Virus record (IMG/VR): IMGVR_UViG_3300037421_000012
Span: 1 to 33,501 of that record
DNA from: a virus
Strand: one strand, 5' to 3'
DNA: 33,501 nucleotides
Of this stretch, positions 1 through 33,501 are shown piece by piece (the first letter of the stretch is position 1; each line of letters begins with the position of its first letter). The notes below the pieces were generated by a model. It worked only from the letters and a program-made list of their open reading frames with translations. It was not told the DNA's origin and made no database searches. Made by a program: the position numbers and the translations under genes.

Positions 1-38
1 AACTCATTGTGAGTCGGCAAACGTGGAAGCACATCTAA
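1..38 (+). CDS. 3' end of an upstream gene (partial)
   Basis: A frame open from the window edge ends at the TAA at 36-38 and would encode a tail ending WKHI. The next gene has its own strong Shine-Dalgarno sequence three bases later, which fits a tightly packed rightward operon. Only about 12 codons are visible, so neither the family nor even the reality of the gene can be judged. Confidence 0.35.
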   Translation, partial: LIVSRQTWKHI

Positions 39-52
39 CAGGTAGGAGAGAG

Positions 53-1180
53 ATGCCCATCATTACATTGCAGCGCAGGTTACGTCAGGCTGGTCGAATT
101 CGGATTGGCGCAAAGGTGCCCACAAAAAATGGAGGCAGTCGTCCGTCCAAGTTGGATACGTTTCGCTTCACGTCGCCCGATCAATCCGCCATCGAGGCGG
201 TTGCTGAAATCTACGGTGGCGAGTGTCAGAAATGGGAGGGCTCAACTGTTGGTGATCAGTGGGAGGTCTTCACAAAGACGACCGATTTTGACATCTTGGT
301 ACCACCAACCGATATCGCATTCTCGCAATTTTTCGAGTTGTGGAGTGGGGGTGGTTGTCAGCGTCGTTGTGACGGCATCACCAACCTGATGACAGACGCT
401 CCGTGTCTTTGCGACCCATCAAATCCAGAGTGTCGCCCGACCACGAGACTTAACGTCATACTCACCGCAATTGAAGGAATCGGCGTCTGGAGAATTGAGA
501 GCCATGGCTTTAATAGTGCCGCAGAACTCAGCGGTTCCATTGAAGTCTTGAAGTCCATCCAACAACGCAATGGCGCAATGGTGCTTGGACGCCTGATGCT
601 TGAACAGCGTCAGAGTAAGTCAATTGACGTGAAGACTGGCAAGCCTGAGACATTCAACTTTGCCGTGCCAGTCTTGGACTTCAAGGTGAACGTGGCAGCG
701 TTGACTTCTGGTGATCGTATGGCCGCTGTGACACCTATTCAATCAAATCAAGTGGAACTGCCATCGGTAGCGGAACAACTTGGTGCCACGACTGAACCGG
801 CACCGAAACGACGCGCCAATGCGGCGGCACCATTGCCATCTACTGGACTAAAGCCACGTGGCATGTCCACAACATTGCCTGTATCAGATGATTTGCCAGG
901 TGAGCAAACAGCACCGAAACAGGAAACGAAGCCAAAGAAGGTCAATCTTGCAGGACTGTTTGCAATCAAGGACCGTAGCGGGAACTCCGTGGTTCCGACC
1001 GAGGATGATGACCGTCACAAGTGGGCGTCCGCTATTCTCAAGCGTGACGTGGAATCCTTCACTACCCTGACGCAGATCGAAGTTGACATACTCAAAGGGG
1101 AGGCGCGTAGTCAGGCAATCGGTAGTACCGCAACGCAGGTAGAGGGCGCCGGTTACGGCGAGTCTCAAGAACCATTCTGA
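53..1180 (+). CDS. phiC31 Gp3-like recombination directionality factor family protein
   Basis: The protein has 375 residues. I chose the ATG at 53 because GGTAGGAGAG lies just upstream; a GTG at 23 in the same frame has no such site. The N-terminus (MPIITLQRRLRQAGRIRIG) and the cysteine cluster GGGCQRRCDG...CLCDP...CRPTTRLNVIL followed by GIGVWRIESHG are what I know from actinophage proteins annotated as Gp3-like. phiC31 Gp3 is the factor that turns a serine integrase from integration to excision. The C-terminal third (roughly residues 240-320) is proline- and lysine-rich and probably disordered. It sits directly before SSB in an early DNA-metabolism operon. Many phages carry this family with no serine integrase, and here the only recombinase seen is of tyrosine type, so the actual role may be different. 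The family call is fairly firm; the function is inferred. Confidence 0.72.
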   Translation: MPIITLQRRLRQAGRIRIGAKVPTKNGGSRPSKLDTFRFTSPDQSAIEAVAEIYGGECQKWEGSTVGDQWEVFTKTTDFDILVPPTDIAFSQFFELWSGGGCQRRCDGITNLMTDAPCLCDPSNPECRPTTRLNVILTAIEGIGVWRIESHGFNSAAELSGSIEVLKSIQQRNGAMVLGRLMLEQRQSKSIDVKTGKPETFNFAVPVLDFKVNVAALTSGDRMAAVTPIQSNQVELPSVAEQLGATTEPAPKRRANAAAPLPSTGLKPRGMSTTLPVSDDLPGEQTAPKQETKPKKVNLAGLFAIKDRSGNSVVPTEDDDRHKWASAILKRDVESFTTLTQIEVDILKGEARSQAIGSTATQVEGAGYGESQEPF

Positions 1181-1193
1181 ATAAAGGAGATAG

Positions 1194-1559
1194 ATGGATA
1201 ACTCAGTATCGCTAACAGGCAACCTGACGCGTGACCCCGAATTGCGCTTCACTAACGGCGGCATGGCTACTGCCAGTTTTGGCATGGCTATCAACAGTCG
1301 CAGAAAGAATCAAGCGACAGGTGAATGGGAGGATAGCGATCCTCAATTTTTCGACGTCAGTTGCTTTGGCACGTTGGCCGAGAATGTGTCGGAATGTCTG
1401 CAACGCGGACAGCGGGTGGTCGTTGCTGGCAAGATGTCATACAGAAGTTGGGAGTCCAACGACGGTGAAAAAAGGTCCAAGGTGGAGGTCGTCGCAGACT
1501 CGTGCGGTCCTGACCTTCGTTGGGCGACCGCGGTGGTGACGCGTACCGAAAAGTCGTAA
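1194..1559 (+). CDS. ssb: single-stranded DNA-binding protein
   Basis: The protein has 121 residues and one OB fold: NSVSLTGNLTRDPELRFT at the start, then FGMAINSRR, a FFDVSCFGTLAENV strand and RVVVAGKMSYRSWE. This is the standard bacterial/phage SSB pattern. It coats single-stranded DNA during phage replication and recombination. The acidic C-terminal tip that recruits partner proteins in host SSBs (DDDIPF) is absent; the protein ends in TRTEKS, so it probably does not recruit host factors through that tip. AAAGGAGAT precedes the ATG. It lies 13 bp downstream of the Gp3-like gene and two bases before the next start, so it is surely co-transcribed with them. Confidence 0.93.
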   Translation: MDNSVSLTGNLTRDPELRFTNGGMATASFGMAINSRRKNQATGEWEDSDPQFFDVSCFGTLAENVSECLQRGQRVVVAGKMSYRSWESNDGEKRSKVEVVADSCGPDLRWATAVVTRTEKS

Positions 1560-1560
1560 C

Positions 1561-1815
1561 GTGCCCTATATTCCAGAGGACGAGCGACCCGAAATAGCCA
1601 TCACATTGCCGCCAGGATTGGGTACAGGACAGCTCAATTTTTTGGTCAGTGACATCATTGACCAATGGATAGGACTAGTCCCGAACTACGATCGGCTTAA
1701 CAGTGCTATTGGTGTGTTAGAGTGTTGTCTTCAAGAGGTATACCGCAAGGTTGTTGTCCCGTTTGAGTCCAAAAAGGAGACCAAGAACGGTCCAGTATTC
1801 ATGGAAAGAGAGTGA
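1561..1815 (+). CDS. DUF6899-like small phage protein
   Basis: The product has 84 residues and starts with GTG two bases after the ssb stop. The sequence MPYIPEDERP near the start and AIGVLECCLQEVYRKVVVPFE with a C-terminal NGPVF match the pattern I remember for the DUF6899 family, found in many phages and of unknown function. It looks soluble and largely helical with no membrane segment. Its place between ssb and a nucleotide enzyme suggests a part in DNA metabolism, but that rests on position alone. Confidence 0.7.
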   Translation: MPYIPEDERPEIAITLPPGLGTGQLNFLVSDIIDQWIGLVPNYDRLNSAIGVLECCLQEVYRKVVVPFESKKETKNGPVFMERE

Positions 1816-1816
1816 T

Positions 1817-2179
1817 ATGAAACATCCTGATCGAATCATGTGTTACGTAGCAGGTCCGTACATACACCCTGATCCAGTGCTTAACACTCACGACACCATC
1901 ATGGTCGCAGAGGATCTTGAGGCCACAGAAATCGTTACTGCGTACGTGCCTCATTTGAGTCTATTGTGGCACATTGTGGCTCCGCATGATGCGGACTTCT
2001 GGTACGACTATGACCTCGCCATATTGGCAAGATGCGACTGTCTATTGAGGATTCCTGGTCAATCTACTGGTGCAGATAACGAGGTCTCATTTGCCATTGA
2101 ACGTCGCATTCCCGTGTTCTACGAGATGGACAAACTGATCGCATGGGTACGGGAATATGGCACCTCAACAGAAAATTGA
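1817..2179 (+). CDS. nucleoside 2-deoxyribosyltransferase-like (DUF4406-like) protein
   Basis: The protein has 120 residues. An N-terminal CYVAGPY loop, a central HDADFWYDYDLAILARCDCLLRIPG segment and a following STGADNEVSFAIERRIPVFYE helix-strand make up the fold of nucleoside 2-deoxyribosyltransferases and DUF4406 proteins. In that family the Asp and Glu residues after the second strand form the active site for cleaving or transferring the N-glycosidic bond of deoxynucleosides or their monophosphates. The ATG lies one base after the TGA of the previous gene. A nearby dATP/dGTP diphosphohydrolase-like gene (2398) suggests a small nucleotide-pool module. Family likely; substrate unknown. Confidence 0.72.
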   Translation: MKHPDRIMCYVAGPYIHPDPVLNTHDTIMVAEDLEATEIVTAYVPHLSLLWHIVAPHDADFWYDYDLAILARCDCLLRIPGQSTGADNEVSFAIERRIPVFYEMDKLIAWVREYGTSTEN

Positions 2180-2405
2180 GTGCGATCTAGGACACAATAA
2201 CTGGTACGTCAACCCGAAGACGGGGAACCGTCACTGTCGTGATTGTCTGAACATCAAGAAGCGCGAACGGGTGGCGCGTGACCGTAAGAATCGGATGGCA
2301 GCGCCATCACGTTCATGGTCACAGTCCAGTCGGCTTGGTGACCGTGGACCACGCGAGGATACTTTTTCGATCGGAGAGATCATGAGGGCGCGTGGTTATG
2401 ACTGA
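2157..2405 (+). CDS. small zinc-binding protein
   Basis: The product has 82 residues and overlaps the previous gene by 23 bp. A C-x3-H motif (CDLGH) and CRDC about 19 residues later form a probable zinc knuckle of the type often seen in actinophage HNH-like or DNA-binding peptides. It is followed by a basic stretch (KKRERVARDRKNR) that could contact nucleic acid. No HNH histidines are visible, so it is not a complete nuclease. The function is unknown; the reading frame is supported by tight packing and by the cysteine pattern. Confidence 0.65.
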   Translation: MAPQQKIECDLGHNNWYVNPKTGNRHCRDCLNIKKRERVARDRKNRMAAPSRSWSQSSRLGDRGPREDTFSIGEIMRARGYD

Positions 2406-2727
2406 GCGGCGCGTTGTCAATGAGAAGACAGGCGCTGAAAAGGGACAGAAGCTGGCCCGCCTTGGTGCCGTCGATCCCGTCAGTCTCATGGAGTTGGCCG
2501 AGGTCGCTGGCTACGGTGCCGAGAAGTATGCGCGGTACAACTTCCTCAAGGGTTACGAGTGGTCGCTGTCGTATGATGCACTCAACCGTCACATGCTTGC
2601 GTTCTGGTCCGGCGAAGATAGAGATCCCGAATCAGGACTGCCCCACATGGCTCACGCGGCTTGGCATTGTCTGACGTTACTGTCATATACGCGGCGGAAT
2701 ATCGAGTTAGATGACCGTCCGAAATGA
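2398..2727 (+). CDS. dATP/dGTP diphosphohydrolase-like protein (DUF5664 family)
   Basis: The protein has 109 residues. I prefer the ATG at 2398 (GAGGG nine bases upstream) over a GTG at 2392. The sequence VSLMELAEVAGYGAEKYARYNFLKGYEWSLSYDALNRHMLAFWSGEDRDPESGLPHMAHAAWHCLTLL, seen in pieces, is the usual pattern of the helical 'dATP/dGTP diphosphohydrolase, N-terminal' domain found in many phages. Members are related to MazG-type all-alpha NTP pyrophosphatases that cleave dNTPs to monophosphates. The acidic and histidine residues (E-K, D-N-RH, H-M-H, W-H) would hold the metal. It overlaps the previous gene by 8 bp. Probably trims purine dNTP pools; this is inference from the family. Confidence 0.75.
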   Translation: MTERRVVNEKTGAEKGQKLARLGAVDPVSLMELAEVAGYGAEKYARYNFLKGYEWSLSYDALNRHMLAFWSGEDRDPESGLPHMAHAAWHCLTLLSYTRRNIELDDRPK

Positions 2728-2791
2728 CCTATTTACCCATTCCGACCTGCACTTTTGTCGTAAAAGGCGCACTTTCAGACAGTGACGCGTC

Positions 2792-2986
2792 ATGAGCGCG
2801 TCGTACTCTGCACCACAAGAGACACAGTGCAACGGAAAACACACTTACATCCGTTCATCAGACGCCAAGCGTGCAGCGAAACATGCCATGACAAAGTACG
2901 GTGGATCAAAGCTGACCACATATCACTGCGAATGGTGCGGACGCTGGCACAACGGTCATACCCCAAAGTGGCGTCATGGTCAATAG
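2792..2986 (+). CDS. small zinc-ribbon protein
   Basis: The product has 64 residues. CNGKHTYIRSSDAKRAAKH near the start, then YHCEWCGRWHNGH (residues about 45-57), is the pattern of a common actinophage peptide in which a Cys-x2-Cys with trailing histidines closes a zinc site after a helix that begins at a conserved SxxDAKRAA. Its function is not known. It overlaps the Holliday junction resolvase gene by 11 bp, which suggests translational coupling. The 64 bp before it hold no further gene. Confidence 0.7.
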   Translation: MSASYSAPQETQCNGKHTYIRSSDAKRAAKHAMTKYGGSKLTTYHCEWCGRWHNGHTPKWRHGQ

Positions 2987-3314
2987 GCCAAAGGTGCTCG
3001 GCACAACTTTCGAGACTGAAGTGGTCCGCTATTTGCGTGAGCACGGTCACGTCCTGGCTGAACGTCGAGCACTGGCGGGGACTGCCGATCGCGGAGATAT
3101 TGCCGGTACACCATTCGTGTGGGAATGTAAGAACACGAAGGCGCTGGATTTTGCCGGCGGACTGGATGAACTGACCAAAGAGATCGCGAACGATGGCGTG
3201 GCCGAGTACGGATTCCTGGTCGTCAAGCGCCGCAGGAAGTCCACGGCTGACGCGTACGCAGTTATGTCACTATCGCAACTTTGCAGGATTCTGGAGGCGC
3301 TGAAGGGTGTCTGA
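2976..3314 (+). CDS. Holliday junction resolvase-like PD-(D/E)XK nuclease
   Basis: The protein has 112 residues. It shows the Hjc-like layout: TTFETEVVRYLREHGH with the conserved glutamate in the first helix (residue about 11), RRALAGTADRGDIAG with the catalytic aspartate, and FVWECKNTK as the E-x-K catalytic strand. Such enzymes cut four-way DNA junctions made by recombination or replication. The phage also encodes a RuvB-like motor at 12318-13445, so both a cutter and a branch-migration ATPase are present, though in different operons. Family call is firm from the three motifs; the exact substrate is inferred. Confidence 0.82.
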   Translation: MVNRPKVLGTTFETEVVRYLREHGHVLAERRALAGTADRGDIAGTPFVWECKNTKALDFAGGLDELTKEIANDGVAEYGFLVVKRRRKSTADAYAVMSLSQLCRILEALKGV

Positions 3315-3468
3315 GGACCAGGGGGACCATGAGATCGAACCTGAGTACGAACGATCAGGGCGAGTGCATTGCTTGACTTGCAGACTGCCAGTCATGTGCT
3401 ACGGATACGGGGGGGACTATAAGTGGCAACATCTACCGCAGACGACGACAAGTCCAACGCATGGATGA
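3307..3468 (+). CDS. 53-residue cysteine-containing small protein
   Basis: A GTG at 3307 opens a 53-codon frame ending at the TGA at 3466-3468. GGAGG lies nine bases before the GTG, and the frame overlaps the resolvase gene by 8 bp and the WhiB gene by 46 bp. The product is acidic at first (SEDQGDHEIEPEYE) and then carries HCLTCRLPVMCYGYGG, a Cys-x2-Cys motif like those of neighbouring zinc-ribbon peptides. Without it there would be a 108-bp gap in an otherwise gapless operon. The large overlap with whiB is the main reason for doubt. Confidence 0.55.
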   Translation: MSEDQGDHEIEPEYERSGRVHCLTCRLPVMCYGYGGDYKWQHLPQTTTSPTHG

Positions 3469-3731
3469 GACTCGCCGCATGTAGTGGGCTGGACACGAAT
3501 ATGTTCCATTCCGAGGCGGTCTTGGCGGTTGAGCAGTCTAAAGCGATATGCGCTCAATGTCGTGTTGTTAAGGAATGCCTAGAGTTTGCATTGCCTCATG
3601 ATAGGGCTAATTCGTTTGATAGCGGTATGGGTATCTATGGTGGACTAACGCCTAGTGAGCGTAAAAACTTTTGGAGACGTTTGCAAAGAACTAACCAGCC
3701 CGCTTATCTAGCAAGGCAAAGCGATGGCTAG
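3423..3731 (+). CDS. WhiB-family iron-sulfur transcriptional regulator
   Basis: The protein has 102 residues and starts at a GTG preceded by a G-rich stretch. The four iron-sulfur ligands C20, C43, C46 and C52 (spacing C-x2-C-x5-C for the last three) are followed by GMGIYGGLTPSER, the turn and helix that bind the primary sigma factor and DNA. WhiB proteins occur only in actinobacteria and their phages and bind a redox-sensitive 4Fe-4S cluster. Phage copies such as WhiBTM4 can interfere with the host's own WhiB2 or tune phage promoters. It overlaps the next gene by 8 bp. Confidence 0.92.
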   Translation: MATSTADDDKSNAWMRLAACSGLDTNMFHSEAVLAVEQSKAICAQCRVVKECLEFALPHDRANSFDSGMGIYGGLTPSERKNFWRRLQRTNQPAYLARQSDG

Positions 3732-3930
3732 GAAACTTACTAGCGACGAATCACGAGAAACTTTACTTAGGACTAGCGCAGACGTAGCCGCTCATGCCTT
3801 AGTACAGCTAGAGATACTAGCAAAGGAATGGCCTGAGTTTACGCCGGATGCTAAGGAATACCGTGTATTCGTAGAGCGTCTTATTGAAAGTGCAAAGCAA
3901 TACGGATATATGGAGAAGACGAGGATTTGA
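3724..3930 (+). CDS. small helical hypothetical protein
   Basis: The product has 68 residues, is mostly helical and charged (RETLLRTSADVAAHALVQLEIL, then EYRVFVERLIESAKQYGY), with no cysteines or membrane segments. I do not recognise the family. It overlaps whiB by 8 bp and abuts the next gene (TGA then ATG), so it belongs to the same operon. Its DNA is rich in CTAG tetramers. Confidence 0.7.
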   Translation: MARKLTSDESRETLLRTSADVAAHALVQLEILAKEWPEFTPDAKEYRVFVERLIESAKQYGYMEKTRI

Positions 3931-4497
3931 ATGGGCAATATCTCGACGCCATTTAGGGCACGACCAACGATTTACAAGGGTATCGAGATGCGATCTCGGT
4001 TGGAGGCCAAATGGGCGGCGTACATTGATGACATGCGCCTAGATCCCGACGATACACTCGGAGACTGGGAGTACGAACCGTTCTGTTTTGCTAGTGACGC
4101 TGGACAGTATCTGCCCGATTTTCGTCAGCGAGATCGTGGATGCCAGTGGGTTTACTACGAAGTCAAGCCACGCTTAGATGACCCTACTCCAGTCATGAAG
4201 CAAATGGAAATCATACTGGACTCAGATCCCGGCGCCGAATTGATTATCTGGGTGGGAGACCCTAATGGTGACTATTGCTCTTGGATATGCCAAAGATATC
4301 ACCCTGCTGCATGGTATCAATGGGCTAGCCCCATTGAAGGATTGGGTGATGATTGCGGGATCTTCAGGGATGTTCCTACGCCCAAATGGTTTAGCGATTT
4401 CACTCTAGATTCCTTAGCACTAGACCTTTACAATGCTAGGGATTGGACCACTTTAAGCGAATTGGAAAGTGAGTATTTCGCTCGGAGGGACGCGTAG
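3931..4497 (+). CDS. PD-(D/E)XK nuclease superfamily protein
   Basis: The protein has 188 residues. It contains YKGIEMRSRLEAKWAAYID (with the helix glutamate), W-E-Y-E-P, YLPDF (catalytic Asp) and YYEVKP (the E-x-K strand), in that order within the first 90 residues. This is the layout of TnsA/T7 endonuclease I-like PD-(D/E)XK proteins that are frequent in phages. The C-terminal half (WICQRYHPAAWYQW and onward) has no motif I recognise. The ATG follows the previous stop directly. A role in DNA processing or in degrading host DNA is possible; this is inference. Confidence 0.75.
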   Translation: MGNISTPFRARPTIYKGIEMRSRLEAKWAAYIDDMRLDPDDTLGDWEYEPFCFASDAGQYLPDFRQRDRGCQWVYYEVKPRLDDPTPVMKQMEIILDSDPGAELIIWVGDPNGDYCSWICQRYHPAAWYQWASPIEGLGDDCGIFRDVPTPKWFSDFTLDSLALDLYNARDWTTLSELESEYFARRDA

Positions 4498-4500
4498 GAC

Positions 4501-5340
4501 ATGGCGCGCATCCGCACAATCAAGCCAGATTTCTTCCGTTCAATCACCATAACCGAGTGTCCAATCACCGCGCGACTGATGTTCATTGGCCTTTGGACAT
4601 ACGTGGACGACGCTGGACGCGGTGTGGACGACGCGCGACTCATCAAGTCCGCCCTGTGGCCTTTGGATGATACATACGTGCTCAAGAAGGTTGAACACGA
4701 TTTGGACATCTTGGCCGAAAAGGATCTCATAATTCGATACACCGTTCTGAACAGGAACTATCTGGCCGTTTGTAATTGGAAAGAGCATCAAAAAATCAAC
4801 AGACCGCAAGAATCTTCACTGCCCGCTCCGTGCGCGCTCACTGATGACTCAGTGAATGATCACGGAACGATCACTGACTCATCACTGTGGGAAAGGAAAG
4901 GAAAGGAAAGGAAAGGAAAGGAGTTGAAATCTGGTGAGCATGTAGTGAATGACCCACTCGAAGAGGAATTTAATCAATGCTGGGAAAACTACCCCAAGAA
5001 GGTATCTCGTTTAAGGGCACTAAAGGCATACAAGACAACCCGGCGCAAAGGCGTAGCGGCTAGCGTGCTAGCATTAGCAGTTAGTAACTATAGCGAGGTT
5101 GTTAAGCGTAAGGATACTAAGGATGACTTCATTCTACACGGATCTACTTTCTTTGGTCCTGATAGTAGGTGGGAAGATTACAAAGATCCGATACCACTCG
5201 AAAAAGATAAGGTTAGCGGACCAGTTACTAGATCCCAACGTGACATAGCACTAGGCGACGTCAACTCCTATCGCGATACTGGACAAGACGAACTAGCAGA
5301 TGAACTCCAAGCACAGATTGACGCCGGTGTCTTCGACTAA
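4501..5340 (+). CDS. replisome organiser / DnaD-DnaT-like helicase loader
   Basis: The protein has 279 residues. The N-terminal winged-helix domain starts MARIRTIKPDFFRS and runs through ARLMFIGLWTYVDDAGRG, typical of phage replication initiation proteins; a second domain (residues about 155-220) has the YPKKVSRLRALKAYKTTRRKG...FILHGSTFF signature of phage helicase-loader C-termini. It probably binds the phage origin and loads the DnaB encoded by the next gene. The linker (residues about 130-142) is encoded by a perfect pentanucleotide repeat, described separately. The stop lies inside the next gene. Confidence 0.8.
   Translation: MARIRTIKPDFFRSITITECPITARLMFIGLWTYVDDAGRGVDDARLIKSALWPLDDTYVLKKVEHDLDILAEKDLIIRYTVLNRNYLAVCNWKEHQKINRPQESSLPAPCALTDDSVNDHGTITDSSLWERKGKERKGKELKSGEHVVNDPLEEEFNQCWENYPKKVSRLRALKAYKTTRRKGVAASVLALAVSNYSEVVKRKDTKDDFILHGSTFFGPDSRWEDYKDPIPLEKDKVSGPVTRSQRDIALGDVNSYRDTGQDELADELQAQIDAGVFD
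4890..4919 (+). repeat. six tandem GGAAA units inside the replisome-organiser linker
   Basis: Six perfect copies of GGAAA, flanked by G and GGAG, encode a Lys/Arg/Gly/Glu linker. Because the unit is five bases, gain or loss of one copy shifts the reading frame and separates the two domains. Confidence 0.9.
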
Positions 5341-6667
5341 GCGTATACCACCTCATGACATAGAAGCCGAAGAATCTTTGCTAGGCTCAATGCTCCTAAG
5401 CAAAGACGTCACGCTAGTCGCTATAGAACTCTGTGACCCTAGCGACTTTTACAAAACGGTACACGGTCATATCTTTAGCGCCATTCAATCACTAACACAA
5501 CGTGACGAGGCCATAGACGCCATTACCGTCACGGATGAACTAAAGCGTAGTGGACTGGGCATAGACGACAGCAGCATCTTCGTGTCCCTTATGGCGAACA
5601 CGCCATCCATCGCGAATGGTCGCCACTACGCCACCATCGTGGCCGAGATGGCCGCGTTGCGACGTCTGGTGTCATGTGCCGGCGAGATTGCTGACGCGGC
5701 TTATGCGTCACCAGAGGACGTACAGGCCACATTGGACTGGGCGGAGTCGCTGATCTTCAATATCGCACAGCATCGACCGACACAAGCAATCCAAACTTGG
5801 CAGGAATGGATGGTTGACGAGGTTGAAGCGTTGGCGAAAATGCAACCACATGAGGTCGCTGGTGTACCGACGGGCTTCACTGATCTTGACGCGCTGCTCG
5901 GCGGCTTGCAACCGTCGAATCTTGTCATTGTCGGCGCTCGTCCGAGTATGGGCAAGTCAGCATTGGCGCTTGGTATTTGTCATCAAGTGGCGACGAAACA
6001 ACGGCTGCCGGTCGTCCTGTTCTCGCTGGAAATGTCAAGCAAAGAGATCATGATGCGACTGATCGGGTCCGAGACGCATACGGACACGCAACGTCTACGT
6101 GCCGGGTATGGCACCGAAACCGACTGGCAACGGATCGACGGGGCGTTGCAGAAATGGGGTGACATCCCGTTTTACGTGAACGACAGTCCGATGGTGAGCG
6201 TCATGGACATGCGGGCACAAGCCAGGCGCCTGAAGGCTCGTGGTGGTCTCGGGTTGGTCGTGGTGGACTATTTGCAGCTGATGTCATCGCCACGGACACA
6301 CCGGCAGGAGAATCGGGTTCAGGAGGTGTCGCAGATCAGTCGGGGACTCAAGATCCTGGCTCGCGAACTGGATGTGCCAGTTGTGGCGTTGTCGCAGTTG
6401 TCGCGGAACCTGGAGTCTCGTGACGATAAGCGACCTATGTTGTCAGACCTACGCGAAAGTGGCTCGATCGAACAGGACGCAGATGTCGTGATGTTCTTAT
6501 ATCGTGAAGATGCCTACCGTCCCGACACGCCAAACAATCGGGCGGAACTGATTGTAGCGAAACATCGCAATGGTCCGACTAGCACTGTGCATCTGTCATT
6601 TACGGCGCGTGAGGCGGCGTTTAGGAATCTAGCGAAACGTGAAGATCGGGAGGCTCAACCGTGGTGA
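5300..6667 (+). CDS. dnaB: replicative DNA helicase (DnaB-like)
   Basis: The protein has 455 residues counted from the ATG at 5300 (GTG at 5327 is an equally plausible start; neither has a clear Shine-Dalgarno sequence). An N-terminal domain begins IPPHDIEAEESLLGSMLLS. The RecA-like domain has Walker A GARPSMGKS (about residues 212-220), Walker B LVVVDYLQLM (about 319-328) and DLRESGSIEQDADVV further on. It is the hexameric motor that unwinds DNA at the phage fork. No intein is present. Base composition changes inside the gene: up to about 5560 it is CTAG-rich, afterwards it is not. Confidence 0.95.
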   Translation: MNSKHRLTPVSSTKRIPPHDIEAEESLLGSMLLSKDVTLVAIELCDPSDFYKTVHGHIFSAIQSLTQRDEAIDAITVTDELKRSGLGIDDSSIFVSLMANTPSIANGRHYATIVAEMAALRRLVSCAGEIADAAYASPEDVQATLDWAESLIFNIAQHRPTQAIQTWQEWMVDEVEALAKMQPHEVAGVPTGFTDLDALLGGLQPSNLVIVGARPSMGKSALALGICHQVATKQRLPVVLFSLEMSSKEIMMRLIGSETHTDTQRLRAGYGTETDWQRIDGALQKWGDIPFYVNDSPMVSVMDMRAQARRLKARGGLGLVVVDYLQLMSSPRTHRQENRVQEVSQISRGLKILARELDVPVVALSQLSRNLESRDDKRPMLSDLRESGSIEQDADVVMFLYREDAYRPDTPNNRAELIVAKHRNGPTSTVHLSFTAREAAFRNLAKREDREAQPW

Positions 6668-6676
6668 ATGGTTTCC

Positions 6677-6712
6677 TTGACACCGCAAACTACACAACGG
6701 TAGTTTGATTCT
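6677..6712 (+). promoter_or_regulatory. promoter with overlapping inverted-repeat operator, leaderless geometry
   Basis: TTGACA (6677-6682), an 18-bp spacer, TAGTTT (6701-6706) and then exactly six bases to the GTG start at 6713. A perfect inverted repeat, CAAACTAC (6686-6693) and GTAGTTTG (6700-6707) with a six-base centre, covers the spacer and the -10 box, a good position for a repressor. No Shine-Dalgarno sequence precedes the GTG, which fits a leaderless transcript. Alternatively the repeat could be a weak dnaB terminator. Confidence 0.55.
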
Positions 6713-7246
6713 GTGAATCGTCGCCAACAACAAAACCGAGCATTGCGTGACGTCCAGATCATTGCGGACCTAATGCCTGAACTGCTCAAAGAAGCCACGC
6801 ATGTTATTCTGCGCAACGACTTCACTAGCGGTGAGCGTATGCATCAGCGGGACGAACTCGGCGCATCCAAATCTACGCATAGCGACATGACTGGCACCCC
6901 ACAACCCCACTACGGCGACCCGACCGGCGAAGAGGCATGTTGGGACGAGAAACCAGATCGTACAGGGATCGCCATTAGTGAACTTTGCGAGCGATTGACT
7001 CAATGTCTTAATTCAGCACTGGAGATTCACAAGTTGTCGAACACTGATGTTCGTATTAGGGCTGCTCGGACCATTCCTGACTGTTTAGCGTGTGGCGATC
7101 CGTGTCTTGATGGTGTCCGTAGTGGCTTTGATAACAAATGTCGAATGCGTTGGGATCGGCTAGGACGTCCTGACCGCTATGAGTTTATAGCGATGATCAA
7201 AGCGGAGAAATCTAAGCCACCTGATGACGATGTGCCATGCCAATGA
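6713..7246 (+). CDS. hypothetical protein with C-terminal zinc finger
   Basis: The product has 177 residues and starts at GTG. A variable, hydrophilic N-terminal part is followed by a helix (ISELCERLTQCLNSALEI) and by CLACGDPCLDGVRSGFDNKCRMRWDRLGRPDRYEF (read in two pieces), a C-x2-C/C-x3-C type zinc site ending in the common actinophage motif W-x2-x-G-R-P-D-R. I do not know its function; such proteins are often DNA-binding. It appears to have its own regulated promoter directly upstream, so it may be a switch-region gene rather than part of the replication operon. Confidence 0.7.
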   Translation: MNRRQQQNRALRDVQIIADLMPELLKEATHVILRNDFTSGERMHQRDELGASKSTHSDMTGTPQPHYGDPTGEEACWDEKPDRTGIAISELCERLTQCLNSALEIHKLSNTDVRIRAARTIPDCLACGDPCLDGVRSGFDNKCRMRWDRLGRPDRYEFIAMIKAEKSKPPDDDVPCQ

Positions 7247-7255
7247 CTAGGACTT

Positions 7256-7292
7256 TTGTAATGTGCCATTGGCTGATTGCTATACTACACAA
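7256..7292 (+). promoter_or_regulatory. extended -10 promoter with operator-like motif
   Basis: TGC followed by TATACT (7278-7286) is an extended -10 element; the best -35 match is TTGTAA (7256-7261), 19 bp away. The -10 runs into ACTACACAA (7284-7292), a nonamer also found at 6689 and, inverted, at 10026. Transcription would begin about 30 bases before the ATG at 7323, which has the Shine-Dalgarno sequence CAGGAGA. Confidence 0.55.
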
Positions 7293-7322
7293 TGGACAGT
7301 CTAATATCAATGCAGGAGACGC

Positions 7323-7553
7323 ATGAGCGAAGAACTTTTGTGTCTCGGATGCTTTGATGATCTGGCCGAGCCTGGCACATATCCGGCGTATTGCCTGACG
7401 TGTGGAATGAAGCATGGTGACGCCATACGAGCGTCTAGTAAGTCCTACGGTGCTGAGGCTGGTTGGCGAGGTTGGGCTGGTCTGACCGAGCGGGACGTTG
7501 ATCCCGAAGATTTGGCTGATGGATTTCACGTTGTGGAGGGTGCGACATGGTGA
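7323..7553 (+). CDS. small zinc-ribbon protein
   Basis: The product has 76 residues. CLGC at residues 7-10 and CLTCG at about residues 25-28 form a two-knuckle zinc ribbon in the N-terminal half. The C-terminal part is acidic and tryptophan-containing (GWRGWAGL). CAGGAGACGC precedes the ATG. It overlaps the next gene by 7 bp. No family name comes to mind. Confidence 0.72.
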   Translation: MSEELLCLGCFDDLAEPGTYPAYCLTCGMKHGDAIRASSKSYGAEAGWRGWAGLTERDVDPEDLADGFHVVEGATW

Positions 7554-7930
7554 GCGAAGAAGCACACGCATTGCTAGCTGGCCTAGTCGTGACCCAAAAC
7601 CTTACGATTGGTGATGCCGAGAAGCAGGAAGAATTCCTAGCGTTTGTCGATGAGGTCAACGTAGACATTCCCGACCTGTACGTGGCGATTGACCTAGCGT
7701 TGGATTTCTTCAACGACGATCCTGATACGGAGTCTGAGAACCAAGCGAAGCGTGTTGAAGCTGCGCACGCTGACGGGCACATCGGCGGCACCTGCCCAGA
7801 TTGTGGCGGTCCATCAATGGATGATTTTGACATTGAGCAGGCAATCACACTCTGGGGCGCTGTTCGTGACGTGTGCGATAAATACAACTTTGACATGTTT
7901 GCCGAACACGGTGAAGCCGAGGAGTGTTGA
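7547..7930 (+). CDS. hypothetical protein with single Cys-x2-Cys knuckle
   Basis: The product has 127 residues, strongly acidic and helical (LLAGLVVTQNLTIGDAEK, then VDEVNVDIPDLYVAIDLALDFF). One TCPDCGG motif at about residue 83 suggests either half of a zinc site or a dimer-shared one. It overlaps the previous gene by 7 bp and is followed closely by a 58-codon zinc-finger gene. Function unknown. Confidence 0.7.
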   Translation: MVSEEAHALLAGLVVTQNLTIGDAEKQEEFLAFVDEVNVDIPDLYVAIDLALDFFNDDPDTESENQAKRVEAAHADGHIGGTCPDCGGPSMDDFDIEQAITLWGAVRDVCDKYNFDMFAEHGEAEEC

Positions 7931-7934
7931 TTGA

Positions 7935-8111
7935 GTGTCTTCGGTCGGTGTGGCGTGCCCTACGGAGGGATGCCCAGGGGTCATCTCCGAGCATTGTGAC
8001 AACCGATCCTGCACCTGGCAATGGTGCCCAAAATGCAGGCACTACGGAGATCCTGACAACCTCGCAAGATGGAAACGCAAGTCAGTTGGAGCCGATTATA
8101 ACGATGCCTAA
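7935..8111 (+). CDS. 58-residue multi-cysteine zinc-finger protein
   Basis: A GTG at 7935 with GAGGAG ten bases upstream opens 58 codons ending in TAA at 8109-8111. The product has CPTEGCPGVISEHCDNRSC followed by TWQWCPKCRHYGD: six cysteines spaced as a classic zinc ribbon. A longer frame starting at 7924 covers the same DNA but encodes a low-complexity Ser/Thr/Gly stretch, so the cysteine-rich frame is clearly the real one and the other protein begins later, at 8104. The two genes overlap by 8 bp. Confidence 0.72.
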   Translation: MSSVGVACPTEGCPGVISEHCDNRSCTWQWCPKCRHYGDPDNLARWKRKSVGADYNDA

Positions 8112-8352
8112 CGACGAGCTGATTGCCACTACGAAAAGAAATCTCGATGAGGCCATTTCTCAATTTATGGCTGCGAACTACGGTCACGGACTTGTCATCG
8201 ACTGGTTTGTAATCGCTGAGACTGTTGACGCTAATCTTGACGCAGAAACAGACAATCACTCGCTGTACGTTGGGACATCGCCAACCATGTCATCGTGGAA
8301 ATTGTTTGGCATGACGCAAAAGATGGCGCAATTCGCATATTCACAGCAGTAA
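8104..8352 (+). CDS. hypothetical small protein
   Basis: The product has 82 residues. The ATG at 8104 has GGAG 12 bases upstream and overlaps the end of the zinc-finger gene. It contains a helix (ELIATTKRNLDEAISQFMAANY) and then beta-rich HGLVIDWFVIAETVD, ending TMSSWKLFGMTQKMAQFAY. No known domain is recognised. The pattern of a short alpha/beta protein with tryptophans resembles many small actinophage early proteins. Confidence 0.65.
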   Translation: MPNDELIATTKRNLDEAISQFMAANYGHGLVIDWFVIAETVDANLDAETDNHSLYVGTSPTMSSWKLFGMTQKMAQFAYSQQ

Positions 8353-8383
8353 CGATCTCACCAAAAATAAGGGAGATGAGACA

Positions 8384-8569
8384 TTGGGAGCAATCACGAT
8401 TCAAGAGGGGCAACGCGTCAAGATTCGCAAGGATGGTCGAGTCGGCACGGTCCTTGCGCTCACACCCGTTCGCACGGGTCAGCGTGGTCGCCCGACGACC
8501 CTGGCTAGTGTGATCTGCGAGGACATGAGCGAAGTGCTGGCGCCAGTTCGGACGTTGCGGGCGGTCTAG
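8384..8569 (+). CDS. small SH3/KOW-like hypothetical protein
   Basis: The product has 61 residues from a TTG start with AGGGAGATGAG just upstream. The sequence EGQRVKIRKDGRVGTVLAL with a later ASVICEDMSEVLAPVRTLR is beta-rich and resembles small SH3/KOW-type barrels that bind nucleic acid or ribosomal partners; this is resemblance only. It is the last rightward gene before the convergent spacer. Confidence 0.6.
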   Translation: MGAITIQEGQRVKIRKDGRVGTVLALTPVRTGQRGRPTTLASVICEDMSEVLAPVRTLRAV

Positions 8570-8579
8570 CAATACACCA

Positions 8580-8684
8580 TCCGTCACGCAGATTCGGCTG
8601 CCACGGGGTTCGACGCCCAGCGACGGAACGCACGGGAGTGAAACGGTTTCCACGGTGGGCTCATAACCCGCAGACAGTGACTCC
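8580..8684 (+). other. two tRNA-like stem-loop elements in a convergent spacer (no complete tRNA)
   Basis: The 194 bp between 8570 and 8763 hold no convincing gene. Element one: TCCGTC (8580-8585) pairs with GACGGA (8622-8627), enclosing GCAG/CTGC (a D-arm-like hairpin) and GGG-TTCGACG-CCC, which looks like a T-arm. Element two: GGAGT (8635-8639) pairs with ACTCC (8680-8684), enclosing an imperfect hairpin and GTGGG-CTCATAA-CCCGC, an exact CAU anticodon arm. Neither folds into a full cloverleaf and no CCA end is present. They may be decayed tRNA genes, tRNA-like RNAs, or structured 3' ends of the converging transcripts. Confidence 0.35.
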
Positions 8685-8763
8685 ATACCCGAGCAACCAG
8701 GAATGTCAATAGGGCCGACTCGGAGCATTGGCGGAAACGACCAAGCCGACCCAACTGACACGC

Positions 8764-8970
8764 CTAGTTGCACCAGCCATTCTCCGACCAGTCAATCAAC
8801 GCCGGGTCTTGCGGAACCTCCACAATCGTGACACCGCTGCGTTGCTTGAATGGCTCCTGATCTTGGCGACGATAGACCACAACGCGTACCGCCATGATGC
8901 CGATTGCGATGATGATTGCGGCTGGAATGACGATGATGCGTAGTATCTCTGTGAACGTGTCGGCGTACAT
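8764..8970 (-). CDS. small single-pass membrane protein
   Basis: The product has 68 residues with one strong membrane helix (ILRIIVIPAAIIIAIGIMAV, about residues 9-28) followed by a basic stretch (RVVVYRRQDQ) and an acidic soluble tail. The positive residues after the helix point to an N-out orientation. Its ATG overlaps the TAA of the preceding secreted-protein gene (TAATG), so the two are coupled. It could be a holin-like or superinfection protein; nothing specific shows which. Confidence 0.72.
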   Translation of the reverse strand: MYADTFTEILRIIVIPAAIIIAIGIMAVRVVVYRRQDQEPFKQRSGVTIVEVPQDPALIDWSENGWCN

Positions 8971-9383
8971 TATGCGCCAGTCGTAGCGGTGTCGGATGCT
9001 GGAACTGGCGTCACGGTGTCAGTAGTGCCAGCTGGTGGCGTGTAGGCATAAGCCTGATCGCATGGCATTGAGAATGTTGCCGGTCCTGATCCGGTCTGCG
9101 ATGGTCCCGGTCCTGATTGTGTCGTCTGTCCCGTGACAGTGACGATGCATCGGTTCGGGAGTGGTTGCAGGGTCTGCGATGGCCCGACTGGCTGCGGTCC
9201 TTCGACTGCGGGAGGCTTTGGCGTCACCGTAGTAACGGGTGGCGTTACGGGTGCAACCGCGTCGTGTGGTGTCGCAGTGGCCGCTGGTTGCACAATGGCT
9301 GCGGGTGCGGATGGTGCGACGGTTGCGTGGTGGCTGAATGGCATGAACACTGCGAACAGTGCTGCGATTGACTGTGTGAACAT
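8970..9383 (-). CDS. secreted proline/threonine-rich protein
   Basis: The product has 137 residues. A short hydrophobic N-terminus (MFTQSIAALFAVFMPF) looks like a weak signal peptide or membrane anchor, followed by a long Ala/Pro/Thr/Val-rich region (about residues 22-137) with a single pair of cysteines (PNRCIVTV and SMPCDQAY) that could form a disulfide outside the cell. It has its own promoter and AAGGAG before the ATG. It is likely a cell-envelope or lysogenic-conversion protein; this is inference from composition. Confidence 0.7.
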   Translation of the reverse strand: MFTQSIAALFAVFMPFSHHATVAPSAPAAIVQPAATATPHDAVAPVTPPVTTVTPKPPAVEGPQPVGPSQTLQPLPNRCIVTVTGQTTQSGPGPSQTGSGPATFSMPCDQAYAYTPPAGTTDTVTPVPASDTATTGA

Positions 9384-9418
9384 TTCGTTAGCTCCTTCTT
9401 GGTCGTTTCCTACTAACG

Positions 9419-9447
9419 ATTATGAACCTTCGGATTGCGAGAGTCAA
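9419..9447 (-). promoter_or_regulatory. sigma70-like promoter for the leftward envelope genes
   Basis: On the minus strand TTGACT (9447-9442), a 17-bp spacer and CATAAT (9424-9419) make a near-consensus promoter. Transcription would start about 30 bases before the ATG at 9383, leaving room for the AAGGAG ribosome site. Confidence 0.65.
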
Positions 9448-9464
9448 GAGGGTTTGCGGAAAAT

Positions 9465-9480
9465 CTGACCGTACGGTCAG
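9465..9480 (-). terminator. palindromic hairpin, possible leftward terminator
   Basis: CTGACC-GTAC-GGTCAG is a perfect 16-bp palindrome (6-bp stem, four-base loop), 47 bp beyond the stop of the leftward gene 9527-9913. On the minus strand it is followed by ATTTTCC, a short U tract. It separates that gene from the promoter at 9442. It could instead be a protein-binding palindrome. Confidence 0.45.
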
Positions 9481-9526
9481 GCCAGTCATCATCCAACGAC
9501 CGACCCGACCGTCGATCAGATCATGG

Positions 9527-9913
9527 TCAGGCTGCCTTGAGCGTCTTGCGCTCGGTAACGCTGACCCACTTGCCACGAGATGCGGTCTTGGCCGATCCCT
9601 TCTTGGCAAGGTATGCGAGGGTGCTGGACACGTTTGGCTTGTGGTCAACTCGGCCCAGCCCCTTCAGTTGCTCAACGATCTCGGAAACCGAAATCGGCTC
9701 TGGCGAAGCTGCCAGAATGTCCTGAATGGCAGCGACGCGAGTGCGAGCGCTCTTGCGAGTACGTGGCTTGCGTGCGTCCTTCAGAACCGCTTGTGAGACA
9801 GCATCGCGAGCCGTTTGCAGTCCCGTCAGGAACTGTTGTTCCTTCAGGATCGTGCGTTGCGACGCTGCGATGCTCTTGTCTAGGTTGCGCAGTAGTGCGC
9901 TTTGGTTATTCAT
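9527..9913 (-). CDS. winged-helix-like DNA-binding protein
   Basis: The product has 128 residues from the ATG at 9913. An N-terminal helix (residues about 5-45) may be a coiled-coil dimerisation segment. After a basic linker (RKPRTRKSARTR) comes a winged-helix-like domain: AAIQDILAASPEPISVSEIVEQLK, then HKPNVSSTLAYLAKKGSAKTASRGKWV, read as helix, recognition helix and wing. It probably binds DNA and may regulate the divergent region to its right, which carries direct repeats just upstream of its start. Family unnamed. Confidence 0.7.
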   Translation of the reverse strand: MNNQSALLRNLDKSIAASQRTILKEQQFLTGLQTARDAVSQAVLKDARKPRTRKSARTRVAAIQDILAASPEPISVSEIVEQLKGLGRVDHKPNVSSTLAYLAKKGSAKTASRGKWVSVTERKTLKAA

Positions 9914-9927
9914 GCTTTCTTGCCTTT

Positions 9928-9953
9928 CTGACGGACCGGGATGGTCTGACGGA
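9928..9953. promoter_or_regulatory. direct repeat CTGACGGA x2, possible autoregulatory operator
   Basis: CTGACGGA occurs at 9928-9935 and again at 9946-9953, 18 bp apart (about two helical turns), just 15-40 bases upstream of the start of the winged-helix gene. The position suits autoregulation. The rest of the divergent spacer (9954-10060) holds an inverted copy of the ACTACACAA motif at 10026-10034. Confidence 0.35.
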
Positions 9954-10060
9954 TGACAGAATAGCGCAAAGTGCCGTGAATCGGTATATTTGACCAAGAA
10001 ATGTCCGTGACCAGGGTAAATACACTTGTGTAGTTTGCTTCGTTTGGCTGGATAGACTAG

Positions 10061-10102
10061 AAAAAATAAGCGAGCCGGGCACGGCGGTAACCGTCCCGGC
10101 TC
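10061..10102 (-). terminator. strong intrinsic terminator (leftward)
   Basis: GAGCCGGG (10072-10079) pairs with CCCGGCTC (10095-10102) and ACGG with CCGT inside it, a 12-bp stem with one bulged C and a six-base loop. Read leftward, the stem is followed by GC TTATTTTTT, a textbook U tract. It would stop transcription coming from the right before it reaches the winged-helix gene. On the plus strand the same hairpin lies in the leader of the gene at 10130, where it could act as an attenuator. Confidence 0.6.
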
Positions 10103-10129
10103 CGACCGAAAACCCTTTGGAGGTTTCCG

Positions 10130-11248
10130 ATGGAAGTAGATGCTATCGGGCGCACAGCCCCGCGTCCATACCCAGAGTTGTGGGATGCCGAATGGCTGAC
10201 CGAGCGAACGCAGAAACAGACGATGGACGAGATCGCATCTGATCTCGGGTGCAGCGTCTCTACGGTTTATAACGCCGTTAATCGCATGGGCATCGTACCA
10301 CCGCGCCGCCACGGCCTGAACAACAATGGCAAAGACAGGCCATGGCAACTCAATGATCTTGAATGGATGGAGAACGCTCTTAAAACTAAGAGTTGCGGGA
10401 AGATTGGCAAAGAACTCGGTGCGTCTAAGGCGACCGTAGCTTTTGCAGCTGGTCGTCTAGGGATTGAGTTTGATGGACGCCCGCCAAACGCGTTGCCGTG
10501 GGAAGACTTTGTGGGTGTTCGGTTTGGCATACTAGTGGTGACGGGGTTAGCTCCACGGAACGGATCAAGTTTTCAGAGAGTGTCGGTTGAATGTGATTGC
10601 GGCGGCAGTAAGGCAATCGCTCTAGCGTCCCTGGTCACCCATCGCCCAGGGTGGGACCATTGTGGATGTTTGACTGCCGAGAAAAGCGCGGCGACTAGGG
10701 CGGAACGCAGGGCACTGAGACCCCCTAAGCCTGGGATCAACGATGGTCTGTGTTCGTATGTCGAGGGATGCGACAAGCGGGCGCGTACTGGTGGATTATG
10801 TACCGTACATTACCAAGAGCAACGCGAACAATGGCTCCCAACCTGTGGAGTGATTGAGAATGGTGCGGACGGACGTTGCGGTAAGCCAGTGCGATGCATA
10901 CGAGATTTATTGTGCTCAACGCATTACCACAGATTACTGAAGTGGGATGACGTTCTCTATTCTCCTGACCCTCATGAACACAAGGTTGAGAAAACCAAAT
11001 CGGGTTATCGAACCATCTCACGCAACAAAATTATTCGTCAGGAACACACCTGGGTGATGATGGACCATCTGGGGCGAGAGCTTTTGCCCCACGAGGAAGT
11101 TCACCACAAAAACGGTGAACGTGATGACAACCGCCTGTCAAATCTTGAGCTTTGGGATAAGTCGCATCCCGCTGGTCAGCGGGTTGAGGATAAAGTTGCA
11201 TGGTGTCGTGAATACCTTGCCACATATGGTGAGATGTTTCCTGAGTGA
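10130..11248 (+). CDS. HNH endonuclease with helix-turn-helix and zinc-ribbon domains
   Basis: The protein has 372 residues. Two helix-turn-helix units come first (MDEIASDLGCSVSTVYNAVNRMGI at about 33-56 and CGKIGKELGASKATVAFAAGRLGI at about 88-111), then cysteine clusters at about 150-270 (C-D-C, H-C-G-C, C-x5-C, C-x2-H), and a C-terminal HNH domain ending HEEVHHKNGERDDNRLSNLELW. A Shine-Dalgarno TTGGAGG lies in a small AAACC/GGTTT hairpin before the ATG, so translation may be controlled. It is either a homing-type nuclease or the HNH protein that assists terminase; the small-terminase-like gene immediately downstream (4-bp overlap) favours packaging. Confidence 0.75.
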   Translation: MEVDAIGRTAPRPYPELWDAEWLTERTQKQTMDEIASDLGCSVSTVYNAVNRMGIVPPRRHGLNNNGKDRPWQLNDLEWMENALKTKSCGKIGKELGASKATVAFAAGRLGIEFDGRPPNALPWEDFVGVRFGILVVTGLAPRNGSSFQRVSVECDCGGSKAIALASLVTHRPGWDHCGCLTAEKSAATRAERRALRPPKPGINDGLCSYVEGCDKRARTGGLCTVHYQEQREQWLPTCGVIENGADGRCGKPVRCIRDLLCSTHYHRLLKWDDVLYSPDPHEHKVEKTKSGYRTISRNKIIRQEHTWVMMDHLGRELLPHEEVHHKNGERDDNRLSNLELWDKSHPAGQRVEDKVAWCREYLATYGEMFPE

Positions 11249-11889
11249 CCGAACCCGCCTGCGGAAAATGCGGAAAGATCCACATTACAAAGGGCGGGAA
11301 AAAAGCCTGCCCGTCTCATTTGGCTAGTGGTGATCGAAAGGGCGAGCCCTGCGGCAATCCAGCCGGTTACCAAACTTCACACCCAGGCGCCGGCAGCTGT
11401 CGCAAGCATGGTGGCAACACGCCTTCAAATATCAAATATGCTCAGACGGAACTGGTGATGGAAGAGGCTCGACAACTTGGCCTAGACGACTGGGACGAAA
11501 TTTCGGACCCGTTCAGTGCAATGGCACGAGCGGCTGGCAAGGCCGAACGGCTTGAGGAAATCCTTCTCGAAAAAATTGAGAACCTCGACACTCTACGCAA
11601 TTCTGCTGGCCAGTACGGTGAGCAAATCGACGTGGTCTATGCGGCCTATGAGCGCGCCGTTTCTAGACTTCATCAACTCATCACGTCCATGTCAAAATTA
11701 GATTTGATAGACCGCATTGCAGCTGTCCAGTCTCGTGTGGATGAAAATACGGCGCAGATGGTGGCGTCCGCTATGGCTGCTGCCTTAGACGATGCACCGA
11801 TTACCCCAGACATTCGGGAACAGATCGCACACGCCTTTGGAGAGTACCTTAGGGTACCCATTAAATCGGTGGCATTAGCCGTTGGTTAG
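11245..11889 (+). CDS. terminase small subunit-like protein
   Basis: The protein has 214 residues and starts at a GTG overlapping the HNH gene's TGA. The N-terminus carries cysteine pairs and the phrase GEPCGNPAGYQTSHPGAGS-C-RKHGGNTP, which I know from actinophage proteins annotated as small terminase or HGG-TP proteins. A long helical region follows (about 70-190), suitable for ring assembly. The small subunit recognises the packaging site and hands DNA to the large subunit. Here it is 3.8 kb away from terL, separated by leftward genes, which is unusual. The function is inferred from the signature and the HNH neighbour. Confidence 0.6.
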   Translation: MTEPACGKCGKIHITKGGKKACPSHLASGDRKGEPCGNPAGYQTSHPGAGSCRKHGGNTPSNIKYAQTELVMEEARQLGLDDWDEISDPFSAMARAAGKAERLEEILLEKIENLDTLRNSAGQYGEQIDVVYAAYERAVSRLHQLITSMSKLDLIDRIAAVQSRVDENTAQMVASAMAAALDDAPITPDIREQIAHAFGEYLRVPIKSVALAVG

Positions 11890-11932
11890 TTTGCCATCCT
11901 AAGGCATCCACAATGCCCCAGAATCCCCGCTA

Positions 11933-12130
11933 CTAATTGTTGTGTGGTTTCGCACCTTCTGATTTGTTTGTGGGCTCTGAGCGAACTACAGAGCCTCCGA
12001 CGATCCACAAAATCAGACAAATGACCCAAGTGACAGTAAAGACTGCGCTTGAGTGCGCAATAGCCCCAAGAATTCCGCATGCGATCGTTATGTAAAAAAC
12101 GTCCATCGGACGGTGCTTGCGCGATGTCAT
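11933..12130 (-). CDS. small membrane protein, last gene of the RuvB operon
   Basis: The product has 65 residues. Two hydrophobic stretches (VFYITIACGILGAIAHSSAVF and TVTWVICLILWIVGGSVV in two parts) form one long or two short membrane helices, with a charged tail. Its ATG overlaps the stop of the upstream regulator gene (ATGA). The 43 bp to its left, up to the converging TerS-like gene, contain only a weak GGCAT/ATGCC hairpin. Confidence 0.72.
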   Translation of the reverse strand: MTSRKHRPMDVFYITIACGILGAIAHSSAVFTVTWVICLILWIVGGSVVRSEPTNKSEGAKPHNN

Positions 12131-12321
12131 TTCGTCGGCCTTCCTGGTCCCGGCCGCTCCCGTATCCATTTCTGAATGTCTGACAGTCGCCAAACTGGCG
12201 TACTGCCAACATAAGACGAGGGCTCGGGAATCGTGCCACGACAACGGTAACACCTGATTGTCTGGACGCGCACGCCTGCCAGCTTTGCAACCTCTTTCGT
12301 GGTGATGAGCTTGGCGGTCAT
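12127..12321 (-). CDS. MerR/AlpA-like helix-turn-helix protein (excisionase-like)
   Basis: The product has 64 residues: ITTKEVAKLAGVRVQTIRCYRCRGTIPEPSS then VWRLSDIQKWIRERPGPGR in two parts. This is the winged-helix layout of excisionase/AlpA and MerR N-terminal domains, with the characteristic R-x-x-DI-x-x-W-I ending. Such proteins bend DNA at attachment sites or regulate promoters. CAGGAGC lies before the ATG, which overlaps the ruvB stop (ATGA). An excisionase for the tyrosine recombinase at 19381 is possible; this is inference. Confidence 0.78.
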   Translation of the reverse strand: MTAKLITTKEVAKLAGVRVQTIRCYRCRGTIPEPSSYVGSTPVWRLSDIQKWIRERPGPGRPTK

Positions 12322-13445
12322 GATGTGCTCCTGACTAATTCGTGAGCCTTTGCTGTGGCGACTCTGCCGCCCTTCGTCCTGACCAAGTATCCGGCTTGCG
12401 CTAGGTAGGGCTCGATCGAGTCTGACAATGTGCTGACATCCATGCACAATCGTTGTGCAATGGCATCCACGCCGGTTGGGCGTCCACTGAAGTCCTTCAC
12501 GAGACAGCGCAAAACGGCGATGTCCTGGCGGTCTAGTCCATTTGAGTCAATGCCGAAGATAGAGAGCGCGTCAGCGGTCATGCCACTGTTGACGGTTTCT
12601 GACTCCGAAATGGCTGCGAAATCTAGGACACGCTCAGCCAAGTGAATGGCTCGACGTGGCACACCCTTCGCACGCTGTGCTACTGCCATCGTTTCGCCCT
12701 TGAATGACTTGACGTCGCGAGACTTCCAGAAGCGTTGCACGATCGTCGCAATTTCGGTCTGGCTGTATTCGCCCATTACTCCGATGAATCCGAAGCGGTC
12801 ACGGAACGGTTGAGTCAGTTTGCCCGGTGCCGTGGTAGCTCCGACGATGATGACCCCCGGCAATGCCTGCGTTGTCGCAACCGTGTCCGGGCCTGATCCT
12901 CCAAGTACGTCGATCGCTCCGTCTTCAAGCAATCCGTAAATGGTCTCTTGGCACTCTTTTTTGGCTGCGTGGATTTCGTCTATGAACACGCAACATGGTT
13001 TACCCTCGGTTGCTAAAAGTAACCCCACCAGATCAGCAGATTTCTTGAGCTGCATACCTGATGTGCGGATCAGTTCCACACCAACCTCATCGGCCACAAT
13101 CTGCGCAAGGGTCGTCTTGCCTAAACCCGGACCTCCGACCAGCAGGCAGTGCGGAATCCTGCGCCCCTGTAGTTGGGCTCCGGCAATCACCGTGCGCAAT
13201 TGCATTGTGACATCACGCTGGCCGACGATCTCATCTAGAGACTTCGGGCGGTTTGGGTTGGGTGCGTGCAATGTGGGTTGCGGTCGTTCCACAGGGGAGA
13301 CCGTTCCAGATGGCCTTATGGCATGTGACCCATCGGTCACACGTTCCGCCAATTGCCCCCGCAACACCTGCAACGTCTGCGACAATCGATCCGCCCGCCT
13401 TTGAATTTCCCCCGCAACGGCAGGACTCGCAGTATCGAGTTTCAC
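12318..13445 (-). CDS. ruvB: RuvB-like Holliday junction branch migration ATPase
   Basis: The protein has 375 residues from a GTG with GGGAGGTG upstream. After an unusual 65-residue N-terminal extension comes PKSLDEIVGQ, Walker A GGPGLGKT (104-111), Walker B FIDEIH (154-159), the sensor-1 region VGATTAPGKLTQPFRDRFGF and a C-terminal winged helix (GRPTGVDAIAQRL...LVRTKGGRVAT). This matches bacterial RuvB almost over its full length. RuvB hexamers drive branch migration, normally loaded by RuvA. No RuvA or RuvC is visible here, so it either borrows host RuvA, works with the phage resolvase at 2976, or has another loading partner among its operon neighbours. Confidence 0.9.
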   Translation of the reverse strand: MKLDTASPAVAGEIQRRADRLSQTLQVLRGQLAERVTDGSHAIRPSGTVSPVERPQPTLHAPNPNRPKSLDEIVGQRDVTMQLRTVIAGAQLQGRRIPHCLLVGGPGLGKTTLAQIVADEVGVELIRTSGMQLKKSADLVGLLLATEGKPCCVFIDEIHAAKKECQETIYGLLEDGAIDVLGGSGPDTVATTQALPGVIIVGATTAPGKLTQPFRDRFGFIGVMGEYSQTEIATIVQRFWKSRDVKSFKGETMAVAQRAKGVPRRAIHLAERVLDFAAISESETVNSGMTADALSIFGIDSNGLDRQDIAVLRCLVKDFSGRPTGVDAIAQRLCMDVSTLSDSIEPYLAQAGYLVRTKGGRVATAKAHELVRSTS

Positions 13446-13618
13446 GACGCACCTCCCGCTACCGTCACTCCTGCTGGCGGGTCATTCATGTACGCGGCAT
13501 AACGCTCTGCGATCTCACGGTCCGCATACTCATCGAGCAATGACAGACCGTCCCATACTTGCCATGTGCGAGGCGTGGCGAAATGGTTTTCCCACACGGT
13601 GAATCGCGGCGCGGTCAT
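13442..13618 (-). CDS. small hypothetical protein of the RuvB operon
   Basis: The product has 58 residues (RFTVWENHFATPRTWQVWDG near the start, then YADREIAERYAAYMND), a small alpha/beta peptide with a typical 'what-have-you-done-lately' helix found in many actinophage accessory proteins. AAGGTGG lies before the ATG; an in-frame TTG six codons upstream is less likely. Its stop overlaps the ruvB GTG by four bases. Function unknown. Confidence 0.68.
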   Translation of the reverse strand: MTAPRFTVWENHFATPRTWQVWDGLSLLDEYADREIAERYAAYMNDPPAGVTVAGGAS

Positions 13619-13872
13619 GACGCCACCTTGTGGCAAAGTGTGTTCTTACGGGAGCATGACCAGCTGTGGCCAATATCCGTAGTGACGGTTACGCCATCGT
13701 GCCACGTTGCAGACTCTTCAACGCTGACGACTGTCGCCACGTTGTAGAAATCGTGCATGCGGTAGACAACGCGGTCACCAGGGACCAACAGTCCCGCAGG
13801 TACTGCGGAATCGCTCACTGTGACCATTGCGGCGATCATCTCGTCCGCTGTCGTGTTTTGCAGGTCTATCAT
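13615..13872 (-). CDS. small beta-rich hypothetical protein, first gene of the RuvB operon
   Basis: The product has 85 residues. A short helix (ADEMIAAMVTV) precedes a likely small beta barrel (LVPGDRVVYRMHDFYNVATVV, then TWHDGVTVTTDIGHSW, in parts) and an SCSRKNTLC segment. It resembles small SH3-like phage proteins but I cannot name it. It starts the six-gene chain 13872 to 11933 joined by ATGA/GTGA overlaps, and a promoter candidate lies 33-61 bp upstream. Confidence 0.68.
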   Translation of the reverse strand: MIDLQNTTADEMIAAMVTVSDSAVPAGLLVPGDRVVYRMHDFYNVATVVSVEESATWHDGVTVTTDIGHSWSCSRKNTLCHKVAS

Positions 13873-13904
13873 TTCTCGCTCTTTTCTGTAGTGATGATAT
13901 TGAC

Positions 13905-13933
13905 AGTTTGCGCCTTTGCGTGGCGAATGTCAA
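13905..13933 (-). promoter_or_regulatory. promoter candidate for the RuvB operon
   Basis: On the minus strand TTGACA (13933-13928), a 17-bp spacer, then CAAACT (13910-13905), a poor -10. The -35 overlaps the stop codon of the upstream gene. It shares ATTGACA and the 17-bp spacing with the promoters at 14945 and 15531. The transcript would have a leader of about 26 bases with a weak purine-rich ribosome site. Confidence 0.4.
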
Positions 13934-14115
13934 TAGCCTGTCGTGTTGAGATGCTGCACAACTTCCAACAGTGGCGACGTGTGGTGATCCCAATTGCTCG
14001 GGCTGTCATCCATTCCCGATCCGCAGTGATGACACGGGTACGTAACGCACTCATGTGCGCTCCGTCCGCCCTCACCTTCCCACCTGATGACGTCTTCGTA
14101 CTCATCTGTTTGCAT
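13930..14115 (-). CDS. small zinc-knuckle protein
   Basis: The product has 61 residues with the acidic start MQTDEYEDVIRWEGE and then HECVTYPCHHCGSGMD, a Cys-x2-Cys motif with nearby histidines, and NWDHHTSPLLEVVQHL. AAAGGAC lies before the ATG. An overlapping frame on the same strand (13869-14105) lacks any recognisable motif and was set aside. Function unknown. Confidence 0.65.
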   Translation of the reverse strand: MQTDEYEDVIRWEGEGGRSAHECVTYPCHHCGSGMDDSPSNWDHHTSPLLEVVQHLNTTGY

Positions 14116-14137
14116 GGTGTCCTTTCGGTCTCGTCAG

Positions 14138-14171
14138 ATGCGGCATTACCGCATGACCTGCCGGAGCAGGT
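14138..14171. terminator. two adjacent perfect hairpins in an intercistronic gap
   Basis: ATGCGG-CATTA-CCGCAT (14138-14154) and ACCTGC-CGGA-GCAGGT (14156-14171) lie back to back between two leftward genes. Neither has a U tract, so they are more likely RNA-processing or stability elements, or weak terminators, than a full intrinsic terminator. Confidence 0.4.
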
Positions 14172-14180
14172 TTCGACCTG

Positions 14181-14603
14181 TTACTCGTCGTCTTCGCTGT
14201 CCTCGTCTTTCATGGCGACCAGTGCGTCAGCGACGATGCGAGCGCATCGCTCGGCAATCATGTAAAGACATATCCGCGCACCCTGGTCCATGTCGGACCC
14301 GTCAAACCCCAATTCGCTCGGGTCTTCCGAGTATGCGCAGAGATCCACAAATTCGCTCCACATCTGGTGCGTGTAGATGTCTGGCGCATTGTCGGCAACC
14401 TCCGCCACCATGTCGCTAACGGCGTCCTCGGACATGTCCTGATCGTTGTAGTCCCATGCTTCGACCACGTTGTCACGGATGCTGTCGAGAAATCGAGCAC
14501 CGGCAGATTCCGGACTGTCCGGGCACTGTACGTCTGACTCGTTGGCCAGTCTGAAAGCTGTCCATGTGCGTGGGTTGTCGATGTCCTGAATGGTCTCGCT
14601 CAT
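14181..14603 (-). CDS. acidic helical hypothetical protein
   Basis: The product has 140 residues, strongly acidic and helical, ending in an Asp/Glu tail (MKDEDSEDDE). Segments such as FLDSIRDNVVEAWDYNDQD, DMVAEVADNAPDIYTHQMW and ARIVADALVAMKD suggest a helical bundle. Many phage anti-defence or DNA-mimic proteins are acidic like this, but no family is recognised. GAGGAGATGACGAG precedes the ATG. Confidence 0.72.
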   Translation of the reverse strand: MSETIQDIDNPRTWTAFRLANESDVQCPDSPESAGARFLDSIRDNVVEAWDYNDQDMSEDAVSDMVAEVADNAPDIYTHQMWSEFVDLCAYSEDPSELGFDGSDMDQGARICLYMIAERCARIVADALVAMKDEDSEDDE

Positions 14604-14681
14604 CTCGTCATCTCCTCATGTAGTCATCTGCCGGTTGGCATTGACAGGCCCGCGCGTTGTGCGTGGACCTGGCGACGCTAA

Positions 14682-14915
14682 CTAGCTAGAAACGTGCCAG
14701 CGTCCGACGCGCTTGCTGTAGTGGTCGTCGTCATGACCGTTCGGCAGGCTGCACGTTTCAAAGTCGCCAGACATGAGATTGATCATCCCTGGGCAACATC
14801 CCCTGTATCCGGGCAGACCCTTCTGGATGCCCCAGCGGTAGAGCATCTTCAACTCCTCGCGCTGCTCATAGGTCATTACTGTGTCTGTCATGTTGCGCTC
14901 CTTCTCTCGGGTCAT
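14682..14915 (-). CDS. small hypothetical protein, possible leaderless start
   Basis: The product has 77 residues from the ATG at 14915, or 69 from a second ATG at 14891 that has GAGAAGGAGC upstream. A promoter places its -10 box exactly six bases before the first ATG, so the transcript may begin at that codon. Features: MTYEQREELKMLYRWGIQ helix, then GCCPGM, ETCSLPNGHDDDHYSKRVGRWHV; the C/H pattern suggests a small metal site. The C-terminal GRWHVSS echoes a non-coding stretch at about 15240 (CHVSSQ in one frame), hinting at an old duplication. Confidence 0.65.
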   Translation of the reverse strand: MTREKERNMTDTVMTYEQREELKMLYRWGIQKGLPGYRGCCPGMINLMSGDFETCSLPNGHDDDHYSKRVGRWHVSS

Positions 14916-14921
14916 GCTGTA

Positions 14922-14950
14922 AGTATGTGCTTTGTGGTGGGAATTGTCAA
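14922..14950 (-). promoter_or_regulatory. promoter with leaderless geometry
   Basis: On the minus strand TTGACA (14950-14945), a 17-bp spacer, CATACT (14927-14922), then six bases to an ATG at 14915. The spacing is identical to that of the promoter at 15508-15536. Confidence 0.6.
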
Positions 14951-14970
14951 TACGTGATTTGCAATTACTG

Positions 14971-15210
14971 TCAGCAGCCCTGGGCAACGCTGGCCCAGCA
15001 GCCGTGTGCACTGTCCTGCGCAGCCAGTAGGAAGCTCTGCAACGCGTTGCCCTCGTAGATCATTTGGAAGTGTGGCGCGTCGGGTGTCCCGTTGTCCGTG
15101 AAGTAGCCGAACATGCCGGACATGTGCTGGAGCACGTTGAGATGCTGCCAGTATGCGGCGACTGATGGTGACGTGATCATCAGGTGGTGGATGAGGTGCA
15201 GGGTTGTCAT
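14971..15210 (-). CDS. small hypothetical protein
   Basis: The product has 79 residues with a histidine-rich start (MTTLHLIHHLMI), helical SVAAYWQHLNVLQHMSGMF and HFQMIYEGNALQSFLLAAQ. It does not resemble a membrane protein despite some hydrophobic runs. AAAGGAGCAAC precedes the ATG. The 78 bp to its right (15211-15288) hold no gene. Function unknown. Confidence 0.65.
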   Translation of the reverse strand: MTTLHLIHHLMITSPSVAAYWQHLNVLQHMSGMFGYFTDNGTPDAPHFQMIYEGNALQSFLLAAQDSAHGCWASVAQGC

Positions 15211-15288
15211 GTTGCTCCTTTGGTGTTTGGGTTGATTTTTAGCTGACTTGAAACGTGGCAGGCGGGTAGCGGTCTCCGCCAGGGCTGA

Positions 15289-15501
15289 CTATCTAGACGC
15301 GCTGTCCGTGTCCAATGCGAACAGCTCATCGCGAACGCAGTACATCTCATTGCGTAGTGCGACGTCAGTCCCGGCATCCCGGTCCCGCTCGTCGGCCGCG
15401 ACCAGCCTGTCAAGCAGATGCCGCAACGTGCGAGCGTTCTCACGCTCTATCCATGCGAATGATCCGACTGTGTATCCGTTGGCTGTGGGTTGTGTGGTCA
15501 T
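15289..15501 (-). CDS. small charged helical protein with leaderless start
   Basis: The product has 70 residues, highly charged and helical (WIERENARTLRHLLDRLVAADERDRDAGTD read in parts). There is no Shine-Dalgarno sequence before the ATG at 15501, but a promoter ends six bases upstream, so it is probably read from a leaderless mRNA, which is common in actinobacteria. It is the first gene of the leftward accessory cluster. Confidence 0.62.
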   Translation of the reverse strand: MTTQPTANGYTVGSFAWIERENARTLRHLLDRLVAADERDRDAGTDVALRNEMYCVRDELFALDTDSASR

Positions 15502-15507
15502 GTAGAC

Positions 15508-15536
15508 ATTGAATCATGGGTGGGCGTATCTGTCAA
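15508..15536 (-). promoter_or_regulatory. promoter with leaderless geometry
   Basis: On the minus strand TTGACA (15536-15531), a 17-bp spacer, TTCAAT (15513-15508) and six bases to the ATG at 15501. It drives the rightmost leftward gene. Confidence 0.6.
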
Positions 15537-15722
15537 TACCCTATGTGCGATTTGTTTGGGGTGTGTGGTGTCGCTGGTGTGACGTCACGGTGTGGTGTGT
15601 GTGAGATGGGCCGGCGATATTCGAGCGATGGTTTGGGATGTTGAAATACCCAGACTGCCGAGCGCCTGATTTTTTTTCACACACTGAAATTCATCTAAAG
15701 ACGATTTTTCAACGAGGTCCGC
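15537..15722 (+). other. GT-rich divergent spacer upstream of terL
   Basis: No gene is seen in these 186 bp. 15560-15605 is a GT-rich track (repeated GTGTG and GGTGT words) centred on the perfect palindrome GTGACGTCAC at 15579-15588. Further right is a run of eight T (about 15671-15678) followed by CACACAC, and an AT-rich stretch to the terL start. It could hold a packaging or replication site, or the late promoter; no clear -35/-10 pair is visible on the plus strand. Confidence 0.35.
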
Positions 15723-17346
15723 TTGGCACAGATAACCCCGCGACTATCAGCAGTCACGAACATCCTTGCCGATAAGTATGCACCGATAGAAAAACAATCT
15801 GCATGGTATTGCAACGACGCCAATTGCGATGGGAAGGCCCACGCGGGATGGGAGTGGAAGCATTGTCGTGCAAATCAGCGACCGCCGGAGTCTGATTGGT
15901 TCGTATGGCTCCTGATGAGCGGTCGTGGATTTTGGCAAAAGTCGAACAGCCGCAGAATGGTTATTGCGTGAGGCATCACGTCACCCCAAGACGGAATGGG
16001 CCATCGTCGCGCCCACCGGGATGGACACTGCAAAATGTTTCAACGACCTCAGAGTCGGCATAAATAGTATCGGTCATTACGGACAGCCCGATAGCATCAT
16101 CGCGAAGTACAACCAGACGCTCCATGACGCCGTTCTCACGAATGGTGCGATCATTCACGGTGTCAGTGCTGACCGTCCTGACAGACTGCGTGGTTTCAAC
16201 TTAGCTGGAGCATGGTGCGATGAGCTAAGTTCGTGGCGTTATCCAGACACCTGGGATCTCGGCCTACTCCCCGCCATCCGTGACGACAGTGTTGAGCCAC
16301 GCATCGTAGTTACGACCACGCCGAAACCGGTCATCCTTCTTAAGCAACTCGTTGACGAAGAACAAGTAGACATTGACGGCATCCCAATGGGATCGACCGT
16401 TATCACCCGCGGCTCCACGTTCGACAATCAAGACAATCTGGCCCCACGTTTCATTTCGGAAATGAGGACGCGGTACGAAGGTACGCGTCGCGGTCGCCAG
16501 GAACTCTACGGCGAGATGTTGCTTGACGTTGACGGCGCACTTGTCAGTCAAGACATGATCGATGCGGCCCGTCTCCGCGAACTACCCGAACACGTCATGA
16601 TGATTCGTACCGTCATTGCTGTCGATCCGGCGACTACTTCGGGCGAACGATCAGACGAGACTGGCATCATCGTCGTCGCGAAAGGTATCGACAATCGCGG
16701 TTATGTCATCGCGGACCTGTCGTGCAAGGAGACTCCTGACGGCTGGGCGCGTATCGTCTGCAAAGCGTACGACCAGTACAAATGCGATCGTGTCATTGCC
16801 GAGAAGAACCAGGGCGGTGACATGGTTGAGCGGATCGTCCGATCCGTCAATCCGAACATCGCTTATACCGGAGTGAACGCGAAGGTCGGCAAGAAACTAC
16901 GTGCCGAACCTGTCGCCGCGCTGTATGAACAGGGCAAAGTTTCGCACATCGGATACTTTGCTGAACTTGAAGAACAATGGACGTCTTGGGTACCCGACTT
17001 AGCGGCACACCAGAAGTCACCTGACCGCGTTGACGCGTTGGTGCACGGTATTACCGAACTCGGACTCATTGGACTTCCGGGCGTCCACATCTCGTCATTC
17101 ATGGAATTGAATCACCCCAGCTGTCGGATATGTAGCCAGCCCGCACCCGCAGGAACTCCTAAATGTCCCAAATGTGGTGCGGATAGACAGGACGCCGCGG
17201 TACCAGCAAATACCAATACCGAGACAACCCCATGGTCAATTATCGGATATGGCGATGCATCTGCTCCGCCTAATCCGCAGGTTGAAGCAGTTCAAGAGCT
17301 GCTACGTAGCATTCAGGGGCCAGAGAAGTGGTGGAACCGTCGCTAA
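15723..17346 (+). CDS. terL: terminase large subunit, frame broken (+1) inside Walker A
   Basis: Translation starts at a TTG (GAGG upstream) and runs as WLLMSGRGF, but then leaves frame: the DNA has TTTT at 15930-15933 where TTT would continue to GKSRTAAEW. From 15934 the next frame carries the rest to 17346. Dropping one T yields 540 residues with Walker A GRGFGKS (about 69-75), a Walker B-like GAWCDELSSW (about 162), a nuclease domain from VIAVDPATTSG (about 297) and a C-terminal zinc ribbon (CRIC...CPKC). Terminase packages DNA into the prohead using ATP. The break may be a programmed +1 shift (UUU U), a real mutation, or a homopolymer sequencing error. A separate start at GTG 15925 would lose Walker A. 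Confidence 0.85.
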
Positions 17347-17352
17347 CCCATT

Positions 17353-17397
17353 TCGGTAGATGTTGATACGACCACGAAACGTGTCTGCATCTACCGA
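17353..17397 (+). repeat. composite stem-loop downstream of terL
   Basis: TCGGTAGATG (17353-17362) and CATCTACCGA (17388-17397) form a perfect 10-bp stem; the loop contains CACG-AAA-CGTG (17373-17383). Flanks TTTCGG and CCGATTCA recur at 21013 and 24703. It lies between the terL stop and the Shine-Dalgarno sequence of the next gene. No U tract follows, so it is not a standard terminator. Confidence 0.6.
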
Positions 17398-17430
17398 TTC
17401 ATCTATCAACCTTCATCGTGGGAGGGATTT

Positions 17431-18111
17431 ATGCCTAAAACATATCCGCCAGGAATTTGTGATTATTGTGGTGGTCCTCGGACAACACCACAAGCACGCC
17501 TTTACTGTAGTAAGGAATGCGCCTGGAGTGCACTGTCTGAACGCCGCACTGCGGAGTTTATGGAGAACCGCATCAAGGTAACGTGCGAATGGTGCGGTAA
17601 AAAGTTCGCGGTGCCGCCATCTCAACCAAACCGCAGATTTTGCAGCAGTGTTTGTAGCGGCAAGGGGACGACGCCGACCGGGAGCGCGAATCCTCTTTTC
17701 AAACCCACAACGACCATTATCTGTGAAGAGTGCCATACGCCATTTGAAGTGAAGCCCCATAGGGTTGGGAAGGCAAGGTTCTGTTCATTCTCATGCCGAT
17801 CCATTTCACGACAGAGATCCAACCCCCGCATATCCTCCATTGAAATCACGGTCGCAGAAGAACTAACCCGCAGGAATCTTTTGTTTGATGGTCAGGTCCG
17901 CGTGGGACTATTTGTTCCCGACTTCATAGTTGGAAATACCATTATTGAAGTGGATGGCGACTACTGGCATAACAGACCAGATATAGCCGAACGCGATCTA
18001 CGCAAGAACGCATTTTACGAAGAAAGTGGATTTGATGTCATTCGCATTTGGGAGCATGAGATTCTTGCTGGCGATTTCTCAAAACTAGATGTTTTGCAAT
18101 CGGTCGCATGA
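17431..18111 (+). CDS. free-standing homing endonuclease, Vsr/EDxHD-like with zinc fingers
   Basis: The protein has 226 residues. Three treble-clef zinc modules come first: CDYCGGP...YCSKEC (about 9-31), CEWCGKKF...FCSSVC (about 51-73) and CEECHTPF...FCSFSC (about 91-115). The C-terminal domain (about 130-220) is Vsr-like/PD-(D/E)XK: GLFVPDFIVGNTIIEVDGDYWH, then ERDLRKNAFYEESGFDVIRIWEHEI. This is the design of EDxHD homing endonucleases such as I-Bth0305I, which copy themselves into cognate sites. It has no intron of its own and sits between terL and the next gene, preceded by a stem-loop and GGGAGGG. Confidence 0.8.
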   Translation: MPKTYPPGICDYCGGPRTTPQARLYCSKECAWSALSERRTAEFMENRIKVTCEWCGKKFAVPPSQPNRRFCSSVCSGKGTTPTGSANPLFKPTTTIICEECHTPFEVKPHRVGKARFCSFSCRSISRQRSNPRISSIEITVAEELTRRNLLFDGQVRVGLFVPDFIVGNTIIEVDGDYWHNRPDIAERDLRKNAFYEESGFDVIRIWEHEILAGDFSKLDVLQSVA

Positions 18112-18209
18112 TCGACTGTGAAAATTGTGGCAAACTATTCAATCCAATCGCATCTAGATGGCGCTGCGTCCATTGTGGCTGGAAGCACTCGTGCTGTGAC
18201 AATTCCTGA
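18108..18209 (+). CDS. 33-residue zinc-ribbon peptide
   Basis: The ATG overlaps the stop of the endonuclease gene (ATGA). The product starts MIDCENCGKLFNP and continues CVHCGWKHSCCDNS: two Cys-x2-Cys pairs plus a terminal CC, a complete zinc ribbon in 33 residues. Such a cysteine pattern is very unlikely by chance in so short a frame, so I judge it real. It could be a stand-alone zinc finger, or the lost continuation of the endonuclease's zinc modules. Confidence 0.55.
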   Translation: MIDCENCGKLFNPIASRWRCVHCGWKHSCCDNS

Positions 18210-18241
18210 GTCATTCAACGCCCCAAAAAACGGGAGGGCAG

Positions 18242-19384
18242 TTGCTCATATGCGCATTCGGAACTGACTGGACATCCGAGCCAGTGGTTGATGAAGAACA
18301 ATCCGCAATCCAGCAAAAGCAAGTTTTCATACCTGGGAAAAAGCGGATGTCCTTCGGCGGGACCATGTACTACCGCCTTGCCATGCCATACACGGAGGTG
18401 GCAAAACACGACGGATACGAAGTGTTCTTGTCGTGGACGTTCCGTCCGACACCGACTGGCGCACTTGAATGCATGGACACACTTGGCGAGTATCACACGC
18501 CAGATGTCATTGTCGTTCAACGATTTATGCATGAACAAGCAGTTGAACTTTTCACACGCGCACGCTCCGATTCACAAATCATCATCAACGACCTCGATGA
18601 CCAATTTTGGAACCTTCCGAAATCAAACATTGCATACGAAACGACCGATCCCTCCCGCAACCCGTCGTTTAATCGCGATCACTATCGCAACTCATTAGCA
18701 GCATCATCCGCCATCACCGTTAGCACGCCCGAACTCGCACGTGAAGTTGAACGTTTAGGTCCGCCGGTTTTTTTGTGTCGCAATTCCATTGACATCGAAC
18801 GCTGGCAACCACACGATCCTGGTCAAGATGGGAGTGTTGGCTGGATCGGCGGAGTCCAGTGGCGGGCGATGGACCTTGAATGCCTTCGCCCCGTCCTGCC
18901 AGACTTCCTTAGTGATTTTGGTATCAGCTTCTATCACGGAGGCGACAGCCAAGTTCCAGGCGTTCCCAAAGCATGGACAAAAATTGGCATAGACCCCGAA
19001 AAAGTTCAGTGCATTACGGCACCGCTCTGTCATATTGGTGAGTACCCCCGTCTTTTTCAGCCACTAAACATCTCTCTGATTCCACTAGAGGATCACCGAT
19101 TCAACTGGGCCAAGTCTGCGCTGAAAGCACTCGAATCCTCCGCCGCTGGTCTTCCTTACATCGCATCCGATCTCCCCGAACAACGATGGTTCGTTGAAGA
19201 TGGCGGCATGGGCCGTCTCGCCAAGAACTGGAAACCCAAGACGTGGCGCCACCACCTAGATGAACTTCTTGATCCCGACACGCGACGCGTTGAGGGTGCG
19301 GCGAACCGCAAGCATGCAGAGCAATGGAATATCGCCAACAAGTGGACGCAGTGGAGAGACGTGTTAGAAGAAGTCAAGCCATGA
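18242..19384 (+). CDS. GT-B-fold glycosyltransferase
   Basis: The product has 380 residues from a TTG with GGGAGGG very close upstream; a later start is possible. The N-terminal half has MSFGGTMYYRLAMPY and DVIVVQRFMHEQAVELF; then come ITVSTPELAREVERLG, VFLCRNSIDIERWQP, SVGWIGGVQW and the donor-site region NISLIPLEDHRFNWAKSALKALESSAAGLPYIAS in parts, which is the layout of GT4-like enzymes. It transfers a sugar from a nucleotide donor, perhaps to virion protein, DNA base or host surface glycan. It overlaps the recombinase gene by four bases. Confidence 0.82.
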   Translation: MLICAFGTDWTSEPVVDEEQSAIQQKQVFIPGKKRMSFGGTMYYRLAMPYTEVAKHDGYEVFLSWTFRPTPTGALECMDTLGEYHTPDVIVVQRFMHEQAVELFTRARSDSQIIINDLDDQFWNLPKSNIAYETTDPSRNPSFNRDHYRNSLAASSAITVSTPELAREVERLGPPVFLCRNSIDIERWQPHDPGQDGSVGWIGGVQWRAMDLECLRPVLPDFLSDFGISFYHGGDSQVPGVPKAWTKIGIDPEKVQCITAPLCHIGEYPRLFQPLNISLIPLEDHRFNWAKSALKALESSAAGLPYIASDLPEQRWFVEDGGMGRLAKNWKPKTWRHHLDELLDPDTRRVEGAANRKHAEQWNIANKWTQWRDVLEEVKP

Positions 19385-20244
19385 CGTTATCTGATTCTGA
19401 AGCACTAGAACTTTACGAAGCCGACATGCAGTTCAGAAATCTCCAACCAGGCACAATCAACGTGCGCCATCGGTACATGTTGAAACTGTCCCGTGAAATT
19501 GGCTTCGCTGAATGCACCGAGCAGAACTTGACGAAATGGCTTTCACGTCCGAGTCTGAGTGCCAAATCGCGAGCGATGTATATCAGCACGTTCCATTCAT
19601 TCTTTACCTGGGCGCTCCGCGGCAACGCCGGCAAACCGATCTATCCATCTGACGTCGTTGATTATGACGACGATGGCAAACCAGTTCTTACTCCGCATGT
19701 GCCGACGTTGAACATCTCAAAACCGAAGACGCACCCGCGGTCTCCGCGTCCGATGCCAAGCGAAGACATTCGTAAGGCACTCCACAACGCGAGCCCACTG
19801 CTACGTTGCTGGATTGCCTGTGGTGCATATCAGGGCATGAGATGTCAAGAGATAGCGTTTCTTGCGGTTGAAGATTTGAATGAGGCTACTGGAACGCTTG
19901 AGATCACTCACGGCAAAGGCGACAAGCAGAGATTCGTACCACTGCATCCAGAAGTTGTCAAGGCACTTGCGGAACTACCACCGCCAGCGGAGGGTCGCTA
20001 TTGGCCCGACGAAACAGCAGCTTCGGTATCCCGTAAAGGCAACCGATTTTTGCACGCCAATTCGATTTCTAGTACCATGCATCAACTCCGTCATGCCTTC
20101 GGCACCAAGACGTACCAGGACAGCGGCGGCGACTTGATTTTGACGCAGGGCTTGCTCGGACATTCGTCTGTGGCGACCACTCAAACGTACGCCGCTAGTG
20201 ATGTGTCAAAAGCCGCTGGTGTCGTGTCGGGACTGACGTTTTGA
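19381..20244 (+). CDS. tyrosine recombinase / integrase
   Basis: The protein has 287 residues; the ATG overlaps the glycosyltransferase stop (ATGA). An N-terminal SAM-like core-binding domain (about 1-85) is followed by the catalytic domain with all key residues: R154 (AYQGMRCQE), K179/K182 (GKGDKQR), H234-x-x-R237 (MHQLRH), H261 (LLGHSS) and nucleophile Y270 (TQTYAA). It cuts and rejoins DNA at specific sites. Position is odd: it lies between two glycosyltransferases inside the late module, not beside an obvious attachment site. It may integrate the phage, or resolve or invert a segment. Family call is firm. Confidence 0.9.
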   Translation: MTLSDSEALELYEADMQFRNLQPGTINVRHRYMLKLSREIGFAECTEQNLTKWLSRPSLSAKSRAMYISTFHSFFTWALRGNAGKPIYPSDVVDYDDDGKPVLTPHVPTLNISKPKTHPRSPRPMPSEDIRKALHNASPLLRCWIACGAYQGMRCQEIAFLAVEDLNEATGTLEITHGKGDKQRFVPLHPEVVKALAELPPPAEGRYWPDETAASVSRKGNRFLHANSISSTMHQLRHAFGTKTYQDSGGDLILTQGLLGHSSVATTQTYAASDVSKAAGVVSGLTF

Positions 20245-21011
20245 TCGGTCTCACCATCTGTTCATTCAACCGTCCAGAATACGCCGAACGTTGCGTCAAG
20301 TCAGTACGCAAGCACCTCACTGACGTCGTAGACCACATCGTATTCGTCAACGACGGTAGCGATGCAAAACATAACGGGTCATACCGACGCGTTGAGAAGG
20401 CCACGCAGTCGATGGGCGGCACGTACATCGCCCTAGACGAGAACGGTGGCGTGGCTAAGGCCAAGAACGTTGGACTGCGGTACCTGTTATCCAAGTCGTG
20501 TGACATCTTGTTCACGTTGGAAGACGATCTGATCATTCAGTCACCCAAAGCAATCACAGAATACGTCCGTATTGCAGAAGATACCGGACTATCGCATTTC
20601 ATGTTTGCCCATCACGGACCTGCAAACATCAGCGGTCCCGTTGAGACCATCGGTGACGTACAATACTTCTTTCATTCGGTTGGCGCGTGGTGCATGTTCA
20701 CAGCGGATGATCTGACGAAGTACGGACTGCTTGACGAGAACCTGCACAATGCGTGGGAACATGTACTTCATGAGCTTGAGATTGGCGTAGAACCTCATCG
20801 GTATCCAGATATCATTGGATCAACGGACTACATTGCAGAGATTCCAGGCTCGATAGAACGTAGTTCCATTCGCGTCAGAGACGACTGGTGGTCTTCGATA
20901 GCCGATGGTTTGATATACTGGAGAGACAATAAGCCAGACTCCTTTAAGGCATTATTTGGCGATGGCATGCCATTGCAACAGTATGCTATTGGAGTGATTG
21001 GCGACAACTAG
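20241..21011 (+). CDS. GT-A-fold (GT2-like) glycosyltransferase
   Basis: The protein has 256 residues from a TTG overlapping the recombinase stop. The N-terminus IGLTICSFNRPEYAERCVKSV and the nucleotide-binding HIVFVNDGS, then LDENGGVAKAKNVGLRYL and FTLEDDLII (the D-x-D-like metal motif) are the standard GT2 pattern. The rest (HSVGAWCMFTADDL...WEHVLHELEIG) fits the acceptor half. Together with the GT-B gene at 18242 it makes a sugar-modification pair with the recombinase in the middle. Confidence 0.85.
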   Translation: MIGLTICSFNRPEYAERCVKSVRKHLTDVVDHIVFVNDGSDAKHNGSYRRVEKATQSMGGTYIALDENGGVAKAKNVGLRYLLSKSCDILFTLEDDLIIQSPKAITEYVRIAEDTGLSHFMFAHHGPANISGPVETIGDVQYFFHSVGAWCMFTADDLTKYGLLDENLHNAWEHVLHELEIGVEPHRYPDIIGSTDYIAEIPGSIERSSIRVRDDWWSSIADGLIYWRDNKPDSFKALFGDGMPLQQYAIGVIGDN

Positions 21012-21014
21012 GTT

Positions 21015-21057
21015 TCGGCCAGCGTGACGTGTCCGCTAACGCGTTGCGCGTGGCCGA
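21015..21057 (+). repeat. composite stem-loop before the GIY-YIG gene
   Basis: TCGGCCA (21015-21021) pairs with TGGCCGA (21051-21057); GCGT/ACGC pairs inside. The flanks TTTCGG and CCGATTCA, then CATCAACCCC and GCGGGAGGG, closely match those at 17353 and partly those at 24705, so this is one sequence family. CCCC may also pair with the GGGAGGG ribosome site of the next gene. Confidence 0.6.
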
Positions 21058-21095
21058 TTCAACTAACATCAACCCCTTTTTAGCGGGAGGGATAC

Positions 21096-21761
21096 ATGGC
21101 AAAGCAAAAACTTATCGGCATTTATTGCATTTGGTTGTTTGATGGGCGCTGTTACATCGGACAGAGCGTCGACATAGAGAAACGCTGGAGGGTCCATCGC
21201 CGCCAGCTTCCGAAACACCAGAATCACAGCACCTATTTCTACCACGTATGGGACAAATACGGTCCCGATGCTTTCACCTTTGACGTAATTGAACATATTG
21301 ACATTACCGAAATGTCAGACGATGCTGCCAAGACGTATCTGACCGAACGTGAACAATATTGGATGGACATCACGTTCTCGTGCCTCAACGGATGTCCTGT
21401 TGCTGGTGGAAGTGTTCTGGGTCGAAAGGATACAGAGGAGACCAAAGAACTCAAGCGACAAGCCATGATTGGTCGCGATCATTGGTGGGGGGACAAGATT
21501 TCCGCCACCAAGATGGGTCATGAAGTTTCAGAAGAAACGCGCAAGATTCTTAGTGATCAACGTATGGGCGTCCCAACTCGTCCATGTTCACCAGAAACAC
21601 GAGCAAAAATAAGCGCCGCTCACATCGGTCTCAAGCACTCAGAAGAGTCTAGAGCCAAGATGCGAGCGTCAAGGTTGGCCTACATTGAACGTGAAAAAGC
21701 AGAGAAACTACAGTCCCTGGAGGGAATGAATGCCGATTCCCATCCTGAGTGCGAGACGTGA
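21096..21761 (+). CDS. GIY-YIG homing endonuclease with NUMOD3 repeats
   Basis: The protein has 221 residues. GIY (8-10) and YIG (20-22) open the nuclease domain, followed by VDIEKRWRVHRRQL (catalytic arginine) and LTEREQYWMD (catalytic glutamate). The C-terminal part has DNA-binding NUMOD3-type repeats: KLSx-like EVSEETRKILSDQRMG, CSPETRAKISAAHIG and HSEESRAKMRASRL. It is a free-standing homing endonuclease; it overlaps the portal gene by 32 bp. GCGGGAGGG precedes the ATG. Confidence 0.9.
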   Translation: MAKQKLIGIYCIWLFDGRCYIGQSVDIEKRWRVHRRQLPKHQNHSTYFYHVWDKYGPDAFTFDVIEHIDITEMSDDAAKTYLTEREQYWMDITFSCLNGCPVAGGSVLGRKDTEETKELKRQAMIGRDHWWGDKISATKMGHEVSEETRKILSDQRMGVPTRPCSPETRAKISAAHIGLKHSEESRAKMRASRLAYIEREKAEKLQSLEGMNADSHPECET

Positions 21762-24267
21762 CCGCCGACAGACGGAGATTCAAGCAGCAATTACCGCTGG
21801 GATCGAAGCTGGTCTAGAAAAGGCCCTTACTCCCGCAGTTATGTCGGCAGGCAATGCCGTGCCAGGCGTATCATATCCTGCCGACTTCAACCCGTCATCA
21901 CCATTTAATCAAACGGCGGGAGCGATGGCGTCGCCGTTGCCGCGCCCATACGATACATTCGGTAGTTTGTTTGGTCCGGGCAGCCCCCTCACGCCTGACG
22001 CTCTAGATAGATTGCGACCAGACGGTCGTGCCGACGCGCGCCGCTGGCAGTATCCAGTTACAGTAAACCTACAACTGGGTCAGTATGGTGCACCGTGGTC
22101 AACCCTATATGATATTGCTACCAATGTAGATGTCGTCTCTCACTGCCTAAATCTCGTTTGTGATGCCATCTCTGGTATGGAGTGGTCGTTCTCATTCAGT
22201 AACCAAGTTATTGACCAGATTCGACTAGAAAATAACGAGCCCAATAGCGCCAAGGCCATCGCCCTGGCGCGCGACAAGTATGGCGAAGAATTAACGCGGG
22301 TCCAGAAATTTTGGCAATACCCAGACGAGGAAATGGACCAGACATTTAGTCAGTGGTTGAGTGCGGTTGTTTGGGCGCATCTCGTCTATGATGGGCTGCC
22401 AATTATACCAAAATATACCCTGGGTGGCGACCTACACTCACTGTCGCTCATTGATACTTCAAGCATTAAGCGACTTGTCAATGACTATGGGTTCCCACCG
22501 CAGCCACCGGCCCCGGCGTTTCAACAGGTGCTATACGGCTTCCCGCGGTCAGAATTCCAGGCCGATAATTACGATGGGCCAGTAGAGGGTGAATATCGTC
22601 GCGATCAGATGGCGTATTTCGTTAGGCGGTATCGTCCGAAGACGCTCTACGGTTTTTCAATTGTAGAAGAATGTATTCCGTACGCGACGCTCTACCAACA
22701 GCGGCAAGAGTGGCTACACGCAGAGTGGAGTCATGGAAGCACACCCAAGGGCGTCATCAAAACAACTGGAACTGAAGGTTGGACTCCCGAACAATTTTCG
22801 TACTTTCAGACGTCCGTTAACGATCAGTGGTCTGGTCAGACGCAGCGTCGGCAACAAGTTATGGTTCTACGTCCAGGCATGGAATGGGACCAGCTAAAAG
22901 ACTTTGCTGAGTTATATACGACCACGTTTGACGAGTGGATCACCATGCAGTTGGGTTCCAAGTTTGGAGTTCCGCAGCAGCAGCTGGGAATACCTATGCA
23001 TTCGTTTGCCCGCAGCGGTGTGCAAAACCAAACGAGCATGGATCTCACTGATAAGTTTAGTTTGGATAGTCTCGTTAACTTTCTGGTTGACTGTATCAAT
23101 CGACTGAACTCACGCTTCATGGGTGTCGGTCCAGAAATCACAGTTACCGCTACGTCCGGCAATGGTGACCAGTCGGACTACCAACGAGCACAGGCCGACG
23201 CCAGTGATGTCAATAATGGCATCCGCACGCGCAACGAGGTTCGTCAAGAGCGCGGACTGCCGCTCATGTCTGATCCTGAAATGGATGTCGCCGTAGTTGT
23301 GGCTGGCAACGCCGTTATCTTCTTGCCGGGACAGCTCGCATACCAAGAAGCTTCCGAGCGCGCCATTGAGGAGGGCAGTATCGCGACCGCGGAGCCTAAC
23401 GTTGCGACTCCATCAGAGAACGCGCAAAACAAACCTCCGACTCAAGCAAACGCACCGGCCGATCCAAAATCAAAATCAAATGTTGCAGAAACCACTAACC
23501 GCGCGGTGGGTCATATTTCACCTGGCACGGATATGGTATCGCATGGGACGGATCGTAAGGCCCAAGCAACTAGACAAACTGGAGCCCCTCAATCATCGTC
23601 GGCGGCTGGTTCCTACACCGAAAAATCACGCGAACTCGCAGCATTCACAAAATTCGCTAAAGCGCGTTTCAGTGGCACCAAGAACTATCGCGTCTTTGAA
23701 TTCCACCACGTCGATCCCGCCACAGCCACTACCCTCAACAACATAGCGTATGACGGTACGCTTGATGATCTCAAGCCCGTCATCGCTGACGTACTTGCAA
23801 AGTCCGCCACACCTCCGACCGCCGCTGGACTGTGTGTACGCGCCATCGACACGCAACGTGTACTCATGTTGCAACGCCGACTAGACGACACCGATCCAGC
23901 ATCTGGCAAGTTTGAATTTCCAGGTGGACACGTTGAACCTGGCGGAACATCCTACGAAGCAGCGTGTCGAGAATTCACAGAAGAAACTGGCACGCCGTGT
24001 CCTGATGGAACTGTCGTCAATGAATGGCTCAGTCCGGACGGCGTGTATCAGCTGTACGTGATGGAGGTGCCAAGTGAGGCAGACGTTGCGATCAATATGG
24101 ATCAGCATGCTGGTACGCCTTTCAACCCGGATGACCCTGATGGCGACGCGCCTGAAATTGCTACTTGGTGGAGCGTGGAAAGCATTCTTGGTAATCCTGC
24201 GATCCGTACCGAAGTCGCGCTAGTCAACCCGACCATACTTCAGCCGCCCGTCATTAAGTATCAGTAA
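21730..24267 (+). CDS. portal protein with C-terminal NUDIX domain
   Basis: The protein has 845 residues. The portal core (about 95-530) includes WSTLYDIATNVDVVSHCLNLV, FYLG-type ADNYDGPVEGEYRRDQMAYFVRRYRPKTLYG (in parts), QEWLHAEWSHGSTPKGVI and LGSKFGVPQQQLGI, typical of actinophage portal proteins that form the dodecameric DNA gate. A disordered linker (about 555-640) leads to a NUDIX domain: AGLCVRAIDTQRVLMLQRR, then the box GGHVEPGG...CREFTEETGTP (about 735-758). The metal-binding REx2EE core is intact; the first conserved Glu of the box is replaced by Gly. NUDIX enzymes hydrolyse nucleoside diphosphate derivatives. Fusion to a portal is striking. CTGGAGGGA precedes the ATG. Confidence 0.85.
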   Translation: MPIPILSARRDRRQTEIQAAITAGIEAGLEKALTPAVMSAGNAVPGVSYPADFNPSSPFNQTAGAMASPLPRPYDTFGSLFGPGSPLTPDALDRLRPDGRADARRWQYPVTVNLQLGQYGAPWSTLYDIATNVDVVSHCLNLVCDAISGMEWSFSFSNQVIDQIRLENNEPNSAKAIALARDKYGEELTRVQKFWQYPDEEMDQTFSQWLSAVVWAHLVYDGLPIIPKYTLGGDLHSLSLIDTSSIKRLVNDYGFPPQPPAPAFQQVLYGFPRSEFQADNYDGPVEGEYRRDQMAYFVRRYRPKTLYGFSIVEECIPYATLYQQRQEWLHAEWSHGSTPKGVIKTTGTEGWTPEQFSYFQTSVNDQWSGQTQRRQQVMVLRPGMEWDQLKDFAELYTTTFDEWITMQLGSKFGVPQQQLGIPMHSFARSGVQNQTSMDLTDKFSLDSLVNFLVDCINRLNSRFMGVGPEITVTATSGNGDQSDYQRAQADASDVNNGIRTRNEVRQERGLPLMSDPEMDVAVVVAGNAVIFLPGQLAYQEASERAIEEGSIATAEPNVATPSENAQNKPPTQANAPADPKSKSNVAETTNRAVGHISPGTDMVSHGTDRKAQATRQTGAPQSSSAAGSYTEKSRELAAFTKFAKARFSGTKNYRVFEFHHVDPATATTLNNIAYDGTLDDLKPVIADVLAKSATPPTAAGLCVRAIDTQRVLMLQRRLDDTDPASGKFEFPGGHVEPGGTSYEAACREFTEETGTPCPDGTVVNEWLSPDGVYQLYVMEVPSEADVAINMDQHAGTPFNPDDPDGDAPEIATWWSVESILGNPAIRTEVALVNPTILQPPVIKYQ

Positions 24268-24269
24268 GT

Positions 24270-24330
24270 TTGCCCAGGCACCATGTGTGCGATGGCCTCC
24301 CACATTGACCTTGGTGTCGTGGGCAATTTT
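24270..24330 (+). terminator. composite stem-loop with short U tract after the portal gene
   Basis: TTGCCCA (24270-24276) pairs with TGGGCAA (24320-24326), CACC with GGTG and ATGTG with CACAT inside, followed by TTTTGTT. This can act as a partial intrinsic terminator that lowers expression of downstream genes. The architecture, an outer stem of about 7 bp around an inner GTG/CAC hairpin, resembles the element at 24705. Confidence 0.5.
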
Positions 24331-24344
24331 GTTAAGGACTCTGG

Positions 24345-24701
24345 ATGATCATCTCGTGTGACATTGATGGAGTGATCAGTGCGGCGCCAGAACAGATGCA
24401 AACGATACTTGAGGGATTGCGTAATGACGGTCATTACATTGCAATCATCTCGGCATGTGAGAATGATCCATCGCCCAGCGGCAATACATGGCAGTCAAAG
24501 TATGAGTTCTTGACAAGCGTTGGCGTCACCGCGTGGGATGAGCTGGTTACCGTGACCGGGGATATCCCGAAGATGAAGGCGCAATGGAATTCTGACCATG
24601 CAGTCCAAATTTTCATTGATAACAACGTTCAGAACGCGAAGGCCAGTGTGAAAGCGGGTATTCCATTGGTGCTCGTTCCTTGGGAGTCGAAGCAGAAATA
24701 A
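24345..24701 (+). CDS. HAD-like hydrolase
   Basis: The product has 118 residues. CDIDGVI at residues 5-11 is HAD motif I (D-x-D nucleophile region), ISACEN is motif II-like, and FIDNNVQNAKASVKAGIPLVLVPWE is motif IV with the conserved acidic residues. The cap is minimal. HAD proteins remove phosphate from sugars or nucleotides. Flanked by structured spacers on both sides, it looks like an insert (moron) between portal and protease. AAGGA precedes the ATG. Confidence 0.7.
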   Translation: MIISCDIDGVISAAPEQMQTILEGLRNDGHYIAIISACENDPSPSGNTWQSKYEFLTSVGVTAWDELVTVTGDIPKMKAQWNSDHAVQIFIDNNVQNAKASVKAGIPLVLVPWESKQK

Positions 24702-24704
24702 GTT

Positions 24705-24748
24705 TCGGCTTGCGTTGAAGTGTCTACGACCACTTTGACGTGAGCCGA
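24705..24748 (+). repeat. composite stem-loop after the HAD-like gene
   Basis: TCGGCT (24705-24710) pairs with AGCCGA (24743-24748), and AAGTG (24718-24722) with CACTT (24731-24735). Flanks TTTCGG and CCGATCAATC...CTAACCCCC match those of the elements at 17353 and 21015. The rest of the 97-bp spacer leads to the GGAGA ribosome site of the protease gene. Confidence 0.55.
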
Positions 24749-24798
24749 TCAATCAAATAACTAACCCCCTTGTCTAAATTCTGAAGTATTGGAGATCA

Positions 24799-25335
24799 AT
24801 GACCGAAGCCACCTTTCGTATCAGGATTCAGATTGATCCCGACGATACAGATACTGCATCCAAGGGCGCTAACTCCGTAGATGTTGATACGTCCCTCATT
24901 GCGGGCGAAGTTATCAAATCCGTTCCTGAACAAAGATTTACGCTTTGTGTGGGATACCCAGCCCGCAAACCGGACACCGGAGTCGCGGCGGACGGATTTC
25001 GCGATTGGAGTTCGGAGGAAAGTGTGGAAAAGGCCGCATGGAACTATCTTCGGAAATCTCCAAAGGTTGGACTACACCATCATCCAGGCAACGACACTGA
25101 GGGTGCTGCCGAAGTTGTGGAATCTTATATCTATCGTCGCGACGACCCGTGGATTATCAAAGCCGCAGATGGCACGGAGCAGCGGATCTGTAAGGGTGAT
25201 TGGCTGATTGGTCTGGTGTGGTCAGAGGCTGGATGGAATTCAATATTGAGCGGCGAAATTACGGGCGTGAGTGCCCAAGGAAGAGCCAAGCGTCGGCCAT
25301 CAGATCCCGCCGACCTAGCCACGTTAAGGAGCTAG
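24799..25335 (+). CDS. XkdF-like prohead protease
   Basis: The protein has 178 residues. VGYPARKPDTGVAADGFRDW, VGLHHHPGNDTEGAAEVVESYIYRRD and KGDWLIGLVWSEAGWNSILSGEITGVSAQGRAKR (in parts) are the hallmarks of the XkdF putative serine protease family: a catalytic histidine in GLHHH and a serine after GEITGVS. Prohead proteases trim scaffold and capsid during maturation; it precedes the scaffold and capsid genes as usual. GGAGA precedes the ATG. Confidence 0.8.
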   Translation: MTEATFRIRIQIDPDDTDTASKGANSVDVDTSLIAGEVIKSVPEQRFTLCVGYPARKPDTGVAADGFRDWSSEESVEKAAWNYLRKSPKVGLHHHPGNDTEGAAEVVESYIYRRDDPWIIKAADGTEQRICKGDWLIGLVWSEAGWNSILSGEITGVSAQGRAKRRPSDPADLATLRS

Positions 25336-25339
25336 GCGT

Positions 25340-27361
25340 ATGCCTATTGATACCGACGAAATTGAGATCACGGAGTTGGCCGAGTTCGAGCCGACAAGAA
25401 TAGACGGAGTTGGGAAAGCTGCAACAGGCTTCCCGATCCTCATGCTCAAGAGTCTTGATGATGAAATCATTGAAACTGAAACTACACTTGAAGAGGTCTT
25501 GGTCCAAGTCATCAAAACGGACGAACGCGAAAAGTGTGCAGACGGACCATGCGCCAAGTGTTTTGGCACCGGCTTGTCTCCAAAACTCGGGGAAACTCCT
25601 GACGAACTCATCGCGGCGGCGAAGGCGAGTGCTCCAAGTGGCGCGCCAGTACCAGTGCGTGCAGACTGTCCCACTTGCGTCAACGGTTACCTTCCCGACG
25701 ATAAGGTCTGTCCAGATTGCGATGGCAGCGGGAAAGACTCAACGGAACCGCCCTCCGACAAATTGGCACGCGTTGATGCGGACGGACATTTTATCCGCGA
25801 AGGAGACGCAAAGGGCAGCGAAAAGGTGGATAAATCCACCGCGGAACTTTGCGACGATGACGATTGCGACATTTGCAAGGAACTCTTCGGTGACGAGTTT
25901 ACCGTCGAAAAGGCAAAACTGAAGGCGAAGACGCGCAATGCACTTTCAGACAGTGCATTCGCGTTGCCCGGAAGACGGTATCCCATTCACGACATTAGCC
26001 ACGCGCGTAATGCACTGGCACGCGTCGCGCAAAATGGCACACCCGAAGAGAAGGCCAAGGTTCGTGCCGCGGTGCACCGCAAGTATCCTGAGATTGAGTC
26101 CGCTACTGCGAAGGCTGACGGGACCACGTTCAGTGCGCCAAATCCTGCACTTGCAACATCCGACTCAACCGTAGCGACCGACGCGAACGCGCCAGGTTCG
26201 TCAACTTGGGAAGCACAAGACGCTCAGACCGCCACGGATGCTGCCGTTGCACTCATGGCAGCCGCCGAACTGATCAGAACGTTTGCGAGTCGTGAGGCAC
26301 AAGAAGTCGCTGCTGGTGAAGGTAGCGACGTGGTGGACGTATTCGACGCTTCGCAGGCTCTTTGCGCCGTCAACGATGCACTTGGAGTAATGGCCCGACT
26401 GGCATTTCATGAGGGTCTGGAGGCAGCTAAATCTGCTGATGACGTAGAGAAGGCTGGTAAGCGACTGTCTCGCAAGTCCGTGAGTGCACTCGCGACCGCG
26501 CGTGACCACATTACACAGCTGTTGGGTGATGATGACCCATCAAAGAATGATGACAATGACGACGGTGCTACGAAGTCCGTCGAACTAGACATGGACAAAC
26601 TGTCCAAGGAGATTGAGAATATGGAAGTTGACGAGCTTACTAAGTGGGCCGACGCGCGCGATGAAAAGCTCGTCGGCACCGTTGGCGACATTGTTGCCGA
26701 GGCATTGAAGGGATTGCCTGCGAAGAATAACGCGGAAGCAATTGCGAGTGCCAAGGATGCTAACGCCAAGGGCAAGAATCGCAAGAAGAAGGTCGCCGCT
26801 ACGGATGACGTTCTTGAGGATGAGGCCGATCAGGGCACCAATGATTCCGCATCGTCACCCGCTACGGGTGCTGCGAAGTCTGAGGGTGACGAAGATGCCG
26901 CCGCTGACGAAGAGACTGGCGCAGATGAGACCGACGACGCGGCGAAGGCTGCGGACGAGGTTGAACTGACGCCCGAAGAGATCGAAGCAAAGAAGGCCCG
27001 TAAGGATGCCAAGAAGGCACTGAAGGCCGCGAAACTAGCTGAGAGAGAATTGGCCACGAAGGTGGCGCTGACCAAGAGCATTGAAGAGAGTCTTGCGAAG
27101 GTTGTTGAGCAGAACGAGGTTCTGAAGGCAACGGTTGAGACACTGACTGGTGAACTTGATGGCGTCAAGAAAATGGCCGCACCAAGCACGATTTCGCGTA
27201 CGGCTCCCGCCGATGCGCAGATTGCTGCGAAGGCGCGTGACGACCGTGACATGCAGATCCTTGCATTGGAGCGTAAGGCACGCGAATCAAATGACCCCGA
27301 TGTCAAGAAGGCTGCTCGGGAAGACCTGCGCGAACTGCGCGGGGCTGGAGTTGCCTCTTGA
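25340..27361 (+). CDS. scaffold-like protein with DnaJ-type zinc cluster and coiled-coil tail
   Basis: The protein has 673 residues. Region 1 (about 60-140) carries CAKCFGTG, CPTCVNGYL and CPDCDGSG, which are DnaJ-type CxxCxGxG knuckles. Region 2 has ALPGRRYPIHDISHARNALARVAQNGTPEEKAKVRAAVHRKYPE in parts, a DUF6582-like motif found with phage head proteins. The last 200 residues are Ala/Lys/Glu-rich (EEIEAKKARKDAKKALKAAKL and following), a coiled-coil scaffold helix. It probably guides capsid assembly and is removed by the protease encoded directly before it. TAAGGAGCTAG precedes the ATG. Confidence 0.72.
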   Translation: MPIDTDEIEITELAEFEPTRIDGVGKAATGFPILMLKSLDDEIIETETTLEEVLVQVIKTDEREKCADGPCAKCFGTGLSPKLGETPDELIAAAKASAPSGAPVPVRADCPTCVNGYLPDDKVCPDCDGSGKDSTEPPSDKLARVDADGHFIREGDAKGSEKVDKSTAELCDDDDCDICKELFGDEFTVEKAKLKAKTRNALSDSAFALPGRRYPIHDISHARNALARVAQNGTPEEKAKVRAAVHRKYPEIESATAKADGTTFSAPNPALATSDSTVATDANAPGSSTWEAQDAQTATDAAVALMAAAELIRTFASREAQEVAAGEGSDVVDVFDASQALCAVNDALGVMARLAFHEGLEAAKSADDVEKAGKRLSRKSVSALATARDHITQLLGDDDPSKNDDNDDGATKSVELDMDKLSKEIENMEVDELTKWADARDEKLVGTVGDIVAEALKGLPAKNNAEAIASAKDANAKGKNRKKKVAATDDVLEDEADQGTNDSASSPATGAAKSEGDEDAAADEETGADETDDAAKAADEVELTPEEIEAKKARKDAKKALKAAKLAERELATKVALTKSIEESLAKVVEQNEVLKATVETLTGELDGVKKMAAPSTISRTAPADAQIAAKARDDRDMQILALERKARESNDPDVKKAAREDLRELRGAGVAS

Positions 27362-27385
27362 CTCTAAACACGCAAAGGAAAATAT

Positions 27386-28135
27386 ATGGCTCTGCCTATT
27401 CCTTCAGCGCGTGAACTCATGGATGGAAGTACGTCTGCTGAAGAGCAGGCTAATCGTCGGTCCGCCAACACGGTCGTTAAGTCGGCCCGTGAGGTTTCGA
27501 CAGAATACGATGAGTTCGTCGCTGAAATGACAAAGGCGACCATTGCCGGTCTTAACGGCGCTACGGAGTGGGACATGAGTCCCGATGCTCCGAAGGGTTA
27601 CGTTGGGAACGCTGCGGTTGCCCCCATTCGTCACAATCCGTCTCGGAGTTCCGTTGTCACCAAGGCAATGGACGACTATGAGATGGCCAAGTCCACCGAG
27701 GGCGGTCCTGCTGCTTGGGATCGTCTGGCTAAGGAGTGGACGCTGACCACGCCGATTTCAACCGGTTTGGTTCCGTTTGACCTTGAGGCTCCCGCCAAGC
27801 TTCTGACTCCGCGGCCCACGCCGCTTCGTAACTCGATTCCACGAGTTAAGGGTCAGGGTGGCGCTCGCCGCTTTAAGGTGATTTCTGGATTCACGGGTAC
27901 TGGTACTGGTAGTCAAACAACTACTCAGCCAGGCATCAATGAGTCCACCACGAATGCTGGCCCTGGTGGGCTTTCGTACATTCGTGGACCGTACATTTCG
28001 TACGCCGGTTACGACGTGACGTTGAATTACGTTACCACTTCGTTGTCGGACAGTGTTTCATGGCAGGCGGAGTACCAAGGTCAGGGTTTTGAGGACGTTC
28101 GTTCGCTCTCTAACACTGCACTTTTGTACTCGACT
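27386..28135 (+). CDS. major capsid protein, exon 1
   Basis: The exon encodes residues 1-250 of the capsid protein (MALPIPSARELMDG and on), with N-arm, WDRLAKEWTLTTPISTG and SVSWQAEYQGQGFEDVRSLS, HK97-type helical backbone. AAAGGAAAATAT precedes the ATG. It ends LLYST at a U (28135), phase 0. The frame runs 24 bases into the intron before a stop, but the six codons read there (QSGSAA) would break a continuous helix that resumes MLLDERLMIYGRG in exon 2, so I place the splice at 28135. Four exons sum to 599 codons. Confidence 0.85.
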
Positions 28136-29024
28136 CAAAGCGGGTCCGCTGCTGCGTGAGCGGCAGATGACAACCACGAGAATTGCTGGAATCTCCTGAA
28201 GCTATTACAACCACAACGTGGCACCAAAGTGCGGGCGTAACGGTTTGAGAATGTGATAGTATGGGACAATCAGCAGCCGAGCCCCGGTAACAGGGGAAGG
28301 TTCAGAGACTCTGTACGTGGAATCTGTTTTACCCCAAAGGTTTGGTTGGTGTTGACGTAGCTGTCACTGCGCCGATACCAACCATCATTTAGACCTCTAT
28401 GACAGGAGAGATCGCAATGGCAACATCCGAAAACTGGACACGAGAAAATCTTGCGTGGTGCGCTGGAATTTTTGAAGGTGAAGGCAGTCTTCACTGGACA
28501 GCACCTCAACCACAACGAAAAGATGGTCGTCATCCAGGCGGTCAAAGTCTCATCATCTCCATTGGCATGACGGATGAGGACGTGTTGCGCACGTTCCATC
28601 GGATTGCGGGAGTTGGCACGATTTATGGACCGTACCAAGCCAAGCCACCGAGTAATAAGCCACATTGGACATACCGAGCACAAGGCGCAGACGCCTATGC
28701 TCTGATTGTGGCCATGTGGCACTGGCTTCACGGAAGACGCCAAGAAAATGCCGCGGTATCAATGCGACAGTGGCTAAATTCTCACCCCAAGCGGGCGCTA
28801 TCTGCCGATCAGGTAATGGCGATTCGTAAAGCGTATCGGGGTGGTGGAACAACCTACGCCGCACTTGGTGCAGAATACGGTGTTTCTGCTTCTGCCATTC
28901 ATCTCATCATGAATGGAACAACATACAAATGGGTAACAGATTAAGATATAGTCCGTACTCACTGGAAACAGTGAGAGTCACGCAGAAATGACGTGACCTT
29001 GCCGTAAGGCAAGTAACAATCTAG
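28136..29024 (+). ncRNA. group I intron 1 of the capsid gene (889 nt, contains endonuclease ORF)
   Basis: The intron begins after U28135 and ends with G29024. P1 can form between GACU (28132-28135) and GGUC (28143-28146) with the required U-G pair; P2 is CUGCUGC/GCGGCAG (28149-28166). The core word AATCAGCAGCCGAGC (about 28268) and AAGGTTCAGAGACT (about 28298) mark the P4-P7 region, and the other P7 strand is AGATATAGTC (about 28944-28952). The endonuclease ORF lies between the two P7 strands, in P8, and its stop touches the 3' core. The last shared elements are GCAGAAATGACGTGACC and GTAACAA before the 3' splice site. Confidence 0.85.
28417..28944 (+). CDS. LAGLIDADG homing endonuclease encoded in intron 1
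   Basis: The protein has 175 residues from the ATG at 28417 (AGGAGAG upstream; an ATG at 28399 is less likely). One LAGLIDADG motif is present, LAWCAGIFEGEGSL (12-25), so it should act as a homodimer. After the alpha/beta core (SIGMTDEDVLRTFHRIAGVG) a C-terminal helix-turn-helix (SADQVMAIRKAYRGGGTTYAALGAEYGVSASAIHLIMNG, in parts) resembles those of intron endonucleases that recognise an extended target. It would cut an intronless capsid gene and so spread intron 1. Confidence 0.85.
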   Translation: MATSENWTRENLAWCAGIFEGEGSLHWTAPQPQRKDGRHPGGQSLIISIGMTDEDVLRTFHRIAGVGTIYGPYQAKPPSNKPHWTYRAQGADAYALIVAMWHWLHGRRQENAAVSMRQWLNSHPKRALSADQVMAIRKAYRGGGTTYAALGAEYGVSASAIHLIMNGTTYKWVTD

Positions 29025-29924
29025 ATGCTTCTTGACGAGCGACTGATGATCTACGGTCGCGGTACCACGACTAACGGCTATGCCGGTACTCTTGGTGTCG
29101 TTCCGACGTTCACTCTCGCAGCCGTCTCTGCTTCAATCGCTCCCGGTGGAACTTCCACCCTTGGTACTTCCGCTTCGGTTTTCGTTGTGGTTGCTACTGA
29201 TGCTGGTGACCTTCTTGGTACCACGGGTGTTGCAATGCACCAGGGTCCGGCGTCTAACGTCGCGACTTCGGTGGGCACTTCGGCTGGTCTGACCGCTGTT
29301 CAGGTGACTATCACCAACGACAGCTCGCAGACTGGTGCGTTGGGGTACAACCTCTATGCCGCTTCGGTGGCTGGTGGTCCGTACTACTACGCAGGTCGTA
29401 CTGGTTACAATGTGGGGTACATTACTTCACAGCCTTCCGCTGGCCCCACGGTCACGGTCGGTGCTGCTGACCAGTCTACTTCGTCTAACAACTACGACGG
29501 ACTGTTGACGAACGTTTCTGCCTCTGGTGGTTACGTGACTCGATTGAACGCTGCTCTGTCAACGACCAATCCTGGCGTTGAATTCCAGACGGCATTCGGT
29601 TCGCTGTATGAGGCTGTTAAGGGTGACCCGGATGAGGTTTGGATGAACGGTTTTGACCGTCTTCAACTCTCGAACGCGCTGCTCAACAACGCGGCCAACA
29701 GTGCCTACCGTGTCTACATTCAGAATGACGCAATGAGTGGTGTCAATGTTGGCGCCGTCGTTTCGACTATCTTGAATGAAGTGACTGGTTCAAGTATTCC
29801 AATCACGGTCCACCCGTGGTTCCCGCAGGGAAACTCGCTGATTCGTCAGAAGACGCTTCCGATCCCAGACAGCAATGTCTCGGAAACTAGCGTGATGACG
29901 CTTCCGCAGGATTACGTGGCTGTT
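29025..29924 (+). CDS. major capsid protein, exon 2
   Basis: The exon encodes capsid residues 251-550 (MLLDERLMIYGRGTTTNGYAG at the start). It includes a Gly/Ser/Thr-rich insertion (FTLAAVSASIAPGGTSTLG and on) with immunoglobulin-like character, an E-loop/backbone stretch (GDPDEVWMNGFDRLQLSNAL) and PITVHPWFPQGNSLIRQKTL. It ends DYVAV at U29924, phase 0. The frame reads on to a stop at 29948, but those codons (QNIGLAA) are intronic by comparison with introns 1 and 3. Confidence 0.85.
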
Positions 29925-30206
29925 CAAAACATTGGACTCGCTGCCTAGCAATAGGCAGATGATAACGCAGAGAATTGCTGGGACATCCGGCTAGGTGATT
30001 GCACTACAGCATGACGCGAAAGCGTGAGTGCGATAGTTCAAAAAGCAATCAATACGGACAATCAGCAGCCGAGCCTCTTCACTGAGGAAGGTTCAACGAC
30101 TAGGTACTGCGCATCCCAAGAGGATGAAGATATAGTCTGTTCTTGCAAGAAATTGCAAGAGTCAAGCAGAAATGACTTGGCCCATCGCAAGATGAGTAAC
30201 AACCAG
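29925..30206 (+). ncRNA. group I intron 2 of the capsid gene (282 nt, no ORF)
   Basis: The core word AATCAGCAGCCGAGC starts at 30061, followed by GGAAGGTTCA and P7 halves ACGACTAG (about 30097) and ATATAGTC (about 30130). P2 is CUGCCU/AGGCAG (29941-29958). P1 with the exon is weak here (GUU with GAC), so the 5' splice position is the least certain of the three. It begins CAAA like intron 1 and ends with G30206. It shares GAGAATTGCTGG, GCAGAAATGAC and GTAACAA with the other two introns. No endonuclease gene is present. Confidence 0.8.
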
Positions 30207-30246
30207 CAGTGGCCCGTAACCCAATTTACCTATGACGCATCGACTT
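30207..30246 (+). CDS. major capsid protein, exon 3 (40-nt micro-exon)
   Basis: The exon is only 40 bases: 13 codons (QWPVTQFTYDAST) plus the first base of the next codon. It joins DYVAV of exon 2 to FEIGTLCHYAP of exon 4, with the split codon T+TT giving Phe. Both other reading frames of this stretch hit stops, so the frame is certain. Its right end forms the strong P1 helix of intron 3. Confidence 0.85.
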
Positions 30247-30530
30247 GGACCTCACGAGTCGCCGCCTAGTAATAGGCGTGAAATAACACCGAGAATTGCT
30301 GGAATATCTCGCTAGGTGTATCCACCACATCGGGACGCGAAAGCGTGAACGCGATGGTTAGAAAAGTGATACAATAGAGACAATCAGCAGCCGAGCTTCT
30401 GTAAAATGAGGAAGGTTCAGAGAACATGTACGGTGCCCCTTGTTTAAGGGTGAAGATATGTTCCGGTCTTGCTGGAGACAGTAAGAGTCACGCAGAAATG
30501 ACGTGACCCGCGCAAGCGGTAACAACTACG
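30247..30530 (+). ncRNA. group I intron 3 of the capsid gene (284 nt, no ORF)
   Basis: P1 is excellent: exon CGACUU (30241-30246) with GAGUCG (30256-30261), six pairs ending in U-G at the splice site. P2 is CGCCU/AGGCG (30263-30278). The core word CAATCAGCAGCCGAGC starts at about 30381. P7 is GAACAU (30422-30427) with AUGUUC (30458-30463), different bases from introns 1 and 2 but still fully paired, which is compensatory change. It ends with G30530. No ORF. Confidence 0.87.
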
Positions 30531-30637
30531 TTGAGATCGGTACGTTGTGTCACTACGCCCCCGCCTGGAATGGTCTCATTTCCGGCATCCAGGGTGTCGG
30601 AATTGGTGTGAAGCCGCCTTCATTTGGTGACTCCTAA
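30531..30637 (+). CDS. major capsid protein, exon 4
   Basis: The exon completes the split Phe codon and encodes EIGTLCHYAPAWNGLISGI and a short tail to the TAA at 30635-30637. All four exons together are 1797 nt, 599 codons including stop, giving 598 residues. The tail carries the usual C-terminal HK97-type strand. Confidence 0.85.
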
Positions 30638-30652
30638 TCCAGTCAAAAACTA

Positions 30653-30765
30653 AGAGTTAGACCCTAACTCTGGCTCCCATAATGGTTCATTGTGTCGGTC
30701 CGATTCCGACAATGGGAACTCTAGTCCGAATGGCGGTCGCCACGAACTTCGGTCATTTGGACTAG
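30653..30765 (+). repeat. cluster of three stem-loops after the capsid gene
   Basis: AGAGTTAG-ACC-CTAACTCT (30653-30671) is a perfect 8-bp hairpin. Next, GTTC...GAAC enclose CATTGT..CGG paired with CCGACAATG (about 30684-30720). Third, CTAGTCC (30721-30727) pairs with GGACTAG (30759-30765), with AATG/CATT and GGCG/CGCC inside. The whole 160-bp spacer (30638-30797) contains nothing else apart from an AT-rich CTATATACC before the next gene. None has a U tract. They may slow transcription or protect the abundant capsid mRNA 3' end. Confidence 0.55.
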
Positions 30766-30797
30766 TATCTATATACCTTTTCGTGGAAGGAATTCAT

Positions 30798-31484
30798 ATG
30801 ACGAGTCTTAGCGAACCCGTGGCCTACGCTCCAAAATTATGCGAGATATGTGGTGACGGGTTTGCGCCAACCAGTGGGCGCCAACGGGTCTGTACTAATC
30901 CAGACTGTCAACGGGAGCTGGAAAGATGGCGTCGGTTTCGCGTAAAACAAAAAAGGTCTGAGGCTATCAACCGACCGACCGAGAAGAACTGTGATTGGGT
31001 TGGATGTCCGATCATGATCCCAGTCTCTTGGACTGGTGTATTGCCAAAATACTGTCCGCCACACTATCAGCAAAGCATCGCACCCAAGGCTCAAGCAGCC
31101 AACAGCGAGTGGCGTCTTAAGACGATTGACATCCAGTGTAGTCACCCAATTTGCGAGAATTTACAGCATCCCAGTGCGCATGGCTGGTGTCACTACCATT
31201 ACACAATCTGGACCGTGCACAATTTAGACGCCGAGGGTTGGTGGACCTTCTACAACGACCAGAATGGTCGCTGCCCCATCTGTGGTGCAACGTTGCTGAA
31301 TGGCACAATCATAGCGATTGACCATGATCACGTGGCTCAACCAAAGGCGCGGCATAAGAAGGAGCATGCGCGCGGTCTATTGCACGCCGCTCCGTGCAAC
31401 GGTCTCATTCTTGGCGGTATTGAGACCGCCATTGCTAACGGGTGGTTTGAAAACGCACTCCGTTACATTCATTTTGATCTTTAG
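30798..31484 (+). CDS. endonuclease VII-like HNH nuclease with zinc fingers
   Basis: The protein has 228 residues. N-terminal knuckles CEICGDGF...CTNPDC (about 15-38), CDWVGC...YCPPHY (about 62-82) and CSHPICENL...WCHYHY (about 105-128) lead to the catalytic part: GRCPICGATL, IAIDHDH and RGLLHAAPCNGLILGG, the recombination endonuclease VII pattern. T4 endonuclease VII resolves branched DNA; actinophages carry related free-standing homing copies. Its site right after the intron-rich capsid gene and its stem-loop leader suggest a mobile insert. GGAAGGAATTCAT precedes the ATG. Confidence 0.82.
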   Translation: MTSLSEPVAYAPKLCEICGDGFAPTSGRQRVCTNPDCQRELERWRRFRVKQKRSEAINRPTEKNCDWVGCPIMIPVSWTGVLPKYCPPHYQQSIAPKAQAANSEWRLKTIDIQCSHPICENLQHPSAHGWCHYHYTIWTVHNLDAEGWWTFYNDQNGRCPICGATLLNGTIIAIDHDHVAQPKARHKKEHARGLLHAAPCNGLILGGIETAIANGWFENALRYIHFDL

Positions 31485-31493
31485 GAGTCACAC

Positions 31494-31832
31494 ATGGCCA
31501 ATTACAACGGCACGACAGTAGCCTACGTCGCGACATCCGCATCAGTTGGCCAGACTCCCGATCTGGTCGTACTTTCGTCCCCCGGATTCTCTGTCAAGGT
31601 CACAAATATCGGCGGAACGTCGCCACTTTTTTGGACCCTGAGCACGCCCGGTGGATCGTGTCTTCCTCCGTCAACTAGCGGCAGCGTGAGCGGAACCTAC
31701 GTGACAGCTGGCGCGGCTAATGCCGCCACGAATGCCCGCTACGCAGGCCCAAGCGCAGCAGTCGTACAGGTTGTATCACCAGCGCCCACGTCATACATGG
31801 TTGAAATTCAGTCCGTACGCGGCACCTCGTAA
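31494..31832 (+). CDS. small beta-rich virion protein (head decoration-like)
   Basis: The product has 112 residues: VVLSSPGFSVKVTNIGGTSPLFWTLS and VVQVVSPAPTSYMVEIQSV indicate an all-beta, Ser/Thr/Gly-rich fold with no membrane segment. Its position after the capsid gene and its composition fit a head decoration or minor head protein, but no family is recognised. AGGAGTCACAC precedes the ATG; the stop overlaps the next start by one base. Confidence 0.65.
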   Translation: MANYNGTTVAYVATSASVGQTPDLVVLSSPGFSVKVTNIGGTSPLFWTLSTPGGSCLPPSTSGSVSGTYVTAGAANAATNARYAGPSAAVVQVVSPAPTSYMVEIQSVRGTS

Positions 31833-32098
31833 TGACGAAACTATTCTTTGACGCCCCGAACTGTCAGGGCGCGACGTCCGCACTCACAGGACGCACGTAC
31901 AATGCAGACCGCCAAGGATTCATCCACGTCTCGGACCCCGCTGATGTCAAGTACCTGAAGCAAGGTGGCTATCTCGAAGCTGGTTCGGTACGCGTCCGCA
32001 CAGCCAAATACTGGCTATGCGATTGCGGGTGGGAATCGAACATCTCGCACTGTCCAAAATGTGACCGAGATGACCTGATGCGAGTGGAAGATGCCTGA
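31832..32098 (+). CDS. hypothetical protein with C-terminal zinc ribbon
   Basis: The product has 88 residues. The first 55 (FIHVSDPADVKYLKQGGYLEAG) match a short motif I know from small actinophage head-region proteins, and the C-terminus has CDCGWESNISHCPKCDRDDL, a complete four-cysteine ribbon. It overlaps its neighbours on both sides. A role in the head is likely from position only. Confidence 0.68.
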   Translation: MTKLFFDAPNCQGATSALTGRTYNADRQGFIHVSDPADVKYLKQGGYLEAGSVRVRTAKYWLCDCGWESNISHCPKCDRDDLMRVEDA

Positions 32099-32573
32099 TT
32101 TTGCAAGTGTCGCCGCGCACTCTGCAAAACAGTCGCACTCATATACCGTTCACTTCCCGCCGCACCCAGCGCGCACCAGCGACCCTCACTACGTTGACTT
32201 CAATCACTATCACAAGACACACAGACCAACCGCACGCTGCTACATAGGCGAACGCATCGGCTATGACGACTGTCGTGATGCGCAGGGCACCCCATGTCCC
32301 GCGCCCGATGACGCTACTGCCGAGCAGGCTGGACTCGAACTCCATCACGCTTACGTCGAGTTCTCTTTGCAGCAGGGAATTGATCTAAAGGCGCTAGAGG
32401 TAGATTTCCCAGGCATCTCAGACCCCGATCAACTTGGCGCCTGGGTTGAGTCCGATCAGAATTTCAGATGGTTGTGTGTCTTTCACCATCGCGGTCCTGG
32501 TGGTGCACATACGGCCAGTCATAGCGATTTTACCGCAGAGCAATACGTGCGCGGTCTAATCTCAAAAAACTAG
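32091..32573 (+). CDS. HNH-fold-like protein
   Basis: The product has 160 residues. CYIGERIGYDDCRDAQGTPC may hold a metal, and GLELHHAYVEFSL followed by NFRWLCVFHHRGPGGAHTAS has the LHH...N...L-C-x-x-HHR layout of HNH-type beta-beta-alpha-metal nucleases. In several actinophages a protein like this lies between capsid and tail genes. It could be a further homing nuclease or a nuclease-derived structural protein. It overlaps its left neighbour by 8 bp. Confidence 0.6.
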   Translation: MPDFASVAAHSAKQSHSYTVHFPPHPARTSDPHYVDFNHYHKTHRPTARCYIGERIGYDDCRDAQGTPCPAPDDATAEQAGLELHHAYVEFSLQQGIDLKALEVDFPGISDPDQLGAWVESDQNFRWLCVFHHRGPGGAHTASHSDFTAEQYVRGLISKN

Positions 32574-32582
32574 GAGTAACGA

Positions 32583-33311
32583 ATGCGTAGAATGGCTGAC
32601 AGCGTTACCCCGTCCAATCTTCCCGCTGGCTTCGATGTCTATGGGGGATATGACGACGGAAGTTACTCCAACATCGCTGCGATTAAGGCGTTACATCCGA
32701 ACAAACCAGTAGTCTGCTTCACCGTCTTTGCACGCGACAACTTTGGGGACTGTCTTGACGTAGAGGCAGGCGACGCCACACCAGCGCAGGCTCCCGGTTG
32801 GACTTATATGCGTCGCGTGTCCGGTCATCCGCAGCCGATGAATTACTGTTCAGAAGGTGTTCGTGACACATTGCTTGGTGAATATGCCAAGCAACATATT
32901 ACCGTGCCGCCCCTTATCATCGCCGCCTATCCCGGCAATGGCGCCGTCTTGCAGCAGCCGCACGACGCGGGACACCAATTCATCGACCACGGTCCGTATG
33001 ACGAGTCTGTCGTCATTGACTTCATGCCAGGCGTTGATATTACGCCGCCACATCCATCAACAATCGGAGCAGAAATGATCGCATCGACACCTAGTGGCAA
33101 TGGGTACTGGAAAGTCACGCCAAACGATGGTGCCATCTATTCCTATGGGGACGCGCAATGGCTTGGGGCTCTCAATTGGCCCAAGAACGTACTGAATCCC
33201 AGTGCTGTTGTGACTGGATTCGCGTCACACCCGACACAAGAAGGATACTGGATCGCCACTTCAGATGGTGGTGTCTACGCATTTGGAGCTTCCCACTATT
33301 TCGCTAAGTAG
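32583..33311 (+). CDS. lysin-like glycoside hydrolase (DUF1906/GH25-like) with beta repeats
   Basis: The protein has 242 residues. The N-terminal TIM-barrel-like domain has AGFDVYGGYDDGSY, CLDVEAGDATPAQAPGW, RVSGHPQPMNYCSEGV, PPLIIAAYPGNG and SVVIDFMPGVD, as in actinophage muralytic enzymes (DUF1906 or GH25-like). The C-terminal 65 residues carry two repeats of the GYWKVTPNDGAIYSYGDA / GYWIATSDGGVYAFGAS type, wall- or sugar-binding beta units abundant in Acidimicrobiia. It probably cuts peptidoglycan at lysis or entry. AGGAGTAACG precedes the ATG. Confidence 0.75.
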   Translation: MRRMADSVTPSNLPAGFDVYGGYDDGSYSNIAAIKALHPNKPVVCFTVFARDNFGDCLDVEAGDATPAQAPGWTYMRRVSGHPQPMNYCSEGVRDTLLGEYAKQHITVPPLIIAAYPGNGAVLQQPHDAGHQFIDHGPYDESVVIDFMPGVDITPPHPSTIGAEMIASTPSGNGYWKVTPNDGAIYSYGDAQWLGALNWPKNVLNPSAVVTGFASHPTQEGYWIATSDGGVYAFGASHYFAK

Positions 33312-33328
33312 GTGAACGGAGGGTCATC

Positions 33329-33466
33329 ATGGCCCCAGAACGTCAGACGCGCAAGTCACAACGCGAAGCCGCCGAACCAAAGTCCAAGAAAGTGGACACA
33401 GATAAGTTGAAGCACGCCTTGGACGACATCATTCACGCCATTGAAGACGCGATTGAGGCTGTGTAG
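33329..33466 (+). CDS. Pup-like 45-residue protein
   Basis: ATG at 33329 with GGAGGG upstream; 45 codons. A basic, disordered start (MAPERQTRKSQREAAEPKS) leads to an acidic amphipathic helix (DTDKLKHALDDIIHAIEDAI) that resembles the helical half of prokaryotic ubiquitin-like protein Pup (D-x-L-x-x-x-DD-x-L-x-x-x). The terminal Gly-Gly-Glu/Gln needed for ligation is missing; it ends EAV. It may be a Pup mimic or merely a charged head/tail peptide. Confidence 0.55.
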   Translation: MAPERQTRKSQREAAEPKSKKVDTDKLKHALDDIIHAIEDAIEAV

Positions 33467-33468
33467 TC

Positions 33469-33501
33469 ATGGGCATCGCGGTCACAATTCTCGATGACGG
33501 A
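33469..33501 (+). CDS. 5' end of the next late gene (partial)
   Basis: The ATG at 33469, two bases after the previous stop, opens MGIAVTILDDG and runs off the window. The position suggests a head-tail connector or similar protein, but nothing more can be said. Confidence 0.5.
   Translation, partial: MGIAVTILDDG

Follow-up and report, generated by a model that had tools for sequence, protein, structure and literature searches.

Three predicted group I introns and a 40-nt exon in the capsid gene of an uncultured phage, with a survey of its relatives

How would a virus produce its capsid from a gene interrupted three times, one of the four exons being only 40 nt long? The question is raised by positions 27386–30637 of IMGVR_UViG_3300037421_000012, an uncultured virus of bacteria of which a stretch of 33,501 nt (hereafter, the window) was analysed. 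A preliminary description had proposed that the major capsid gene lying there is split by group I introns of 889, 282 and 284 nt, and that its exons sum to 599 codons. These coordinates proved exact (Table 1), and the total of 750 + 900 + 40 + 107 = 1797 nt does correspond to 599 codons, stop codon included, hence to a protein of 598 residues. Our account of the locus, to which we give a probability of about 94%, is that of an HK97-fold major capsid gene of a tailed phage, from the mRNA of which three group I introns of a single family would be removed by guanosine-initiated self-splicing, the joined exons encoding the 598-residue capsid protein, and of introns that would persist as selfish elements colonising conserved capsid codons.

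Table 1. Features of the capsid locus (window coordinates) and intron insertion sites in the clade.
Feature	Position	Strand	Details
Capsid exon 1	27386..28135	+	750 nt, codons 1–250; ends in U at the intron 1 site
Group I intron 1	28136..29024	+	889 nt; Rfam RF00028; P1 and P10; same site in L124 and L015
Intron 1 elements	P7 28307–28310 / 28950–28953; guide 28143–28146; P10 28138–28142 with exon 29026–29030	+
LAGLIDADG-like homing endonuclease ORF (putative)	28399..28944	+	181 aa, in P8 loop of intron 1; phrog_5046, E 2e-16
Capsid exon 2	29025..29924	+	900 nt, codons 251–550; from ORF, homologues and junction ranking
Group I intron 2	29925..30206	+	282 nt, without ORF; Rfam, covariation, P10
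Intron 2 elements	P7 30098–30102 / 30133–30137; P10 29930–29934 with exon 30207–30211	+
Capsid exon 3 (micro-exon)	30207..30246	+	40 nt: QWPVTQFTYDAST and the first base of the next codon, F
Group I intron 3	30247..30530	+	284 nt, without ORF; Rfam, same site in L145, covariation
Intron 3 elements	P7 30422–30426 / 30459–30463; P10 30251–30254 with exon 30532–30535	+
Capsid exon 4	30531..30637	+	107 nt, up to the stop codon
Capsid protein segment			DYVAVQWPVTQF; predicted spliced product
Free-standing endonuclease VII / HNH gene	30690..31484	+	directly downstream of capsid gene; Pfam Endonuclease_7, E 2.7e-6
Insertion sites (window residue numbers)			133 L145, L124; 136 L019; 146 L015; 169 L141; 202 L014
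Insertion sites (continued)			228 L014, L141, L145; 235 L014, L141, L019; 250 window, L124, L015
Insertion sites (continued)			517 L019; 548 L145; 550 window; 565 window, L145; 569 L014; 574 L019, L145

The junctions were assessed by enumerating every pair of exon U and intron G near each site and scoring the resulting reading by BLOSUM. Those of Table 1 rank first in the three cases (best vs. next: 57 vs. 37, 67 vs. 38 and 56 vs. 38), and all of them obey the expected rule of a U at the 5′ site and a G at the 3′ end. In 10 aligned intronless homologues (44–78% identical), the three junctions are contiguous codons devoid of indels, and exon 3 has an in-frame counterpart in every one of the 10; the close homologues read LLYSTMLLDERL, DYVAVQWPV and DASTFEIGT, which agrees with the smooth reading anticipated across LLYST/MLLDERL, DYVAV/QWPVTQF and DAST/FEIGTL. 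None of the 10 has inserted residues of the kind that the proposal assigns to introns, which leaves the proposal standing. Within the window, retention of any one of the three introns leads to a stop within 6–7 codons. Because each retained intron meets such an early stop, capsid production needs the removal of all three, and the dependence on triple self-splicing that had been put forward follows by logic to this extent; the splicing itself, like its efficiency, we infer.

The covariance-model search suggested at the outset (Rfam Intron_gpI, i.e., RF00028, gathering score 50) returned full-length matches to all three inserts: 52.4 bits (E 1e-10) for intron 1, 67.5 bits (E 3e-15) for intron 2, and 49.1 bits (E 2e-11 in an 801-base search), thus 0.9 bit under the cut-off, for intron 3. 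P7 of intron 1, as read from the sequence, is limited to four standard pairs where the alignment places it. Covariation was studied in an alignment of 11 ORF-less introns (two of the window, plus nine distributed over four relatives), the consensus structure of which (RNAalifold, with P7 added) comprises 72 pairs. Over these, 97.8% of the cells are paired, and 44 of the 72 pairs, P7 pseudoknot included, show two-sided changes, a count reached by none of 500 shuffles, these being controls into which the relatedness of the introns still enters. P7 itself takes four matching forms across the 11 introns. The alignment was not fitted to the structure, yet the structure was derived from the alignment, so that slid controls flatter it; the shuffles are free of this weakness. 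Since paired positions covary, the introns are under selection for structure, and the full-length RF00028 matches and covarying pairs together indicate a group I core (P3–P9 with P7). Covariance models, homologues, covariation and guide pairing (see below) thus support the prediction of three group I introns with the junctions given here, and these very probably excise themselves from the capsid mRNA.

The product of the gene belongs to phrog_13692, a family with no assigned name, and "major capsid" was originally a guess from genomic context. That guess is now backed by an AlphaFold model of L009, a close homologue that lacks introns and shares 72% identity with the protein of the window, computed with L009 as the first sequence of a 72-sequence alignment of intronless homologues (pLDDT 78), which superseded an earlier and too poor model from 19 sequences (pLDDT 52.8). 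Compared with known capsid families, the L009 model has the HK97 capsid fold, matching the capsids of SPO1 (Z 21.5), HK97 (gp5, Z 18.0) and SU10, with Z in the range 18–21. Related genes occur in the genomes of Streptomyces and other actinomycetes, which suggests, short of proof, that the phage host is probably an actinobacterium.

Several neighbouring features deserve mention in their own right. Just 3′ of the capsid stop codon (30671–30721) lies a conserved tRNA-like minihelix, a 6-pair acceptor-like stem around a 5-pair T-arm, with copies in L001 (7715), L004 (7816), L007 (7834), L008 (7738), L010 (7780), L011 (3365), L014 (8625), L015 (6437), L019 (8292) and L141 (6911); L006 and L009 seem to carry longer versions and L145 has none. 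Most copies share the T-loop UUCGAUU, and most a constant linker, AAUGGUU; two-sided covariation affects 8 of the 11 pairs (0 of 500 shuffles). The minihelix has no Rfam match above threshold and is not detected as a tRNA by ARAGORN; the capsid mRNA may be processed there. The 673-codon protein encoded upstream of the capsid gene (25340–27361) combines paired CxxC motifs close to the N-terminus with a C-terminal half rich in charged residues, and is possibly a scaffold or protease fusion. The portal protein (PF04860) and a C-terminal NUDIX domain (PF00293) share one 845-codon ORF (21730–24267). The terminase large subunit (15723–17346) is frameshifted inside Walker A at GGATTTTGGC, with one extra T relative to SGRGFGKS, which is either a sequencing error or a true frameshift; the terminase of three relatives (G008, G010 and G012) consists of two ORFs split at about residue 220.

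Among the introns of the window, only the first would carry a homing endonuclease gene. Its ORF has a LAGLIDADG-like motif, LAWCAGIFEGEG, and a C-terminal tail resembling a helix-turn-helix, and aligns with intron ORFs of L145 and L014. It does not reach the threshold of the Pfam LAGLIDADG models, and its truncated relative in L014 matches LAGLIDADG_3 weakly (E 0.06); similar phage proteins are labelled both HNH and LAGLIDADG, and a search of solved structures with this ORF gave no useful match. The nuclease genes of long introns all sit in the same loop. They belong to GIY-YIG with NUMOD3 (L141, L145, L124), GIY-YIG (L015), HNH (L014), endonuclease VII (L015) and the LAGLIDADG-like type (window, L145, L014), and would encode active nucleases of introns that are presumably mobile. 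Some are apparently decaying: the LAGLIDADG-like copy of L014 is internally truncated and the GIY-YIG copy of L019 seemingly frameshifted, as would be usual for homing genes. Nor need the same insertion site mean the same nuclease, since site 250 holds the LAGLIDADG-like ORF in the window, endonuclease VII in L015 and nothing but a 55-codon ORF in L124. The free-standing gene downstream of the capsid gene, of the same Pfam family as the L015 nuclease at site 250, is probably a neighbouring selfish element. Further free-standing nuclease-like genes of the window are HNH_3 (10130–11248), DUF559/MTES_1575-type (17431–18111) and GIY-YIG with NUMOD3 (21096–21761).

A search of the viral collection yielded 19 viral loci encoding relatives of the capsid protein. 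Among close relatives, the gene is interrupted in seven species-level contigs, including the window, and uninterrupted in eight, the species being grouped by eye from identity and length, with no formal cut-off. Introns occupy about 14 sites (Table 1), and evolutionary statements are limited by the small number, seven, of interrupted genomes; apart from the reference phages, all sequences come from metagenome assembly. Five introns are present in L145, internal exons of which measure 47 nt (the counterpart of the 40-nt exon) and 32 nt, and a 19-nt exon between sites 228 and 235 is common to L014 and L141. Codons at insertion sites are more conserved than random capsid-core codons (0.893 vs. 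0.789, p 0.0001). Wherever an intron-bearing record was searched (three of these records span 89–102 kb), group I matches proved confined to the capsid gene; there are none in the seven intronless relatives searched. In the broader family (best 80 of 197 loci by score), a single distant case is interrupted, in a ranking that disfavours interrupted genes. That case (L054, 3900–6700, about 31–37% identical) has two introns of the same family, one of them at the FDL site, where L145 and L124 have an intron as well, and its 101-kb record contains no further group I match. At site 228, the 222-nt intron of L014 (6079–6300; Rfam 50.9 bits) has a core without the motifs of all its neighbours and apparently represents a different group I lineage, L141 and L145 holding the common family there. 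Finally, L015 contains a 440-bp tandem duplication (3495–3933 and 4047–4486) that covers a portion of a capsid exon along with the beginning of its intron, without counterpart in the 99.8% identical contig L256; it is either a strain variant or an assembly artefact, and its absence from this twin led us to set it aside as an alternative exon.

Such a distribution might reflect conflict between phages, in which nucleases would attack conserved codons in the capsid genes of co-infecting relatives, while an intron at the target site would protect its carrier. The conserved insertion sites, the confinement of group I matches to the capsid gene and the presence of four nuclease types are consistent with it, as is the benefit of this kind that phage PhiPA3 derived from an intron nuclease (PMC11620839). 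However, any homing intron ordinarily targets conserved codons, and many introns of the clade have no nuclease or a decayed one, so that we regard this function as tentative and rather unlikely. In a similarly doubtful extension, the capsid gene would be the one standing battleground of mobile introns in the clade, colonised site by site down to exons of 19 nt; if true, nucleases that cut the capsid genes of co-infecting relatives bring an advantage, and resident introns shield their carriers.

The pairing of intron guides with exons bears on whether splicing might instead be regulated. In the three introns of the window, the U of the 5′ exon faces a guide G in P1, with 3–6 exon pairs, P10 has 5, 5 and 4 pairs, respectively, and a terminal G is present. 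Across the family, 21 of 24 introns have an exon U and an omega G at junctions that restore the protein, counts that leave out L015 site 146 and L124 site 133 (no clean solution) as well as the duplicated L015 intron. Mean P10 pairing amounts to 3.71 bp, whereas exchanging the 3′ exons among introns brings it to 2.35 ± 0.28, and none of 2000 such exchanges equals the real value. In the P1 and P10 matrices of the window the diagonals dominate, i.e., each guide pairs best with its own exons, which answers in part the earlier worry that the two ribozymes flanking exon 3 might take each other's parts. Skipping of exon 3 or retention of introns in part of the mRNA, yielding a second capsid form or a tuned capsid output, would recall the exon skipping reported for Twort orf142 and a SIOphi gene (PMC11878797), and both the 75% identity between introns 2 and 3 and the nearly interchangeable guides of L141 go in that direction. 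Nevertheless, a message without exon 3 would be read out of frame beyond the gap, with another sequence in place of the conserved C-terminus, any retained intron would terminate translation almost immediately, and the guides of the window favour their own exons, which disfavours skipping; alternative or regulated splicing is improbable in our view. Under self-splicing of all three introns, each guide would choose its splice sites through P1 with the 5′ exon and P10 with the 3′ exon, and the 40-nt exon should be included, not skipped, because the guides differ enough.

As to their origin, the three introns could have been copied inside the capsid gene, since they are pairwise 72–75% identical. 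Yet introns of the same genome are no more alike than average (identity 0.668 vs. 0.679 by chance, p 0.96, permutation), a result that speaks against recent copying; between genomes, introns that share a site slightly exceed chance (0.714, p 0.003). Recent duplication within the gene was rejected on this basis, and copying in general is very improbable, the contradiction bearing on recent events and leaving room for ancient ones. The comparison favours separate arrivals, and site-wise inheritance or homing, over recent copying inside the gene; with introns about 70% identical, it does not reach the deeper history, and the intron tree, mostly unresolved, does not weigh on either side. Least credible of all is the idea that the gene is decaying into a pseudogene or was assembled as a chimera, with inserts devoid of function: the window is a metagenome contig with a frameshifted terminase gene, and the L015 duplication is missing from its twin, but the four exons are open and join in frame into 598 conserved codons, several independent contigs have the same kind of architecture, and pair covariation places the introns under structural selection.

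Parts of this arrangement have precedents. The capsid gene of mycobacteriophage LittleE (Cluster J) has one intron of ~820 bp, probably group I, the splicing of which was shown by RT-PCR and N-terminal sequencing (PMC3706429). LittleE, a phage of actinobacteria as that of the window probably is, shares with the window the interrupted capsid gene, a nuclease gene of LAGLIDADG type (putative in the window), the U before the intron and the G at its end, but the window has three introns (up to five in relatives) and a micro-exon, where LittleE has one and none, and its ORF is on the + strand with the gene, whereas the LittleE nuclease is read on the opposite strand. The gene orf142 of Staphylococcus phage Twort, later identified as a tail tube gene, is reported to contain three similar group I introns and to undergo exon skipping (Landthaler and Shub 1999, as cited in PMC11878797 and PMC3073962); it resembles the window in having three such introns in one phage structural gene, and differs in that the window gene would encode the capsid and that skipping was observed in Twort. 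Bastillevirinae have up to three introns per gene, two introns separated by no more than a small exon (phiNIT1 rNDPL) and exon skipping in a SIOphi gene (PMC11878797). Three introns in one gene and a small inter-intron exon are common to the window, whose introns nevertheless interrupt the capsid gene, whereas PMC11878797 stresses that in Bastillevirinae the capsid gene is spared, the introns being located in genes for DNA polymerase, terminase and nucleotide metabolism. In placozoan mitochondrial cox1, a one-base exon stands between two group I introns (PMC5436844), like the micro-exon of the window but far shorter, so that exons of 40 and 19 nt are not the extreme. One intron in a capsid gene, three in a phage gene, and a small exon separating two introns have thus each been described before. 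In the literature that we searched, which included few subscription papers and does not prove absence, neither a multiply interrupted capsid gene nor a phage gene with five introns came to light, nor did a clade-wide hot spot of capsid-gene introns with up to five of them.

If our account is correct, a capsid gene, which calls for very high expression, would rely on several ribozymes (up to five) per message in about half of the sampled species of the clade, and capsid messages would have to keep exons of 19–47 nt. The clade would thereby offer a natural test of the orthogonality of parallel group I ribozymes, of exon inclusion without a spliceosome and of the choice of one gene by mobile introns. 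In metagenomes, capsid genes of this kind will be overlooked or cut short by gene callers.
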